The notes under the pieces were generated by a model. It was not told where the DNA came from and did not search any database. It saw nothing but the letters and a program-made list of their open reading frames with translations. The translations under genes and the position numbers were made by a program. A stretch of 64,000 nucleotides of DNA. It comes from Cobetia sp. L2A1 (GTDB lineage Bacteria > Pseudomonadota > Gammaproteobacteria > Pseudomonadales > Halomonadaceae). Numbering within the stretch: the first letter of the stretch is position 1; each line of letters opens with the position of its first letter. Location of the stretch: positions 62,001 to 126,000 of the forward strand of contig NZ_CP047025.1 of NCBI RefSeq assembly GCF_009796845.1. The letters are read 5' to 3'. Below, in pieces: positions 1-64,000 of this stretch.

Positions 1-84
1 ATTCTGGTCGGGCTGGGTTTGCATCTGAGTGGTCGTCTGGTGCTGGGGTTGCTGCGCGTAAAGCAGACTTCCCACCTCAATTGA
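1..84 (+). CDS. C-terminal end of an unidentified, probably membrane protein
   Basis: An open frame enters from the left edge in frame 1 and ends at TGA 82-84, leaving 27 codons. The residues are strongly hydrophobic (Leu, Gly and Val rich) up to a short polar tail, which suits the last membrane helix of an integral membrane protein. Too little is present to name a family. It points the same way as speE and ends about 200 bases before it. Confidence 0.4.
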   Translation: MLVGLGLHLSGRLVLGLLRVKQTSHLN

Positions 85-287
85 ACTCTCGCCTATGCAT
101 GGCTGTCGTGTAATTGTCATGCATCAGGTCTTTCCACTCCGTCTGTCTTTGGCTATGGTGCAGCGCCTGCGCCACGCTGATGCATTATCGGCAAGGCTCA
201 TTCGATGCTCTAGTTCTTGATGTACTAGATACCATCCCGATTCATACCTCGATATCCCGATTCCCGATATCCATTGCGAGGGTCCCC

Positions 288-1151
288 ATGACCGAACGTC
301 TCGATGGCTCCTGGTTTACCGAAATCTTCGATCGCCACGGCAGCGCCTTCTCGCTCAAGGTCAGCCACAAGCTGCATGACGAGCAGACTCCCTATCAGCA
401 CCTCGAAGTCTATGCCACCGAGACCTACGGCAATTTGATGGTGCTGGACGGCTGCGTGATGCTGACCGATCGCGACAACTTCCTCTATCACGAGATGATG
501 TCGCACCCGGCGCTGTTCGCCCATGCTGCACCCAAGCGCGTTGTCATCATCGGTGGTGGTGACTGCGGTACGCTGCGTGAGGTGCTCAAGCACCCGGGCG
601 TGGAGAAAGTGACGCAGATCGATATCGATCCAGCGGTTACACGTGCCTCTGAGAAGTTCTTCCCGGCATTGGTCGATTCCAACGATGATCCGCGCGCTGA
701 GCTGTTGTTTGAAGATGGCGTGAAGTGGGTCGACAATTGCCCGGACGAAAGCATCGACGTGATGATCGTTGACTCTACTGACCCGGTCGGTCCGGCGGAA
801 GGTCTGTTCAAGACTGACTTCCTCAAGCGTTGTCACCGTATCCTCAAGCAGGGCGGCCTGATGGTGCAGCAGAGCGAATCGCCGCTGTATCACACCGACT
901 CCATCATCAAGGACCTACGTAATGATATGGGCGAGGCCGGTTTTGATAGCGTAGCCACGCTACCGTTTCCGCAGCCGGTGTATCCGTCCGGCTGGTGGAG
1001 CTGCACGCTCGCCGGCAAGGGATGTGATGTGAAAGCCTTCCGTGAAGAAGACGCGGCGGCGGCAACGTTCGCGCGCGATTTCTACACGGTGGAAGGGCAT
1101 CGCGCTGCGTTGGTACTGCCGCCCTTCATGCAGCGCTTGCTGGAAAAATGA
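288..1151 (+). CDS. speE: Spermidine synthase (polyamine aminopropyltransferase)
   Basis: Cytosolic enzyme that transfers the aminopropyl group of decarboxylated S-adenosylmethionine to putrescine, giving spermidine. The 287 residues match the usual length of about 288. A Rossmann-like glycine motif GGGDCGTLREVLKH lies near residue 95, and DSTDPVGPAEGLF near residue 165 carries the catalytic aspartate region; YHEMMSHPALFAH precedes the cofactor loop. The open frame extends further upstream, but ATG 288 is preferred because it follows GAGGG (278-282) and begins at the conserved protein start. The glycine motif has Cys where many homologues have Gly. A strong terminator follows, so it is probably monocistronic. 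Confidence 0.95.
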   Translation: MTERLDGSWFTEIFDRHGSAFSLKVSHKLHDEQTPYQHLEVYATETYGNLMVLDGCVMLTDRDNFLYHEMMSHPALFAHAAPKRVVIIGGGDCGTLREVLKHPGVEKVTQIDIDPAVTRASEKFFPALVDSNDDPRAELLFEDGVKWVDNCPDESIDVMIVDSTDPVGPAEGLFKTDFLKRCHRILKQGGLMVQQSESPLYHTDSIIKDLRNDMGEAGFDSVATLPFPQPVYPSGWWSCTLAGKGCDVKAFREEDAAAATFARDFYTVEGHRAALVLPPFMQRLLEK

Positions 1152-1258
1152 TCGATTTTCAGCGGCATGTTGAGTGCTTCTGGATGAGTCAGCGTTGATG
1201 CGGGAAGGCTGAGACATTGGTCGCAGCTGTCCTGTTGAGAGCCAGAAGAAAACCTAAG

Positions 1259-1288
1259 CGGCCGTTTCATTATGAAACGGCCGTTTTT
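1259..1288 (+). terminator. Rho-independent terminator after speE
   Basis: A 12-bp perfect inverted repeat, CGGCCGTTTCAT / ATGAAACGGCCG around a single T, is followed by TTTTT. It lies about 108 bases after the speE stop and before the amino-acid transporter promoter. Confidence 0.85.
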
Positions 1289-1449
1289 ATTTTGCACCGA
1301 TATGAAGCGAACATGCCGAATAACGGCACCATCTACGCGCCAAGCACGCCATACTATCCTTGGCCTCTCTTACCATCTTTGGCCTTTTTCACTGTCTTTT
1401 AGTGGTTTTTCAAGCGTTGAACGTAGTGAATTACGCGATAGGCGGAAAT

Positions 1450-1465
1450 TGGAACGCAGCTTGCT
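1450..1465 (+). promoter_or_regulatory. Sigma-54-type promoter for aapJQMP
   Basis: TGGAAC-GCAGC-TTGCT matches the sigma-54 consensus TGGCAC-N5-TTGCW, with exactly 10 bases between the GG (1451-1452) and GC (1463-1464) doublets. It sits about 90 bases before the aapJ start, so the operon is probably under nitrogen control through RpoN. I did not find a full NtrC palindrome upstream; only GCACC half-sites occur near 1296-1345. Confidence 0.65.
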
Positions 1466-1554
1466 ATTGTCGAGGGGTGCCATGCATAGCATTGCACCAC
1501 ATCCGTATCGGAAAGATTTTCGAGCGGAACCCAGACATACGCGAGGGATTCATG

Positions 1555-2580
1555 ATGCATAACAATAAGAAGCCACTGCTGATCGTTAGCGCCGCCCTTC
1601 TGGCTACCGTTGTAGCCAGTGGCGCCAGCGCAGCGACTCTGGATAGCGTCAAGGAAAAGGGTTTTGTCCAGTGTGGCGTCAGTACCGGCTTGCCGGGCTT
1701 CTCGGCACCGGATGATGCTGGCAACTGGCAGGGCCTCGATGTCGATGTATGCCGTGGTGTGGCTGCTGCAGTATTCGGCGACGCCAGCAAGGTGCGTTAT
1801 ATACCGCTGACGGCCAAGGAGCGCTTCACCGCACTGCAGTCCGGCGAGATCGATGTCTTGTCACGCAACACCACCTGGACCGCTACACGCGATACTTCAC
1901 TGGGCCTGAACTTCGCCGGCGTAAACTATTATGACGGCCAGGGCTTCATGGTCAGCAAGGATCTCGGTGTCGCCAGCGCCAAGGAGCTGGATGGCGCAGC
2001 CATCTGCATCCAGTCCGGTACCACGACCGAGCTGAACCTGGCCGACTATTTCCGCCTCAATGGCATGAAGTTCGAGCCAGTCGTTTTCGATACCTCCGAT
2101 CAGACCGTCAAAGGCTTTGAGGCAGGCCGTTGCGACGTACTGACTTCCGATCAGTCCCAGCTTTATGCCCTGCGTATCAAGCTTGCTGATCCGGCTGCCG
2201 CAATGGTGCTACCGGAAGTCATTTCCAAGGAGCCGCTGGGCCCCGTCGTAAGTCAGGGTGATGATCAGTGGTTCAACATCGTGAAATGGACCCTGTTCGC
2301 TCAGATCAACGCGGAAGAAATGGGCCTGACGTCCGAGAATGTTGAATCCATGAAGGCCGATAGCAATCCGAACATTGCCCGCTTGGTCGGAGCCGATGGC
2401 AACTATGGCGAGGCCATGGGTCTATCAGCAGATTGGGCATATCAGGTGATCAAGCAAGTCGGTAACTACGGTGAAATGTTTGAACGCAATGTGGGTACAG
2501 GCTCCGCGCTGAATATCGAGCGTGGTTTGAATGCACTGTGGAGCAATGGCGGTATTCAGTACGCCCCGCCGATTCGCTGA
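1555..2580 (+). CDS. aapJ: General L-amino acid ABC transporter, periplasmic binding protein
   Basis: Periplasmic receptor that delivers a broad range of L-amino acids to the AapQM permease. With ATG 1555 the product is 341 residues, the usual AapJ length. A signal peptide is visible: NKKPLL, a hydrophobic core, then ASGASAA before TLDSVKEKGFVQCG. The mature part has the family-3 solute-binding signature, including GFSAPDDAGNWQGLDVDVCR and LTAKERFTALQSGEIDVL. GAGGG at 1543-1547 suits ATG 1555 better than ATG 1552. First gene of the operon, behind a sigma-54-like promoter. Confidence 0.93.
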   Translation: MHNNKKPLLIVSAALLATVVASGASAATLDSVKEKGFVQCGVSTGLPGFSAPDDAGNWQGLDVDVCRGVAAAVFGDASKVRYIPLTAKERFTALQSGEIDVLSRNTTWTATRDTSLGLNFAGVNYYDGQGFMVSKDLGVASAKELDGAAICIQSGTTTELNLADYFRLNGMKFEPVVFDTSDQTVKGFEAGRCDVLTSDQSQLYALRIKLADPAAAMVLPEVISKEPLGPVVSQGDDQWFNIVKWTLFAQINAEEMGLTSENVESMKADSNPNIARLVGADGNYGEAMGLSADWAYQVIKQVGNYGEMFERNVGTGSALNIERGLNALWSNGGIQYAPPIR

Positions 2581-2647
2581 TCTACTGAGCTTCGCTTCAT
2601 TAGGTAAAGCGGATTCTCTGTCTTGTGCAGCAGGCTGAGCAAGGACG

Positions 2648-2690
2648 CTGGCCAGGGAGAGGTGGCCATCAGGCTATCTTCCCTGGCCAG
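2648..2690 (+). other. Intercistronic stem-loop between aapJ and aapQ
   Basis: CTGGCCAGGGA (2648-2658) pairs perfectly with TCCCTGGCCAG (2680-2690) across a 21-base loop. No T-run follows, so it is unlikely to be a full terminator. In many binding-protein operons, such as malE-malF, a hairpin here protects the upstream message or reduces read-through so that the receptor is made in excess over the permease. That role here is inferred from position. Confidence 0.6.
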
Positions 2691-2823
2691 TGTCATTGAA
2701 GCCCCGCCTGACTTACCCATCGTGACCGTTTGAACCATTCACCGAGTGCTGAGAGATAACTGATCTACCGCTCGACAGGGCAGTAGGCAGAAGTCACATA
2801 GCTTTCCGGCGGAGATTGCCTGT

Positions 2824-4014
2824 ATGACACACCCTGCTTCTCACCCGCCAGCCAAGGTCAAACCGCCTTTCTGGCGTGACCCGGCCAAGCGAGCACTGAT
2901 CTTTCAGCTGTTGATGTTGGGAGGCGTGTTCGGCGTGCTGGCATTGATCGTCAGCAATACCCTGACCAATCTTGAAAGTCGTGGTATCACCACTGGCTTT
3001 GCTTTCCTTGATAACACCGCAGGCTTTGGCATTCTGCAGAGCCTGATCGACTATTCCGAGCAGTCCACCTATGGCGATACCTTTATCGTCGGTCTGCTCA
3101 ATACCCTGCTTGTCTCGGCCTTGGGCGTGATTACGGCGACCGTGATCGGTTTCGTCATGGGGGTCGCCCGTTTATCGCCCAACTGGCTCATCTCCAAGCT
3201 GGCGGCGGTCTATATCGAGATCTTCCGCAACATTCCGTTGCTACTGCAGATCTTCTTCTGGTACTTCGCGGTATTGCGGGCACTGCCAAGCCCGCGTGGC
3301 TCGCTGTCGCTGGGCGAGGCTATCTTCCTCAATGTGCGCGGGCTGTATGTGCCGGCGCCGATCGCGGGAGCAGGTTTCTCCGTCGTGTTGGCGGTGCTTG
3401 CGCTGGCTATCGTGACCAGCGGTGTCTTCATCTACTGGAATCGGCAGCGTCAGGCACAGACCGGGCAGCGCTTGCCCGCAGGTTGGATTTCGTTGGGGCT
3501 GATCATTGGCGCACCGCTGCTGGCCTACGTGGTCATGGGTATGCCGTTGACGTGGGAAATGCCAGAACTCAAGGGCTTCAACTTCCGCGGCGGCATTACC
3601 GTCGTGCCCGAGTTCCTGGCGCTTTGGGTGGCACTGTCGGTCTATACCGCTGCTTTCATCGCTGAAATCGTGCGCTCCGGCATCGAGGCGGTACCTCATG
3701 GTCAGACGGAGGTGTCGCGCGCGCTATCACTGAGCAATGGAATGACGTTGAGACTGGTGGTCATCCCACAGGCACTGCGCGTCATCATTCCGCCGCTGAC
3801 CAGCCAGTATCTGAACCTGATCAAGAACTCGTCACTGGCGACGGCCATTGGTTATCCGGACCTGGTGTCGGTGTTTGCCGGCACTACGCTCAATCAGACC
3901 GGTCAGGCCATCGAAGTCATTGCCATGACGATGCTGGTATATCTGACCATCAGCTTGCTGGTCTCCATGTTCATGAACTGGTTCAACGCCCGCATGGCGT
4001 TGGTCGAGCGCTGA
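2824..4014 (+). CDS. aapQ: General L-amino acid ABC transporter, permease AapQ
   Basis: Inner-membrane permease subunit of 396 residues that pairs with AapM. The N-terminus is cytoplasmic and proline/lysine rich, followed by a first helix at about residues 25-50. The polar amino-acid transporter module (HisM/GlnP type) starts near residue 90 with FIVGLLNTLLVSALGVITAT, and VYIEIFRNIPLLLQIFFW is a family hallmark. The ATPase-contact EAA loop is EVSRALSLSNGMTLRLVVIPQ near residue 300. The long insert between helices is usual for AapQ. GGAG precedes ATG 2824; aapM follows after 10 bases. Confidence 0.93.
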   Translation: MTHPASHPPAKVKPPFWRDPAKRALIFQLLMLGGVFGVLALIVSNTLTNLESRGITTGFAFLDNTAGFGILQSLIDYSEQSTYGDTFIVGLLNTLLVSALGVITATVIGFVMGVARLSPNWLISKLAAVYIEIFRNIPLLLQIFFWYFAVLRALPSPRGSLSLGEAIFLNVRGLYVPAPIAGAGFSVVLAVLALAIVTSGVFIYWNRQRQAQTGQRLPAGWISLGLIIGAPLLAYVVMGMPLTWEMPELKGFNFRGGITVVPEFLALWVALSVYTAAFIAEIVRSGIEAVPHGQTEVSRALSLSNGMTLRLVVIPQALRVIIPPLTSQYLNLIKNSSLATAIGYPDLVSVFAGTTLNQTGQAIEVIAMTMLVYLTISLLVSMFMNWFNARMALVER

Positions 4015-4024
4015 GGGTCTGCCC

Positions 4025-5149
4025 ATGTCAATTGAAAAGCCCCTTTCACGGGTTACCGAAAAAATGATCGATGCACGCTCGGCACCCAGCGATAGCATCG
4101 GTGCGATTGCCTGGCTGCGTACCAATCTGTTTGCTGGGCCAATCAATACGCTGTTTACCCTGTTCGCGCTCTATCTCGTCTATTTGCTGATAGTGCCCAG
4201 CGTGCAATGGGCGCTGATCGATGCCAGCTGGAGTGGAACGACACGTGCCGATTGCACGGGTGAAGGCGCCTGCTGGGTCTTCATCAGTGCACGTCTTGAT
4301 CAGTTCATCTATGGCTTTTATCCAGAAGAGCTGACCTGGCGAGTCGATATCGTCTTTGCCATCTTTGCGGTGTTGATGGCCTGGTTGGCAATTCCGAAAA
4401 TGCCCGCCAAAGGACTGGTCGCCATCGCCACGTTGGCGGTGTTCCCCTTCATTGCCTTCTTCCTGCTACATGGTGGCAGCTTTGGGCTTGAGGTAGTGGG
4501 CACCCACGAGTGGGGTGGTTTGATGCTGACGCTGGTACTGGCGGTCGTCGGTATCGTGGGGGCATTGCCGTTGGGTATTCTTCTGGCAATGGGGCGTCGT
4601 TCCGATATGCCGATCGTGAAGAGCATCTGTGTGGTGTTCATCGAGTTCTGGCGTGGCGTACCGCTCATCACCGTGCTGTTCATGGCATCAGTGATGTTGC
4701 CGCTATTCGTGCCGGGAGAGGTCAATCTGGACAAGCTGGTGCGCGCACTGATCGGCATCACCCTGTTCCAGAGTGCCTATATGGCCGAGGTGGTGCGTGG
4801 TGGACTGCAGGCGATTCCCAAGGGCCAGAGTGAAGCCGGTATGGCACTGGGCATGGGCTATTGGCGCAACATGGGGTTGATCGTATTGCCTCAGGCGCTA
4901 AAGCTGATGATTCCCGGCATCGTGAATACCTTTATCGCGCTGTTCAAGGATACCTCGCTGGTACTGATCATCGGACTATTTGATCTGCTGGCCATCGTGC
5001 AGGCCGGTCTGGCTGACCCCAAGTGGCTGGGGTATTCCATCGAAGGTTATGCCTTCGTGGCGCTTATCTTCTGGGTCTTCTGTTTCAGCATGTCTCGCTA
5101 CAGCCAGTATCTCGAGCACCTGCTGCATACCGGTCACAAGAAGCGCTGA
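4025..5149 (+). CDS. aapM: General L-amino acid ABC transporter, permease AapM
   Basis: Second inner-membrane permease subunit, 374 residues. The cytoplasmic N-terminal segment and first helix are followed by a periplasmic region and the conserved core. VVFIEFWRGVPLITVLFMAS matches the family signature around residue 205. The EAA loop is SEAGMALGMGYWRNMGLIVLPQ near residue 270, where the ATPase AapP docks. It starts 10 bases after aapQ with GAGGG upstream and is followed 24 bases later by aapP, consistent with one transcript. Confidence 0.93.
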   Translation: MSIEKPLSRVTEKMIDARSAPSDSIGAIAWLRTNLFAGPINTLFTLFALYLVYLLIVPSVQWALIDASWSGTTRADCTGEGACWVFISARLDQFIYGFYPEELTWRVDIVFAIFAVLMAWLAIPKMPAKGLVAIATLAVFPFIAFFLLHGGSFGLEVVGTHEWGGLMLTLVLAVVGIVGALPLGILLAMGRRSDMPIVKSICVVFIEFWRGVPLITVLFMASVMLPLFVPGEVNLDKLVRALIGITLFQSAYMAEVVRGGLQAIPKGQSEAGMALGMGYWRNMGLIVLPQALKLMIPGIVNTFIALFKDTSLVLIIGLFDLLAIVQAGLADPKWLGYSIEGYAFVALIFWVFCFSMSRYSQYLEHLLHTGHKKR

Positions 5150-5173
5150 TCACGGCGCCAAGGAATTCTTATC

Positions 5174-5956
5174 ATGACAACGACAACAACCGCATCTCGA
5201 GATAACACTACAGACCACGAGCGCCCGATGATCGAAATCAAGGGGCTCAACAAGTGGTACGGCGACTTCCACGTACTGCGTGATATCAACCTGAGCGTGC
5301 GCAAGGGTGAGCGTATCGTCATCTGTGGGCCGTCAGGCTCAGGCAAGTCGACGATGATTCGCTGCATCAATCATCTCGAGGAGCATCAGGAAGGTGACAT
5401 CGTGGTCAATGGCATGCCACTGACCCAGGACATCAAGCAGATCGAGGCGATTCGTCGCAACGTCGGCATGGTGTTTCAGCACTTCAATCTGTTTCCGCAC
5501 CTGACCGTGCTGGAGAACTGCTGCCTGGCACCGATATGGGTGCAGAAGCGTGCGCGCAAGGAGGCTGAGGCTGAAGCGATGCAGTACCTGGAGCGCGTGC
5601 GTATCGCGGACCAGGCACACAAGTTTCCAGGGCAGTTATCGGGTGGCCAGCAGCAGCGCGTAGCGATTGCGCGCTCACTGTGTCTAAGCCCGGAAGTGAT
5701 GCTGTTCGATGAGCCGACCTCCGCACTGGATCCGGAGATGATCAAGGAAGTGCTGGATGTCATGGTCGAGCTCGCCAACGAGGGCATGACCATGCTGTGT
5801 GTGACCCACGAGATGGGCTTTGCCAAGACCGTGGCAGACCGGGTCATATTCATGGATCAAGGGCAGATCATTGAGGAGAACGCACCGGAGCCGTTCTTCA
5901 ACAATCCTCAGTCGGAGCGCACCCAGTTGTTCCTCAGTCAGATATTGGGTCACTGA
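5174..5956 (+). CDS. aapP: General L-amino acid ABC transporter, ATP-binding protein
   Basis: Cytoplasmic ATPase that powers the AapQM permease. The 260 residues contain Walker [10 protein letters not shown] near residue 53, the Q-loop at [17 protein letters not shown], the ABC signature [15 protein letters not shown], Walker [15 protein letters not shown] and the switch histidine in [14 protein letters not shown] at 5160-5164 supports ATG 5174; a second possible start at 5228 ([12 protein letters not shown]) is closer to where the family alignment usually begins. Last gene of the operon, followed by two strong hairpins. Confidence 0.95.
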
Positions 5957-6050
5957 TCTGAGCCAAGACGAGCAGAGCAGGAGGGGAAGGGCCAATCAGC
6001 CATACCTGCCATCAGCTGTGCTTGCGAGTCGTGCTGATTGAAAACCAAAA

Positions 6051-6081
6051 AGCCCCACGTGAATATCACGTGGGGCTTTTT
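6051..6081 (+). terminator. Rho-independent terminator of the aap operon
   Basis: AGCCCCACGTGA / TCACGTGGGGCT, 12 bp with an ATA loop and a T-run to 6081. AAAA on the left arm means it could also act on minus-strand transcripts. Confidence 0.85.
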
Positions 6082-6087
6082 GTGCTG

Positions 6088-6131
6088 AAGAGGCGGCCAG
6101 TAAGTGATGACTCACATACTGGCCGCCTCTT
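6088..6131. terminator. Second hairpin of the convergent terminator pair
   Basis: A 15-bp perfect inverted repeat (6088-6102 with 6117-6131), GC rich in the centre, followed by TTTTA on the plus strand. It lies between the end of aapP and the end of the minus-strand gene at 6147, so it probably separates convergent transcripts. Confidence 0.7.
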
Positions 6132-6146
6132 TTATAGCATGAGCCG

Positions 6147-6683
6147 TTAGAGACTGGGTTCGGTGCGGCTAGGCTGCTCGGCGACCGTGGTAGGCAGCTC
6201 GGCGTCATTTCCCATGCTTGGCTCCTGAGGCTTGGCCGGAGTTGCCGTATGCGGTGCGGTGGATGCCGGGGAAGACTGCGACTCCGCGGGCATCTCCTTG
6301 CCCTCACGCGGCCAGGTGACGCTGCGCGGCTGACCGACCCAGCTGTCATCGTTGTCATGGACGGCCGGACGCCGCGAGGTAGAGCGAGTGACCAGTGCTG
6401 CAGCATCCAGTGTCGGCGCGGCACCCCGTACGCTCATGAGGTGGTGAGGTGACATCAGCAACTCGAAGAGTAGGCGGGTGAGCACGAAGGCCAGCAGAAA
6501 GCCGCCGATACCCTGTGCCAGTACCGGCCACTGGGCCAGCAACGAGTTGTCGGGGCCTATCGGCGTGAGGTGCTGCAGGGTCCAGCCAGCAGCGCTAGCC
6601 AGCAGGCCTAGCTGAAGCATGAGGTGAGCAGTGACCAGCACGCGGCGTGGCAGCGGGCGGCGCATCAGCAGCAGATTACGCAT
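6147..6683 (-). CDS. Small inner-membrane protein of unknown function
   Basis: A 178-residue protein I cannot assign to a family. After a basic start (MRNLLLMRRPLPRRV) there are two probable membrane helices, at about residues 16-36 and 53-78, followed by a long hydrophilic tail rich in Pro, Ser, Ala and Glu that looks disordered. The short, basic N-terminus suggests both ends are cytoplasmic. It stands alone, convergent with aapP across a double terminator. Codon use resembles the neighbours, and GAACTTCCG just before the start is only a weak ribosome site. Confidence 0.6.
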   Translation of the reverse strand: MRNLLLMRRPLPRRVLVTAHLMLQLGLLASAAGWTLQHLTPIGPDNSLLAQWPVLAQGIGGFLLAFVLTRLLFELLMSPHHLMSVRGAAPTLDAAALVTRSTSRRPAVHDNDDSWVGQPRSVTWPREGKEMPAESQSSPASTAPHTATPAKPQEPSMGNDAELPTTVAEQPSRTEPSL

Positions 6684-6969
6684 CGGAAGTTCTCCGGAAG
6701 AGTGCAGCAGATAGAAAGATGGCTAAAAGCCGATGCAGAATGGTATCTCGGCGTGCGTTTATCGCTGAGATCTGCGGTTGCGGGGATGTTAGCACGCACT
6801 TCGCCAATGGCGTCATGTCCCGAAGACGCGACGCTCATGTCGGTGAGCAGTAAATATCACTCGGGGTTGAATGTGCGCTGTCTCGGCAGCATGTCTTGCT
6901 GTGAACATGAAAAATAAAGTAGTTACCTGCTTCATCACTAACGCCTCGCAAGAGATAGGGAGTGTGTAA

Positions 6970-7398
6970 ATGGTTACTTACATCGTTGCTGCCGATGCCG
7001 CTCGCGCTCGGATTTTTGAACGAACCGCAGGCAAGATCATCGAGGTGGAAACCCTCGTCCATCCAGAGAGTCGCCAGCATACTGGTGACTTGAGAACCGG
7101 AGGCAAGGGCGAGTCGAGCGGTGGGCATGGCAGTCTCCACCAAACCGGCGACGACGGCGCTACCTCTGATAAACATCAAGCTTTCTTTGCCAAGGAAGTC
7201 GCCCAATATCTCAAGCAGACTGCCAATAGTGGCAAGTTTGATGAATTGATCATTGCAGCTGCCCCCGGCTTCCTCGGAGTACTACGCGACAAGCTGGACA
7301 AGCCAGTGACCAAGTTGGTGACGGAGACGCTCGACAAGGATCTTTCCCACGAGAGTGCAGACCAGATCAAGGCGCGCTTTTCCGGCCTTCGGCACTAG
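6970..7398 (+). CDS. Host attachment family protein (PF10116-like)
   Basis: A soluble 142-residue protein. The start VTYIVAADAARARIFE is typical of the host-attachment (Host_attach) family, named for a requirement in host-cell attachment in plant-associated bacteria but present widely in free-living proteobacteria. The middle is a Gly/His-rich linker, followed by FAKEVAQYLKQTANSGKFDELIIAAAPGFLG, which fits the release-factor-like fold proposed for the family. The molecular role is unknown. GAGATAGGGAGTGTGT precedes the start. A bidirectional terminator separates it from finR. Confidence 0.85.
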   Translation: MVTYIVAADAARARIFERTAGKIIEVETLVHPESRQHTGDLRTGGKGESSGGHGSLHQTGDDGATSDKHQAFFAKEVAQYLKQTANSGKFDELIIAAAPGFLGVLRDKLDKPVTKLVTETLDKDLSHESADQIKARFSGLRH

Positions 7399-7494
7399 TA
7401 TCATCGGGTACAAGAGAGAGTGTGCGCTTACCAATTGATACTGAAAGGTGAGTCCCACGCGTGAAGCGATGGGTTTGAGCATCCAGTGCAATAT

Positions 7495-7535
7495 ACACAA
7501 AATACCGTCGGAAATCGCCCGGCGGTATTTTGTGT
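7495..7535. terminator. Bidirectional terminator between host-attachment gene and finR
   Basis: ACACAAAATACCG (7495-7507) pairs with CGGTATTTTGTGT (7523-7535). A/T tracts inside both arms fit termination from either side, between convergent genes. Confidence 0.75.
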
Positions 7536-7567
7536 GTAAGTGGTCACTCTCGACAGAGTGCATGTTT

Positions 7568-8539
7568 TCACGGCACCTTGGGTAGCACGATCTCGTCGCT
7601 GCGTGAGGCAGAGCCGCTCAGTGTTCGGCAGCTCGCGACAAACTCACGCATGGCTTGAGTAATGAAGCGGTCACGATGATGAACGAAACGATAGGCGCGA
7701 GTCAGCGCTAACCAAGGGGTGGGAAGCTCGATCAGGCTGCCGCGATGAAAAGCGTCACGCAGGGCAAGACGTGAGATGCATCCGATACCCAGCCCTGCTT
7801 CTACGGCGCGCTTGATGGCCTCGGTGTGCTCCAGCTCCATCATGATGTCGAGTCGCTGAGCAACACTGGTCGAGGGGCCAGCAAGGTGAGGGCGCAGAGC
7901 CTGCTCAAAGGTGCTGCGCGTGCCAGACCCTCGCTCTCGCATGATCCAGCGTGCGGCGAGTAACCGGTCCAGGGTGATGCCCTCTTGGGACAGTCCCTGC
8001 GTCAGTCCCTGTGCCAACGGATGCGAAGGTGCACAGAAGATGCTCAGTCTATCGCTGACCCAGTGCGCCTCCTCCAGTAGCGGATGTTCTACCTCTCCTT
8101 CTATCAGGCCGATATCGAGCTCGAAGTTCACTAGCTTGTCTATCAGCTGATGGGTGTTGTGTACGTGCAGCTCGACGCGACTTGCGGGGTGGTCAGTCAG
8201 AAAACTTCCGATGATCTGCGGTGCGAGATAGTTGCCGATGGTCAGTGTGGCGCCAATTTCCAGTGAGCCGGTCGCATCCTGTTGCCCGAGTAACTGTTCA
8301 AGTTCCTCTGCTTGATCCAGCAGCGCGATGGCCTTGGGGAGTAGCTCGCGGCCCAAGCCATTCAGACGTAGCCGCTTGCCGAGGCGATCGAACAGTCGGC
8401 AATTGAACTGGCGTTCCAGCTCAGCCAGTGATGTGCTGGCGGCTGACTGGGACATGGCGAGGCTTTCGGCGGCCAACGATACGTTGTCGTGGCGAGCTAC
8501 GGCGACAAAGACGGCCAGCTGACGCAGGCTGTAGCGCAT
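7568..8539 (-). CDS. finR: LysR-type regulator, FinR-like activator of fpr
   Basis: LysR-family transcription factor of 323 residues. The N-terminal winged helix-turn-helix is MRYSLRQLAVFVAVARHDN to about residue 65 (SLAAESLAMSQSAASTSLAELERQF), and the rest is the effector-binding domain. ATG 8539 is chosen because the HTH begins there; the open frame runs 16 codons further upstream. It is divergent from fpr, the arrangement of finR-fpr in Pseudomonas, where FinR activates fpr under superoxide stress and iron-sulfur cluster damage. The name rests on this context plus family membership. Confidence 0.85.
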   Translation of the reverse strand: MRYSLRQLAVFVAVARHDNVSLAAESLAMSQSAASTSLAELERQFNCRLFDRLGKRLRLNGLGRELLPKAIALLDQAEELEQLLGQQDATGSLEIGATLTIGNYLAPQIIGSFLTDHPASRVELHVHNTHQLIDKLVNFELDIGLIEGEVEHPLLEEAHWVSDRLSIFCAPSHPLAQGLTQGLSQEGITLDRLLAARWIMRERGSGTRSTFEQALRPHLAGPSTSVAQRLDIMMELEHTEAIKRAVEAGLGIGCISRLALRDAFHRGSLIELPTPWLALTRAYRFVHHRDRFITQAMREFVASCRTLSGSASRSDEIVLPKVP

Positions 8540-8813
8540 TTGGCCTCCTATGGCGCATGGATGCAGGGGGAGTGATGACGGGCGCAACGCGAAAAATCGT
8601 CACGACAGGATGTTTATTGCAGGCACAAGGTTGAAATAAGATTCATTCGCAACCAATATTGATAGAATAGATAACCTATATCCAGATAAACCATTTAACG
8701 CATAACCCGGAAATGACTACAATCGTCGCATAGTTCATTGGGTCATAAGCTGTTATTTGTTTATTCCAATAGAGAATATTGAATTTGAGGGGCAACGCCC
8801 CGGGAGGCATCAA
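8540..8813. promoter_or_regulatory. finR-fpr divergent control region
   Basis: About 270 bases between divergent starts. The part 8630-8760 is clearly AT-richer than the surroundings and would hold the two promoters and the FinR sites, which in LysR systems are dyads around T-N11-A. I do not see one dominant palindrome. GGGAGG at 8802-8807 is the fpr ribosome site. Confidence 0.4.
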
Positions 8814-9590
8814 GTGAGTAGCCTGACCACATCAGAAGTCATTGACGTCCATCATTGGAACGACTCGCTATTCAGCTTCCGCACACAGCGTGAAGATAGC
8901 CTGCGTTTCAAGAACGGCCAGTTTGTGATGATCGGTCTGGAAGTCGAAGGCAAGCCCTTGATGCGCGCTTACTCGATCGCCAGCCCGAATTACGAAGAGC
9001 ATCTGGAGTTCTTCTCCATCAAGGTGCAGGACGGCCCGCTGACCTCTCGTCTGCAGCACCTCAAGCCGGGCGACCAGATCATGGTGTCTCGCAAGCCGAC
9101 AGGCACGCTGGTGTTGGATGATCTGCTGCCGGGTGAGAACCTATACCTGTTCTCCACCGGCACGGGCCTTGCGCCCTTCCTGAGCGTCATTCAGGACCCG
9201 GAGACCTATGAGCGCTACAACAAGATCATTCTGATGCATGGTGTGCGCCACGTCTCTGAACTGGCTTATGCCGATGTGATCGCGCAAGAGCTGCCGAAGC
9301 ACGAATATCTTGGCGAAGATATCGCGGAAAAACTGATCTACTACCCGACCGTGACGCGTGAGGAATTCCGCAATCAGGGGCGTATCACTGACCTGGTAGA
9401 AAGCGGCAAGCTGTTCGAGGACATCGGTCTACCGCCGTTGGATCCTAAGCGTGACCGCGCCATGATCTGCGGTAGCCCGGCAATGCTCGACGATATCAGT
9501 GCGATGCTGGATACCCGCGGCTTTGCCATCTCACCGAAGATGGGCGTGCCGGGTGATTATGTGATCGAACGTGCCTTTGTTGAAAAATGA
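8814..9590 (+). CDS. fpr: Ferredoxin/flavodoxin-NADP+ reductase
   Basis: FAD enzyme that exchanges electrons between NADPH and ferredoxin or flavodoxin, supporting iron-sulfur repair and oxidative-stress defence. The start is GTG 8814 after GGGAGG, giving 258 residues, the same as Pseudomonas Fpr. FAD binding is shown by RAYSIASPN near residue 51 and the following LEFFSIKVQDGPLTSRLQHL. The NADP domain has STGTGLAPFLSVI near residue 110 and AMICGSPAMLDD near residue 215. The C-terminus ends ERAFVEK, typical of the bacterial subclass. A terminator follows. Confidence 0.96.
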   Translation: MSSLTTSEVIDVHHWNDSLFSFRTQREDSLRFKNGQFVMIGLEVEGKPLMRAYSIASPNYEEHLEFFSIKVQDGPLTSRLQHLKPGDQIMVSRKPTGTLVLDDLLPGENLYLFSTGTGLAPFLSVIQDPETYERYNKIILMHGVRHVSELAYADVIAQELPKHEYLGEDIAEKLIYYPTVTREEFRNQGRITDLVESGKLFEDIGLPPLDPKRDRAMICGSPAMLDDISAMLDTRGFAISPKMGVPGDYVIERAFVEK

Positions 9591-9655
9591 TGCTCTATGG
9601 ATGATCGCCGAGATGTGAAGTTCTGGAAGTCATCTGAGCGATAGCGATAAAAAAA

Positions 9656-9682
9656 CCGCAGGCCAATGGCCTGCGGTTTTTT
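9656..9682 (+). terminator. Terminator after fpr
   Basis: CCGCAGGCCA / TGGCCTGCGG hairpin with six T after it and six A before it; probably bidirectional with the convergent glnK. Confidence 0.85.
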
Positions 9683-9749
9683 CGTGCCTTGAAGCATCCA
9701 CCGCGTCTTGAAGTCCCAGAGCACGGAAATGTGCTCTGGGAGCGTGGTA

Positions 9750-10148
<399 letters not shown>

Positions 10149-10176
10149 TCAAGCATACACCGCTTATCCGATCAGT

Positions 10177-10211
10177 AAAAAAGACTCCCGCCATATGGCG
10201 GGAGTCTTTTT
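10177..10211. terminator. Terminator hairpin between amtB and the downstream glnK
   Basis: GACTCCCGCCAT / ATGGCGGGAGTC, 12-bp stem flanked by A6 and T5, so it has a U-run on both strands. On the minus strand it would end or attenuate the glnK-amtB message before the second PII gene. Confidence 0.85.
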
Positions 10212-10236
10212 GGTGCGCTCAAGTATCAATCCTGAG

Positions 10237-11484
10237 TTACTTGCGGCTGGAGGTGAATTCCGGATAGGCCTCCATGCCACATTCTGCCAGATCCACACCC
10301 TCGTATTCTTCTTCTGCGGTGACGCGCAGCCCCATGGTGATCTTGATGACCAGCCAGACCACCAAGCTTGCGATGAATACCCAACCGAAGATGGTAGCAG
10401 CGCCCAGCAGCTGTGCAGAGAAGGTGGCATCGGGATTGGTCAGCGGCACGGCCATCAGGCCCCACAGGCCAACGACTCCGTGTACGGAGATGGCACCGAC
10501 CGGATCATCGATCTTCAGCTTGTCGAGACCGACGATGGCGAAGACGACCAGGATGCCGCCAATGGCACCGATCAGGGTGGCTGCACCAATGCTCGGTGTC
10601 AGCGGGCCAGCGGTGATGGCGACGAGGCCAGCCAGCGCACCATTGAGGGCCATGGTCAGATCCGCCTTGCGGAACCACAGGCGAGCGAGCACCAGGGCGG
10701 CGATAACACCACCACAGGCAGCAGCATTGGTGTTGACGAAGACCTGGGCCACCGCGTTGGCCTCATCGATATTGGACAGTACCAGCTCGGAGCCGCCATT
10801 GAAGCCCAACCATCCCAGCCACAGAATGAAGGTACCCAGTGTCGCCAGTGGCAGATTGGAGCCCGGAATGGCATTGATCTCGCCATTCTTGCCGTACTTG
10901 CCTTGACGTGCGCCTAGCAGCAGGACGCCAGCCAGTGCAGCAGAGGCACCTGCAAGGTGCACGATGCCGGAACCTGCAAAGTCGCTGAAACCAGCCTCGC
11001 TCAGGAAACCACCGCCCCATGTCCAGTAGCCCTGCACCGGGTAGATGAATCCGGTCATGACCACGGCGAACAACAGGAAGGCCCACAGCTTCATGCGCTC
11101 AGCAACGGCACCGGAGACGATGGACATGGCGGTCGCCACGAACACGACCTGGAAGAAGAAGTCGGAGCGGGCGCTGTAGTAAATGTCGCCACCGGAAGCG
11201 AGGGCCTCCTCGGCAGTATTCTCGGCGCCGATCAAGAAGCCCAGATTCGGCAAGAAACCGCCTTCAGGGCTCGAGTACATGATGTGATAGCCAACGACCA
11301 TGTACATGGTGCAGGCGATGGCAAACAGTGCCACGTTCTTGGTCAGAATTTCCGTGGTGTTCTTGGCGCGTACCAAGCCAGCTTCCAGCATGGCGAAGCC
11401 GGCAGCCATCCATAGCACCAGTGCGCCACAGACCAGGAAGTAGAAGGTATCAAGTGCGTACTTGACCTCGATGATCTCGTTCAT
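10237..11484 (-). CDS. amtB: Ammonium transporter
   Basis: Trimeric inner-membrane ammonium channel of 415 residues with about eleven helices. Recognisable elements are AMLEAGLVRAKNTTEILTKN in the second helix region, GYWTWGGGFLSEAGFSDFAG, HLAGASAALAGVLLLGARQG and VHGVVGLWG near the end, with the pore histidines in FAGSGIVHL and ISVHGVVG. It begins directly at the first helix with no long signal sequence, as in many marine gammaproteobacterial Amt proteins. It lies 32 bases downstream of the second PII gene, the usual glnK-amtB coupling in which PII blocks the channel when nitrogen is plentiful. Confidence 0.95.
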   Translation of the reverse strand: MNEIIEVKYALDTFYFLVCGALVLWMAAGFAMLEAGLVRAKNTTEILTKNVALFAIACTMYMVVGYHIMYSSPEGGFLPNLGFLIGAENTAEEALASGGDIYYSARSDFFFQVVFVATAMSIVSGAVAERMKLWAFLLFAVVMTGFIYPVQGYWTWGGGFLSEAGFSDFAGSGIVHLAGASAALAGVLLLGARQGKYGKNGEINAIPGSNLPLATLGTFILWLGWLGFNGGSELVLSNIDEANAVAQVFVNTNAAACGGVIAALVLARLWFRKADLTMALNGALAGLVAITAGPLTPSIGAATLIGAIGGILVVFAIVGLDKLKIDDPVGAISVHGVVGLWGLMAVPLTNPDATFSAQLLGAATIFGWVFIASLVVWLVIKITMGLRVTAEEEYEGVDLAECGMEAYPEFTSSRK

Positions 11485-11516
11485 GCGGGATTCTCCTTTA
11501 TTATTGTGCGCGGGGG

Positions 11517-11954
<438 letters not shown>

Positions 11955-12030
11955 TCATTCAGTTGCATCTAAAGCGTCTCGCACTACTCAGCCAATGAAA
12001 AAAGGGTTGAATAGGCATGTCATTCAGTGC

Positions 12031-12045
12031 GCACTGTTTTGGTGC
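12031..12045. promoter_or_regulatory. NtrC-type binding site 1
   Basis: GCACTGTTTTGGTGC fits the NtrC consensus GCAC-N5-TGGTGC with no mismatch. It lies about 100 bases upstream of the sigma-54 promoter, the normal enhancer distance. Confidence 0.8.
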
Positions 12046-12074
12046 TTTTATTGCGCCTTTCGATGTAGGGGGTA

Positions 12075-12089
12075 GCGCTAATATGGTGC
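12075..12089. promoter_or_regulatory. NtrC-type binding site 2
   Basis: GCGCTAATATGGTGC matches GCAC-N5-TGGTGC with one mismatch. It is 44 bases (about four helical turns) from site 1, which would let NtrC dimers bind cooperatively. Confidence 0.65.
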
Positions 12090-12264
12090 AAGGCGATCTC
12101 GCAGGAGGGTTGAGGAAAGGTTCTTTGTCACGAACATGCGACTTGCGAGCGGGTTGCGTATCCTTGTAGCAAGAGCCGGCGCCTCCATATCTGAAGGAGT
12201 GCCTTTTTTATCGCGTCGACCCTGGCGGCATCGGGCGATCGACACGCAACGTCTGAGGTGAAGC

Positions 12265-12618
12265 ATGTTCAAGAATGACGTCATCGGTCGGATGGCCCAG
12301 CAAATTGGTGAGCGCTTGCAGGATGCCTCTCATGGTCCGGAGGAGCTGCAGAAGTCTGTGCAGGGCGTGATGCGTAGTGCTTTTGATCGTATGGAGCTGG
12401 TGTCGCGAGAAGACTTCGACATCATGATGGATGTCCTGACACGTACCCGTAGTCGGGTTGAGTCGCTGGAAAAGCAGGTCATTGCGTTAGAAGCCCTGCT
12501 GGAAAAGCAGGGGTTGGTAGCCACCGATAGCACCGCAGATGAAGATAGTCAGTTGTCTGTTGCGGATGATGAAAGTGCTAGCTACGCTGCGGATGTCGAG
12601 CGCCAGCGCGACGCCTGA
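12265..12618 (+). CDS. ubiK: Ubiquinone biosynthesis accessory factor UbiK (YqiC/BMFP family)
   Basis: A small helical protein that assists the UbiI/UbiJ hydroxylase complex in aerobic ubiquinone synthesis. Residues 1-85 carry the family pattern: amphipathic helix FKNDVIGRMAQQIGERLQ, then MRSAFDRMELVSREDFDIMMDVLTR and a C-terminal coiled coil (RVESLEKQVIALEALLEKQG). At 117 residues it is longer than the usual 80-100; the extra tail is acidic and probably disordered. It lies upstream of comM in the same direction, the Pseudomonas arrangement, but a terminator and a minus-strand gene now separate them. Confidence 0.88.
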   Translation: MFKNDVIGRMAQQIGERLQDASHGPEELQKSVQGVMRSAFDRMELVSREDFDIMMDVLTRTRSRVESLEKQVIALEALLEKQGLVATDSTADEDSQLSVADDESASYAADVERQRDA

Positions 12619-12650
12619 TAGCTTGGGTACGTCACGAGACGTTCAGCATG

Positions 12651-12688
12651 AAAAAAGCCGCCACACCTCAAGGTGTGGCGGCTTTTTT
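12651..12688. terminator. Bidirectional terminator after ubiK
   Basis: AGCCGCCACACCT / AGGTGTGGCGGCT with a 2-base loop, A6 before and T6 after; it serves ubiK and the convergent gene at 12713. Confidence 0.9.
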
Positions 12689-12712
12689 CATATCCATGGA
12701 TGGCCTCTTCCG

Positions 12713-12991
12713 CTAGGCAATTTGCGGACGCGCACTCAGCCTCCAGCGCACTAGCCCCACTATCGAAGCCACAATCCAGAAAATCTCGATCACAAAGCTC
12801 GCCAGATTGAAGTTGATGCACAGACTGAGCAGCAGCAGGACTGCACCGCTCAGGTTCATCAGATTATAGGTCAGGCTGCGGGAATCGAGTTTTCCTATCT
12901 GCAACATGAAGAAGGCACCGACTACCAAGGTGGTGCCCAGCATGCCAATGACATCAGCAAAGGATGCCAGCGGGGCAAGCATGTCTTGCAT
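12713..12991 (-). CDS. Small membrane protein, CBU_0592-like family
   Basis: A 92-residue protein with three probable helices: GMLGTTLVVGAFFML, LMNLSGAVLLLLSLCI and SFVIEIFWIVASIVGLVRW. The order of an N-terminal DVIG..G helix, the SLTYNLMNLSGA turn and a final IEIFWI helix matches small integral proteins annotated as CBU_0592 family, of unknown function. Two palindromes (13062-13079 and 13106-13121) lie 70-130 bases upstream of its start and may control it. Confidence 0.65.
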   Translation of the reverse strand: MQDMLAPLASFADVIGMLGTTLVVGAFFMLQIGKLDSRSLTYNLMNLSGAVLLLLSLCINFNLASFVIEIFWIVASIVGLVRWRLSARPQIA

Positions 12992-13832
12992 GGGTATTAC
13001 TCCTGAAACAAGCCGAAGTTGTCCTGAATGGCTGGCCCTTTCCGTGGGTTGGACGTTTCTCTGCCACTCTTGAGTGGCATTCCATGAGACAGCTTGGCGG
13101 CTTACCTGACCATACGGTCAGATCAGCCGGTCAAATATACCAGTAGATACCGTGGCAGGCACTGTCGTGGTGCATTTTTCCTTCGCAACTCACCGAATTT
13201 TCTCGATATGGCAAATAATGCGTTCGAGCGTCGCACGGTAGAGAGAAAAGTTGCATGGGAAGGAAAGCCTCATTTTTCACTATCTGGTCGCTAGCAGTAC
13301 TGATGTCATCGCATGCGCTGGGCCAGTGGGCGTAGGGCTCTTCGGTGGGGAAAGCCTATTTTGGTCTTTCGTTGATTTTTGGTTTTTGCTATCCGATTGA
13401 TGTGCTGATTGCGAATTCAGCATGTGCATCGATATGACAGGCTGTTATCGGGATGAGTTGACGGCTATTTAAGCACTGGAAACGATGATGATTTACCCTT
13501 TATGTAATGTTATCCCTGTGAGGATTATTCATTACGTATCGAGTAACTGCAATATTTACAGTCGTAAGATGATTTACGTTAACGATGAGCGATACAGAGT
13601 GATGCACATGAGAAAGTCGCCTGCTTGGCATGCTTGGCGCTGGTGAAAGCAGGCCTTGGGTGTGTGTCATGCACTGAGTTGGCTAGCGTTGAGTCAACAG
13701 GATTCCTATCAGCATGAGCTTTGCCATGCTTGTGAGGCTGGGTGATGCAAGTGTCCCGGTATCTCGGAGGGCTCATGCCCTGCTTCGCTCTCGCCGCGCA
13801 ACGTTGCGACGGCATCACGCAAGGGAAGGCTC
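12992..13832. other. Gene-free stretch upstream of comM
   Basis: About 840 bases with no credible coding region. It contains two operator-like palindromes: TGCCACTC-TT-GAGTGGCA (13062-13079) and CTGACC-ATAC-GGTCAG (13106-13121), the second resembling TetR-type sites. The part 13380-13600 is distinctly AT-rich, with CGTAA-GATGAT-TTACG near 13563, and could hold the comM promoter. Nothing else is recognisable. Confidence 0.5.
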
Positions 13833-14476
13833 ATGTCATTGGCCATGCTACGCACGCGAGCATCGCTCGGTCTCGAGGCGCCAGAGGTGCAGGTTGAGGT
13901 GCACCTCTCGAATGGATTGCCGGGGCTGACGATAGTCGGGCTACCGGAGACCGCAGTGAAAGAAAGTCGTGAGCGAGTTCGCAGTGCGCTGCTCAATGCG
14001 GGGTTCGAGTTTCCAGCACGGCGCATCACTCTCAATCTAGCACCAGCTGACCTACCCAAGGAGGGCGGCCGTTTTGATCTGCCGATCGCGCTCGGCATTC
14101 TGGTGGCGTCCGGGCAGATACCTGAAGAAGCGGTGGCACAGCTTGAATGCCTTGGTGAGTTGGCATTGGATGGCAGTATTCGCCCCGTGACGGGCGTGCT
14201 ACCCGCAGCGCTATGCTGTCGCAGAGCGGGTCGCGCGCTGGTGGTGCCAAAGGCCAATGCGGACGAAGCGGCGCTGGCAGACAAACTCGAAGTGCTGGCA
14301 GTAGGGCACTTGCTGGAGCTGGTGGCGCACTTGCTCGGACGTGAGCGCATCACGCCGCATGTGTGTGCGGTGACCCCTCAGGCGCGATTGCCGGAGCCGG
14401 ACCTCAGCGAGGTACGTGGCCAGCATCAGGCACGGCGTGCGTTGGAAATTGCTGCGGCTGGCGGCCACAACCTGCT
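13833..14476 (+). pseudogene. comM: comM (yifB) 5' part, interrupted by insertion
   Basis: N-terminal 214 codons of ComM, a hexameric AAA+ helicase with Mg-chelatase-like fold that promotes branch migration during natural transformation. MSLAMLRTRASLGLEAPEVQVEVHLSNGLPGLTIVGLPETAVKESRERVRSA and PADLPKEGGRFDLPIALGIL are typical of the N-terminal domain. The frame reaches GHNLL and then enters the insertion, where eight foreign codons precede a stop at 14502-14504. GGAAGG before ATG 13833 supports the start. Joining base 14476 to base 19200 restores one 514-codon frame, so the split is insertional and the gene itself is not decayed. Confidence 0.95.
14463..14476 (+). repeat. attL core (14-bp identity)
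   Basis: GGCCACAACCTGCT is repeated exactly at 19186-19199. It encodes GHNLL of ComM, just before the Walker A motif. The last two bases, CT (14475-14476), fall at the symmetry centre of the reconstructed attP and are the predicted crossover dinucleotide. Confidence 0.85.
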
Positions 14477-14500
14477 AGCGTTATGTGTCTGGAGACCTAC

Positions 14501-14563
14501 ATGAGAAGCGTTTTGAATCAACAAGTTGTAAGCATTGCTAAAAAAGTTGGTATATATGGTTAG
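14501..14563 (+). CDS. Possible 20-residue peptide at the left end of the element
   Basis: ATG 14501 follows GGAG at 14491-14494 with ideal spacing and runs 20 codons to TAG: MRSVLNQQVV then a basic stretch SIAKKVGIYG. No family is recognised. It overlaps the left attP arm, so in the circular form it would lie directly after attP. It may be a real short gene, a remnant, or chance; expression evidence would decide. Confidence 0.25.
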   Translation: MRSVLNQQVVSIAKKVGIYG

Positions 14564-14616
14564 ACCTGAGGCTGCCGAGTGAAGTAGGATGATCCTTAGT
14601 TGTGGAAAAGTAAGAC

Positions 14617-15318
14617 GTGAGCTACATTTACTTAAGAATACCTAATAGGAGTCACGTATGTTTATCATTATCGAAGAACGCAAAGGTGTCTGAAGTACAA
14701 TTTCAAGAGTTGCTGGCTCTTATACAGCACGAAACCTTAATGGATTTCGTATCTAAGTTTGGGCCGTTGGCAGTGGTTGTGTCTGCGGCCCTTGCTTTCT
14801 GGGGAGTTTGGATAATGCTCAGGGGGCAGAGGAGGATGGCTAGGAAAAGAGCCACCCTCGATGTGCTCTATAGGCTTGAGAGTGATCCAGCCTTCCTGAA
14901 GTGTGCAGCTGCTTACCGTGATGCCAAGAAGGGAAGGAACCTAGCTTGCTTGCTAGATAAAGTTAGTGACAGATCTAACCGTGACATTGAAGAAGAATTC
15001 ATGGTGGACACGTATCTGAATCATATGGAGTTACTGTGTGTCGCTATGTCTGAAGATATAATCGATGAGTTGTTTGTATTCCAGTATATGCGTGGAAGTA
15101 TTATTCATGACTGGCATGCTTCCAAGGATTATATAATTAAGTGTAGGCAGATGCATAATAATCCGCGCTTGCACCAGAAGCTGGAAATATTTGCTACATA
15201 TTGGGGTGGCGAGCTAGGCAGTTCATATCGGCCAGATAGTCCTAGTTTTGTGACTCGCAGCGATCATGCAACTAAATACATGAACAGTAATACTGGAAGT
15301 GCTCATACTCAAGATTAA
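14617..15318 (+). CDS. Membrane-anchored DUF4760-like protein (element cargo)
   Basis: Up to 233 residues from GTG 14617; ATG 14740 (MDFVSKFGPLAVVVSAAL) would give a 192-residue product beginning just before its only membrane helix. After the helix come a basic stop-transfer segment (RGQRRMARKRATLDVLYRL) and a helical cytoplasmic domain with DTYLNHMELLCVAMSEDIIDE, the pattern of DUF4760 proteins, whose function is unknown. Codon use is much more AT-rich than both the host and the recombinase genes, so it has a separate origin. It is the only apparent cargo. A defence or entry-exclusion role is possible, but nothing here shows it. Confidence 0.7.
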   Translation: MSYIYLRIPNRSHVCLSLSKNAKVSEVQFQELLALIQHETLMDFVSKFGPLAVVVSAALAFWGVWIMLRGQRRMARKRATLDVLYRLESDPAFLKCAAAYRDAKKGRNLACLLDKVSDRSNRDIEEEFMVDTYLNHMELLCVAMSEDIIDELFVFQYMRGSIIHDWHASKDYIIKCRQMHNNPRLHQKLEIFATYWGGELGSSYRPDSPSFVTRSDHATKYMNSNTGSAHTQD

Positions 15319-15430
15319 GCAGTAGGGGCTGTGCGCCTCTCTGAGCTTCAGTATGCCGTGACTGGTGTGATTGGGCAGGTAAGGATGATCAACTCTCATG
15401 GCTCCACACAGCGCCATAACAGTGGCTGTC

Positions 15431-15633
15431 GATTCGTGCCCATTCATGGAGAAGAGCGCTACGCCTCTCCCGCTGTGCCCCTCTGTGAGCCTCCCTGTGT
15501 GCCCCTCTGTGAGCTAGCTATGGACGATACCATCCCTATGCATACCCACTCCTGAGCCAACGCTGAGACCGCCTATGAGACCACCTCTGAGACGCCCGTG
15601 AGACGTGAGCTAGCGATTAGTGCCCATTCATGG
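15431..15633 (+). repeat. Direct repeats in left block of the element
   Basis: GATTCGTGCCCATTCATGG (15431-15449) recurs as GATTAGTGCCCATTCATGG (15615-15633), 18 of 19 bases. Nested inside are two exact copies of TGTGCCCCTCTGTGAGC (15474-15490 and 15498-15514, 24 bases apart) and two of GAGCTAGC (15511-15518 and 15607-15614). Confidence 0.75.
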
Positions 15634-16291
15634 GGGAAACAGAAAGCCCCCCCTGTTTGCCTATCTATAGGTACAGCTATGAGCCCCTCTACTAGTCCCT
15701 CTGTTAGTTCACCTCTTAGCTGTCTCTTAGTGCCTCTGTGGGATGTATCACCCTCCATGTATATACCTCTCATGAGCCTCCCTCAGTGAGTCCAACAGTG
15801 AGCGCTTCGCTTGGCTGACACTCGGCCCAGAGAGAAAGGCTCCATCGAGGGAAGGTGGTATTGGGTGATCCCACCACTCACCGGCAACGCACCGACAGCA
15901 CAGCGACAGCCAACAGCCTCGGCTCAAGACGGCCTTGAAGGCTCACCACTCGCGCTCTCTCGCTCAATCGGCAAGGCGAAGGCCCAGGATCTCTCATGGA
16001 TTTCACACAGCGACGCCTCTTAGCCCCAGATGGCGGGCATCACAGCGCAGCAGCTCGGAGAAACTGATGGTCTTCCGCCCTTTTATCAGCGCAGCAGCAC
16101 CAGCAGAACAACACATCGAACATCTCTAGGTCGGATGCTTACGGACTCACTCACCGTTGGCACCGGCCTATTTTTTGGCGCACATCTCTGAGCCGATATC
16201 TATGGGGGTGAACGCACACAGCTTCCCCGTTAGCCCCGCCTTCGTTCGTCGTTAGCCACCCACCCATGGCCTGACACTGTGCTTGTTCATC

Positions 16292-16547
16292 GCCAGCCTT
16301 GAGCTGCTTCCCTCACTGCCAACTATGCAAATATGCACAGTAGCCACCAGCCAGCCTCGTTGCTCCCCTCGCTACCGAATATGGGATTTCCCACATTTCC
16401 TACTAGCCAGCCTCATTGCTGCTCCTCTTGCTAACTTAGGATTTTCTAAGTTTCCAGCCAGCCAGCCTCGTTGCTCCTCTCCTAAAAGAACAAAAGACTT
16501 CGATTAGCCACTAGCCAGCCAAGCCGAGAGCCTCGCTACTCCTCGCC
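16292..16547 (+). repeat. Five-unit imperfect repeat with variable hairpins
   Basis: Units begin at GCCAGCC at 16292, 16350, 16406, 16461 and 16514, so the period shrinks from 58 to 56, 55 and 53. Units 2-4 share GCCAGCCTCRTTGCT. Each leader is followed by an AT-rich inverted repeat whose sequence differs: TGCA-AATA-TGCA (unit 1), TGGGA-TT-TCCCA (unit 2), AACTTAG-GATTTT-CTAAGTT (unit 3) and a weak CTAA/TTAG (unit 4). Preserved stem-loops with changed sequence argue for selection on structure. Confidence 0.7.
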
Positions 16548-16654
16548 GTGTTCCCTCTGTCCGTCGCGTCCGCCAGCCCTGCCGCCAGCATAGATCAAAA
16601 GGTACACCCTGAGAGCTACACTGGGGAGTTACCATCATCATGGATCAATAGTGT

Positions 16655-16683
16655 TTGACATGCCAATGAGCCACCCATAGTAT
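16655..16683 (+). promoter_or_regulatory. Sigma-70-type promoter of the small resolvase gene
   Basis: TTGACA (16655-16660, perfect -35), a 17-base spacer and TAGTAT (16678-16683, 4 of 6). Start codon 16724 follows with AAGGAAGG at 16707-16714, giving a leader of about 35 bases. Confidence 0.6.
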
Positions 16684-16723
16684 TGAGCCATAGATTGTGA
16701 TCCACCAAGGAAGGTAACCAACC

Positions 16724-17290
16724 ATGGCAGCAACCATCGCCTACCTGCGCGTTAGCACTGACGACCAGACCACAGCCACACAGCGAGCCTCCATCGAGGA
16801 GAAGTACAAGATCGATACGTGGTTCACCGATGAGGCAACCTCGGGAGCGATCAAGGCAGAGCAACGTGAAGGGCTGAGCAAGCTCCTCCAGTACGTGCGC
16901 AAGGGTGACACCGTCGTGGTCTATGCGATTGATCGCCTTGGCCGTAACACCATCGATGTGCTGGAGACAGTCGAAGCGCTGGCCGCGAAGGAAGTCGCTG
17001 TGATCTCGACTCGTGAAGGCTTCGATCTATCAACGCCCATGGGAAAGATGATGCTGACAATGCTCGCCGGTATGGCTGAGCTGGAGAGGAGCAACATCAA
17101 GGCGAGGCAGATGGCAGGGATCGAACGTGCGAGGACTGAGGGTCGAGCGCTGGGCAGAGAGAAGACCATCGATGACGCTCAGGTGGCTCAGTGGCGTAGC
17201 GAGAACAGCGCAAGCATCAAGGCCACAGCAGAGCACTTCGACATCTCAACGGCATCAGTGAAGCGTGCCTGTAGGACAGCGAAGGGCTGA
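16724..17290 (+). CDS. Small serine recombinase (resolvase/invertase family)
   Basis: A 188-residue site-specific recombinase. The catalytic domain has Ser11 in YLRVSTDDQ, the arginine motif IDRLGRN at residues 69-75 and the E-helix region TPMGKMMLTMLAGMAELERSNIKARQMAG. A C-terminal helix-turn-helix (IKATAEHFDISTASVKRACR) gives DNA binding, as in Tn3 resolvases and DNA invertases. The length is normal. It has its own promoter and terminator. Because the large recombinase would handle integration, this one may resolve multimers or invert a segment; the adjacent upstream repeat array is a natural candidate for its site. Confidence 0.92.
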   Translation: MAATIAYLRVSTDDQTTATQRASIEEKYKIDTWFTDEATSGAIKAEQREGLSKLLQYVRKGDTVVVYAIDRLGRNTIDVLETVEALAAKEVAVISTREGFDLSTPMGKMMLTMLAGMAELERSNIKARQMAGIERARTEGRALGREKTIDDAQVAQWRSENSASIKATAEHFDISTASVKRACRTAKG

Positions 17291-17343
17291 GCAGTAGGGC
17301 AGCTGTAGAACGGCAGTAGTAGGGCTATCCGCTTAACATCCTG

Positions 17344-17378
17344 GCCATCCTTGTGACGACTCGCAGGGATGGCTTTTT
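17344..17378 (+). terminator. Terminator after the small resolvase
   Basis: GCCATCC (17344-17350) pairs with GGATGGC (17367-17373), followed by TTTTT. Confidence 0.75.
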
Positions 17379-17517
17379 GCATCAGGGAACAGCAGTGGGT
17401 AGATGTATTTTTGTGATAACACATCCCAGAGACAGCGCCTATAGATATACATGCCCCTCAGTGGATTACACAGGCTTTGTGAGGGGCTGTACGTACGTCG
17501 ATGAGTGTATGTTCATC

Positions 17518-19128
17518 TTAGGCTATGTGGCTCTCATGTGACTTCTGTGAGGCTTCTCTAGGGTCTACCCATTTTTCATCAAGGAAGGTGTAAGCGATCA
17601 GGGTTTCCTCACCGCCTTGCTGCCAGTGAAACTCCAGTAGCCCTGAAGTGAAGTTGACGACCACCTTGGAGAAGCACCCACGCATGAGCGTGTTGATCTG
17701 CGCCTTGTCCTCCCAGTTCTCCTGCACTGCTGCTACTAGCTTCTGTGCTCGTCTCTGAGCCACGTCATTGTTGAAGCTGATCCTTTGTTGCCCCATCTGA
17801 TCGATCTCTTCCTTGAGGGCTTCCTGTTGCTCCTGTAGGGCAGTGAGACGCTCACCGATGGCGGGGTACTTGCTTGGATCAAGACCATTCTCGATAGAGG
17901 TTACGATGTTGTGAATCAGTCCCTCGACACCTTCGAGCTGCCCAGTGAGGTCATCGAAGCGCTTATCGAAGTCGTCATCACCAACAGGACACTGAGCAGC
18001 GATATAGGAGATGTTGTCTTGGATGAGAGGCTCGACCATGTCCACTCTCACAGCGTTGTAGACGCAGCCAGCTCCTTGCTTGGCTCGGTGGCAGACGAGG
18101 TAGACCCATCCCTTGGCCTTGTTCTTAGTGACCCTGATCATCCTGCTATCACATAGAGGGCAGACAGCTATGCCACCAACGATGTTCTGTACTGGTGACG
18201 ATGAATGTCGTCCTCTCCTCGGGGAAGCACTGGCCTTGAGCATCTGGACAGCCTCGAAGGTCTCCCTATCGATCACCGCTGGGTAGTAGCCCTCGATTGG
18301 CTCACAGGCTTCCCTGTGTTCCTTCCTGTCGGCACGGCTGGTGAAGGGAGTGAGTGTTCCGTAGGTGGCAGTGTTGGTGAGGATCTTACTCACGTAGCTG
18401 GTATGCCACAGCTTCCCTCTACCGAAGATCGGAGCGCCTTCCCTGTTGAGCCTCGCAGCGATGGACTGCTTGCCGGTGCCTTCCAGTGTCCACTTGAAGA
18501 TGTTCCTGACCACCTCGCCACGCTCAGGGATGATGTCGAAGCTCACACCGTCATCGGATGGCTTGAGCCACTGAGGAGCGCGAGAGGTGAGGCGTACAGG
18601 CTTGCCCTCAGCGATCATCTTCCTCTTGCTCTCCCACACAGAGCGAAGCCGCTTGGCCTTGGTGGCTGACTCCTCGTTGGCTCTCTGGAAGGTGAGCACA
18701 GCCATCATGAAGGTCATTGGGTCTTGCTCTAGGGTCTCGGCGCTGTAGACCCTCCCATCGAACAAGGTCACGACGTTGATACCCATCTCGCAGATGCTGC
18801 TCAGGACGCTGGCGGCTCTGTGGGCTGACTGTCGGGAGATCCTGTCGAGTGACTCCACTAGCAGGTAGGAGCCTTCAGCGATGATCTCGTCCTCCACAGC
18901 ACGGAGGAAGATCCCTAGTGAGCCTGTCTGTCTGTTCTTGCCTTGGTAAGCGGAGATACCTAGATCGTGGAAGCTGTGATCGTCCAATGTGAGGCCGAGC
19001 TTCTGGGCGAAGTCTTTGGCTAGCTTGGTCTGTCTTCGGAAGCTGTCACCCTTCATCTGCTCTGGTGTGGAGAAGCGAAGGTAGCTGTAAGCCTTGATGG
19101 CTGGGGCTTTGGGCTGCTCGGTGGTCAT
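17518..19128 (-). CDS. Large serine recombinase (integrase of the element)
   Basis: A 536-residue large serine integrase that would join attP and attB in comM. Ser20 in YLRFSTPEQ is the predicted nucleophile; SLDRISRQ near residue 96 holds the conserved arginines. The recombinase domain follows (about 170-300), then a zinc ribbon with Cys323, Cys326, Cys346 and Cys355 (CPLC...CHRAKQGAGC) and a coiled-coil region at about 385-460 that in this family controls synapsis direction. The gene lies within 60 bases of attR and reads away from it, the standard layout. No recombination directionality factor is recognisable nearby. Confidence 0.95.
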   Translation of the reverse strand: MTTEQPKAPAIKAYSYLRFSTPEQMKGDSFRRQTKLAKDFAQKLGLTLDDHSFHDLGISAYQGKNRQTGSLGIFLRAVEDEIIAEGSYLLVESLDRISRQSAHRAASVLSSICEMGINVVTLFDGRVYSAETLEQDPMTFMMAVLTFQRANEESATKAKRLRSVWESKRKMIAEGKPVRLTSRAPQWLKPSDDGVSFDIIPERGEVVRNIFKWTLEGTGKQSIAARLNREGAPIFGRGKLWHTSYVSKILTNTATYGTLTPFTSRADRKEHREACEPIEGYYPAVIDRETFEAVQMLKASASPRRGRHSSSPVQNIVGGIAVCPLCDSRMIRVTKNKAKGWVYLVCHRAKQGAGCVYNAVRVDMVEPLIQDNISYIAAQCPVGDDDFDKRFDDLTGQLEGVEGLIHNIVTSIENGLDPSKYPAIGERLTALQEQQEALKEEIDQMGQQRISFNNDVAQRRAQKLVAAVQENWEDKAQINTLMRGCFSKVVVNFTSGLLEFHWQQGGEETLIAYTFLDEKWVDPREASQKSHESHIA

Positions 19129-19165
19129 GACTTAGCTCTGTTACTGCGTGTGTTGATGGTGGCAG

Positions 19166-19181
19166 CCTACATTGTAGGTCT
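19166..19181 (+). other. Right arm of attP with internal palindrome
   Basis: TGTAGGTCT (19173-19181) is the inverted counterpart of AGACCTACA (14493-14501) at the other end. When the ends join, the arms are 34 bases apart. CCTACA-T-TGTAGG (19166-19178) is in addition a 13-base palindrome. The symmetry centre falls between 19198 and 19199. Confidence 0.7.
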
Positions 19182-19185
19182 TCAA

Positions 19186-19199
19186 GGCCACAACCTGCT
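19186..19199 (+). repeat. attR core (14-bp identity)
   Basis: Second copy of GGCCACAACCTGCT. The comM frame resumes at 19200 with the third base of a Leu codon, then FAGPPGTGKT. Confidence 0.85.
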
Positions 19200-20100
19200 T
19201 TTTGCAGGTCCACCGGGTACTGGCAAGACGATGCTGGCCAGTCGACTGTCGGGCATTTTGCCGCCGTTGGGTGAGAACGAGGCACTGGAGGTGGCGGCCG
19301 TGCGTTCGGTATGTGGTCTACCGATCATGGAGCGCTGGGGTCAGCGGCCTTTCCGCGCGCCGCATCACACTGCCAGTGGGGTGGCGCTAGTCGGTGGTGG
19401 CTCCAAGCCACGTCCGGGAGAAGTGTCATTGGCTCATCACGGCGTGTTGTTTCTGGATGAACTGGCGGAGTTTGATCGTGGAGTGCTGGAGGTAATGAGG
19501 GAGCCGCTTGAAAGCGGTCGAATCTTGATTTCTCGTGCCAGCCATCAACGTCGCTTTCCCGCACGTTTTCAGCTGGTCGCGGCCATGAATCCCTGTCCCT
19601 GTGGTTACCTGGGGGACAGCCGTCGTAACTGCAGCTGCACGCCGGGCCAGATTCAGCGCTATCAGGCGCGGTTGTCTGGCCCGCTGTTGGACCGCATCGA
19701 TCTGCAGGTCGAGGTGCCGGGGCTACCCGCCGAAGAGTTGACGTCCGCGACACCCGGCGAAGGCTCTGAAGTGGTGCGCGCTCGAGTTCTGGCGGCGCGT
19801 GCGCGGCAGCTGGCACGGGGTGGCCTCAATGCACATCTAAGTACGCCAGACCTGGAGGCTGCCTGTCAGCTCGATGATGCTGAACGGCAATGGCTGGCCG
19901 GCGTACTGTCGCGCCTGAATCTCTCTGCGCGCGCCTATCATCGTGTACTACGTGTCGCGCTGACGTTGAGTGATCTGATTGCACAGGAGGGAGTGCAGCG
20001 AGCCCAACTGATGGAAGCTATCGGCTATCGTCAGCTGGACCGCATGATGGGGCGTGATCCTGCGCGTCCCGGGACTGGGCCAGAGCGACGCTCTGCGTGA
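19200..20100 (+). pseudogene. comM: comM (yifB) 3' part, separated by insertion
   Basis: C-terminal 300 codons of ComM. It opens with Walker A GPPGTGKT and continues with PHHTASGVALVGGGSKPRPGEVSLAHHGVLFLDELAEF (Walker B), the zinc-binding MNPCPCGYLGDSRRNCSC segment and a C-terminal helical domain ending near YRQLDRMMGR. Nothing in this half is damaged. An open frame reads into it from the element, with an ATG at 19156 but no clear ribosome site, so an N-terminally truncated ATPase could be made at low level. Excision of the element would restore the intact gene. Confidence 0.95.
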
Positions 20101-20118
20101 CACGAGCAGGGTTCGCGT

Positions 20119-21186
20119 CTAGAAAGATGGTCGATCGGCGCCGGGAATGCCTTCGCGAATCAAGCGTGAGAAGTCGCCAGCGGACTGTTGGTCTGCTGCC
20201 AGTGCTGCGGGATTGATCAAGCTTCTGGCCTTCAGTGCATCAAAGGGTACGACATCACTGAGGGCATCCTGATCTGCGACATATTCGGGGAGATAGCCGG
20301 AGAGCAGCAGGCGATAGTCCAGTGGCAGGCCGTCTGTGAGGCGGGTCATCATCGCGTAGACCAGTGTGGTGCAGTTGCTGAAAGCGGTGTTGTAGAAATG
20401 AGGTCGAGAGTGCAATGCCTCGGACTCATCCACATATGCCAGCAGCAGTTCGCGAATCATGGCCTGTGGCATCTGTACCCGGTACAGATGTACCTCCTCG
20501 CCGCGTACATTGCTGCGCACTCGCACGATGTCGCTTTCTTCTGCGGCAATCACCGCCAGCTCATACTGCTTGAACATGCCGCCCAGCGTTGAGAACTGTT
20601 CGTCACGCTCCTTGCGGATTTCCACCGAGAAGGTCAGGTAGCGTCCGTCGGAAAACCCGAAACTGACCAGCGTGTGAGCAATCTGCGGGCCCATCCAATG
20701 ACTGGTGAGCAGATCGACCGATCTCAGCTCGTCCAGTGGATATTCGCGTGACTCCCAATGTGGTGTGAAGTCCTGTGCCGTGTGCCATTCGAAGTTGCGT
20801 ACCCGATCAAGATGCAGAATGTCGCCCTGTGTCTTGTTGATGCCACTTGTATTGATGCCGCCCTTGATCACATGCCCCTCGACCAGGTGCTCGACCTCAG
20901 GTGCCCAATCGCGATCGGCTTGCGGGGTGATGCTGTGCCACCACGCGACGCTGGCGACCAGTAGCATCAGATAGCCACCTGCCAGTCGCCAGCGTATTGC
21001 ACTGGCTGACGGCCACCACAGTGCGACGACACAAAGTAGGGCCAATACGGCCACGAGCCCCGAGATGCTTATACGTAGCGCCTCCGGTCCCGGTAATCGA
21101 AACCACAGCGCAGGGACTAGCCAGACAGCAGCCCCTAGCATGGTCAGGCTGAGTGCCGCACGAGCGATGCCGCTGGTCAAGCTCAT
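20119..21186 (-). CDS. DUF4105 (Lnb N-terminal periplasmic domain) membrane protein
   Basis: A 355-residue inner-membrane protein. Three hydrophobic segments occupy the first 90 residues (ALSLTMLGAAVWLVPALWF, GLVAVLALLCVVALWW, YLMLLVASVAWW), followed by a periplasmic domain with FEWHTAQDFTPHWESREYPL and FYNTAFSNCTTLVYAM, the cysteine motif of DUF4105, a family suspected to be cysteine-protease-like. Function unknown. Its ATG overlaps the stop of the upstream aminotransferase gene by four bases (21183-21186), so the two are translationally coupled. Confidence 0.85.
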   Translation of the reverse strand: MSLTSGIARAALSLTMLGAAVWLVPALWFRLPGPEALRISISGLVAVLALLCVVALWWPSASAIRWRLAGGYLMLLVASVAWWHSITPQADRDWAPEVEHLVEGHVIKGGINTSGINKTQGDILHLDRVRNFEWHTAQDFTPHWESREYPLDELRSVDLLTSHWMGPQIAHTLVSFGFSDGRYLTFSVEIRKERDEQFSTLGGMFKQYELAVIAAEESDIVRVRSNVRGEEVHLYRVQMPQAMIRELLLAYVDESEALHSRPHFYNTAFSNCTTLVYAMMTRLTDGLPLDYRLLLSGYLPEYVADQDALSDVVPFDALKARSLINPAALAADQQSAGDFSRLIREGIPGADRPSF

Positions 21187-22328
21187 GGGGTGGGGAGTTC
21201 CTGAACGGCACGTTCGAGCTGTGCCAGTCGGCCCGGTACCAAACTGTCCTCAAGCGTCGAGATGCGCAGTATGTGGCCGAGAGCTGGATGCGGCGGACGG
21301 TTGATCAATACGCCCTCAGCCAGCAGCTGTTGCTGAACCTGCGCGGCCAGCTCGGCATTCTTGAGACGCACGCAAATGAAGTTGGTTGCGCTCGAGAGGA
21401 CTTCTGCGTCAAGTGAGCGCAGATGCGCGGCCAGTTGTTCACGCACCTTGATGACATTCGCGACATGAGCCGCCGCTTCTTCGGGATGCGTCATCAGTAG
21501 TTCGCCCGCCGCTAGCGCTGGCGCACTGACCGCGTAGTGAATCCGCATCTTGAGCAGGATGGTGATATCGGCGGGCTCTGCGATCATGAAGCCGAGTCGC
21601 AAGCCTGCGAGCCCGTAGGCCTTGGAAAATGTGCGCAGGCGGAAGGTTGCAGCCATTGGCGTGCTATCGGCTGTGGCAGCATCGTCTCGGAAGTCATGAT
21701 AGGCCTCGTCCAGCAATAGGCTGCAGTGCTCTGGTAGTGCATCGCGCAGGGCGCAAACCGCCGCATCCGAGTGCAGGTGGCCGCTGGGGTTGTCCGGGTT
21801 GGCCAGATACACGATGCGTGCATCGTGTTCATGAGCGGCTGCGGCCAACGCCGCAAGATCGGGTGCCAGTTGTCCGTCATGGGACGCATCTGCAAAGGTT
21901 TCCGAGTAAGGCACCTCGATCACCTCGGCACCTTGGGCGCGGGCGAAGTAGGCGAGAGTCGGATAGGTACCTGCACTGGTCACGACCCGCTCTCCCGCCG
22001 TCACGGTGGCGCGTATTATCAGCGCCAGTAGACTGTCGGCACCGGCATCCACCAGCAGGCTCTCGAAAGGCACCTTCAGGCGTTCGGCCAGTTGTTGACG
22101 CAGCTGCCATGCGTCAGCATCGGCGTAGCTACGGCTGAGGTCTGCCAGCGCACTGCCAAGGGCCCCGCCTAACTCACGGTGTGGCATGTCGAGGCCTTCG
22201 TTGGACCCATACTGATAAGGCAAGGCATGGCCCAACCTGCGCTCCAGCGCCTTGATGCCGGGGAACGGGTTATGCGGTCCGTCCTGATAGAGGTGGGCAA
22301 GAAAGCGGCGGGGACGGGCGGTGGTCAT
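21183..22328 (-). CDS. HisC-like PLP aminotransferase
   Basis: Class I/II aminotransferase of 381 residues, most like histidinol-phosphate aminotransferase. The PLP lysine is in TFSKAYGLAGLRLGFMIAEP near residue 225, the NPDNPSG motif is present at about residue 155 and LLLDEAYHDF just after. Phosphate-site Gly-Ala residues occur near DAGADSLLALI. ATG 22328 follows GGAG; the frame extends 12 codons further upstream. The context (DUF4105, lipoprotein, hydrolase) is not a histidine operon, so the true substrate is uncertain; it may be a paralogue for aromatic or threonine-phosphate substrates. Confidence 0.8.
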   Translation of the reverse strand: MTTARPRRFLAHLYQDGPHNPFPGIKALERRLGHALPYQYGSNEGLDMPHRELGGALGSALADLSRSYADADAWQLRQQLAERLKVPFESLLVDAGADSLLALIIRATVTAGERVVTSAGTYPTLAYFARAQGAEVIEVPYSETFADASHDGQLAPDLAALAAAAHEHDARIVYLANPDNPSGHLHSDAAVCALRDALPEHCSLLLDEAYHDFRDDAATADSTPMAATFRLRTFSKAYGLAGLRLGFMIAEPADITILLKMRIHYAVSAPALAAGELLMTHPEEAAAHVANVIKVREQLAAHLRSLDAEVLSSATNFICVRLKNAELAAQVQQQLLAEGVLINRPPHPALGHILRISTLEDSLVPGRLAQLERAVQELPTP

Positions 22329-22399
22329 GGGGGCTCCGAAAAATGAGGGCAGTGGCGATGGCAATGAAGCAGATGCGAGACGGCGCAGGAAGTGATGAA

Positions 22400-22930
22400 T
22401 CAGGGTGCTGTCCGAGTACTTGCCAGTGCCTCTAGTGCGGCCTGATCGAAGGCACCATTCAGCGTCAACGTACGTATCTCGTTACGCTCGACACCGGTAC
22501 TGCGCACGAGTGTCAATGTCAGTTGATAAGACTGGAGTGTGCGGTCTGACAGCTTCAGCGGGATGCCACTGGCTTCAAGAAGTGTCTCGAGACGCCATTG
22601 ATGACTGGCGATACCCGAGTGGTCATTGTTCCAGTTAAGCACCTGAGGGCCGTCCTGTAGCGAGAGTAGGGCGCGGGTTAAAGCCTCGTTCAGCGCACCG
22701 GGCTGTGTGTCGAGCATGGCATCTACCTTGGGCGGTGCCAGCAGCAACACCTGTTGCGCCAGCGGCGGTGACCATGGCTGCTCGGCAATCAGACGTGCGG
22801 CACTCTGGCCGAGACCATAGATCGGATCGCGTTCGGCACGCGGTACCTGATCCAGTCCCATGCAGCCGGTCAGCAGCCCAAGCAACACGCCCGTGGTCAG
22901 TAGATACTCCCAGCGCTTCAGGTGTTGCAT
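22400..22930 (-). CDS. Putative outer-membrane lipoprotein of unknown function
   Basis: A 176-residue protein with a lipoprotein signal: a basic start (MQHLKRWEYL), a hydrophobic core TTGVLLGLL and lipobox LTGC with Cys at residue 22. The mature part has VDAMLDTQPGALNEALTRALLSLQDG and a strand-rich remainder. The general plan recalls LpoB/FlgO-type envelope lipoproteins, but I cannot confirm a family. Its start overlaps the end of the upstream hydrolase gene by 13 bases, so they are cotranscribed. Confidence 0.65.
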   Translation of the reverse strand: MQHLKRWEYLLTTGVLLGLLTGCMGLDQVPRAERDPIYGLGQSAARLIAEQPWSPPLAQQVLLLAPPKVDAMLDTQPGALNEALTRALLSLQDGPQVLNWNNDHSGIASHQWRLETLLEASGIPLKLSDRTLQSYQLTLTLVRSTGVERNEIRTLTLNGAFDQAALEALASTRTAP

Positions 22931-23940
22931 GTCGCAGCTCCCGGATCATTGTTTCTCTTCGCGTCCTCCTCCGTGCTGGTTGCACGGGGTGCCAGCGCAT
23001 CAAGGAAGGTATCCAGTTCGGTAAAGAGTACGGTGCGAATCGGCTCCGCCTCGTTGACCAGATGATGCTGGGCTTCGGGATGGCGATAAATACGCGCATT
23101 GGGAAATTTGCTGGCCAATACCCCAAGGTTCCACTGCCAGTCGACAGTTGTATCCTGCTCACCCTGCAGGATGAGCGTGGGTAGCTGGCAGGGCGGTAGC
23201 GCCTGTATGCGTGGAATCCACGCGCGCATTGCCGTTACCCATTTCACCGCCAGTCGATCAGCCTGGAGCGGATCATTGGTGCTGAGGAATTCGTAGAAGG
23301 CCGCGTCATTGGTATTCGCACGATACTTGCGTGGAATGGAGTCAATGAAGGGGCGCGCCATGCTGTGTAGCCAGCGTGACTGCGGCCAACCATAGGGACG
23401 CACCAATGGTGCGAGCAGCGCGATACCGCGCCACTGTGAGTCCATGCCGCGTGTCAGCGCATCGGTGGCCAGCACCGAACCGCCGGTACTCTGGCCGACC
23501 CCAAACCAGGGGCGGGGCGCCAGATCGCGCGCTTCCAGATATTGCTGGAAGACCTTCAGGCAGCCAACGTAGTCACCAAAATCGTCAATCGAAGCTGTCT
23601 CACCGGAAGACAGCCCGTGACCCGGTAGATCCCACAGTGCCACCTGCCACCCTTGCTGCAGGAGATGTGCCAGCAGATGGCGATAGAGTGCGAGGTGGTC
23701 AAAGTAGCCATGCACCACAAAAATGGTGCCGCGTGGCTTCGAGGGTGTCCACAGCTGGGCCCATAGCTGGAAGCCGCCTGCATCCAGATGTCCGGCATGG
23801 ACAGTGATGTCTTCGTTGCGCAGTGCATCCAGGCCGTAATGGCTCAGGTAGCGCTCCAGTGGGCTGGACGTTTGGCCCGGCAGCATGTCAGGTAGGCGGA
23901 TAAAAGGGCCGTGGTCGAGCAGTTCACTGAAATCGGGCAT
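22918..23940 (-). CDS. Alpha/beta hydrolase, lysophospholipase-like
   Basis: Serine hydrolase of 340 residues, Hydrolase_4 type, probably cytoplasmic. The oxyanion region is FVVHGYFDH, the nucleophile elbow is GVGQSTGG near residue 160, the acid is likely in LILQGEQDTTVDW and the histidine in HPEAQHHLVNEAE near the C-terminus. ATG 23940 (MPDFSELL) has GGAG six bases before it; an in-frame ATG lies 12 bases earlier. First gene of the minus-strand cluster with the lipoprotein. The natural ester substrate is unknown. Confidence 0.82.
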   Translation of the reverse strand: MPDFSELLDHGPFIRLPDMLPGQTSSPLERYLSHYGLDALRNEDITVHAGHLDAGGFQLWAQLWTPSKPRGTIFVVHGYFDHLALYRHLLAHLLQQGWQVALWDLPGHGLSSGETASIDDFGDYVGCLKVFQQYLEARDLAPRPWFGVGQSTGGSVLATDALTRGMDSQWRGIALLAPLVRPYGWPQSRWLHSMARPFIDSIPRKYRANTNDAAFYEFLSTNDPLQADRLAVKWVTAMRAWIPRIQALPPCQLPTLILQGEQDTTVDWQWNLGVLASKFPNARIYRHPEAQHHLVNEAEPIRTVLFTELDTFLDALAPRATSTEEDAKRNNDPGAATCNT

Positions 23941-24253
23941 GGTCATCTCCATTATGTTGCCATGCTAGCGGCTGACGCGGCTTCGAGCTATAAAAAGAAC
24001 AGTGTTTCTTCATGTATGGCACGCGCGTTGCTGAGCGACATCAGCCTCGGCAAACCCTCTGTCGATGAGCAATCCGGTTTCAGCCTCTTGTTCATTGGTC
24101 AAACCCGGCCTCTCGAAGGGCATGGCATCGGGTATGGTGAAGTGATCTGTAAACGCTCGACAGCTGATTCGTTGTACAGCTGGCTTATTTCACAGGTGAC
24201 CGATTCCACGAATTTCACGTTTCCAGCTATTTGTTTCCAGGGAGAGCACACGC
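23941..24253. promoter_or_regulatory. Divergent intergenic region, hydrolase / glcB
   Basis: About 310 bases between divergent starts; it must contain both promoters. No clear operator stands out. GGGAGA near 24239 is the glcB ribosome site. Confidence 0.35.
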
Positions 24254-26422
24254 ATGACCGATCGCATCCATATTGAACGCCTGGCCATTGACGCCGGCCT
24301 GCATCGCTTTATCGAGCAGGAAGCGCTACCGGGCACCGGTATTACGCCCGCGGCCTTCTGGACGGGCGTAGATGCCCTGCTGCATGAGTTGGCACCGCGC
24401 AATCGCGAATTGCTGGAAATTCGCGAGAATCTGCAAGGTGAGATTGACCGCTGGCACCGCGAGCACCCGGGTAAGGTAGATCTCACTGCTTATAAAGCCT
24501 TCCTGGAAGAGATCGGTTATCTACTGCCGGAGCCGAATACTGTCGAAGCCACCACGGCCAATGTCGACAGCGAGATCTGTCAGCAGGCGGGGCCGCAATT
24601 GGTCGTGCCGGTGATGAATGCCCGATACGCGCTGAATGCCGCCAATGCGCGCTGGGGATCGCTCTACGATGCGCTCTATGGCACGGATGCGATAAGCGAT
24701 GACGACGGCGCCGAGCGCGGCAAGGACTACAATCCGGTGCGCGGTGCCAAGGTGGTGGCCTATGCACGTCAGGTGCTGGATACCATTGCGCCACTGGCGG
24801 GTGGCAGCCATCACGACAGTGAAGGTTACGCGATCCGCGATGGTCATCTGCTGGTACGCGTCGCAGGACGTGACCTCAGCCTCAAATCACCGGAACGTTT
24901 CCTCGGCTATCGTGGTGAAGAGTCCGCACCGGGCTCAATCATCTTTGCTCACAACGGCCTGCATGCAGAGCTGGTCATTGATGCCGAGCACGCGATCGGC
25001 AAGACCGATCCTGCCGGTGTGAGTGACCTGATCATGGAGGCTGCGCTCTCCACCATCATGGATTGCGAAGACTCGGTCGCCGCAGTGGACGCCGATGACA
25101 AGGTGGTGGTCTATCGCAACTGGCTAGGCCTGATGAAGGGGGATCTGACCGAGACCATCGAGAAGAACGGACGCTCGATGACGCGTCGCCTGAATGCAGA
25201 CCGTGAATTTACCGGTGCCGATGGCAAGCCGCGTGTGCTGCACGGTCGCTCGTTGATGCTCATCCGTAACGTGGGCCATCTGATGACCAATCCGGCCATC
25301 CTGCTCGACGACGGTAGCGAAGCACCTGAAGGCATCATGGATGCCATCTTTACAAGTCTGATCGCCATCCATGATATTCAGGGCGAGGGGAAGCGCGGCA
25401 ACTCGCGCACTGGCTCCGTCTATATCGTCAAGCCCAAGATGCATGGCCCTGAGGAAGTCGCTTTCGCCGATGAGTTGTTCTCACGTGTTGAGACATTGCT
25501 CGGACTGCCGAACGCGACGATCAAGATGGGCATCATGGACGAAGAGCGTCGTACTACCGTCAACCTCAAGAGCTGTATCGCGGCGGCCAGTTCACGCGTG
25601 GCCTTCATCAATACCGGGTTCCTGGACCGCACCGGTGACGAGATTCACACGTCGATGGAAGCAGGGCCGATGCTGCGCAAGGGCGATATGAAAGGCTCGG
25701 CGTGGATTCAGGCCTACGAGAAGTGGAACGTGGATGTCGGCCTGGAATGTGGCCTGCGTGGCCGTGCGCAGATCGGCAAGGGCATGTGGGCCATGCCAGA
25801 TCTGATGGCCGCGATGCTAGAGCAGAAGATTGGCCATCCGCGTGCTGGCGCCAACACGGCGTGGGTGCCGTCGCCGACTGCGGCCGTCTTGCATGCACTG
25901 CACTACCATCAGGTCTCGGTGAAGGACGTGCAGCACGATCTGATCAGCCGTCCGCGTGCCAGCCTCGATGACTTACTGACGATTCCGCTGGAGCCCAACC
26001 CTCAGTGGAGTGCCGAGGAGATTCAGGCCGAGTTGGATAACAATGCTCAGGGGATTCTCGGCTATGTAGTGCGCTGGATTGACCACGGGACAGGTTGCTC
26101 CAAAGTGCCGGATATTCATGATGTCGGCCTGATGGAAGATCGCGCCACACTACGTATTTCCAGTCAGCACATTGCCAACTGGCTGCATCACGGCATTGTC
26201 GATACAGCACTGGTGCAGGACACGCTAGCGCGTATGGCCGGTGTGGTTGATCGCCAGAACGCGGATGATGCCAGCTACCGGCCGATGACGGATGACCTCG
26301 AGGGCTCGGTTGCCTTCCAGGCTGCCAGCGAGCTGGTCTTCAAGGGCCGCGTTCAGCCGAGTGGTTACACCGAGCCGGTCCTGCATCGTCGCCGTCTCGA
26401 GAAAAAGCAACAGGTGCGCTGA
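24254..26422 (+). CDS. glcB: Malate synthase G
   Basis: Cytosolic enzyme condensing glyoxylate with acetyl-CoA to malate, completing the glyoxylate bypass for growth on acetate, fatty acids or glycolate. The 722 residues fit isoform G (about 720). Visible signatures are [20 protein letters not shown] in the N-terminal domain, [17 protein letters not shown] (metal-site acidic residues), [15 protein letters not shown] and [19 protein letters not shown] [26 protein letters not shown] precedes ATG 24254. Transcribed alone; a strong hairpin follows. Confidence 0.97.
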
Positions 26423-26525
26423 CGTAGCTGATGCTGCAGCCACCGCGATGGCTGCTGCATCTCTCTGACGTTCATTTTTGAAGTTTGGCGCTAGATGCTA
26501 TCCCCAGGGATCAGGGATGGTACTG

Positions 26526-26559
26526 ACACGAACGGCGACTCTTGGGTCGCCGTTCGTGT
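26526..26559 (+). terminator. Strong hairpin after glcB
   Basis: ACACGAACGGCGAC / GTCGCCGTTCGTGT, 14-bp stem with a 6-base loop. No T-run follows, so termination would be partial or depend on other factors. Confidence 0.55.
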
Positions 26560-26766
26560 GTCGGGCACTTGCCCGTTGAAACCGTTCTGAGCAGGTCAGA
26601 GCGACGCCAGAGAAGAAGCAATCACAAGTCCGCGTGGTGCTTTTTTGCGCGGCGAATATTTCAGAATCTCGCATTTGGCGCTAGCCTTGGCGGCACTATC
26701 CTCCGTCATGCACGCTGACAACGGCGTCACCATGCCGGCTATCGCAATTCTGTCGAGGAGTACTCC

Positions 26767-27183
26767 ATGCCCGTCATGCACGCTGCTGCGATCGAGGACT
26801 TTCTCGATGATGTCTTCCCCCAGCGAATGGGCACCATCGAGGCCGTCGGTGAGGGGTGGGCGACCATGGGGCTGGCCATCGAGGATGAGCATCTTCGCCC
26901 CGGTGGCAGCATCTCCGGCCCTGCGATGATGGCGCTGGCGGACGTATGCCTCTACGTCGCGATTTTAGGCGAAATAGGCCCGGAACCGATGGCTGTCACC
27001 AGCGATCTCAACATCCACTTTCTGCGCCGTGCGCGAGGGGATCGCGATTTGATGGCGACCGCCCGTATTCGCAAGCTGGGACGGCGCCTGGCCGTCGGCG
27101 AGGTCGAGCTGTTCAGTCATGGTGATACGGACCCCGTCGCTATCGTGACTGCGACCTATGCGTTACCCGAGCGTGATGACTAG
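26767..27183 (+). CDS. PaaI-type hotdog thioesterase
   Basis: A 138-residue hotdog-fold protein of the acyl-CoA thioesterase group. The region DEHLRPGGSISGPAMMALADVCLYVAIL corresponds to the hotdog helix, where PaaI-type enzymes usually show HPGG..SGP; here the His is replaced by Arg-Pro (RPGGSISGP), so catalysis may rely on the later Asp in ALAD. Strands LMATARIRKLGRRLAVGEVELF follow. GAGG precedes ATG 26767. Substrate unknown. Confidence 0.8.
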   Translation: MPVMHAAAIEDFLDDVFPQRMGTIEAVGEGWATMGLAIEDEHLRPGGSISGPAMMALADVCLYVAILGEIGPEPMAVTSDLNIHFLRRARGDRDLMATARIRKLGRRLAVGEVELFSHGDTDPVAIVTATYALPERDD

Positions 27184-27212
27184 GCGATGTGGGCGGATGA
27201 ATACTGGGCTGC

Positions 27213-27632
27213 CTAGAGTTTGTTGTGCGTCTTTTCCTCGCTACCGCGCTGTCGCCAGCCGGTAATGGCGAGGCTCAGCCAACCCGCCAGCAATAGCAGG
27301 CCGCCGATAGGCGTGATGATGCCCAGTTGGGTGCGCGAGGTTGTCGCCAGCGCATATAGCGAGCCGGAAAACAGCAGCATTCCGGCCGCCCAGAGGCCCA
27401 GAGTCAGCATCTGGCCACGCAGTGGCTGTACCGAGCGCCACGCCAGTACGCCAACTGCCGCCAACACGTGCCACATCTGGTAGCGCACACCGGTCTCGAA
27501 GACGCGCAGCATGTCGGGGCTGATAGTGCCGCGCAGGCCGTGACTGGCAAAGGCGCCCAGGGCCACGGTAGACATGCCGGCCAGGCCCATGGCCAGCCAC
27601 CAGTGGCGAGAATGTGAGTCGTTGCGCTGCAT
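27213..27632 (-). CDS. DUF423 (YgdD-like) small membrane protein
   Basis: Inner-membrane protein of 139 residues with four helices. The family pattern is clear: GLAGMSTVALGAFASHGL, then FETGVRYQMWHVLAAVGVL, LWAAGMLLFSGSLYALA and the last helix PIGGLLLLAGWLSLAI. Function unknown. ATG 27632 is preferred since AAGGAA lies about 10 bases upstream and the family start aligns there. Divergent from thiS. Confidence 0.88.
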   Translation of the reverse strand: MQRNDSHSRHWWLAMGLAGMSTVALGAFASHGLRGTISPDMLRVFETGVRYQMWHVLAAVGVLAWRSVQPLRGQMLTLGLWAAGMLLFSGSLYALATTSRTQLGIITPIGGLLLLAGWLSLAITGWRQRGSEEKTHNKL

Positions 27633-27709
27633 GAGAGGTATTTCCTTCAATGAGAGATGGAGGTGGTCATCAGGCACCGTGCGCCAATGCTTACGCCTGG
27701 CGATGCAAA

Positions 27710-27726
27710 GCCGCTACAATAGCGGC
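27710..27726 (+). promoter_or_regulatory. Hairpin/-10 region before thiS
   Basis: GCCGCTA-CAA-TAGCGGC forms a 7-bp hairpin, and TACAAT inside it (27715-27720) resembles a -10 box, with TTACGC 18 bases upstream as a weak -35. It lies 22 bases before the thiS start. No TPP riboswitch (THI box) is visible. Confidence 0.4.
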
Positions 27727-27748
27727 CTCTTTTCGTGGGAGCGACAGC

Positions 27749-27949
27749 ATGCAGATACAGCTCAACGGTGAAGCTCACGTGGTAGCAGAGACCACCACCA
27801 TTGCAGCACTGGTCGAGAGCCTCGGTCTTGAGGGACGACGACTGGCAGTCGAGTGCAACGAAGACATCGTGCCACGTAGTGAGCACGCCGGCACTTGCCT
27901 GCAGGAAGGCGATTGCATCGAGATCGTGCATGCCATTGGTGGCGGCTGA
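27749..27949 (+). CDS. thiS: Sulfur carrier protein ThiS
   Basis: Ubiquitin-like sulfur carrier for thiazole synthesis, 66 residues, ending in the required Gly-Gly (HAIGGG), which becomes the thiocarboxylate. The core LNGEAHVVAETTTIAALVESL and VECNEDIVPRSEH match the fold. GGGAG precedes ATG 27749. thiG, its partner, follows 54 bases later, so this is a thiS-thiG operon; the adenylating enzyme ThiF is not in the window. Confidence 0.93.
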   Translation: MQIQLNGEAHVVAETTTIAALVESLGLEGRRLAVECNEDIVPRSEHAGTCLQEGDCIEIVHAIGGG

Positions 27950-28003
27950 CCCTTCCTGTCCACCGGAACGACACCTTTTCACGTCCAGCCCAATGAGGTC
28001 ATC

Positions 28004-28852
28004 ATGACAGACAGTTCTGCCCAGACACCGCGTGACGCCACCCAGAATCAGGCCATGACTCAGGTGCCGGGGGATGCTCCAATGATTATCGCTGGTCGCG
28101 AATTTTCCTCGCGCCTGCTGGTCGGTACCGGCAAGTACAAGGACATGGATGAGACGCGTTCGGCCATCGAGACGTCTGGCGCGGAAATCGTCACCTTTGC
28201 CGTGCGTCGTACCAATCTGGGACAGAACAGCGATGAGCCGAACCTGCTCGACGTGCTGTCTCCCAGCCGTTACACCTTCCTGCCGAATACCGCAGGCTGC
28301 TTCAACGCACGTGACGCGGTACGCACCTGCAAGCTGGCCCGCGAACTCCTCGATGGCCACAATCTGGTCAAGCTGGAAGTGTTGGGCGACCAGGACACGC
28401 TGTATCCCAACGTCGTCGAGACGCTCAAGGCTGCCGAACAGCTGGTCGCCGATGGCTTCGACGTGATGGTGTATACCTCTGATGACCCCATCGTCGCTCG
28501 TCAACTCGAAGAGATCGGCTGCTGCGCCATCATGCCGCTGGGCTCGCTGATCGGCTCTGGCCTTGGCATCCTCAACCCGCACACCCTATCGCTGATCATC
28601 GAGCGCGCCAATGTGCCGGTGCTGGTCGATGCTGGTCTGGGGACGGCATCCGAAGCGGCCTTCGCGATGGAGCTGGGCTGTGATGGCGTGCTGATGAACA
28701 GTGCCATTGCTCACGCGCGCCATCCGCTGATGATGGCTGATGCGATGCGTCAGGCGGTCATCTCGGGTCGCGGCGCCTTCCTCGCCGGCCGTATGCCGAC
28801 TCGCTTGACCGCTCGTGCTTCTTCACCGGGTGCTGGACTGATCACTGGCTGA
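28004..28852 (+). CDS. thiG: Thiazole synthase ThiG
   Basis: Forms the thiazole phosphate of thiamine from 1-deoxy-xylulose phosphate, dehydroglycine and ThiS thiocarboxylate. The 282 residues include an unusually long polar N-terminal extension of about 25 residues before the core ([19 protein letters not shown]). The Schiff-base lysine is in LVKLEVLGD, and phosphate-binding elements are [11 protein letters not shown] and [23 protein letters not shown] precedes ATG 28004; an alternative ATG at 28082 would remove the extension. Confidence 0.95.
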
Positions 28853-28926
28853 AGCAATGACATCTCCGTTCCTGAATCCGAACCCGATGCTCCGGCATCG
28901 TTTCATGCAAAGACCAAGACGATCCC

Positions 28927-29724
28927 ATGACTGACGAGACCACCAAGCCGCAGGACGCTACGTCCGACACCACTCATGCTGACACTGCGACTCAAGATGC
29001 CGCTGCGCAAGGCACGCCTTCCGTGGCCGATGAAGCCGTAGCCCGTAAGCGTGGTATCAAGAGTTACGTGATTCGCGGCGGCCGTATGACCCAGGCTCAG
29101 ACGCGCGGTCTCGACGAGATATTCCCGCGTCTCGGCCTGCGTCACGAGCAAGGCGAACTGGATCTCGAGGCCCTCTTCGGCCGTCGTGCGCCGCTGGTCA
29201 TCGAAGTTGGTTTCGGTATGGGCAAGTCGCTGTGCGAGCAGGCACAAGCCAATCCGGAGACGGACTTCATCGGTATCGAAGTTCATGCGCCGGGTGTCGG
29301 CAAGTTGCTGGATGAAGCAGATAAGCAAGGCCTGACCAACTTGCGTGTCTATCGTCACGATGCACTGGAAGTGCTGGCCGATTGTGTGCCGGCGGGTAGC
29401 GCAGATACCTTCCAGCTGTTCTTCCCTGATCCGTGGCCGAAGAAGAAGCACCACAAGCGTCGCATCGTTCAGCCGGCTTTCGTTGAGTTGGTGCGTCGTG
29501 TGCTCAAGCCGGAAGGTCACTTCCACATGGCCACCGACTGGGCCAACTACGCCGAAGCGATGGCAGAGGAAATGGCCGAGGCCCCGGGCTTTACCAACAC
29601 GGCACCGGCAGAAAGCGCGCCCTATGTGCCGCGTCCTGACTTCCGCCCGCTGACCAAGTTCGAGCAGCGCGGTGAGCGTCTCGGCCATGGTGTCTGGGAC
29701 CTGATCTTCGTCAAGCAGGACTGA
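28927..29724 (+). CDS. trmB: tRNA (guanine-N7-)-methyltransferase
   Basis: S-adenosylmethionine enzyme that makes m7G46 in tRNA, 265 residues. The first 40 residues are a Thr/Ala/Asp-rich extension without a fold. The core is complete: RTQAQTRGL-like MTQAQTRGLDEIFPRLGL, VIEVGFGMGKSLCEQA (cofactor loop), FIGIEVHAPGVGKLL, LFFPDPWPKKKHHKRRIVQ (substrate signature) and FHMATDWANYAEAM. It follows thiG by 74 bases in the same direction, so it may be cotranscribed. Confidence 0.95.
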   Translation: MTDETTKPQDATSDTTHADTATQDAAAQGTPSVADEAVARKRGIKSYVIRGGRMTQAQTRGLDEIFPRLGLRHEQGELDLEALFGRRAPLVIEVGFGMGKSLCEQAQANPETDFIGIEVHAPGVGKLLDEADKQGLTNLRVYRHDALEVLADCVPAGSADTFQLFFPDPWPKKKHHKRRIVQPAFVELVRRVLKPEGHFHMATDWANYAEAMAEEMAEAPGFTNTAPAESAPYVPRPDFRPLTKFEQRGERLGHGVWDLIFVKQD

Positions 29725-29771
29725 CGATCGCGCCTTGTGCGCAGTGGCAGTCGTCACCATGACGCTGCATC

Positions 29772-29793
29772 GCGGCCGCCTTCGGGTGGCCGC
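29772..29793 (+). terminator. UUCG-tetraloop hairpin after trmB
   Basis: GCGGCCGCC-TTCG-GGTGGCCGC: 9-bp stem with one G-T pair closed by a C(UUCG)G loop, unusually stable. No U-run follows; it may end the message or protect its 3' end. Confidence 0.55.
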
Positions 29794-29872
29794 TTGCGTC
29801 TGAGGACTTGCTGCGTCCTTTTGCATTACCTGACCTTGCTCCTTCCTTTCCTCGTCCCGAGAGTTGCTGACC

Positions 29873-30790
29873 ATGACGACGCCTATTGCCGATTCGGCTG
29901 ATCTCCCGACCATGACACCGCTGACGGCACTGATCTGCCCGCTGGATGCCCAGCCACTGACGCGTGATGGCCAGAGCTGGTGTTGTGTCGACGGGCATCG
30001 TTTCGATATCGCCCGTCAGGGGCATGTCAACCTGTTGCCGGTGCAGCGCAAGCGCAGCCTTGATCCCGGTGACAGCAAGGCGATGGTCGTGGCGCGGCAG
30101 CGGCTGTTCGCTCTAGGCGGCTACCTGCCGCTGGCCGAAGCGTTGGCTCGTCGCGTGGTGGAAAGCGTGGACACACCACTGGGCGGTGCGTCCTTGGGAG
30201 TATTGGATGCCGGCTGTGGTGAAGGCTATTACTTGCGTCAACTCGCCCATGCGGCGGGGCAAGAAGGCATCATATTGGAAGCGGCAGGTCTGGATATCTC
30301 CAAGCATGCGGTGCTGGCAGCCGCCAGGCAGTCCCGTGATGCGGCCTGGCTGGTCGGTACCAATGCGGCACTGCCGCTGGAAGATGATTGCGTCGACGTC
30401 GTGATCTGCGCCTTCGGCTTTCCCGTCTGGCAGGAATTCGCCCGTGTGCTGAAGCCCGGTGGCCGCGTCGTGCTGCTGGAAGCGGGAGCTGAGCATCTGC
30501 TGGCACTGCGCAAGATTCTCTACCGTGAGCTGAAACCTGCGCGTGGCGAGGCGGGGTTGAGTGCTGCCGAGGCCGCTGGCTTTACGAGTGAGAGCGACGT
30601 CGAACATCTGTACGCAGGACTGTCGTTGGCCAGCAATGAGCAGATTCGGGATCTGCTGACCATGACACCACATCTCTATCGTGCAGAGCGCGAGGGTCTG
30701 GCGCGTGCCGAAGCACTGTCTGAGCTGGAGGTCGAATTGCACGCTGAGCTGCGGGTATTCACATCGGCTATTGCACAAGATAAAACTTAA
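29873..30790 (+). CDS. rlmA: 23S rRNA (guanine-N1-)-methyltransferase RlmA-like
   Basis: Methylates G745-type guanine in 23S rRNA, 305 residues. The N-terminal zinc domain reads ICPLDAQPLTRDGQSWCCVDGHRFD, then HVNLLPVQRKRSLDPGDSKAM, which is diagnostic for RlmA. The Rossmann cofactor loop is LDAGCGEGYYLRQL. In the zinc site the usual second Cys of CPLC is Asp (CPLD), so metal binding may be altered or use Asp. ATG 29873 is chosen over TTG 29864. A Fur-box transcription unit begins just downstream. Confidence 0.88.
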   Translation: MTTPIADSADLPTMTPLTALICPLDAQPLTRDGQSWCCVDGHRFDIARQGHVNLLPVQRKRSLDPGDSKAMVVARQRLFALGGYLPLAEALARRVVESVDTPLGGASLGVLDAGCGEGYYLRQLAHAAGQEGIILEAAGLDISKHAVLAAARQSRDAAWLVGTNAALPLEDDCVDVVICAFGFPVWQEFARVLKPGGRVVLLEAGAEHLLALRKILYRELKPARGEAGLSAAEAAGFTSESDVEHLYAGLSLASNEQIRDLLTMTPHLYRAEREGLARAEALSELEVELHAELRVFTSAIAQDKT

Positions 30791-30812
30791 ATAGAAATTC
30801 TTCGCATTTGCC

Positions 30813-30841
30813 TTGCAAAAGCAAATGAGAATGATTATCTT
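30813..30841 (+). promoter_or_regulatory. Promoter overlapped by a Fur box
   Basis: TTGCAA (30813-30818), 17-base spacer and TATCTT (30836-30841) make a sigma-70-type promoter. GCAAATGAGAATGATTATC at 30821-30839 matches the 19-base Fur consensus at 15 positions and covers the spacer and -10, which would block transcription when iron is plentiful. Confidence 0.65.
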
Positions 30842-30847
30842 GTCTGT

Positions 30848-30976
30848 GCGGTGTCCGGGCAGACATCGCAGGGCGAAAGCCCATCCGTAGTGGCGGAGTC
30901 AGGCCCCCGCTACGGTGTTTCTCCTCATCAAGCTAGTCACGGTCTTGGGCATCCTCATCTTGGGGATGCCCTTTTT
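30848..30976 (+). ncRNA. Candidate Fur-regulated small RNA
   Basis: A transcript of about 129 bases is predicted from the Fur-box promoter to a terminator, with no open frame or ribosome site inside. It holds GGGC-GAAA-GCCC (30871-30882, GNRA loop), a 9-bp stem CCGTAGTGG / CCGCTACGG (30885-30893 with 30907-30915), an apparently unpaired CU-rich stretch TTTCTCCTCATC (30918-30929) and the terminator. The CU stretch is complementary to Shine-Dalgarno sequences, as in RyhB/PrrF-like iron-sparing RNAs. I do not recognise it as a known RNA family. The exact 5' end is inferred. Confidence 0.6.
30947..30976 (+). terminator. Rho-independent terminator of the small RNA
   Basis: GGGCATCC (30947-30954) pairs with GGATGCCC (30964-30971), then TTTTT (30972-30976). 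Confidence 0.85.
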
Positions 30977-31001
30977 CTTGTGCCCAGTTCAATGAATGGC
31001 G

Positions 31002-31931
31002 TCAGAGGGTCAGCCAGAAAGGCAGTGTCAGCATCGCCAGTAGCGTTTGGGCAGTGATCAGCGCGGCCATCAGCTCGGCATTGCCGCCCAGCTGGCGGGC
31101 GAGGATATAGGCGGACGTCGCGGTGGGCAGGGCGGCAAACAGGATGGCGACATCCCGCGCGATGCCCGTCAGTCCCACCAGCTGACATGACGCGACGACC
31201 AGAGCTGGCATTGCCATCAGCTTGAGCAGGCTTGCCAACCACGCCACGCTGCCGCTGGTAATCAACACGCGAGGGCGAAGGGCGACCCCCACTGCGACCA
31301 GTCCCAGTGGCAGCGCGGCTCGTCCCAGCAGACTGATGGCATCGCCACTCCAGCCAGGAAGGCCGATTCCGCTCAGATTGAGTGCGGTACCTGCCAGACA
31401 CGCGAGCACCAGAGGGTTGCGAGTCAGCGCCTTGAGTGAGCGCAGCAGACCGCCTTCTCCCAGAGTGCCTGACCCGATGAAGGCCATCACGCACAGTAGA
31501 TTGGCTGCAGGGACCATCAATGCCAGCGCGACGGCGGCGACCGTTGCACCAGCTGCGCCGTGCAGTGCGGCGGCACCGGCGACACCGACATAGCTGTTGA
31601 AGCGAATGCTGCCCTGAAACAGCGAGGTGAAGGAAGCTGCATCACCCAGGTGACGGTTCAGCCAGTTGGGTGCATGCCGCCAGCATAGCCATAGCACCAC
31701 GGAGAATATCAGCATGGCGCCCAGCATCACGCTGGCTAGCGACATGACCGGTACGCTTGCCATGTCAGCACGTGCCAGCGTAGACACCAGCATGGCGGGG
31801 AACAGGATGTAGTAGATCATCCGCTCCATCTCATTCCAGAAGCCTTCACCCGGGAAGCGCCTCCAGCCCAGCAGAGCCCCGACAACAATCAAGAGGAAGA
31901 GGGGGCCGAGCGCCTGCTGTACACTTGCCAT
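31002..31931 (-). CDS. AEC-family (auxin efflux carrier type) transporter
   Basis: Inner-membrane carrier of 309 residues with about ten helices in two inverted halves. The start MASVQQALGPLFLLIVVGALLGWR and the segment IYYILFPAMLVSTLA are typical of the AEC family, whose bacterial members move malonate, malate or other organic anions. The second half shows ALPLGLVAVGVALRP and FAALPTATSAYILARQLGG, the conserved final signature. GAGGAA precedes ATG 31931; the frame extends 15 codons further. Substrate unknown. Confidence 0.88.
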   Translation of the reverse strand: MASVQQALGPLFLLIVVGALLGWRRFPGEGFWNEMERMIYYILFPAMLVSTLARADMASVPVMSLASVMLGAMLIFSVVLWLCWRHAPNWLNRHLGDAASFTSLFQGSIRFNSYVGVAGAAALHGAAGATVAAVALALMVPAANLLCVMAFIGSGTLGEGGLLRSLKALTRNPLVLACLAGTALNLSGIGLPGWSGDAISLLGRAALPLGLVAVGVALRPRVLITSGSVAWLASLLKLMAMPALVVASCQLVGLTGIARDVAILFAALPTATSAYILARQLGGNAELMAALITAQTLLAMLTLPFWLTL

Positions 31932-32127
31932 TCTGATTCCTCGTCTGGAGGTAGGATAAGACGTGCAGGATGCCAACCATCAGCCTGATAAGCTTGCCAT
32001 GAGACACATATCGCCGCATTCATTCATGTGTCGTATTGGCATGTCGCCGTGTGCTCAGTGATGCCAGTACTCAGCGACGATCTCTTTTTCTCTTCCGGCC
32101 ATGCGCCGGATTGTCATCGGAATTGCC

Positions 32128-32724
32128 ATGTATCGCGCCGAAGAAGATAACGCCCGCCCGCCACTGCTCAATCTGCTGATTGTGGTGACGCTGATCACTA
32201 TCGTGGTCTCGCTGTACTATCTGATCGACTACTACCTTGTACGTGACGGTAGTAATGGCAAGGTCACCTGGTTTGCGCCCAATCAATCCTGTGAGTTAAG
32301 CCATTCCCCCTGCCGTGCTGAGCTTGGCCGTTTTGGGCGAGTGACGCTCTCGCTTGAGGGTGATATCAGCCCGCTGACACCGTTGGGTATTCATGTCGTG
32401 ACCGAAGGCGTGGCGCCAGAAGCAGTGGAGGTTGATTTCATCGGGCGCCATATGGACATGGGTCTCAAGCGCAGCATGTTGACGAGCACTGATGCTCAGG
32501 GTGCTGAGCGCCAGCAATGGCTCGGAGAAGGGCAACTGGGATTCTGCAGCAGTGCGACCATGGCATGGCGGGCGCAGGTGATTGTCACGACTGAGCGTGG
32601 ACGCCTCGGTAGTTGGTTTGATTTTGACAGCCATCCACAGACGTCTACCGCGGAGCACCTCGAAAGCTCGGTGAGTCAGCTATTTCGCAGTGACGGGCGC
32701 TCTGCCAGTGAGCGCAGTGACTAA
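32128..32724 (+). CDS. Membrane-anchored protein upstream of SCO1/SenC
   Basis: A 198-residue protein with one N-terminal helix (LLNLLIVVTLITIVVSLYYLIDYYL) and a periplasmic domain of mixed strands, with three Cys (SCELSHSPC and GFCSS). I do not recognise the family. The next gene, 69 bases downstream, encodes a SCO copper chaperone, so a role in cytochrome oxidase or copper handling is plausible but only contextual. ATG 32128 is chosen; ATG 32101 would add nine residues. Ribosome sites are weak for both. Confidence 0.6.
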   Translation: MYRAEEDNARPPLLNLLIVVTLITIVVSLYYLIDYYLVRDGSNGKVTWFAPNQSCELSHSPCRAELGRFGRVTLSLEGDISPLTPLGIHVVTEGVAPEAVEVDFIGRHMDMGLKRSMLTSTDAQGAERQQWLGEGQLGFCSSATMAWRAQVIVTTERGRLGSWFDFDSHPQTSTAEHLESSVSQLFRSDGRSASERSD

Positions 32725-32793
32725 TGACGCTGAATCCTGGCGTTTGAGTGTCCGATATCCAGGTATCAGGGGTGTGTCATTCGGGAGTAAGGC

Positions 32794-33456
32794 ATGCACG
32801 ACGAGAGAACGCTGACCAAGACTTGGTTGATACTGGGCATCATCGGTATCGCGGCACTGGTGGGAGCGGGCGTGGCCTGGCAGCAGGCGCAGCGTGATCT
32901 TGCGCCGGTCGCTGGCATGCAGGCATGGGCAAGCCTCGGTGGTCCTATCCACCTGACGTCGAGCGAGGGTGACTTCCGTCTGTCAGAGGTCAGCATGGGG
33001 CAAGCAGCCACGGTGGCAGAAGCCACGCCCGTCGTCGCACTTTACTTCGGTTATACCCAGTGCCCGGATGTCTGTCCGATGACGCTGGCGGCCTTGCGTC
33101 AGGTGATGGCAGAGCTACCTCCTGCCACTGCTGCCCGTGTTGTGCCAGTGATGATCTCGCTGGACCCTGAGCGCGACACTCCTGCGCGCCTTGCAGAGTA
33201 CACGGGGCATTTCGGGCCGCGCTTCATCGGCGTCACCGGCAGCGATGAATCACTGGCTGAGATCGCCCGTCGTTACGGTGTCAGCTATCGACGTGTCGAG
33301 GCACCGGATTCAGCGCTGGGTTACACCATTGATCACGGTGCCGCACTTTATCTCGTCTCAAGCGAGGGTCGAATCTACGACCGTATTCCGTTTTCTCCCG
33401 GGGCCGCAGGTATTCGGGCTGGCTTGACACGCGTATTGAACGAGACCCACGAGTAG
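32794..33456 (+). CDS. SCO1/SenC copper chaperone
   Basis: Membrane-anchored thioredoxin-fold protein that delivers copper to the CuA site of cytochrome c oxidase or acts in redox homeostasis. The 220 residues begin with a membrane anchor (LILGIIGIAALVGAGVAW). The copper ligands are Cys in GYTQCPDVCPMTL (CxxxC) and the distal His in YTIDHGAALYLV. PVMISLDPERDTP is the usual signature between them. It forms a pair with the upstream membrane protein. Confidence 0.93.
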   Translation: MHDERTLTKTWLILGIIGIAALVGAGVAWQQAQRDLAPVAGMQAWASLGGPIHLTSSEGDFRLSEVSMGQAATVAEATPVVALYFGYTQCPDVCPMTLAALRQVMAELPPATAARVVPVMISLDPERDTPARLAEYTGHFGPRFIGVTGSDESLAEIARRYGVSYRRVEAPDSALGYTIDHGAALYLVSSEGRIYDRIPFSPGAAGIRAGLTRVLNETHE

Positions 33457-33528
33457 CTGATCTATGAGGCGTTGTCAGTCACCGTGTGAGGCGTATGATT
33501 CTCACCAGAATTCGATGGCAAATACACA

Positions 33529-33797
33529 TTGTCCACAAGTTGGCAAGGGTCGGTTGGAAATTTTGTGGATAATCATGCAGTGTCGAATCTGCAACGCAGC
33601 TGTCGAAATAGTGAATTTATTATATTCTTTTAAAACAGTAAGTTACGATAGTCAATGCGATAAGTGAAAGTCAGTGATCACTTTGCAGCCAAGCGGCATC
33701 ACTGCCGCATTGGCGTTTATACCCCTTGATTATCAACCTGTGGTCAATAGCTTTCCCACAGATTTATCCACAGGCTGGCTGGGCAGTTTTTGCCACA
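33529..33797. other. Cluster of DnaA boxes with AT-rich segment (oriC-like)
   Basis: Two perfect DnaA boxes: TGTGGATAA (33564-33572, minus orientation) and TTATCCACA (33764-33772). Near matches are TTGTCCACA (33529-33537, one change), TGTGGTCAA (33739-33747), TTTCCCACA (33752-33760) and TTTGCCACA near 33789. Between them 33601-33665 is strongly AT-rich (TTATTATATTC, TTTTAAAAC). The 475-base stretch 33457-33931 has no gene. This is the composition of a replication origin or a DnaA-titrating site; dnaA, rpmH and gidA are not in the window. Confidence 0.5.
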
Positions 33798-33868
33798 CTA
33801 CTGTGCAAGTATTCATCGGATATTAGCGAGTGTTGATGTGAAGTGTTGGTGAGGGTGTCCCCCAAACA

Positions 33869-33897
33869 AGAAGAGCCGCCCCAAGGGCGGCTCTTCT
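33869..33897. terminator. Terminator hairpin after fkpA
   Basis: AGAAGAGCCGCCC / GGGCGGCTCTTCT, 13-bp stem with a 3-base loop, just past the fkpA stop on the minus strand. Confidence 0.75.
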
Positions 33898-33931
33898 GTT
33901 ACCGAGATTAGACATGACTGTCTGATCGGTC

Positions 33932-34639
33932 TTACTTGCTGGCTTCAGCCTTGGTCACGTCTAGCAGCTCAACCTTGAAGGAGAGTGTCTCGTTCGGGCC
34001 GATCGGGCCGCCAGTACCGGCTTTGCCGTAGGCGAGGTCTGCCGGGATGTAGAGCATCCAGGTATCGCCGACGCTCATTTCCTGCAGTGCTTCCTGCCAG
34101 CCCTTGATGACCTGGTTGACCTTGAAGCTGACCGGCTCACCGCGCTGATAGGAGCTGTCGAAGACTGTGCCGTCCAGCAGCTTGCCTTCGTAATTCACCT
34201 TGACGGTATCTTCCGCGGCCGGAGAGTCACCCTCACCGGATTTCAATACCTTGTACTGCAGTCCGGAATCCAGCGTTTTCACGCCGTCTTTCTTGGCGTT
34301 ATCCGCCAGGAACTTGTCGCCAGCAGCCTTGTTGTCCGTGGCTTCCTGCTCGGCCACCTTCTTCTGCTCTTCCATCTTCTTCTGTTGGAACTTGGAGAGC
34401 GCATCAGCAATTTCCTGATCGCTCATCTTCATGTCGCCTTTCGCGTAGACATCACGCACAGCCTGAGTGAAGGCATCCAGATCCAGGTCGGTGATGTCCT
34501 GGGAGAGGCTCTTGCCCAGAGTTGCACCGATGCCATAGCTGAGCTGTGCCTGCTCGTTCGCGAGACTCTTGTCTGCGGCAAAGCTGAACGGGGTGACCAG
34601 GAGGGCGCCGAGCGCGACGGCACTAACCAGCTGTTTCAT
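33932..34639 (-). CDS. fkpA: FKBP-type peptidyl-prolyl isomerase (FkpA/Mip type)
   Basis: Periplasmic folding factor with chaperone and prolyl isomerase activity, 235 residues. The signal peptide MKQLVSAVALGALLVTPFSFA is followed by the helical dimerisation region (SYGIGATLGKSLSQDITDLDLDAF, then a Lys/Glu/Gln-rich long helix at about 85-120) and the C-terminal FKBP domain with VKVNYEGKLLDGTVFDSSYQRG, KGWQEALQEMSVGDTWMLYIPADLAYG. AAGGAG precedes ATG 34639. The terminator at 33869 ends the unit. Confidence 0.93.
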   Translation of the reverse strand: MKQLVSAVALGALLVTPFSFAADKSLANEQAQLSYGIGATLGKSLSQDITDLDLDAFTQAVRDVYAKGDMKMSDQEIADALSKFQQKKMEEQKKVAEQEATDNKAAGDKFLADNAKKDGVKTLDSGLQYKVLKSGEGDSPAAEDTVKVNYEGKLLDGTVFDSSYQRGEPVSFKVNQVIKGWQEALQEMSVGDTWMLYIPADLAYGKAGTGGPIGPNETLSFKVELLDVTKAEASK

Positions 34640-34739
34640 GAAAACTCCTTCAGGATGAGATGGGCCAGAGACGGGCCCGAAAAGCACGATGGGCACCAGG
34701 ATGATATGGCCATCCTCGTGCCCTAGTGTTACTCCGACT

Positions 34740-35384
34740 CTAACAGCCGCGCACAAGTTCCGCATCTGCCTTGATGGCAGGCACGTGCGTCAATGCAAGT
34801 AGACGTAAAGCGCGCGCCGTTGGCAGATCACCCTCGTTGAGGTGTGTTTGACCGCTCAATAATGCCAGTGAGTGCTGAAAGGCCAGCAGTGGATCTTCGA
34901 GGCTGGCAAAGGGTGTGCGCAGACTGGAACGCTGCGTCACGTTCTGCAAGACAGGGCTCAAGGCCTCCAGTTGGGCGAGTGCTTCCTGCTCAGCTGAGAG
35001 CTCGCAGGCTTTAAGCTGTTGATAAAGGCGTTCGAGACGCTGAGTGGCGGCAGAGTCGATAGCCGCATCCGCACTGACAAGTTCCTGCTTGAGCTGCTGG
35101 CGACGCTCGCGCAGCATGCCGGTCATCCAGCTCTGCCAATCACGTACGCCCTCCAGCATGCGGGTAGGGGAGGCGGTCAGTACTACGCCATGTGCTGCTA
35201 ACCAGTGGATCCACAGTAGCTCGCAGACATCGAGTCCAGCCTCGTCTTGCAGTAACAGGCAGGCACTCATCACGTCGCAGGGTGATGCCACGCGACTGGA
35301 ATGAGTGGTTGGCAGGTCCGGAGGGGCCGGCTGTGCGTAGAGGGACAGCGCGTAGTCCCACAATCCGGTAGAATGTGCGCCCAT
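34740..35384 (-). CDS. TIGR02444/DUF2390 family protein
   Basis: A soluble 214-residue protein, mostly helical. The start GLWDYALSLYAQPAPPD, then ACLLLQDEAGLDVCELLWIHWLAAHG, matches the TIGR02444 (DUF2390) pattern of proteobacterial proteins of unknown function; the remaining sequence is Leu/Glu/Gln rich. It lies back to back with the ABC-F gene at 35532, an arrangement also seen in pseudomonads. Transcribed toward fkpA with a 100-base gap. Confidence 0.8.
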   Translation of the reverse strand: MGAHSTGLWDYALSLYAQPAPPDLPTTHSSRVASPCDVMSACLLLQDEAGLDVCELLWIHWLAAHGVVLTASPTRMLEGVRDWQSWMTGMLRERRQQLKQELVSADAAIDSAATQRLERLYQQLKACELSAEQEALAQLEALSPVLQNVTQRSSLRTPFASLEDPLLAFQHSLALLSGQTHLNEGDLPTARALRLLALTHVPAIKADAELVRGC

Positions 35385-35531
35385 CAAGTCGGTCCTCTCT
35401 TTTCGGTATATGTCTGTGTAGATAAAACCCTGTCAGGGGTAGCGCTCGTTGTCTGGCGCAGCTTCCAAGAGGTGTCTCACAGGGCATGACAGGAAGGGTG
35501 CCGACGTCCCTTATTCTTGATCGAGGTTGTC

Positions 35532-37466
35532 ATGATTGCACTGCGCCAGCTCGCCCTGCAACGCGGCGGAGCACCGCTGATCGACGAAGCAGACCTGACG
35601 CTGCATGCCGGCCACAAGGCGGGCATCGTGGGCCCCAACGGTGCCGGCAAGTCGAGCCTGTTTGGCCTGATTCTCGGCGAGCTGATCCCGGACAGTGGCA
35701 CGGTGTCACTGGCGGGCGGCGTGCGTGTAGCGCACATGGCGCAGGAAATCGAGGCACTGGATCGACCGATCGTCGATTACGTCATCGATGGTGATTATGC
35801 GCTACGTGAGACAGAACGTGCGCTGGCAGCCGCAGAAGAAAAGGAGGAGCACCAGCGTCAGGCAGAGCTGCATGCTCATTTCGATACGCTCGATGGCTAT
35901 ACCGCTCGCGCTCGCGCTGAGCAATTGCTGGTCGGCCTTGGTTTCACTCAGGCACAGCTGACCCAGCCGCTGGCGGCCTTCTCCGGTGGCTGGCGGATGC
36001 GGGCCAATCTGGCGCGGACACTCTTCACGCCGTCAGATCTTCTGCTGCTGGATGAGCCCACCAACCACCTGGATCTCGATGCGCTGTTGTGGCTTGAGCA
36101 GTGGCTCGCTCGCTATCCTGGTGCGTTGCTGCTGATCTCGCACGATCGTGACTTTCTCGATGCGGTGTGTGATCACATCATTCACTTTGATCGTCGCAAG
36201 CTGGTCGTCTACAAGGGCAACTACAGCCGCTTCGAGCGCACGCGTTCCGAGCGACTGGTGCGAGAGCAGGTTGAGCACGAGAAGACCATGGCGCGCCGCG
36301 CCGAGATCGAAGACTTCGTGCGGCGTTTCAAGGCCAAGGCCACCAAGGCACGTCAGGCCCAGAGCCGCATGAAGATGCTGGAACGCATGGAAGAGACGGC
36401 CGCGGTCAAGGCCGATTCGCCATTCCACTTCACCATTCCGTGCGCCGACAAGATTTCACATCCGTTGCTAGGACTGGACCGCGCAGTGATCGGTTATCCC
36501 GATCAGCCACCGCAGCTTTCCGGTGTGCGCTTCTCGTTACTGCCAGGCCAGCGGATTGGTCTGCTTGGCCCCAACGGTGCCGGCAAGTCGACGCTGATCA
36601 AGGCGCTGACCGGTGAGCTTGATCTGGTAGAGGGGCAGCGCACTGCGGGTGAGCATCTTGCGATTGGCTACTTTGCCCAGCATCAGGTGGATGGACTTGA
36701 TCTGTCCTCGACGCCGTTCAATCACATACTGCGCCTATCGCCGACGGCGGGTGAGCTGGAAGTGCGTACCTTCCTTGGCAGCTTCGGCTTCCACGGCGAT
36801 GAAGTGTACGCCCTGGTGGGGTCGTTCTCCGGTGGTGAGAAGGCACGCCTGGCGCTGTCGTTGATTGCATGGCAGAAGCCCAATCTGCTGCTGCTCGATG
36901 AGCCGACCAACCATCTGGACCTCGACATGCGCGAGGCACTGACCGATGCGCTGGCAACTTTCGAGGGCACCGTGATTCTCGTTTCGCACGATCGTCACCT
37001 GCTGCGTGCTTGTGTCGATGAATTCTGGTGCATTGCTGATGGCCGCGTGACGCCCTTTGATGGTGATCTCGACGACTATCGCGCCTGGCTCAAGGCACGT
37101 GCCGAAGGCGAGCGCCGTGAAGCGCGCGCCCAGAAGGATGCTGATGCAGGCGCCGATAGCACGCGCACGCCAGACCGCAAGGAAGCCCGTCGTCTGGCAG
37201 CCGAACTGCGCGAGAAACTGCGTCCGCTCAAGAAGGTCAGCGACAAGGCTGAGGAAAGGATGAGCAAGGCGCAAGGTGAGCTGGATGCCGTCGAAGAAGC
37301 GCTGGGGGATGCCACGTTGTATGAGGCTGATCGCAAGACTGAATTGACGAAGCTGTTGGCTAGCCAGGGGGAGATCAAGAGTCGTCTCGATGATGCCGAA
37401 GCCGAATGGTTTGAGGCACAGGAAGCGCTTGAAGAGATGGAAGCTCAACTCAAGGCAGCGGACTGA
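35532..37466 (+). CDS. ABC-F ATPase, YheS-like
   Basis: Ribosome-associated ABC-F protein of 644 residues, without membrane domains. Two ATPase modules: Walker A GPNGAGKSS near residue 34 and GPNGAGKST near residue 345, signatures FSGGWRMRANLART and FSGGEKARLALSL, and two LLLDEPTNHLDLD Walker B motifs. The linker between them is rich in charged residues (the P-site tRNA interaction motif region). The C-terminus is a long coiled coil from about residue 545. ATG 35532 follows GAGG. The next gene starts 3 bases after its stop. Confidence 0.9.
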   Translation: MIALRQLALQRGGAPLIDEADLTLHAGHKAGIVGPNGAGKSSLFGLILGELIPDSGTVSLAGGVRVAHMAQEIEALDRPIVDYVIDGDYALRETERALAAAEEKEEHQRQAELHAHFDTLDGYTARARAEQLLVGLGFTQAQLTQPLAAFSGGWRMRANLARTLFTPSDLLLLDEPTNHLDLDALLWLEQWLARYPGALLLISHDRDFLDAVCDHIIHFDRRKLVVYKGNYSRFERTRSERLVREQVEHEKTMARRAEIEDFVRRFKAKATKARQAQSRMKMLERMEETAAVKADSPFHFTIPCADKISHPLLGLDRAVIGYPDQPPQLSGVRFSLLPGQRIGLLGPNGAGKSTLIKALTGELDLVEGQRTAGEHLAIGYFAQHQVDGLDLSSTPFNHILRLSPTAGELEVRTFLGSFGFHGDEVYALVGSFSGGEKARLALSLIAWQKPNLLLLDEPTNHLDLDMREALTDALATFEGTVILVSHDRHLLRACVDEFWCIADGRVTPFDGDLDDYRAWLKARAEGERREARAQKDADAGADSTRTPDRKEARRLAAELREKLRPLKKVSDKAEERMSKAQGELDAVEEALGDATLYEADRKTELTKLLASQGEIKSRLDDAEAEWFEAQEALEEMEAQLKAAD

Positions 37467-37469
37467 TCG

Positions 37470-38246
37470 ATGCGGCTGGATCGCTGGCTGACGCGTCAGC
37501 CGCAGCTGAACCGTCGCCTCGCCTTGCAGGCGCTGGCGGCAGGGCAGGTGCAGGTTAACGGGCAGACGATACGTGACCCACTGCATGACGTGGGGCCCTT
37601 CGATGCGCTTCATCTGTCAGCGAGCGACTCTGCGTTGAGCGCTTGCTTGCAGGTCGCGCGCCGTCCGCGTCATGTGCTGCTCAACAAGCCTGCCGGCATC
37701 GTCACTGCATGCCATGACCCCGAGCATCCCACTGTCATTGACGTACTGCGTGCCTCACTCAAGGCGCGCGGCGAAGACGATGACTGGCTGGCAGAGATTC
37801 ATCATGTCGGTCGGTTGGATCGCGCGACGACTGGCGCGCTATTGCTGACCAACGATGGCGATGTGTCATCACGTATCAGTGATGCCGGCCTCGAGGGCCC
37901 CGCCAAGGGGTATCGCATGGCCTTGGCGCAGCCGTTGTCACACACTGAGCAAATCAGTGCCATCGCGTGTGTGGCGGAAGGCGTATTGCTGGAGCATGAT
38001 CCGCGGCCTACCCTGCCGGCGACTTTGGCGTTTCTGGCACCAGCCGAGGCACGACTGACGCTGCACGAGGGCCGCCATCATCACGTCAAGCGACTGTGGC
38101 GAACACTAGGCAATCGTGTGGTGTGGCTGCATCGTGAATCGGTCGCGGGGCTGACACTCGAGGGACTGGCCATCGGTGAGTGGCGCGAGCTGACGGCAGA
38201 GGAATGCCTACGTCTTGGGGCGGCGCAGAGTCCAAGTGGAGACTGA
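37470..38246 (+). CDS. RsuA-family rRNA pseudouridine synthase
   Basis: RNA modification enzyme of 258 residues, probably acting on 16S rRNA (U516) or a 23S site. An N-terminal S4 RNA-binding domain (MRLDRWLTRQPQLNRRLALQALAAGQVQVNG) is followed by the catalytic domain with VLLNKPAGIVTA and the active aspartate in HVGRLDRATTGALLLTNDG. The late region HEGRHHHVKRLW is typical for RsuA. It begins directly after the ABC-F stop, so the two translation-related genes form one unit. Confidence 0.88.
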   Translation: MRLDRWLTRQPQLNRRLALQALAAGQVQVNGQTIRDPLHDVGPFDALHLSASDSALSACLQVARRPRHVLLNKPAGIVTACHDPEHPTVIDVLRASLKARGEDDDWLAEIHHVGRLDRATTGALLLTNDGDVSSRISDAGLEGPAKGYRMALAQPLSHTEQISAIACVAEGVLLEHDPRPTLPATLAFLAPAEARLTLHEGRHHHVKRLWRTLGNRVVWLHRESVAGLTLEGLAIGEWRELTAEECLRLGAAQSPSGD

Positions 38247-38247
38247 G

Positions 38248-38286
38248 TTATCCACACCCCGTGGCAAGCAAAAGGGGGTGTGGATA
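38248..38286. terminator. Convergent hairpin carrying two DnaA-box-like arms
   Basis: TATCCACACCCC (38249-38260) pairs perfectly with GGGGTGTGGATA (38275-38286). The left arm contains a perfect DnaA box TTATCCACA (38248-38256) and the right arm TGTGGATAG, one change away. It lies between convergent genes; no U-run, so termination is only partly supported. Confidence 0.5.
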
Positions 38287-38328
38287 GTCTGGGCAGGTCG
38301 GCCGCGACGAACGGGAATCCCTCGGCGA

Positions 38329-39549
38329 TTAGCGCCCGACGGCCTGAGCCGGCTGATCGTCGTCGCTCTCGCCGACGACATGGCTGGCTTCTTGCGTCGA
38401 CAGGCTGACCAGCTCACCCTCGGCATTACGGGTGAAGTTACGTACGACTACGCCAATGTTGTACGGTAACGGCGCAAACTGACTGCAGCGACTGAGCACT
38501 TCATGCATATCGGCATAGCCGCTGCCTCTGCGCGCATCGATGGTCGCACGTGAGAAATCGATGTCCTTGAGCGAGGTTTCGCCGGGCCGCGCTGCCGCCA
38601 GCAAGCGCACCACATTGATGGAGGGCTTGTGGGTCATGGAGAGAATTTCCTGAATCTCCGGCAACTGACGCAGGCTTTCCGGTAGATGATTCGCCAGATT
38701 CTCGATGCCCATGCGCAGCGTCTGATTCTCTTCCAGCAGGTTCAGGTGCTCACCGGCGCGGCTGGAGTACTGAATATCCTTCTCTCTCAGCTGAGCTTCC
38801 TGAAGAGTCTCAGGCACCTTGCCATCGGAGCTCCACAGGTCGATGACGTAGCAGTTGACCACTGTCTCTCCATGTGGGTGCTCAGCCAGTACCCAACTGA
38901 CAGGCGTATTGGAGTAGAGGCCGCCGTCCCAATAGGCCTCGCCATCGATCCAGACCGGCGGGAAGGAGGGTGGTAGTGCGCCACTGGCGAGAATATGGCG
39001 ATGGTCCAGCGCTTCATGCGATGAATCGAAATAACGCAGGGCACCACTGCCGATGTTGACCGCACCTACCGACAGACGCACGTTCTCAGGATGGCGGGCA
39101 TCGAGACGCTCGAAGTCCACCAATCGATTGAGCGTATCGCCCAGTGGCTCTGTGTCGTAAAGGCTGGGAGGCTCGCCGAAGAAGCTCTGCCACAAGGGCA
39201 CTGTCCACAGTGGGCGTGGGCGGAAGAATCCCGGAATGCCGAATACCATCGCCGAGGTGCGCGCAACGCTGCGCTCCCAGGGGTGGAAGGCCGCGCCCAT
39301 GCTGGTGGCGGGTTGGGCAATGCCGTACCAGAATTTTTCCAGCGCGAGCAAGCGCTCGCCATCCGGATTACCGGCGATCAGTGCACCATTGATGGCGCCG
39401 ACGGACGTGCCAACGACCCAGTCAGGCTGAATGCCGGCCTCGGTGAGCGCCTCGAATACGCCTATCTGATATGCCCCCAATGCCCCGCCGCCCTGGAGTA
39501 CCAGAATATTGAGTGCGTCGGCACAGAAGTCGCAGGATGTATCACGCAT
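38329..39549 (-). CDS. Patatin-like phospholipase with DUF3734 region
   Basis: Serine acyl hydrolase of 406 residues. The oxyanion loop GGGALGAYQIGVFEAL near residue 17 and nucleophile GTSVGAINGAL near residue 48 are followed by the catalytic aspartate in YWDGGLYSNTP near residue 205. The C-terminal part (VRLLAAARPGETSLKDIDFSRATIDARR) corresponds to DUF3734. It begins with CDFCADALNILVLQGG and no signal peptide. Members of this type (PhaZ- or lipase-like) vary in substrate, so none is claimed. Confidence 0.9.
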   Translation of the reverse strand: MRDTSCDFCADALNILVLQGGGALGAYQIGVFEALTEAGIQPDWVVGTSVGAINGALIAGNPDGERLLALEKFWYGIAQPATSMGAAFHPWERSVARTSAMVFGIPGFFRPRPLWTVPLWQSFFGEPPSLYDTEPLGDTLNRLVDFERLDARHPENVRLSVGAVNIGSGALRYFDSSHEALDHRHILASGALPPSFPPVWIDGEAYWDGGLYSNTPVSWVLAEHPHGETVVNCYVIDLWSSDGKVPETLQEAQLREKDIQYSSRAGEHLNLLEENQTLRMGIENLANHLPESLRQLPEIQEILSMTHKPSINVVRLLAAARPGETSLKDIDFSRATIDARRGSGYADMHEVLSRCSQFAPLPYNIGVVVRNFTRNAEGELVSLSTQEASHVVGESDDDQPAQAVGR

Positions 39550-39749
39550 GAAACCTTCTCCTCTCCGGCAGCGCCGCTAGTCCCGGTAGGGTATTGCCTT
39601 CGCGGATGCCTCTTTCACGTAGCATCTTGGCGGTGACGATAGGGATATATCGTCATTTATTGTGCGCTGCAGCATGTGGTTGTCAGCATAGCACGGCTAA
39701 CGCGAATGTCGCGGTGTTGATAGAGGTCGCTTGGGTCTGCCAGCCAGTG

Positions 39750-40199
39750 TTAGCCACACCAGCCGCTCAGCCATTGGTCGGCTGCTAGCAGCAGCAGGGC
39801 ATAGCGCGCGCCCTTGGCGATCACGATCAATACCACGCTCTTCCACCATGCAAGTCGGAAGACTCCCGCCAGCACGGTCAGCGGATCGCCGATGATGGGG
39901 GCCCAGCTGATCAGCAAACTCCAGGCACCGAAGCGTCGATACCAGAGCGTGCCGCGTGCCAATGCTCGACGCGATACCGGAAACCAGCGCTTCGTCCGCA
40001 GGCGCCGTGCACCGCGCCCCATTGCGACGTTGATCAGGCTGCCGAGAGTATTGCCCAGCGTGGCTGCAGCCCACAGGAGCCATGGTGTGTGTCCTTGGTA
40101 CCAGAGGCCGGCCAGTGCTGCTTCTGATCCGCCGGGCAGCAAGGTGGCACTGGCGAGCGCGATCAATGCCAGTGACAGTAGCGATGTGACTTCATCCAT
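39750..40199 (-). CDS. YqaA-like membrane protein (SNARE-associated/DedA-type fold)
   Basis: Inner-membrane protein of 149 residues with helices at the start (LLSLALIALASATLLPGGSEAALAGL), middle (LWAAATLGNTLGSLINVAMG) and end. The LPGGSE motif and the GNTLGSLIN helix mark the YqaA branch of the VTT/DedA superfamily, probably lipid-related scramblase-type proteins. ATG 40199 is the family start; a tandem 16-base duplication (40185-40216) creates a second, upstream ATG 12 bases earlier in frame. Confidence 0.85.
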   Translation of the reverse strand: MDEVTSLLSLALIALASATLLPGGSEAALAGLWYQGHTPWLLWAAATLGNTLGSLINVAMGRGARRLRTKRWFPVSRRALARGTLWYRRFGAWSLLISWAPIIGDPLTVLAGVFRLAWWKSVVLIVIAKGARYALLLLAADQWLSGWCG

Positions 40200-40216
40200 C
40201 TGTGACTTCATCCATC
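40185..40216 (+). repeat. 16-bp tandem duplication at the yqaA start
   Basis: TGTGACTTCATCCATC occurs twice without a gap (40185-40200 and 40201-40216). It duplicates the start codon region of the minus-strand gene; since 16 is not a multiple of 3, the upstream copy of that start codon is out of frame. Confidence 0.85.
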
Positions 40217-40325
40217 TGTGAGTCTTCCACTGGTCACGGCATGAGAGCGATCATGGTGGCTTTCTTCCCCGTCCAGCTCGGGTATGCTGGTCGCATGTCC
40301 ATGCCATTTTCCGGGAGCTTCTTGC

Positions 40326-41126
40326 ATGCTTATTCCGTGCGTCCTGACGATTGCGGGTTCTGACCCTTCGGGAGGAGCTGGTATTCAGGCCGACCTCAAG
40401 ACATTCTCTGCACTGGGCGCTTACGGGGCCAGTGTGATCACTGCGCTCACCGCTCAGAATACCTGTGGTGTACGCAGTGTAGAGGCCGTATCGCGCGAGT
40501 TCATTGCCGCGCAGCTGGATGCCGTACTCGATGACCTTGATATCCGAGCCGTCAAGATTGGCATGATTGCAGACCCGCTGGTCGCGGAAATGCTGGCGGA
40601 TCGTCTGCTCCAGCGTCGGCCACCCTGGATCGTGCTAGACCCGGTTCTGGTCGCCAAGAGCGGCGATGCATTGGTCAATGACGCGGCTATCAACGCCGTG
40701 GCCAAATATCTGGTACCGCTTGCAGACATCATTACGCCTAATCTGCACGAGGCTGCGGTACTGTTGGGAGAGCGTCGTCTGATTGGCCGCAGTGACATGC
40801 CAGTGGCCGCACGTGAGTTGCGCGCGAGAGGCGCGAAGGCGGTATTGATCAAGGGTGGGGCGCTTGAGGGACAGGCATGTGATGACCTGCTGGTCAGCGA
40901 TGCGGGGGAGCAGTGGCTGTGCGCGCCGCGTATTGAGACCGATAACCTGCATGGCACCGGTTGCTCAATGTCCTCCGCCATTACGACGCGTCTGGCTCAG
41001 GGGCGATCGTTGCCACAGGCCGTGGAAGAAGCGCGTGAATGGCTATTGGGCGCTTTGCGCGCATCGGATCAACTCAGCGTAGGCAAGGGTCGCGGCCCTG
41101 TGCATCACTTCCATGCGCTGTGGTGA
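40326..41126 (+). CDS. thiD: Hydroxymethylpyrimidine / phosphomethylpyrimidine kinase
   Basis: Phosphorylates HMP and HMP-P for thiamine synthesis, 266 residues of ribokinase fold. Signatures are TIAGSDPSGGAGIQADLKTF at the start, ALTAQNTCGV, AVKIGMIADP and the C-terminal anion hole DNLHGTGCSMSSAI with the catalytic Cys in GTGCS. ATG 40326 begins the conserved domain (the frame runs 14 codons upstream). It is not beside thiS-thiG, which lie 12 kb away. Confidence 0.95.
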   Translation: MLIPCVLTIAGSDPSGGAGIQADLKTFSALGAYGASVITALTAQNTCGVRSVEAVSREFIAAQLDAVLDDLDIRAVKIGMIADPLVAEMLADRLLQRRPPWIVLDPVLVAKSGDALVNDAAINAVAKYLVPLADIITPNLHEAAVLLGERRLIGRSDMPVAARELRARGAKAVLIKGGALEGQACDDLLVSDAGEQWLCAPRIETDNLHGTGCSMSSAITTRLAQGRSLPQAVEEAREWLLGALRASDQLSVGKGRGPVHHFHALW

Positions 41127-41214
41127 TAGGTAACTCACCGCCGCGGTATCAAAACGACGCGGTGTGATGTGGTTGATGTTTCCTATCCTGTTGCTTCATT
41201 GACGAGTGAAAACC

Positions 41215-41832
41215 ATGCCTTCATCACTGTTCCGCTTGCCTCTGCTTCGCGTGCTGCCGCCTCGACTGCGAGTGGCTAGTCTGATGATTTGTCTGACGGC
41301 TGCCATGAGTCCGCAGGTAGTGGCTGCCGAGATCAAGGGCGTCAGCTTTGCTGATCAGATAGCCGCGCCCGGTGGTCAGTCAATGACGCTGATCGGTACT
41401 GGGCTCTTCACCTACATGGTGTGGGATGCCTATGTGGGCGCCTACTATCAGGATGCCCGGCGTCCGCGCCCGGCGCCCTTGAATGATGTCTCGCGGCGTT
41501 TGGTGCTGGAGTATTTTCACGCCATTGATGCTGAAGACTTTGCCAAGGCGACTACCAAGGGCGTGCGCAGGAATCTATCGACAAGTGACTTTACGGCTGT
41601 CGAGGCGGCGTTGAAGAGTTTCAATGCTGCCTATCGCAACGTGGTGCCGGGCGATCGCTATGCGCTGCAGTGGCAGGCTGCCGGAGGTGGAAGAGGGACA
41701 TTGACGCTGGCGCTCAATGATACGGTCATCTTCACGAGTGACTCATTGTTACTGGCCAATGGCCTGTTTGGCATCTGGCTGGGGGACGCCCCTGCGCAGG
41801 ACGACTTCCGCGCTCAGTTGCTGGGACAATAG
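41215..41832 (+). CDS. Chalcone isomerase-like periplasmic protein
   Basis: A 205-residue exported protein. A long basic and hydrophobic signal region (RVASLMICLTAAMSPQVVAA) precedes EIKGVSFADQIAAPGGQSMTLIGTGLFTYMVWDAYVGAYYQ, the opening pattern of the bacterial chalcone isomerase-like family (Chalcone_3), whose role is unknown. ATG 41215 is preferred over GTG 41206. The stop codon lies inside a four-copy 15-base tandem repeat, so the C-terminus (LLGQ) is the first unit of that repeat. Confidence 0.8.
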   Translation: MPSSLFRLPLLRVLPPRLRVASLMICLTAAMSPQVVAAEIKGVSFADQIAAPGGQSMTLIGTGLFTYMVWDAYVGAYYQDARRPRPAPLNDVSRRLVLEYFHAIDAEDFAKATTKGVRRNLSTSDFTAVEAALKSFNAAYRNVVPGDRYALQWQAAGGGRGTLTLALNDTVIFTSDSLLLANGLFGIWLGDAPAQDDFRAQLLGQ

Positions 41833-41882
41833 TTGCGAGGGCAATTGTTGCTAGGGCAATTGTTGCTAGGGCAATTGTTGCT
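41823..41882 (+). repeat. 15-bp tandem repeat across the stop codon
   Basis: Three exact copies of AGGGCAATTGTTGCT (41838-41852, 41853-41867, 41868-41882) follow one degenerate copy (41823-41837) that contains the stop. The unit is a multiple of three, so the frame beyond TAG continues as repeated LLLGQ and stays open until 41915. Confidence 0.9.
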
Positions 41883-41926
41883 TGGCCTGAGTCGCGCAAA
41901 AGACATCGCGTAAAAACACCATGAAA

Positions 41927-41964
41927 AACGCCCCGCTCGGATCTCCGAGCGGGGCGTTCTTTTT
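41927..41964. terminator. Terminator between the chalcone-like gene and dctP
   Basis: AACGCCCCGCTCGG-ATCT-CCGAGCGGGGCGTT, 14-bp stem, then CTTTTT; A5 upstream makes it bidirectional between convergent genes. Confidence 0.9.
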
Positions 41965-42005
41965 GCCGCATCAGGCATGGCTGTTGCCATGCCTGAGAGT
42001 ACGGC

Positions 42006-43094
42006 TTACTTGCCTTCAGCGGTCTTGATATCAGCCTGCAAGGTATCGAGAATCTTGCTGCCGCGTTCCCCTGCTTGCTCGCGGAAGACCTTCCAGCCTT
42101 TTTCGCCTGCCGGACGGAAGGCATCACGCTGCTTGTCGGTCAGCGTTATGACCTTGATATCGCTGTCTTTCTTGATCTTCTCGAGGCGCTCCGCGTTGTA
42201 CTGCTCCTGCTTTTCGAAGATGTAGGGGCGCATCTCGTCGGTCACCTTGTCCAGAATCTGACGCTGGTCGTCATCCAATCCTGAATAGAAATCGTTGGAG
42301 GCCACCAGGGTCGTGATGAACTGCGCCTGTTTCGCCTGAATCATGTAGTCCTGAACCTCGTAGAAGCTCATTTCCTCAATGGCGAATACGGGATTGACCT
42401 GACCATCGATCTGGCCCAGCTGCAAGCCGGAATAGACTTCTGAATACGGTAGCGGTGTCGGGTTGGCACCGTAGCCGCGATAGGTCTCAACCAGGATCGG
42501 TGAGGTCATGGTACGAATCTTGAAACCTTCCATGTCGGCTGGCTTCTCGATGTCACGGTTGCCCGTCCAAACCATCCAGCCTTCCGGAATCACGCCCAGC
42601 AGCTGTAGATTCTGCTCGGTATAGGCGTCCGACAGCATGTCGATGGCCTTGGAGCTGCCCAGCACCTTCTCGTTGACGGCATTATCGTCAGAGAACAGGA
42701 AGTGCAGCGTAAAGACGCCGGCCTCCGGAATCACCGAGGCCAGATGGCCAGGCGAGGCGAAAGTCAGCTGGATGGCATCGCTCTGCACCAGCTCAGTGAG
42801 CTGGGAAGAGGTGCCCAGAGCGCCATAGGGATAGATCTCGACATCGATATCTCCGTCTGAAGCCTTCTCGATACGCTCTTTGAACTCCTGGGCATAGGCG
42901 TCCTGCACGCTACCGGAAACCTCTTCCAGCGCAAAACGCCAAGTATCCGCTTGGACGCCAGCAGAGACGAAGGCTGATACGCCGAGACTGGAGGCTAGTG
43001 CTATTCCCTTGATCAGGGCGGAAAGGCGAACAGGTACCTGTGATGGGGTCGTCTCGCGGTGTTGTTCGGGTGACGGGGTCCACTGCATGGTCAT
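42006..43094 (-). CDS. dctP: TRAP transporter solute-binding protein (DctP type)
   Basis: Periplasmic receptor of a tripartite ATP-independent transporter for organic acids, 362 residues. After a long cytoplasmic start (about 22 residues) comes the signal helix SALIKGIALASSLGVSAFVSAGVQA. The mature domain shows VEIYPYGALGTSSQLTELVQSDAIQ and GFKIRTMTSPILVETYRGYGANPTPLPYSEVYSGLQLGQIDG; the conserved Arg of KIRTM binds the carboxylate. AGGAG precedes ATG 43094. It is divergent from its membrane partners at 43519 and 44289. Confidence 0.92.
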   Translation of the reverse strand: MTMQWTPSPEQHRETTPSQVPVRLSALIKGIALASSLGVSAFVSAGVQADTWRFALEEVSGSVQDAYAQEFKERIEKASDGDIDVEIYPYGALGTSSQLTELVQSDAIQLTFASPGHLASVIPEAGVFTLHFLFSDDNAVNEKVLGSSKAIDMLSDAYTEQNLQLLGVIPEGWMVWTGNRDIEKPADMEGFKIRTMTSPILVETYRGYGANPTPLPYSEVYSGLQLGQIDGQVNPVFAIEEMSFYEVQDYMIQAKQAQFITTLVASNDFYSGLDDDQRQILDKVTDEMRPYIFEKQEQYNAERLEKIKKDSDIKVITLTDKQRDAFRPAGEKGWKVFREQAGERGSKILDTLQADIKTAEGK

Positions 43095-43344
43095 CTTGTT
43101 CTCCTGGTCTGTTTTTCCATCAGCATCGGGTGGCTTGACTGCTCACCCGCTGTCCAGCTTGCATCGTTTAGATAATATTGCCATCCTTAATATAATAAAA
43201 AAATTACCAAATCGGATGACGTGATTAGAAATTATTATGAATGATGGAGCCATTGGTATGGCTGTCTGATGCTAATGGCTTACCGTTGCGTGCTGGGCAC
43301 GCTTGAGATGTCGATCACGCTCCTGGTGTCATGCAAGCAATGGT

Positions 43345-43421
43345 CTCTAATAACGTTAGAGCATGTTTTCCAAAAACGGAAATAATGGTGCCCTTTTGTA
43401 TGCATCCAACGAATAACGCTA
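43345..43421. promoter_or_regulatory. Operator-like palindrome and repeat in the TRAP divergent region
   Basis: CTCTAA-TAACG-TTAGAG (43345-43361) is a perfect 6-bp dyad. Its core AATAACGTTA (43349-43358) recurs as AATAACGCTA (43412-43421), exactly 63 bases (six helical turns) away, so a repressor could bridge them. The 424-base divergent region (43095-43518) is otherwise AT-rich and gene-free. Confidence 0.5.
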
Positions 43422-43518
43422 ACGATGCGTTTATTTTTAGTGAAATCAGCCGGATTGTCGCCTTTTCGACGATGGATGGCCCAATCAACAGTAAGCCAAG
43501 CCGACAGGAAGTCACTCC

Positions 43519-44163
43519 ATGAGTCAGTCTCCATCCGATTCTCGCACTGCTGCAGACGGTCAAGGCGCGCCGTCCGACCCACTGGCTCATTTGCCAGCAT
43601 CACTGCGGAGTGTGGCGGGACTATTTGAGCGCAGTGATCGCGGCCTGGCGCATGTCGAGCGCTGGTTGATCGTACTGTGCGTGTTCGGCATGGCCACGGC
43701 CAGCATCGCCAATGTCATCGGGCGCAATGTGTTCAATCACAGCCTGCCCTTCACTGAGGAGTTGATGCAGATTCTGCAGCTATGGCTGACCTTTCTGGGG
43801 ATCAGCTACGGTGCGCGTGCTGGTCGCCATATTCGCGTGACGGCGCTGTTGGACTTTGCGCCGCCTTGGCTGCGCAAGACGCTACTGATTCTGGGGCAGG
43901 TGATTACCTGCGCACTGCTGGCGTACCTGTCATGGCTAGCGGTCGAGTATCTCCAAAGTCTGGCGAAATCGGGCCGCGTTACCCCCTCGCTGCGTTGGTC
44001 GCTGGCGATTCTCTATGCGGTGGTGCCTGTCGGGTTGGCGCTCGGTGCGCTCCAGTACTTGATGGCGATCATGCGTAACCTGCTTGCCAGTGGATCCTGG
44101 CTGTCCTGGCAGACCTCAGAAATCGATGATAACGATGAGCCCGATGGTAGCGGTGCCTTGTAA
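43519..44163 (+). CDS. dctQ: TRAP transporter small permease (DctQ type)
   Basis: Four-helix small membrane subunit of 214 residues. The helices are at about 52-75 (WLIVLCVFGMATASIANVIG), 85-105, 125-150 and 165-190. NVIGRNVFNHSLPFTEELMQILQLWLTFLGISYGAR is the DctQ signature. The N-terminus has about 45 polar residues, longer than usual. GACAGGAAGTCACTCC precedes ATG 43519. The large subunit follows 125 bases downstream. Confidence 0.9.
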   Translation: MSQSPSDSRTAADGQGAPSDPLAHLPASLRSVAGLFERSDRGLAHVERWLIVLCVFGMATASIANVIGRNVFNHSLPFTEELMQILQLWLTFLGISYGARAGRHIRVTALLDFAPPWLRKTLLILGQVITCALLAYLSWLAVEYLQSLAKSGRVTPSLRWSLAILYAVVPVGLALGALQYLMAIMRNLLASGSWLSWQTSEIDDNDEPDGSGAL

Positions 44164-44288
44164 GGCACCTTCGCCAGACATGTCTGTCATTTTCGTTCTC
44201 AGACATGCCAGCGAGGCTTTTAGCACCTTGTCATTTAGCGAACACTTTTAAAAACAAAGACGTAACTGATCTAAGGACGGAACTGCCC

Positions 44289-45563
44289 ATGTGGATCCTG
44301 CTTGTAATGGTAGGGCTGTTGCTACTTGGGGTGCCCATGATGGTGCCGCTGAGTGTAGGTACTTTCTTTTTGCTGTTCACCGACTTCCCCTTCCTCAAGC
44401 CTGAACTGGTAATCCAGCAGATGATCGGCGGTTTGCAGCCGGTAGTACTGACGGCCGTGCCGATGTTCATCCTGGCAGCCGATATCATGCTCAAGGGTTC
44501 AACGGCACAGCGTTTGCTGGATGTGGTTGAGCGCTTCGTGGGTCATTGGCGTGGCGGACTGCCGGTCACGACCGCACTGGGCTGTACGCTATTTGGTGCC
44601 GTGTCCGGCTCTACCCAGGCAACAGTAGTGGCGATGGGACGGCCACTGCGCCCTCGCCTGCTGGAGGCCGGCTACAGTGACAAGTTCACCATTGCGCTGA
44701 TCATCAATGCCTCGGATATCGCGCTGCTGATTCCGCCTTCCATCGGGATGATCATCTACGGTGTCGCGACCGGCACCTCGGTGGGTGACCTGTTCATCGC
44801 CGGTATTGGCCCCGGGCTGATGATTCTGGTGCTGTTCTCTCTTTACTGCATGTGGAAGTCATGGAAGCTGGGTATCGAGCCTCAGCCCAAGGCAGACTGG
44901 TCTGCGCGCATCAAGGCGCTCAAACGCGCCAGCCTGCCCGCCGGTTTTCCCGTCATCATCATCGGGGGTATCTATTCAGGGATGTTTTCACCTACGGAGG
45001 CAGCGACGGTGTCGGTGATCTACGCACTGATTCTGGAAATGCTGATCTATCGTGGCGTGACGTTGAAAGACCTGCCCAGCGTGGCCTTCTCGACTGGTTT
45101 GATCACGGCGGTAGTGTTCATCCTCGTCGCAGCGGGTGCCGGCTTCTCGTGGATGATTTCGTTCGCCAAGATCCCGGATGCCATCCTCGGCGGCTATATC
45201 CCTTATCTGTCGGAGCATGCGTTGGCGCTGTTGGCAGTCATCGCCGTCGCGTATTTCGTGGGCTGCATGTTCGTTGATCCCATCGTGGTGATTCTGATTC
45301 TGGCACCCGTGTTTGCGCCGGCAGTGGATGCAGCGGGGCTTGATCCGGTACTGGTGGGTACGCTGGTGACGCTGCAGGCGGCAATTGGCTCGGCAACGCC
45401 TCCCTTCGGCTGCGATATCTTCACGGCGGTGGCGGTGTTCCGAAAACCCTACATGGACGTCATTCGTGGCACGCCGCCGTTTATCGCATTACTGCTACTG
45501 GCCACCGTGTTGCTGATGCTGTTCCCGCAGATTGCGCTGTTCTTGCCGAGTCTCGCCAACTGA
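44289..45563 (+). CDS. dctM: TRAP transporter large permease (DctM type)
   Basis: The sodium-coupled transport channel subunit, 424 residues and about twelve helices. It starts MWILLVMVGLLLLGVPMMVPL, with AVPMFILAADIMLKGSTAQRLLD, GCTLFGAVSGSTQATVVAMG and IIPPSIGMIIYG-like LIPPSIGMIIYGVATGTSVGDLFIAGIGPG, then GGIYSGMFSPTEAATVSVIYAL. ATG 44289 follows AAGGACGG; the open frame runs 28 codons upstream. It works with the 43519 subunit and the receptor at 42006. Confidence 0.93.
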   Translation: MWILLVMVGLLLLGVPMMVPLSVGTFFLLFTDFPFLKPELVIQQMIGGLQPVVLTAVPMFILAADIMLKGSTAQRLLDVVERFVGHWRGGLPVTTALGCTLFGAVSGSTQATVVAMGRPLRPRLLEAGYSDKFTIALIINASDIALLIPPSIGMIIYGVATGTSVGDLFIAGIGPGLMILVLFSLYCMWKSWKLGIEPQPKADWSARIKALKRASLPAGFPVIIIGGIYSGMFSPTEAATVSVIYALILEMLIYRGVTLKDLPSVAFSTGLITAVVFILVAAGAGFSWMISFAKIPDAILGGYIPYLSEHALALLAVIAVAYFVGCMFVDPIVVILILAPVFAPAVDAAGLDPVLVGTLVTLQAAIGSATPPFGCDIFTAVAVFRKPYMDVIRGTPPFIALLLLATVLLMLFPQIALFLPSLAN

Positions 45564-45575
45564 CGAATATCGTCT

Positions 45576-45634
45576 CTGGTATGTGCCATTCAGGCTGGTA
45601 TGTGCCATTCAGGCTGGTATGCCTGTCGTTCAGG
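45576..45634 (+). repeat. 19-bp tandem duplication after dctM
   Basis: CTGGTATGTGCCATTCAGG is repeated exactly (45576-45594, 45595-45613) and followed by a third, diverged copy to 45634. Confidence 0.85.
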
Positions 45635-45652
45635 ATTGCTGTTACCGCAATA

Positions 45653-45690
45653 AAAAACACCCCACCGGCGTCGGCCGATGGGGTGTTTTT
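45653..45690 (+). terminator. Terminator of the TRAP permease operon
   Basis: ACACCCCA / TGGGGTGT stem with a GC-rich inner part, A5 before and T5 after. Confidence 0.85.
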
Positions 45691-45756
45691 GTCTGATATG
45701 CTCAGCCGATCATGTGAGTCATGAGCGATCGATCCATTATTCAGGGAGCAAGCGGT

Positions 45757-46206
45757 ATGCGAGCGTTGATCCAGCGCGTCACCCAGGCGGAGGTGATGGT
45801 AGAAAACGAGAACATTGGCGCTATCGACAGCGGCCTGCTGGTCCTGGTGGGCATTGAAAAGGGTGATGATGAGGCGCGCGCCGACAAGCTGCTTCACAAA
45901 TTGCTGCACTATCGGGTCTTCGCTGATGAGGCGGACAAGATGAACCTCAACGTGCAGCAGGCCGGTGGCAGTCTGTTGCTGGTCTCTCAGTTCACGCTGG
46001 CAGCAGATACCGGCAGTGGTATGCGACCGAGCTTCTCTTCCGCTGCGCCGCCGGCCGAGGGTGAGCGTCTCTTCACGTATCTGATTGAGCAGGCACGTCT
46101 GCGCGGTGCAGTGTTAGGCGTTGGAATAGAGACCGGTCGTTTCGGAGCCAACATGCAGATATCGCTGCTCAATGATGGGCCGGTAACCTTCCTGCTCGAG
46201 AGCTGA
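45757..46206 (+). CDS. dtd: D-aminoacyl-tRNA deacylase
   Basis: Removes D-amino acids and glycine mischarged on tRNA, 149 residues, cytosolic homodimer. [21 protein letters not shown] is the standard start; the catalytic SQFTLAAD motif and the cross-subunit GPVTFLLES (Gly-cisPro) end are both present. ATG 45757 follows GGGAG (45744-45748) at good spacing; the open frame extends 12 codons upstream. It stands alone between two TRAP loci. Confidence 0.95.
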
Positions 46207-46249
46207 GGCTCAACCAATACGTCACCCATGTCGATGCTTCATGGAGCCA

Positions 46250-46277
46250 CAAAAAAGCCGCCCCCGAAGGAGCGGCT
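46250..46277 (-). terminator. Terminator of the second TRAP operon
   Basis: On the minus strand AGCCGC pairs with GCGGCT around TCCTTCGGGG and is followed by TTTTTT, 60 bases past the receptor gene. Confidence 0.75.
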
Positions 46278-46336
46278 GCAAGCATTGGAACGGTGGCCAG
46301 GGCGCATGAGGCGCTCCGGCCTAGTCTGTTGCTGTC

Positions 46337-47425
46337 TTACTTGATGCCTTCCGGATTACGCGCATTCAGATAGGCTTGCTCGGACACTTCGTGCCACTTC
46401 TCGACCTTGCCTTCGAAGGTGGTGTAGGACTCATAGATGCGCCCCGCCAGTTCGTTGGAATCGCCAAGCTTCTTCACGACACCCTGCGATAGCTCGCGAG
46501 CCTTGTCCAGTACGTCTTGCGGATAGCGACGCAGCTCGACCTTATGCTCGTTGATCAATGTCTCGAGTGCATCGTTATTACGCGCGGTGTACTCGTCGAG
46601 CATGTCTTGGTTCACGTCACGCACTGCAGAGCGCAGGATGGCTTTCAGGTCATCCGGTAGCTCGGCCATGGCCTTGTCGTTGACGATGGCTTCGAAGGTG
46701 ACGGTCGGCTCGTGCCAGCCCGGATAGTAGTAGTACTTGGCTGCCTGATAGAGGCCGAAAGCCAGATCGTTATACGGCCCGATCCACTCGGTCGCATCAA
46801 TGGCGCCAGATTGCAGAGAGGTGAAGATTTCGCCGCCCGGCATGCTGACGGTAGCCACACCCATCTGCTGCATGACATCGCCACCAAGACCCGGCATACG
46901 CATCTTGAGGCCATCGAGGTCAGCGACGGAATTGATTTCCTTGTTGAACCAGCCGCCCATCTGGACGCCGGAAGACCCGCCCGCCATCACTTCGACGCCG
47001 AACTTGTCGTAGACCTCGTTCCATAGCGCCAAACCGCCACCGTAGTGCAGCCAGGCATTCATTTCCTGCGCTGTCATGCCGAAAGGTACTGCGGCGAAGA
47101 ACTGTGCTTCCGGTGCCTTGCCCTTCCAGTAATAGGACGCCGAGTGGCCCATCTGCGCAGTACCGGATGAGACGGTATCGAGAACCTCGAAACCCGGTAC
47201 TAGTTGTCCTGCGCCATAGACCTTGATCTTGAGGCGTCCATCGGACATCTCATCGACCAGTCGTGCAAGGCGTTCAGGGCCTTGGCCTACCCCGGGGAAG
47301 TTCTTCGGCCACGAGGTGACCATCTTCCAGTTGTAGGTGTCAGCAGCATTGGCGATTGCCGGTAGTGTGCCCATGGCCGTCATGGTGCCAACGGCGATAC
47401 CGAAGGCGAGCTTGTTAAGTTGCAT
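46337..47425 (-). CDS. TRAP transporter solute-binding protein, TakP-like
   Basis: Periplasmic receptor of 362 residues, of the alpha-keto acid (TakP) branch. The signal peptide MQLNKLAFGIAVGTMTAMGTLPAIANA precedes YNWKMVTSWPKNFPGVGQGPERLA. FGMTAQEMNAWLHYGGGLALWNEVYDKFGVEVMAGG and LKMRMPGLGGDVMQQMG (with the ligand Arg) are characteristic, as is GAIDATEWIGPYNDLAFG. GGAG precedes ATG 47425. Third and last gene after the two permease genes, with 184 bases and two hairpins before it. Confidence 0.93.
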   Translation of the reverse strand: MQLNKLAFGIAVGTMTAMGTLPAIANAADTYNWKMVTSWPKNFPGVGQGPERLARLVDEMSDGRLKIKVYGAGQLVPGFEVLDTVSSGTAQMGHSASYYWKGKAPEAQFFAAVPFGMTAQEMNAWLHYGGGLALWNEVYDKFGVEVMAGGSSGVQMGGWFNKEINSVADLDGLKMRMPGLGGDVMQQMGVATVSMPGGEIFTSLQSGAIDATEWIGPYNDLAFGLYQAAKYYYYPGWHEPTVTFEAIVNDKAMAELPDDLKAILRSAVRDVNQDMLDEYTARNNDALETLINEHKVELRRYPQDVLDKARELSQGVVKKLGDSNELAGRIYESYTTFEGKVEKWHEVSEQAYLNARNPEGIK

Positions 47426-47609
47426 GGTGTGCTCCTTGAAGTGCCCGATTGTTTTTGTGGACAACTTGTGGGCAGAAGGTGTGCCGTCAAGCGGCCACCG
47501 GATATGACACATCTGCATGAGCCGCATGACGGCTCTCCCATCAGCCAGCGGGCAAGCCCGCCATTTTCATAGGCCGCCCAAGGGGCGGCTTTTCATTTTT
47601 GTCATCGAT

Positions 47610-49016
47610 CTAGAATTGTGCCGGTAGCCAGGTCGCGAGTCCCGGGAATACCGCCAGTGCGCCGAGCATGCACAGCTGAATCACGATGAATGGGATCACA
47701 CCCTTGTAGATCTGGCCTGTCGTCACTTCCTTGGGTGCCACACCTCGCAAGTAGAACAGCGCGAAGCCGAAGGGTGGCGTCAGGAAGGACGTCTGTAGAT
47801 TGATGGCGATCATGATCCCCAGCCAGATGGGGTCGAGTCCCATGGCCAGCAGTACTGGACCGACGATCGGCACTACCACGAAGGTGATTTCGATGAAGTC
47901 GAGAATGAAGCCGAGCAGGAAGATCACCAGCATGACCACGAGGGTGGCCCCGATGACACCGCCAGGCATGTTCTCGAAGATCTCGGTAACAACTTCTTCG
48001 CCGCCAAAGCCGCGGAATACCAGCGAGAATAGCGCCGCACCGATCAAGATCAGGAACACCATCGAAGTGACATGCGTCGTGGAGCGAACGACTTCGGTAA
48101 GGGTCTGGAAGCTCAGCTTGCGATTGGCTACCGCCAGCATGAGTGCGCCGAAGGCGCCCACGGCAGAAGCTTCTGTCGGCGTCGCCAGCCCGCCAAGAAT
48201 CGAGCCCAGTACGCAGACGATCAATACGATCGGCGGTACCAGACCCTTGAGTAGCAACAAGCCAATACTGCCGGTGTGCCCAAGCTCTTCCAGCAGCGCG
48301 TCACGATCGACAGCCGGCGCCTTCTCGGGCTTCAGCCACGCGACGATGGCGATATAGACGATATAGGCGACTACCAGAATCAGGCCCGGGATCAGGGCAC
48401 CGATAAAGAGATCACCCACCGACACGGTCTTCGGGCTCCAGATACCCATCGACAGCTGAGCCTGCTGGTAGGCTGAAGACAGCACGTCGCCCAGCAGTAC
48501 CAGTGCGATAGAGGGCGGAATGATCTGTCCTAACGTACCGGTTGCACAGATGGCACCGGTCGCCAGTGATGGGTCATAACCACGCTTGAGCATGGTCGGC
48601 AGAGACAGCAGGCCCATGGTCACGACGGTGGCACCGACGATACCGGTAGAGGCCGCGAGCAGCATGCCGACGATGGTGACAGAGATGCCCAGCCCACCAC
48701 GCAAGGAGCCGAACATCAGCGCCATGGCATCCAGTAGGGTCTCGGCAACTTTCGACTTCTCCAGCAGGACGCCCATCAATACGAACAGCGGGACAGCTAG
48801 CAGGGTCTGATTGGTCATGGTGCCATAAAGGCGATTGGGCATGGCCGACAGGAAGCTGGCATCAAAGACGCCGTTCGTGATTCCCAGGGCATCCATCCCC
48901 ATTCCCAGTCCAGCGAATGCCAGTGCTGTGCCTGCCAGTGACAACGCCACGGGATAGCCCAGCATCAGGACTCCACAAATACACACGAATAGCAGCAGCG
49001 GCATGATATCGAGCAT
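47610..49016 (-). CDS. TRAP transporter large permease (second system)
   Basis: Large TRAP membrane subunit of 468 residues. It begins MLDIMPLLLFVCICGVLMLGYPVALSLAG, with TLLAVPLFVLMGVLLEKSKVAETLLDA, GMLLAASTGIVGATVVTMG and GTLGQIIPPSIALVLLGDV, then GGLATPTEASAVGAFGALML. It is longer than the first DctM because of an extra loop near 210-240, common in TakP-linked permeases. Its start overlaps the stop of the small subunit gene by one base (TAATG), indicating coupled translation. Confidence 0.93.
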   Translation of the reverse strand: MLDIMPLLLFVCICGVLMLGYPVALSLAGTALAFAGLGMGMDALGITNGVFDASFLSAMPNRLYGTMTNQTLLAVPLFVLMGVLLEKSKVAETLLDAMALMFGSLRGGLGISVTIVGMLLAASTGIVGATVVTMGLLSLPTMLKRGYDPSLATGAICATGTLGQIIPPSIALVLLGDVLSSAYQQAQLSMGIWSPKTVSVGDLFIGALIPGLILVVAYIVYIAIVAWLKPEKAPAVDRDALLEELGHTGSIGLLLLKGLVPPIVLIVCVLGSILGGLATPTEASAVGAFGALMLAVANRKLSFQTLTEVVRSTTHVTSMVFLILIGAALFSLVFRGFGGEEVVTEIFENMPGGVIGATLVVMLVIFLLGFILDFIEITFVVVPIVGPVLLAMGLDPIWLGIMIAINLQTSFLTPPFGFALFYLRGVAPKEVTTGQIYKGVIPFIVIQLCMLGALAVFPGLATWLPAQF

Positions 49017-49585
49017 TACACCAGCTCCTCATCGTGATCGGGGGTGTCTTCGCTCGCATGCGGTGATGGCAGGCGGCCACACAGGAACAGCAGATGGCGG
49101 CCAGCCTCAGCCACGCCCTGTAGCAGCATCAGCACGGCAATGGCAGGAAGCAGTGTCTTCAGCAGATAGACGCCCGGTAGGCCGCCAGACTCTGGCGAGG
49201 ATTCGTGAATTCGCCAGGAATCGCCCACGTAGCCGAAGCTCGTGAGGAAGATGAATATCATTACCGGAAACAGCAGGAAGAGCGTGCCGCCGAGATCGAC
49301 CAGCGACTTTCCACGGTGTGACATGCGCTGATAAAAGATATCGACCCGCACATGATTGTCATTCTTGAGGGTATAGCTGGCGGCAAGCAGGAAGACGGCC
49401 GCGTGCATATACATCACGGATTCCTGCATCTGGATGCTGTTGACGTTGAAGGCATAGCGCAGCATCACGATAGCGAATTCGACCAGCATCATGATAACGA
49501 CCAGCCAGGATACACAACGTCCCAAGCCTTCGGTCATGCGGTCGAGCCCTGTGAGCCAGCCGGGGGTGGAGGCAGTGGCAGACAT
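49016..49585 (-). CDS. TRAP transporter small permease (second system)
   Basis: Small membrane subunit of 189 residues. Helices: CVSWLVVIMMLVEFAIVMLRY, YMHAAVFLLAASYTL, LGGTLFLLFPVMIFIFLTSFGYV and LKTLLPAIAVLMLLQGVAE. The NVNSIQMQESVMYMHA segment and KNDNHVRVDIFYQRMS are typical of the small subunits paired with TakP receptors. First gene of a small permease, large permease, receptor operon; a C-terminal acidic tail ends EELV. Confidence 0.9.
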   Translation of the reverse strand: MSATASTPGWLTGLDRMTEGLGRCVSWLVVIMMLVEFAIVMLRYAFNVNSIQMQESVMYMHAAVFLLAASYTLKNDNHVRVDIFYQRMSHRGKSLVDLGGTLFLLFPVMIFIFLTSFGYVGDSWRIHESSPESGGLPGVYLLKTLLPAIAVLMLLQGVAEAGRHLLFLCGRLPSPHASEDTPDHDEELV

Positions 49586-50094
49586 GGAATCCCCTTGGCC
49601 TGCGGGTAGCAGGTGGTATTTGTTGGCGTTGTTGTTGTCAGGCGACGTGGTGCTCCGCTCAACACCGTTCCCTTAAATTCAGGCTTTCCTCATGTTGGGG
49701 CTAGTGACGGATAGCAGCAATGAGGGAATGGGGGTTGGTAGACAACGCTATTCCACGCTGGCGACCTGTAGGGGCTGCACTGTCATGCTCCACTATTCCT
49801 TCATTGCCACCATGATCACGATGAGTCCACGTCTCAGACAGGCCAAGAGTAGCGAGTGGGACTGCAACTACAAATGGATCATTGGTCTGACAGGCAAGCT
49901 TTACCTTATATTTCATGGAGATAGTGAGTGGTTAGCGCGAAGGATGTTGCTGATTGGACAGAGAAAGCGATCAAAGAGGATCGGTAGGGCGAGCTGTTGC
50001 GGGGGATTGAGAGGGTATGAGTCACAGCAGAAGCACAAGTATCAGAAAACTATCAGATAAGTGAGTAGAGTGTTCAAAAGGGGGAGCAGAGGAG
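49586..50094. other. Gene-free stretch upstream of the second TRAP operon
   Basis: About 510 bases. The only open frame (49692-50060 plus, 122 codons) has no ribosome site, odd composition and no recognisable domain, and is probably not a gene. The left part should hold the TRAP promoter; no clear operator or terminator was found. Confidence 0.45.
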
Positions 50095-50925
50095 TTAGAT
50101 GAGCCCAATGGCCTTGCGGCACGGTGCTGGAAGATGCACTTCCACCGCCATCGGCAGGTGATCGGAGAAAAGGTGCGACAGAGTGCCGGGGTGGCTGAGG
50201 CGTAGCGTGGAGGAAACCAGGATGTGGTCAAGCCCACGACTTGGCTGCCAGGCAGGGTAGCTATTGATAGCCTTGCTGGGGCGTGAATCCAACGCCTCAC
50301 AGAAATCCTTGTGTAGCCGGAGTTGCGCTAGCGTGCAGTTCAGGTCACCCATCACGATGACATTCTTGAGGGGGGCGATCAGCTCACCCAGATAATCGAG
50401 TTGTCTGCGCTGGATACGTGCACCGAGTGCCAGGTGGGTCACGAAGACGTGTAGCGCATGTTCGCCATCACCGAAGCGCGCATGTATTGCCCCGCGTCCC
50501 GGTAGGGTACCAGGCAGTCTGTGCTCCTCAAGATGGCTGATCGGCAGGCGCGACAACAGGCCATTGCTATGCTGTGCCAGGCGCCCAAGATTACGATTGA
50601 GCTGCTGATAGTGATATGGAAACTCTGCTGTATCAGCCAGTGAATCGACTTGATTGACGTTGCCGGAGCGAAAACTACCGCCATCCACTTCCTGCAGTCC
50701 CACGATATCGTAGGGCGTGATAGCACCGGCGATCAGCTCCAGGCGCCTGCGGCGCTTGGGATGCGGCAATAGGTGCTGCCAACCGCGGGTGACATAGTGG
50801 TGCCACGCCGCGGTATGGATACCGACCTGCATATTGAAGGTCAGGATGCGCAGAGGGGACGCCGTGTCATTTGATACGGCGTCCTCCACTGAGCTGGCGG
50901 CCACCGGATTAGCGGCCAATGCCAT
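50095..50925 (-). CDS. Endonuclease/exonuclease/phosphatase family protein
   Basis: Metal-dependent phosphodiesterase of the EEP fold, 276 residues. LRILTFNMQVG holds the first metal-binding Asn, DIVGLQEVDGG the Glu, MGDLNCTLAQL the central Asp-Asn pair and FSDHLPMAVEVHLP the terminal Asp-His. The first 25 residues look like a weak export signal. Its start overlaps the stop of dsbA by one base; the same pair occurs in Pseudomonas. Substrate unknown. Confidence 0.88.
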   Translation of the reverse strand: MALAANPVAASSVEDAVSNDTASPLRILTFNMQVGIHTAAWHHYVTRGWQHLLPHPKRRRRLELIAGAITPYDIVGLQEVDGGSFRSGNVNQVDSLADTAEFPYHYQQLNRNLGRLAQHSNGLLSRLPISHLEEHRLPGTLPGRGAIHARFGDGEHALHVFVTHLALGARIQRRQLDYLGELIAPLKNVIVMGDLNCTLAQLRLHKDFCEALDSRPSKAINSYPAWQPSRGLDHILVSSTLRLSHPGTLSHLFSDHLPMAVEVHLPAPCRKAIGLI

Positions 50926-51569
50926 CAGGCGGCGTCCTTGCTGCCGGCTTTTTCTTCACGCACTTGCTTAATCAGCTCGTCAGCCACCTTGATCATGTTC
51001 GGCAGTGAGCCAGCAGTGCTTGGCGAGATGACGTAGCGACCATCAACGACCAGTGCTGGAACGCCCATGATCTTGTAGGCACGCATCTGGGCGTGGGCTT
51101 GATTGACCTGGCTCTTCACGCCGAAGGATGTCAGAGACTTCTTGGCGGCTTCTTCACTGACGCCATAATCGCTGTAGAACTTGGCGATGTCGTCCGGATC
51201 AGTCAGGCGCTGACCATCCTTGTGGATGGCGTCAAAGAAGGCCTTGTGAGTCTTGTCGAGAATGCCCAGGTCTTTCGCGGTATAGAACGCGTAAGCGTGC
51301 TTGACCCAGTCCTGGCCCATCGTGGCGGGCAGGCGATTGAAGGTTACATCGCTCGGCAGCTCTGCTACCCACGGCTCCAGATTGGATTCCAGCTTGTAGC
51401 AGTGCGGGCAGCCATACCAGAAGGCTTCAACCACTTCGACATTACCGGCGGGTACATCGGTCTTTACCGGTTCATCGAGCACCTGATAATCCTTGCCGGC
51501 TTCAGCCGCGAGAACACTTGCTGACAGGCCAAGGCCCGCCACCAGAGTCAGTAGTGGTTTCCACATCAT
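50925..51569 (-). CDS. dsbA: Thiol:disulfide interchange protein DsbA
   Basis: Periplasmic oxidase that introduces disulfide bonds into exported proteins, 214 residues. Signal peptide MMWKPLLTLVAGLGLSASVLAAEA; active site GCPHCYKLE near residue 55; the cis-proline loop VPALVVDGRYVI is also seen. ATG 51569 follows GGAG. It is cotranscribed with the downstream phosphodiesterase; cytochrome c4 lies upstream, the Pseudomonas gene order. Confidence 0.95.
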   Translation of the reverse strand: MMWKPLLTLVAGLGLSASVLAAEAGKDYQVLDEPVKTDVPAGNVEVVEAFWYGCPHCYKLESNLEPWVAELPSDVTFNRLPATMGQDWVKHAYAFYTAKDLGILDKTHKAFFDAIHKDGQRLTDPDDIAKFYSDYGVSEEAAKKSLTSFGVKSQVNQAHAQMRAYKIMGVPALVVDGRYVISPSTAGSLPNMIKVADELIKQVREEKAGSKDAA

Positions 51570-51798
51570 GGAACATCTCCATCGAGTTGAGACATGTCCG
51601 AGCAATACACTCGGAAACATTAGCGATACGTCGAGTATGCGTGCCACGGGCTGCTGCTGTCGATACTGCTGCCCGCACACGTGTCAAACGCTGTTGTGTC
51701 AGCCTAGCGGGACAAGGTTGACCGGCGCATGAACGCCAGTGATGAGGGAGCTCGCCGCTAGCGAAGATAAGTACGTAATAGCTGTGTCGGTGGATGCC

Positions 51799-52452
51799 TC
51801 AGCGCAGCCCATGCAAGTATTCAGCGACCTGCTGCATGTCGCTGTCGCTCATCTGCGCTGTAATGGTGCTCATGATGGCATTGGGATCATTGTCTCGTGT
51901 GCCAGCACGGAAGGCCTGTAGCGCAGCGACGGTGTACTGAGGAAATTGTCCTGCCAGGGCGGGATAGCCAGCGGCATCAAGCCCCTTGCCCCGTGGGCCA
52001 TGGCAGGCGGTACATGCCGCGATGCCTTTGGTCAGCGACCCCGCGCGATAAAGCACTTCGCCTTTTGCGGCAGCCTCAGGCTCGGCCTGGCCCTGGTGGG
52101 CGGGTAAAGCAGCATAATGGGCCGCAATGTCGGCAATATCCTGATCGCTCAGGCTATCAGTGGTGCCTGCCATCTGAGGAACAGAGCGTCGGCCATCGCG
52201 GATATCTGCAATCTGTTTGCGTAGATAGTGTGCCTGCTGCCCGGCCAGATGAGGAAAAGCTGACGCGGGGGAAATCCCCTGCATGCCATGACAGGCCGCG
52301 CAGGTGGCTGTCTTGGTCTGCCCGGCACTGGCATCGGCGACAGGAGTGTTGTCAGCCGCGATAGCCTCGGTAGCGATACCCGTGGTAGCTGCTGTCAGCA
52401 TCAGGCTCAGCAGCCATGAGGGTCTCTGCAATGATCTCATCAGCTTGTACAT
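51799..52452 (-). CDS. Diheme cytochrome c4
   Basis: Periplasmic electron carrier of 217 residues with two heme-c domains: CAACHGMQG in the first half and CTACHGPRG in the second, with distal methionines in PQMAGTTDSLS and IMSTITAQMSD regions. The signal peptide includes LLSLMLTAATTGIATEAIAA. ATG 52452 follows GGGAG. Cytochrome c4 donates electrons to terminal oxidases. It lies between engB (divergent) and dsbA. Confidence 0.93.
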   Translation of the reverse strand: MYKLMRSLQRPSWLLSLMLTAATTGIATEAIAADNTPVADASAGQTKTATCAACHGMQGISPASAFPHLAGQQAHYLRKQIADIRDGRRSVPQMAGTTDSLSDQDIADIAAHYAALPAHQGQAEPEAAAKGEVLYRAGSLTKGIAACTACHGPRGKGLDAAGYPALAGQFPQYTVAALQAFRAGTRDNDPNAIMSTITAQMSDSDMQQVAEYLHGLR

Positions 52453-52821
52453 TTCACTGCTCCCTGTCACTGGGCTGGGCCTGAGGCCGGATGCATCATC
52501 ATGTGTCTGTGATGGTGATATTCATCTATCGGGAAGTGCACCGCACATCTCGCAGGCTGTGAGAGCAGAGTGGTACACTAAGCCATCATGATCGCGACAC
52601 TTGCCACAGCGGGAGTATAGCGAATCCCCTCAGGGCGCGTGAATGTGCCTGTCGCCAGCCCAGCGCCACACTGATTCAATGCCTACGCATATCCGTGTGT
52701 CTGCCTGTCAACGTAATGACAGGGCCTGCGGCGCTCTTTTCGTTTCACCGGTCGTTTCTTCTGCTCTCTCGTGATGTCGCGCGGGCGGGACGTCCGCCTT
52801 CAACAGGTATTCAGAATCCTC

Positions 52822-53511
52822 ATGGCCGAATCAGCCACTTCGACCCACAAGCTCCATTATCGTCAGGCACGCTTCTTGATCAGTGCCGCGACGTTAGCTC
52901 AGTGTCCGACCGACGTTGGCGCAGAGGTTGCCTTTGCGGGTCGCTCCAACGCGGGCAAGTCGAGCGCCATCAACGCCCTGACTTCCCAGAAGGCATTGGC
53001 GCGTATCTCCAAGACGCCTGGCCGTACTCAGCTGATCAACTACTTCACCATCGGTGAAACCGGTCGTCACCTGGTGGATCTTCCGGGCTACGGCTATGCC
53101 AAGGTGCCGGAGAAGGTGAAGCGGGAGTGGCAGACACATCTGTCCAACTACTTGCGCAAGCGTCAGGCGTTGCGCGGTCTGGTGCTGTTGATGGATGTGC
53201 GTCACCCGCTGTCCGAGTTCGATCAGATGATGCTGGGCTGGGCCAATGAGGCACGGATGCCAGTCCATATCCTGCTGACCAAGTCTGACAAGCTGAAGCG
53301 TGGCCCCGCGGCTGCCAGTCTGCAGAAGGTGCGTCATGCCCTGAAAGAATGGGAAGACCTCGTTACCGTGCAGCTGTTCTCATCGCTGAAATACGATGGC
53401 GTTGAGCAGGCGCATGCCAAGCTCGACGAATGGCTGGCGGATCCGTCTGTCATGGATGGCGTGAATGATGCTGTCGATGCAGAGACAGTAGAAGATCCTT
53501 TCGACGACTGA
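52822..53511 (+). CDS. engB: Ribosome biogenesis GTPase EngB (YihA/YsxC)
   Basis: Essential GTPase for large-subunit assembly, 229 residues. G1 [10 protein letters not shown]2 region KTPGRTQ, G3 [12 protein letters not shown]4 LTKSDKL and a late SSLKYDG G5 are all in order. The C-terminal tail is acidic and ends DPFDD. The start is ATG 52822, where the family aligns; the open frame runs 17 codons upstream and the ribosome site is weak. The 369-base divergent gap to cytochrome c4 contains a GGCGG-GACGT-CCGCC hairpin just before the start. Confidence 0.95.
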
Positions 53512-53590
53512 TCCTCGGGATTTTCACGCTTCGATAACATGCTCTTCATGAAGGTAGCAGGCGCACCGCCGCTATTCCGTTGTCGATAGA

Positions 53591-53618
53591 AAAACGGCCA
53601 CCCTAGGGTGGCCGTTTT
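53591..53618 (+). terminator. Terminator after engB
   Basis: AAAACGGCCACCCT / AGGGTGGCCGTTTT, a 14-bp perfect palindrome ending in T4; bidirectional. Confidence 0.8.
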
Positions 53619-53659
53619 GCATGATGCCGTGCTCGTCTGGAGCACCGGTATCGCCTCGA

Positions 53660-54046
53660 TTACATGAAGAGGCTACGAGGACTGGCCTTGTGGGCCGTAT
53701 CTGATGATGAAGTCGCGATCACGTGCGATGGCGTTTGCCATGAGAAGCTCGCCCTTGAAGGCTGTGTGACGAATGTCTGTTTGACGACATCGGGAGCAGC
53801 CACCTTCAGGCCATGCGTTGGCATGCTGGCACGTGCACTGTAGACCCCAGCGATCACGAGCGCGGCGCACAACAGGGCAAGTCCAGTGCCGATGACCAAT
53901 CCATGCCAGGCGCTGGGCGGTGGTAGTGCCATTGGGCCCGGATCATCGGGCCTGGGCCGTGGCATCGCTCGGCGCTCAATAGGACGTGAGGAATGCTGCC
54001 AGGCAAGTAGGGAATTGTGTCGCTGGTGCAAGGGGTGAATGCTCAT
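53660..54046 (-). CDS. Single-pass membrane protein of unknown function
   Basis: A 128-residue protein I do not recognise. A basic, proline-rich N-terminal half (IERRAMPRPRPDDPGPMALPPP) precedes one membrane helix (GLVIGTGLALLCAALVIAGVY), then a Ser/Thr-rich tail. ATG 54046 is supported by AGGAGAGGACATC before it. A perfect 16-base palindrome lies 125 bases upstream in AT-rich DNA, suggesting controlled expression. Confidence 0.55.
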   Translation of the reverse strand: MSIHPLHQRHNSLLAWQHSSRPIERRAMPRPRPDDPGPMALPPPSAWHGLVIGTGLALLCAALVIAGVYSARASMPTHGLKVAAPDVVKQTFVTQPSRASFSWQTPSHVIATSSSDTAHKASPRSLFM

Positions 54047-54171
54047 GATGTCCTCTCCTGCCGGCACTGACAAAGGATGAAGCGGAGCAGCTGGGGCTTC
54101 AACTCAAGCTTCCCACACGTCGCTGAGCGCATCAGGCTGAAAACTTGTACATACAATATGGCTCCAGCTCT

Positions 54172-54187
54172 ATTGTTGTACAACAAT
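54172..54187. promoter_or_regulatory. Perfect 16-bp palindrome upstream of the 54046 gene
   Basis: ATTGTTGTACAACAAT is its own reverse complement and sits in a short AT-rich island (54140-54205). The size and symmetry fit a dimeric repressor such as a TetR-type protein. On the minus strand TTGTAC and CATATT with a 17-base spacer could be the -35 and -10. Confidence 0.5.
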
Positions 54188-54304
54188 TAAATTGTGTATC
54201 AGTTTTCAGTGCTGTCAGGTTGCGTAACACAAGGTGAAGATTGCACCATTTCAGGGGAGATGCGCCAGTAGACGTCAGGTCGAATGGTTGTCCTTGTATG
54301 ATGC

Positions 54305-55039
54305 TCAGCTTGAGAACGTGTGGCCGGTCAGGCGTGTCAGCAGTGCTGGTAGCTCACGTACATGCGAAAGGACGTGTACGCCCGCGGGTAGCGGGTGTGG
54401 TGCACCGATACCGTTGACATCGATCCAGGCGGTCTGCATGCCAAGGCGTACCGCGGGTAGAGCGTCTTCCTTCCACGAGTCGCCCACATGCAAAGTCGTG
54501 GAGGGAGTGCTGCCAAGGCGCGCCATTGCTGCAAGGAAGGGGCGAGCATCGGGTTTCGGGGCTAGCCACTCGCCAGCAGCGATACTGAATTCGAAATGGT
54601 GATCCAGCGCCAATCGAGCGAGGTCCACATTGCCATTGGTGATGGCCCCCAGCCGGAAGTGACCTGCCAGTTCTTCAAGGATACTGTTGGCTTCCGGGAA
54701 AGGCGTCAGTTCATGGCGCAGCATTAGAAAGCGTTCGATCGCCGCCTGCGACCAGTGTGCCGCCTTGTCATCATCGTGCCCAAAATCGCGCAACATGATC
54801 CGCATGGCTTCGTGCCGCAGCCAGGTAAAATCTCCGCGCCGTAATGGGTATTCAAGGCCTAGCGCCATACGTCGTCGCGTGTACTCTTCGAGCGGAAAGC
54901 TCGCCGCGTGGCCGATCTCGCCATCCAGCCAGGCATAGTGCTCCTCTTCCGCTCGCTCCATCACTGGGCGATTCGCCCACAGGGTATCGTCGAGATCGAA
55001 AGTCAGCGCGGTCAGGCGTATTGGGGTAGCGAGGGTCAC
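54305..55039 (-). CDS. HAD-family hydrolase (YjjG-like)
   Basis: Haloacid-dehalogenase-type phosphatase of 244 residues. Nucleophile motif LTFDLDDTLW near residue 12, motif II AITNGNVD near 135, the Lys in LAPKPDARPF and motif IV HVGDSWKEDALPAV near 180. A C1-type helical cap lies between. Substrate unknown; members of this group act on nucleotides or flavin precursors. It overlaps xerC by four bases, and the order DUF484-xerC-HAD is as in Pseudomonas. Confidence 0.9.
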   Translation of the reverse strand: MTLATPIRLTALTFDLDDTLWANRPVMERAEEEHYAWLDGEIGHAASFPLEEYTRRRMALGLEYPLRRGDFTWLRHEAMRIMLRDFGHDDDKAAHWSQAAIERFLMLRHELTPFPEANSILEELAGHFRLGAITNGNVDLARLALDHHFEFSIAAGEWLAPKPDARPFLAAMARLGSTPSTTLHVGDSWKEDALPAVRLGMQTAWIDVNGIGAPHPLPAGVHVLSHVRELPALLTRLTGHTFSS

Positions 55040-56064
55040 TGGGGTTTGTCCTCTCGGGAAGGGGAAGTCGCGGGCGTGGTAGGCCGAGTCTCAGACACTG
55101 TCTCGGCATGTCGTTGCCGGCGTGCACGAGGATGCGCTTGATCATAAGCGCTGGCCAACTGCTGCCAGTCGAGACGGGTATAGATCTGGGTGGTGGAGAG
55201 GTGGGCATGGCCCAGTAGCTCTTGTACCGCACGTAGGTCGCCGCTGGATTCCAGCAGGTGGCTGGCAAAGGAGTGTCGCAGACGGTGTGGATGCAGGTGC
55301 TCGGGTAGACCGCGCTCCTTGGCTTGTGTCACCAATCGCAGCTGCACGCCACGTTGCCCGAGACGACGCCCTTGCTGGCCGACGAACAGCGCTGGCTCAT
55401 CTGGCGAGGCCAGTTGAGCACGTACCAGCAACCAGGCATCCAGCGCCTGACGTGCCCGCGAGCCAATCGGTAGCTGGCGTGGCTTGTCGCCTTTTCCGCG
55501 TACGCGTAGACGACGTGTTTCCAGCATGTTCAAGTCGAGACTGACCAGTTCAGAGAGGCGCAGTCCTGCACCGTACAAGAGTTCCAGCATCGCTTGATCG
55601 CGCAGTGCCAACGGGGTGCCGTCATGCGGGCAGTCGAGAAAACGCGCCAGGCTATCGATGTCGACTGGTCGTGGTAGGTGATCAGGGAGGCGCGGTGTCT
55701 GAACCAGGCTGGCGGGATTGTGCGGCAGAATATCCTGATCGACCAGCCAACTGCAGAAGCGACTGATCGCTGCGCGACGACGGGCCAGCGTGCGCGGTGC
55801 GAGGCCGCGTGTACGCTCAGCGCCGAGAAAGCGGCGGAGTGTCGCGACATCAAGGCCGCGCCAGTCTGTTGGTAGAGAGGCTTCGTCTGTGTGGCCAGGG
55901 CGCAGCATGAAGCCGCTCAGTGCCTGTAGATCGCGCGCATAGGCGCTGACGGTGGCAGGGCTGCTGTCGCTTGCCAGCCAGCTGAGGAACTGCTGACAGA
56001 TAGAGCCTAGCGCCTGTTCGGCGGCGATATGTTCAGGTGTGTCAGCGCCGTCAGTCGTGCTCAT
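55036..56064 (-). CDS. xerC: Tyrosine recombinase XerC
   Basis: Chromosome-dimer resolving recombinase that acts with XerD at dif, 342 residues. The N-terminal SAM-like domain includes LSWLASDSSPATVSAYARDLQALSGFM. Catalytic residues are visible as Arg in LYGAGLRLSELVSLDL, Lys in VRGKGDKPRQLP, HRLRHSFASHLL, the second His in ELLGHAHLSTTQIYT and Tyr in that last motif. The length exceeds the usual 300 because both ends are extended. It overlaps DUF484 and HAD genes by four bases each. Confidence 0.94.
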   Translation of the reverse strand: MSTTDGADTPEHIAAEQALGSICQQFLSWLASDSSPATVSAYARDLQALSGFMLRPGHTDEASLPTDWRGLDVATLRRFLGAERTRGLAPRTLARRRAAISRFCSWLVDQDILPHNPASLVQTPRLPDHLPRPVDIDSLARFLDCPHDGTPLALRDQAMLELLYGAGLRLSELVSLDLNMLETRRLRVRGKGDKPRQLPIGSRARQALDAWLLVRAQLASPDEPALFVGQQGRRLGQRGVQLRLVTQAKERGLPEHLHPHRLRHSFASHLLESSGDLRAVQELLGHAHLSTTQIYTRLDWQQLASAYDQAHPRARRQRHAETVSETRPTTPATSPSREDKPQ

Positions 56065-56852
56065 TGTATGGCCTGATCATCACGTGCATTGGAGCTTCGC
56101 GGGTGACCCGACAGGCTATCGCGACCCAGGCAACGGGCCAGCACATCGCCAAGATATTCAGGAAATAGCGTGTCGAGCCCCACGCGGAATTGCTCCGCTT
56201 CAGCGCTGGCGACCACCAGATAACCCAGGCATTCCCCTCGCGTCAGACGCACGATGACTGCCGAGCCGCGCGTGGCATCTGCCTGGGTAACGTCGACGAG
56301 ATCCTCGCAGTCTGCGCCCAGCGGCCAGCTGTGGTCTGGCAGCAGTGCTTCCCAGCGGGTGCGTGGCATGGCGAGACAACGACTGGCACGGCCATTGAGT
56401 AGACGCTCGAATTGTTCGGCGCGGGCGTTGTCGAGAGGCTGACGCGGCGGCTGCACCTCGCTGCCTGCATCACGTTGCCATAGGCAAACGGCCGTAATAT
56501 CGAAGAGTTCACTGAGGCGGGTGGCCAGCGTTTCGGCCAGAGCGTCATCGGACTCGGTATCCATCAGGTCAAGGGCAAGCTGGCGTAGGCGCTGGTAGCG
56601 GCTTTCGTTATCACGAGCCGTGTCGAGCAATTCGCCAAGGCGTTCTTCGGCCTGTCGCGTACGCGCGCGCAGGTCATGCACTAGCCGCTCCAGCAACGAG
56701 ACACTGCCACCACGTGCCTCCGGGTGCGGCAGTCGCATCTGTTGCAACAACCCTTCACGACCTTCAAAGAAGTCAGGATGCGTGGCTAGCCATTCGGCCA
56801 CTCGTTCCGGGTCCAGTGTACGCGGGCGACGTGAAACGGGTGACTCGGCCAT
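56061..56852 (-). CDS. DUF484 family protein
   Basis: Soluble GAF-like protein of 263 residues, of unknown function, regularly encoded between dapF and xerC. The start region RTLDPERVAEWLATHPDFFEGREGLLQQMRLPHPEARGGSVSLLERLV is diagnostic, followed by a coiled coil (ARTRQAEERLGELLDTARDNE). The C-terminal half is the GAF-type domain. Cotranscribed with xerC by overlap; 79 bases after dapF. Confidence 0.9.
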   Translation of the reverse strand: MAESPVSRRPRTLDPERVAEWLATHPDFFEGREGLLQQMRLPHPEARGGSVSLLERLVHDLRARTRQAEERLGELLDTARDNESRYQRLRQLALDLMDTESDDALAETLATRLSELFDITAVCLWQRDAGSEVQPPRQPLDNARAEQFERLLNGRASRCLAMPRTRWEALLPDHSWPLGADCEDLVDVTQADATRGSAVIVRLTRGECLGYLVVASAEAEQFRVGLDTLFPEYLGDVLARCLGRDSLSGHPRSSNARDDQAIQ

Positions 56853-56931
56853 GCGGCTCTCCTTGCAGGTGACGGGCGGTATGGACGACGGCCGGGCACG
56901 TGTCCGGCAGTGAAGATCAACAGGCAGCGAT

Positions 56932-57762
56932 TTACACGATGATGCGGCCTTCGAAGACTGTCTCGGCAGGGCCCGTCATGAAGACCGAATGACCTTCGCC
57001 GGCCCATTCAATGCTCAGCGTGCCACCCGGCAGTGTCACATTGACTGGGCTGGCGAGCATGCCACGACGAATACCGTTGGCGACGGCAGCACAGGCACCT
57101 GTGCCGCAGGCCAGCGTCTCCCCCACGCCACGCTCGAATACACGCAGACGTATCTCGTGTGGAGCGACGACCTCCATGAAGCCGGCATTGACGCGCTTCG
57201 CGAAGCGCGGGTGCGCCTCGATCAGTGGGCCGAGCGATAACACAGGGGCTTTCTCGACGCTGTCCACGATCAGGACGGCATGTGGATTGCCCATCGAGAC
57301 CACACCGATTTCGAGTATCTCGCCAGCCACTTCCAGTGTATGCACTGGAAGATCGGATTCAGCCGCAAAAGGCAGCGCCTCGGGGGCAAATCGTGGTGCG
57401 CCCATATCGACACGTACGCGGCCATCATCGGCCACGACCAGTGTCAGCGGGCCACCGGCTGTCTCGACACGAATCTCGCGCTTAGTTGTCAGGCGTTGAT
57501 CGAGCACGAAGCGCGCAAAGCAGCGCGCCCCATTGCCACAGTTTTCCACTTCACTGCCATCGGCATTGTAGATGCGGTAGCGGAAGTCCATGTCTGGATC
57601 ACGCGGCGGCTCGACGACCAACAGTTGATCGAAGCCAATGCCGAAGTTGCGGTGCGCCAGGCGGCGAATATCCGCATCGCGCAAGCGCCCGCGCTGCGAG
57701 ATCAGGTCAATGACCATGAAGTCATTGCCCAACCCGTGCATCTTGGTGAAGTGCACCAGCAT
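56932..57762 (-). CDS. dapF: Diaminopimelate epimerase
   Basis: Interconverts LL- and meso-diaminopimelate for lysine and peptidoglycan, 276 residues. The two catalytic cysteines are in [14 protein letters not shown] near residue 74 and [15 protein letters not shown] near 219. [16 protein letters not shown] starts the protein. Its start base is the last base of the lysA stop region (57762), so lysA and dapF are coupled. Confidence 0.97.
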
Positions 57763-59033
57763 CAGTCGTCACCTTCCGGCAGCAGCTGCTCGCCGGTCCA
57801 GAGCTCTTCGAGGCGTTCGCGACGACGCACCAGATGCATCTCGGTGCCATCGACCATCACCTCGGCGGGGCGGCAGCGGCTGTTGTAGCTCGAGGCCATC
57901 ACGAAGCCGTAGGCACCGGAAGAACGTACGGCAAGCAGGTCGCCCGGGGCGATGGCCAGCTCGCGGTCCTTGCCGAGGAAGTCGCCCGTCTCGCAGACCG
58001 GCCCGACCACATCATAGCTGGCGGACTCGCGCGGCTTACGGGTATCGACAGAGACAATGTTCTGCCAGGCCTGATAGAGCGACGGACGAATCAGATCATT
58101 CATACCGGCATCGATGATGGCGAAGTTCTTCTCTTCACCTGGCTTGATAAACTCCACTCGCGTCAACAGCACACCGGCATTGGCGGCAATGGAGCGGCCC
58201 GGCTCGAACAGCAGTGTCATCTCGTTGCCATGCTCATAGCGCGCCAGGCGCTCCAGCAGGGCACTGGCATAGGCAAACGGTTCTGGCGGGGTCTCGTTCT
58301 GATAGGGCACACCAAGGCCACCCCCGAGATCCAGATGTTCGATGACGATGCCGCGCTCACGTAGACGATCCAGCAGCACCAACAGGCGCTCAAGCGAGTC
58401 GAGGAACGGCGCCAGCTCTGTCAGCTGAGAGCCGATATGACAGTCAGCACCGACGACCTGAACATGCTCCATGGCGGTGGCGATCTCGTAGACTTCCAGC
58501 GCCTGCTCGACCGGAATGCCGAACTTGTTGGCCTTGAGGCCAGTGGAGATGTACGGGTGAGTACCGGCATCGACGTCTGGGTTGATGCGCAGTGATACCG
58601 GCGCGATACGGCCAAGACGACCAGCGACAGCATTGAGGCGCTCAAGCTCCGGCAGCGATTCGACGTTGAAGCACTTGATACCCAGCTCCAGCGCGCGCTC
58701 CATTTCCTCGGCCTGCTTGGCGACGCCCGAGAACACGACCTTGGCAGGATCGCCTCCGGCCTTGATGACGCGCTCAAGCTCACCTCTGGAAACGATATCG
58801 AAGCCGGCACCCAGTCGTGCCAGTACATTGAGCACGGCCAGATTGGAGTTGGCTTTCACTGCGTAGCAGATGAGGTGCGGGTGGTCGCCCAGTGCTTCTT
58901 GATAGGCCTTGAAGTGGCGAGTCAGCGTGGCGCGACTGTAGACGTAGCACGGAGTGCCAAAGCGCTCGGCGAGTGTGTCGAGCGGGACGCCCTCGGCGTG
59001 CAGCACGCCATCCTGATAAACGAAGTGATCCAT
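57762..59033 (-). CDS. lysA: Diaminopimelate decarboxylase
   Basis: Last step of lysine synthesis, PLP-dependent, 423 residues of alanine-racemase fold. The PLP lysine is in [14 protein letters not shown] near residue 60; the His and Gly-rich phosphate-binding loops are [10 protein letters not shown] and [11 protein letters not shown]; the active-site Cys is in [11 protein letters not shown] near residue 345. It sits in the lptM-lysA-dapF-DUF484-xerC-HAD block and overlaps dapF by one base. Confidence 0.97.
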
Positions 59034-59093
59034 GATCCGGCCTGCAAGATGTCGCGCCGGCGGGCATCACCCGCCGGAGATGAATAAGGGGGC

Positions 59094-59327
59094 TCAGGCG
59101 CCGTTGCCAGAAGCCTCGGTCGCAGCAGTAGACTGGCGTGTCTCGCCCTCAGTGCTGTCGGAAGAGCCGCTGGCGGGCGCTTCGGCACGTTGACCGCCAG
59201 CGTCAGCATCTGTTGGTAGATATAAAGGACCCTTCTGACCACAGCCGGCCAGCAGGCCTGCACCCAGCAGCAAGGCTGCGAAGGTGCGTAGGGTGTGACG
59301 GGCGGATTGGCTCATCAGATGACGCAT
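59094..59327 (-). CDS. lptM: LPS assembly lipoprotein LptM (YifL/LppL)
   Basis: Small outer-membrane lipoprotein of 77 residues that helps LptD mature in the LptDE complex. Signal HTLRTFAALLLGAGLLAGC with the lipobox LAGC at residue 28, then the hallmark CGQKGPLYLP. The rest is a disordered Ser/Ala/Glu tail, longer than in E. coli. AGGAGG precedes ATG 59327. It is the first gene of the lysA-dapF unit, 60 bases ahead of lysA. Confidence 0.92.
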   Translation of the reverse strand: MRHLMSQSARHTLRTFAALLLGAGLLAGCGQKGPLYLPTDADAGGQRAEAPASGSSDSTEGETRQSTAATEASGNGA

Positions 59328-59407
59328 CGGGCGGCCTCCTGGCAGCAATAGGTCGATTCGGATCTGACAGGGGCTCGTGAGCGCCTATCAGATCCGGAAT
59401 TGGGGCA

Positions 59408-60802
59408 TCAAGCGTGTGCGGCCAGTGACTCGCGGGCGCGCTGCGCTGCGGCACGGACCTGATTCGGTGCGGTGCCACCGATGTGGTTGCGCGCGGAGAC
59501 GGAGCCTTCAAGCGTCAGCACGTCGAAGACGTCAGCATCAATGGTGTCGGAGAACTTGCGCAGCTCTTCGAGTGTCATCTCTGACAGGTCACGGCCCTGC
59601 TCGATACCGAAAGCCACGGACTTGCCGACGATTTCGTGGGCATCACGGAAGGCGACGCCCTTGCGCACCAGATAATCCGCCAGATCTGTCGCCGTGGCGA
59701 AGCCCTTGCTGGCAGAGGCGTACATGTTGGCAGATTTGGGGCGAATGGCCGGGATCATGTCAGCGAAGGCGCGCAGGCAGCCACGGACGGTATCGACGGT
59801 GTCGAACAGCGGCTCCTTGTCTTCCTGATTGTCCTTGTTATAGGCCAGTGGCTGGGACTTCATCAGGGTCAGCAGGCTCATCAGATGGCCGTAGACACGA
59901 CCTGTCTTGCCGCGAACCAGCTCAGGTACGTCCGGGTTCTTCTTCTGCGGCATGATGGAGGAGCCAGTACAGAAGCGGTCCGGCAGGTCGATGAAATCGA
60001 ACTGGGCGCTGGTCCACAGCACCAGCTCTTCGCTCATGCGTGACAGGTGCATCATCAGCAGACTGGCAAAGCTGGTGAATTCGATGGCGAAGTCACGATC
60101 GCTGACGGAGTCGAGGCTATTCTCGGTTGGACGATCAAAACCAAGCAGTGCGCTGGTCACGTGACGATCAATCGGGAATGTGGTGCCTGCCAGCGCCGCG
60201 GCGCCCAGCGGCAGCACGTTCATGCGTGCGCGGCAGTCCTTGAGGCGGTCCTGGTCGCGCGCGACCATTTCCTGCCACGCCAGCAGGTGGTGGCCGAAGG
60301 TGACCGGTTGAGCGCTCTGCAGGTGGGTGAAGCCCGGCATGATGGTGTCGGCTTCCTGCTCTGCCAGACCCAGCATGCCTTCGCGCAGGCGCGTCAGTTC
60401 GGCGTCGATGGCATCGATTTCATCGCGCAGATACAGGCGGATGTCGGTGGCGACCTGATCATTGCGCGAGCGTCCGGTGTGCAGCTTCTTGCCGGTGATG
60501 CCGATCTTGGCGGTCAGACGTGCCTCGATGTTCATGTGCACATCTTCCAGCGCCACGGACCACTCGAACTCACCGCGCGCGATCTCTTCGCTGATTTCCT
60601 TCAGTCCCGCGATGATGGTGTCGCATTCCTCTTCGCTCAGCACGCCAACGCCCGCCAACATGGTGGCATGAGCAATGGAGCCGCGAATGTCGTGCTGCGC
60701 CATGCGCTGATCAAAATCGACGGAGGCGGTAAAGCGGGCCACGAAGGCATCGGTTGGCTCGCTGAAGCGGCCGCCCCAGGACTGATTGGTAGATTCGCTC
60801 AT
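59408..60802 (-). CDS. argH: Argininosuccinate lyase
   Basis: Last step of arginine synthesis, 464 residues, of the fumarase/aspartase superfamily. [26 protein letters not shown] opens the enzyme; the His-containing [17 protein letters not shown] is near residue 155; the mobile catalytic loop [20 protein letters not shown] is near residue 280. ATG 60802 ([13 protein letters not shown]) is the family start; the frame extends 52 codons upstream. Divergent from hemC across about 300 bases. Confidence 0.97.
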
Positions 60803-61099
60803 CGGGATCTCGAATTGTGGTGACATGTCCAGAGTTCGGCGTCCGGTGCACGGTCGCGCAGCCGGTATCGTTGACCTTGGAGTGTACCAGACTCCAGCGC
60901 GTGGGCGAGGGGGTGTCGCGGGAAGATACGGCCTCATGACGGTGCTGAATGTCCACAATGAAGTCAGTGCATCACGTCGGTATTTTCCCCTTGGGCATCA
61001 GTCGCTTTATGATGAGGAACATCAAGTGGCGGTGAGAGGCTTTCCGTCACGTCTCAATTGAATGGCGCGCAACAGACGCGCTGATGCAAGGAGAATGCC
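60803..61099. promoter_or_regulatory. argH / hemC divergent intergenic region
   Basis: About 300 bases holding the promoters of argH and the hem operon. ARG-box-like or other operators were not identifiable by eye. AAGGAG before GTG 61100 is the hemC ribosome site. Confidence 0.35.
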
Positions 61100-62047
61100 G
61101 TGGCTCGTCGTGAGATTCTGCGTATCGCTACCCGCAAGAGTCTGCTGGCCCTTTGGCAAGCAGAACACGTCAAGGCGCGCCTTGAAACGCTTCACCCGGG
61201 CCTGACGGTCGAACTGGTCCCCATGTCTACTCGTGGTGACAAGATTCTTGACACGCCGCTGGCCAAGATTGGCGGCAAGGGCTTGTTCGTGAAAGAGTTG
61301 GAAGAGGCCATGCTGGACGGGCGTGCCGACATCGCCGTGCATTCCATGAAAGATGTGCCGATGCACTTCCCTGAATCACTGGGACTGGCCGTCATCCTTG
61401 AGCGTCATTCGCCGACCGATGCCTTCGTCTCCAATGATCATGGCGATTTCGATGCGCTACCGCAGGGTGCACGTCTGGGAACCTCGAGTCTGCGTCGTGG
61501 CTTGCAGGCCAAGGCGGCACGCCCGGATCTAGAAGTCCTCAGCCTGCGCGGCAACGTGCAGACGCGACTCGGCAAGCTGGATGCCGGTGAATTCGATGCC
61601 ATCATTCTCGCCACCTCCGGTCTGCAGCGCCTTGAGCTGGATGCGCGTATTACGGATGAAATGTCCGCTGAGATCTGTCTGCCGGCCTGCGGGCAGGGCG
61701 CCCTGGGCATCGAGTGCAATCTGCAGGATGCCGAGATTCTTGAGTTGCTGGCACCGCTGGCACACCAGGATTCCAGTCGTTGCGTACTGGCTGAACGCGC
61801 CATGAATACCCATCTTGAAGGAGGGTGTCAGGTGCCGATCGGCGGTTATGCCGTGCTGGAAGAGGGTGGAAGCCAGTTGTGGTTGCGTGCCTTGGTCGGC
61901 AATCCCGACGGTACTGTTATCCTGCGGGCTGAAGCGCGTGGGCCGGCAGATGCGCCTGAGGCATTGGGCGTTGCTGTTGCGAAAGACCTGCTTGCGCAGG
62001 GAGCCGGTGAGATTCTGGCGGCTGTGTATGGCGAAGCCCGTGGTTAG
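61100..62047 (+). CDS. hemC: Porphobilinogen deaminase (hydroxymethylbilane synthase)
   Basis: Polymerises four porphobilinogens to hydroxymethylbilane, 315 residues. [21 protein letters not shown] opens it, and [48 protein letters not shown] and [30 protein letters not shown] hold the substrate arginines. The dipyrromethane cofactor Cys is in [16 protein letters not shown] 61100 follows AAGGAG. It overlaps hemD by 20 bases. Confidence 0.97.
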
Positions 62048-62882
62048 AGGTGCTGTTCAGGCCGATGCTGCTTCGGTGGACGAGGCCTCGGCACTGCGCC
62101 CTGAAGTCCTGACGACGCGGCCCGGTTCACGTGGCGCTGTGCTCGATGCCATGCTGGTCGATGCCGGTTGCACGGTGGAATGCCTTGAACTGATGGCTCT
62201 CGAGTCGCTGCCCGCGACACAAGCGACCCGTCAGGCCATCATTGATGCGGATCTGTTTCAGGGCGTGGTGGTCATTTCACCGCAGGCCGCCAGTTGCCTG
62301 GCGGAATGGCTTGAGGACTGGTGGCCTCAGCTGCCGCAAGGGATCAATTTCTATGCGGTCGGGGCCGCCACTGCTGAAGTGCTGCATGCTCGTCTCGGTG
62401 TCAGGGTGCGTGTGCCGCCCCGCGCGACGCGAGGTGTGCACGCCGCAGCCGATGCGCCTGTAGGTACGACCAGTGAAGCATTGCTATCATTGCCATCCTT
62501 GCAGCATCTTGAAGGACAACGCTGGCTATTGGCAGCTGGAGAAGGCGGTCGCCCGCTACTCGGTGATACGCTGGAAGCACGCGGTGCCCAGTTGACGCGA
62601 ATTGCGCTGTATCGACGGGTTGCGTTGGCATTGTCGCCTCAACAGGCTGGCCGTCTGGCGGCGGGCGCGTATGATGCAATGGTGGTGACTAGCAATGAAC
62701 TGCTCGAGACGGTCCTGACGTCTGTCACGGCAAGCAGCTTGCACCAACCACTGATAGTGTCGAGCCACCGTTTGGCGACATTGGCATGCGCTCATGGGTT
62801 CGAGCGCGTGACCGTCGCCGAGGACGCCTCGCCCGGGGCTTTGACGCAGGCTGTCTTGCGTGCCTGCACCCCGGTTACATGA
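62028..62882 (+). CDS. hemD: Uroporphyrinogen-III synthase
   Basis: Cyclises hydroxymethylbilane with D-ring inversion, 284 residues. Sequence conservation in this family is low, but the plan fits: [31 protein letters not shown] at the start, [17 protein letters not shown] and [22 protein letters not shown] in the first lobe, then [23 protein letters not shown] and [18 protein letters not shown] 62028 gives a 12-residue longer N-terminus than usual. Start overlaps hemC by 20 bases. Confidence 0.9.
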
Positions 62883-62968
62883 CTCGCCATGCGAGAGGGG
62901 CCGGCGCCAGTGCGCCAGGCCCGCGTGAGGCCATCGATTTCCAAGAATCCGGAAAAGGGCAAGCGTAG

Positions 62969-64000
62969 ATGAGTAATCGAGAACACCATCAGGAAGATAG
63001 TGGGCCTACCGGCATCACGTCCGGCAGGCCTGGCGACAAGGATGCTGCCGCTCGCGCATCAGATGCCACTTCCTCTCCCGGCGATCACGCCACTGACACT
63101 GCCTCTGGCCGCCCTGGCGCCGAGGCTCCCCGTTCGTCCTCATCTTCCTCGTCATCCTCTATGGCTGCTGATGCCCCGCGCGAGCGTCGCTCGCGAGGTG
63201 GGCGCAACCGTCGCGGACGCGGGAAAGGACAGGGCAGCAGTTCCTCTTCATCCTCATCCTCCACTGCCAGTGAGTCCACTCCCGTGAGCCAGACTTCAGA
63301 TGATAACGCCTCGACGCCTTCCGGCGAAAAATCACCCTTCTCTGAGCGGAGCACGACGGCCGCGGAGGCGTCCAGTAGCAAGGCGGCTACCAAGGGTTCG
63401 GATAGCAAGCCCAAACCGTCCAGCAAGGACAGTAGCCCAGTGACTTCCAGCAAGAGCAGTACCGTCAGTAGTGGCGGTAACAATGGCGGCGGATCCGGCA
63501 GTGGAAATACCGGTAAGGGCGGTGGCACAGGTTCAGGTGGCACAGGTTCAGGTGGCACCATGCCTCCGGCCGCCAAGGAAGGGAAGAAGAGTGCGACCGG
63601 TATCATCGCGCTGATTCTCGTCATCCTGTTGGCCATTGTGGTCGCGGTGCTGTCCTGGTTTGGCTGGCAGCGTCTCAATGCAATCCCGAGTGCCCAGGGC
63701 ATCGACAAGCAGGTCAGCGAGAGCGTGACCCAACAGGTCGGCCAGGTGTCCAGCAAGGTCGACGGTTTGTCGAGCACACTTGAGAAGAGTGAGTCTCGCG
63801 TCAGCGACCTCGACAAGCGCCTGTCCAGTGAGAGCAAGGGCACGGAAGAAGCACTCAACAAGGTGCTGGAAGAGTTGAGCAAGTCCCAGCAGACCGATGC
63901 ACGCGACTGGCATTACGCAGAAGCCGAGTATCTGCTGCGCTTGGCGAATCAACGTCTGCAGCTGGAGCGTGACGTGAACGGTGCCGATGCACTGCTCGAG
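62969..64000 (+). CDS. hemX: HemX-like membrane protein, incomplete at right edge
   Basis: At least 344 codons, running off the window without a stop. The N-terminal 200 residues are cytoplasmic, low-complexity and rich in Ser, Gly and Lys, including long Ser runs and a GGTGS repeat (15-base units near 63519-63555). One membrane helix follows (GIIALILVILLAIVVAVLSWFGW, about residue 212), then a periplasmic coiled coil (VSSKVDGLSSTLEKSESRVSDLDKRL) and the HemX signature DARDWHYAEAEYLLRLANQRLQLERD. Usual position after hemD, with hemY probably next. Confidence 0.9.
   Translation, partial: MSNREHHQEDSGPTGITSGRPGDKDAAARASDATSSPGDHATDTASGRPGAEAPRSSSSSSSSSMAADAPRERRSRGGRNRRGRGKGQGSSSSSSSSSTASESTPVSQTSDDNASTPSGEKSPFSERSTTAAEASSSKAATKGSDSKPKPSSKDSSPVTSSKSSTVSSGGNNGGGSGSGNTGKGGGTGSGGTGSGGTMPPAAKEGKKSATGIIALILVILLAIVVAVLSWFGWQRLNAIPSAQGIDKQVSESVTQQVGQVSSKVDGLSSTLEKSESRVSDLDKRLSSESKGTEEALNKVLEELSKSQQTDARDWHYAEAEYLLRLANQRLQLERDVNGADALLE

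Follow-up and report, generated by a model that had tools for sequence, protein, structure and literature searches.

A predicted PrrF-type small RNA under a Fur box in Cobetia sp. L2A1, with relatives in nearly all Halomonadaceae genomes searched

The 64,000-nucleotide stretch of the Cobetia sp. L2A1 genome analysed here (contig NZ_CP047025.1; hereafter the window) carries on its plus strand thiG (28004-28852), a tRNA methyltransferase gene (28927-29724) that its Pfam family suggests to be trmB, and rlmA (29864-30790), a 23S rRNA methyltransferase gene recognised by the Pfam family Zn_ribbon_RlmA. A convergent AEC-type transporter gene follows on the minus strand (31002-31976, start codon uncertain; PF03547), and Pfam and synteny mark it, thiG and trmB as conserved neighbours. 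The feature described in this study lies between the convergent rlmA and transporter genes, so that its promoter serves no other recognisable gene.

On the plus strand, a -35 element TTGCAA (30813-30818) and a -10 element TATCTT (30836-30841) can be read 17 bases apart, and a terminator scan places an intrinsic terminator at 30947-30976, in which 11 pairs (30947-30971) precede TTTTT. The promoter agrees with the consensus at only 8 of 12 positions and was therefore not listed by a scan of the window set at 9 of 12; TTGACG or a similar sequence occupies the -35 position in many relatives. The spacer and the -10 element are covered by a plus-strand Fur box, GCAAATGAGAATGATTATC (30821-30839), with 15 of 19 positions matching the 19-base Fur consensus. 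First-order Markov shuffles predict 0.13 such sites per 64 kb, and the window holds two that score at least 15/19; the other (49247-49265) lies inside apparent coding sequence and is probably a chance match. The initial annotation had read the same 15-of-19 box over spacer and -10, a recognisable promoter and a terminator about 130 bases on, and all three are confirmed. The box is kept at 14 or 15 of 19 at this first copy in all six Cobetia genomes, and the best upstream Fur score is at least 12/19 in 44 of 44 distinct core-bearing halomonad copies and in 92 of 92 distinct upstream stretches of named loci, a level reached by 2.6% of 3000 random windows.

With transcription taken to start at 30848, as the position of the -10 element suggests, the locus would encode an RNA of about 129 nt (30848-30976, plus strand, ends predicted), which its fold, Rfam and a halomonad covariance model all point to as a small RNA of the PrrF type. 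The RNA folds at -58.9 kcal/mol (z -4.6), equalled by none of 200 shuffles. The predicted structure comprises hairpin 1 of 8 bp (30848-30869), a GNRA hairpin GGGC-GAAA-GCCC (30871-30882), hairpin 2 with a 9-bp stem inside it (30885-30915), and an unpaired, CU-rich stretch, predicted to bind targets, that runs to the terminator (30916-30946). This is the arrangement proposed at the outset, with a GNRA hairpin and a 9-bp stem around a free CU-rich stretch. Among 34 aligned halomonad RNAs, the GNRA hairpin (loop GAAA or GCAA) is found in Cobetia first copies only.

The stems homologous to hairpins 1 and 2 covary in other halomonads. Covariation was assessed in 23 of the 34 aligned RNAs, leaving out the window's own sequence; seven Cobetia rows (the second copy among them) and four rows with insertions (the first copies in L008 and L010, L014 and L028) had been dropped. 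Both sides have changed in 5 of 7 pairs of hairpin 1, 4 of 11 pairs of hairpin 2 and 13 of 25 pairs of the whole alignment, a total that none of 500 shuffles reaches, and 94.9% of cells pair, against 34-49% in slid controls. From the first alignment of the halomonad RNAs, RNAalifold recovered hairpin 2 alone; hairpin 1 was probably missed because the Cobetia insertion had misaligned it.

These data bear on the reading of the locus as belonging to the leader or trailer of an mRNA, or as a small protein gene. One plus-strand frame of at least 40 codons overlaps the RNA (GTG 30851-31057, 68 codons), and in each of the six Cobetia genomes it stays open across the RNA, with 83 to 200 codons in the other five. 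Yet its GTG is not preceded by a visible ribosome site, in keeping with the initial annotation, which had claimed that no open frame with such a site was present. The frame reads through the terminator, and past that point it ends in the six genomes at different places, after 68 to 200 codons, in unrelated sequence. As far as the sequence tells, a frame is present and nothing marks it as a gene. With its own promoter and terminator between convergent genes, and with stems that covary, the locus is extremely unlikely to be of this kind.

The homology of the RNA is apparent in its unpaired region, where a core of 24 nt, TCTCCTCATCAAGCTAGTCACGGT (30920-30943, plus strand), fits the PrrF core TCTCCTCATCARGCTARTCACGGT at 24 of 24 positions. 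The same core is found at 24/24 in genomes of f3 (Pseudomonadaceae), f183, f188 and f215. Across the full length of the model, the top match of the locus in Rfam is RF00444 (PrrF), at 44.5 bits (E 1.1e-6), and scores in relatives rise to 75.1 bits in another halomonad genus. The curated cut-off of RF00444, a rule of the database and not a biological trait, stands at 90 bits, and a scan of the window at Rfam curated cut-offs reported nothing. Since the RF00444 model includes the promoter, the transcribed part was also scored by itself; PrrF remains the top family, at 23.1 bits (E 0.033), and the argument for homology must therefore rest on more than the RF00444 score. A covariance model built from the 34 halomonad RNAs, without the promoter, finds the PrrF of Stutzerimonas at 47.6 bits (E 7.4e-10), an RNA that RF00444 scores at 127.5 bits. 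No RyhB model is among the nine Rfam matches up to E 10.

The initial annotation had seen in the locus the logic of RyhB and PrrF, which the Fur box, the promoter, the terminator and the free CU-rich stretch support, and had added that the sequence resembles neither. The latter was mistaken, given the 24/24 core and an RF00444 match from end to end. Several traits by which a PrrF RNA is known recur here: a Fur box overlapping its own promoter (30821-30839), a non-coding RNA of 110-130 nt with an intrinsic terminator (ends predicted), a conserved unpaired core before that terminator, and predicted complementarity to the start regions of sodB, sdh and aconitase genes. By Rfam's rule the RNA does not belong to RF00444; sequence comparison places it as a PrrF homologue beyond the present boundary of that family.

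Where the initial annotation had proposed a covariance search in the Halomonadaceae, with lack of conservation as grounds for abandoning its reading, the locus proved to be conserved. Blastn matches come from 131 of the family's 275 genomes, and the halomonad model finds matches in 270 of the 275, in 252 of 254 good-quality genomes and in 23 of 24 genera. Applied to an even sample of the class, the same model matches 6 of 369 genomes, namely three of the family itself, Stutzerimonas, and two weak cases without the core. RF00444 matches 10 of these 369 genomes, one above cut-off, and 55 of 322 genomes in a sample of the order, 13 above cut-off and 42 below. All 13 belong to f3, taken as Pseudomonadaceae, and some of the families below the cut-off carry the core, exactly or in part; the 90-bit cut-off thus excludes every non-f3 genome of the order sample, though several have the exact core. 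Weak matches outside the order lack the core and were rejected as PrrF. A scan of named genomes for the CAAG form of the core returned 82 stretches, of which the 80 listed are mostly from halomonads, together with Oceanospirillum, an Oceanospirillaceae bacterium and Stutzerimonas. In 61 of the 80 named loci, thiG, trmB or the AEC gene lies nearby; the 19 without these neighbours include loci of Oceanospirillum, Larsenimonas and Stutzerimonas and second Cobetia copies. None of the genes neighbouring the RNA in the window was found at the Pseudomonadaceae PrrF loci that were read.

The limits of the core can be seen in g7 and g23, the largest two genera of the family, from which 20 high-scoring loci, 10 of each, were read (L312-L331). 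The full core is absent from all 20, with a best match of 14-16 of 24; the 5' half is altered and still CU-rich (examples are TTTCTCCCTCTCATTGCTAGTCACGGTCT, TTTCTCCTCCTCATTGCTAGTCACGGTCT and TTTCTCCCTCTCATT), and all of them retain the 3' half GCTAGTCACGG unchanged. The Fur score is at least 12 in 18 of the 19 usable loci and 11 in the remaining one, L326 being unusable since its anchor falls at the edge of the stretch. Genome G887 of family f217 has five PrrF-like copies in tandem (L104:1018-2160) with the core variant CTCTCTCATCAAGCTAATCACGGT.

These comparisons allow us to weigh an independent origin, in which a Fur-regulated small RNA would have come to resemble PrrF by convergence on the same targets. 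The hairpin and terminator sequences do differ from those of Pseudomonas PrrF, the RF00444 score falls below the Rfam cut-off, and g7 and g23 have an altered 5' half of the core. Convergence is nonetheless highly unlikely: the 24-nt core is exact and occupies the same place between hairpin 2 and terminator, the RNA aligns with the PrrF model from end to end, the halomonad and Rfam models match in both directions, and RNAs with an exact or nearly exact core occur in other families of the order.

Cobetia carries additional copies. A second one, with an intact core, lies ahead of corA, between that gene and a 202-codon frame without a Pfam match (G000:C1:560601-560725; L002:1405-1586, about 560545-560726). 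In tandem with it is a decayed third copy (G000:C1:560172-560301; L002:977-1161, about 560117-560301) with the core CTTCTCATCAGATCATTTACGG, which is also present in C. crustatorum (L199). The spacer Fur box is absent from the promoters of both; a palindromic Fur-like box is found instead just upstream of the -35 element, scoring 14/19 at the second copy and 12/19 at the third, and such a box also precedes the copies read in C. amphilecti and C. crustatorum. Within the same stretch, L002:1302-1325 may be the relic of a fourth core (GTCTCATCAGGCCAGTCACGACC, 18/24), without a clear promoter or hairpins.

Target prediction against the starts of iron-protein genes, which had been suggested as a check, places the expected genes high. 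Ungapped helices with at most one mismatch were scored between the core and start regions, with 63 window genes at machine-chosen starts as background. Cobetia sdhC pairs at -15.2 kcal/mol (1 of the 63 background genes as good or better), sodB at -13.1 (2 of 63), acnA at -11.0 (4 of 63) and acnB at -10.3 kcal/mol (5 of 63), and these four predicted sites are identical in all six Cobetia genomes. Pairing with leuC is intermediate, and the start regions of bfr and dps in Cobetia show no convincing core-pairing site. In this scoring, 36 of 42 target loci were used, two leuC and four dps loci being left out as their start pattern was not found. No shuffled core out of 300 matches the ranking for the four genes, and none out of 300 does so for all seven. 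Two window genes without an evident role in iron metabolism surpass sodB in pairing, and one of the two surpasses sdhC as well; both may be chance matches or unrecognised targets. A seed of the anti-Shine-Dalgarno type has weak matches at many start regions. The two strongest core matches among the 63 window genes are the minus-strand start regions at 40211 and 49016, presumably those of genes for a small membrane protein and a TRAP-transporter-like large subunit, respectively.

Other ways of searching were less informative. Gapped duplexfold energies at start regions were rejected, as long internal loops dominated and targets were poorly separated; with correct starts, Cobetia sodB, acnA and acnB stood at about 2-11% of the background, and several starts were misassigned. 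The seed complement AGCTTGATGAGGAGAAA, allowing up to three mismatches, occurs at 13 places in its own genome, two of which are the sRNA genes, versus three for a reversed control, and none of the remaining 11 resembles a known iron gene's ribosome site. A ferritin/Dps-like match running through one TGA was seen at G000:C1:261682-262101 (L279) and in none of the other five Cobetia genomes.

The anti-Shine-Dalgarno seed put forward by the initial annotation is well supported by comparative sequence, except that the seed looks bipartite: its first part, CUCCUCAUC, appears to face ribosome-binding regions, and its 3' half, GCUAGUCACGG, appears to face the start codon of sdhC, where the complementary stretch CCGUGAAUAGC spans the GTG. 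Among 27 PrrF-bearing genomes (25 of 30 searched, plus 2 of the 6 Cobetia), this sdhC site matches at 10 of 11 positions in 17 and at 9 or more in 23, whereas in the five genomes for which a filtered search found no PrrF it matches at 10/11 in none and at 9/11 in one. Shuffled sites reached 17 of 27 once in 1000 trials, and for every other 11-base window of the core at most three genomes reach the 10/11 level. The only mismatch of the site falls opposite the single position in the 3' half at which halomonads (G) and Pseudomonas (A) disagree. The retention of the 3' half in g7 and g23, despite a changed 5' half, fits a 3' half held by pairing with sdhC. Conservation of the amino acids at the start of SdhC, together with shared ancestry, could explain part of the match, and we regard the conservation of the site as a lead, not a proof. 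We see about an even chance that PrrF is an old small RNA of much of the order, not peculiar to Pseudomonas, with a two-part seed whose 5' half recognises ribosome-binding sites and may drift and whose GCUARUCACGG is fixed by pairing with the sdhC GTG; if so, succinate dehydrogenase would be the oldest PrrF target.

As for sdhC itself, the six Cobetia genomes hardly differ in its leader and around its GTG start, where no clear Shine-Dalgarno sequence is seen; the gene (G000:C1:573470-573823) and the second PrrF copy are about 13 kb apart. In genome G738, which has three tandem copies (L110) with an altered core, TTCTCTCATCAAAGCTAATCACGGTT or near it, the sdhC site matches at only 7 of 11 positions.

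A further reading, in which the RNA is a genuine homologue of PrrF but a shift in its control or its targets has left it with a main role other than iron sparing in Cobetia, is very unlikely. In its favour, the second Cobetia copy has lost the spacer box and keeps only the one upstream of the -35 element, and bfr and dps have no sites; it is countered by the box of 14 or 15 of 19 at the first copy and by the unchanged sdhC, sodB, acnA and acnB sites, each in all six Cobetia genomes.

The locus very probably encodes an orthologue of PrrF that is repressed by Fur and spares iron. A Fur-controlled RNA that acts in trans to spare iron, as proposed for the lineage, is likewise well supported by the comparisons, apart from the notion of an RNA unlike PrrF.

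From the promoter, Fur box, structure, homology, conservation and complementarity read in the sequence, we infer how such an RNA may act. When iron is plentiful, Fur loaded with iron would sit on the box over spacer and -10 and block transcription. Under iron shortage, the RNA of about 129 nt would be produced, and its hairpins and terminator would leave the 24-nt core exposed. Through its 5' half, UUCUCCUCAUC, this core would then pair at the ribosome-binding regions of sodB, acnA and acnB, and through its 3' half across the GTG start of sdhC; pairing would stop translation, probably with the help of Hfq and with decay of the mRNA, and the resulting repression would spare iron for essential uses.

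RyhB of enterobacteria, which is repressed by Fur and lowers iron-using enzymes, works in the way proposed for the Cobetia RNA, although no RyhB covariance match to the latter appears up to E 10. Much closer are PrrF1 and PrrF2 of Pseudomonas (RF00444), which likewise have a Fur box in the promoter and hairpins followed by a free core and a terminator. They are similar in length (116 and 114 nt in P. aeruginosa according to PMC2851614, versus about 129 nt), and are duplicated as the Cobetia RNA is, in tandem or dispersed, as described for Pseudomonas in PMC4211561. The two cores are identical except at two purine positions, with CAAGCUAG in Cobetia versus CAGGCUAA in most Pseudomonadaceae loci read; the Cobetia RNA differs in reaching half the curated score, in its stem sequences and in its extra GNRA hairpin. 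Both share sdh and the aconitases as targets, predicted ones in Cobetia: sdhCDAB, acnA and acnB are described as PrrF-regulated in P. aeruginosa (PMC2851614), sdhC is called an experimentally validated PrrF target there (PMC8534726), and sdhC and sodB are called confirmed targets of RyhB and PrrF (PMC7377471). Hfq is described as needed for PrrF action on antR in P. aeruginosa (PMC5501646). By its description as an iron-repressed homologue of PrrF that acts on sodB and FeSII, ArrF of Azotobacter vinelandii (PMC2851614) resembles the Cobetia RNA as well. BrrF of Burkholderia and NrrF of Neisseria are set beside it on descriptions of the same job and an overlapping target set (PMC7377471); BrrF is described in that source as unlike known Fur-regulated small RNAs and as lacking a Fur box of its own.

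The kind of RNA is ordinary, known from Pseudomonas and Azotobacter, and its place is new; a search of open-licence papers found no halomonad PrrF. Halomonads are salt-tolerant industrial chassis. In one of them, Halomonas bluephagenesis, PrrF1 of P. aeruginosa is described as an engineered silencing scaffold (PMC12164125, PMC13414033, PMC13101641). If such hosts carry a PrrF of their own with a shared core, cross-talk would have to be considered, and a native scaffold would be at hand. The halomonad RNAs give Rfam reason to widen RF00444, and, taken across the family, offer material for testing which targets hold the seed of a small RNA constant. For the organisms themselves, the Cobetia RNA suggests a way in which marine halomonads may spare iron.
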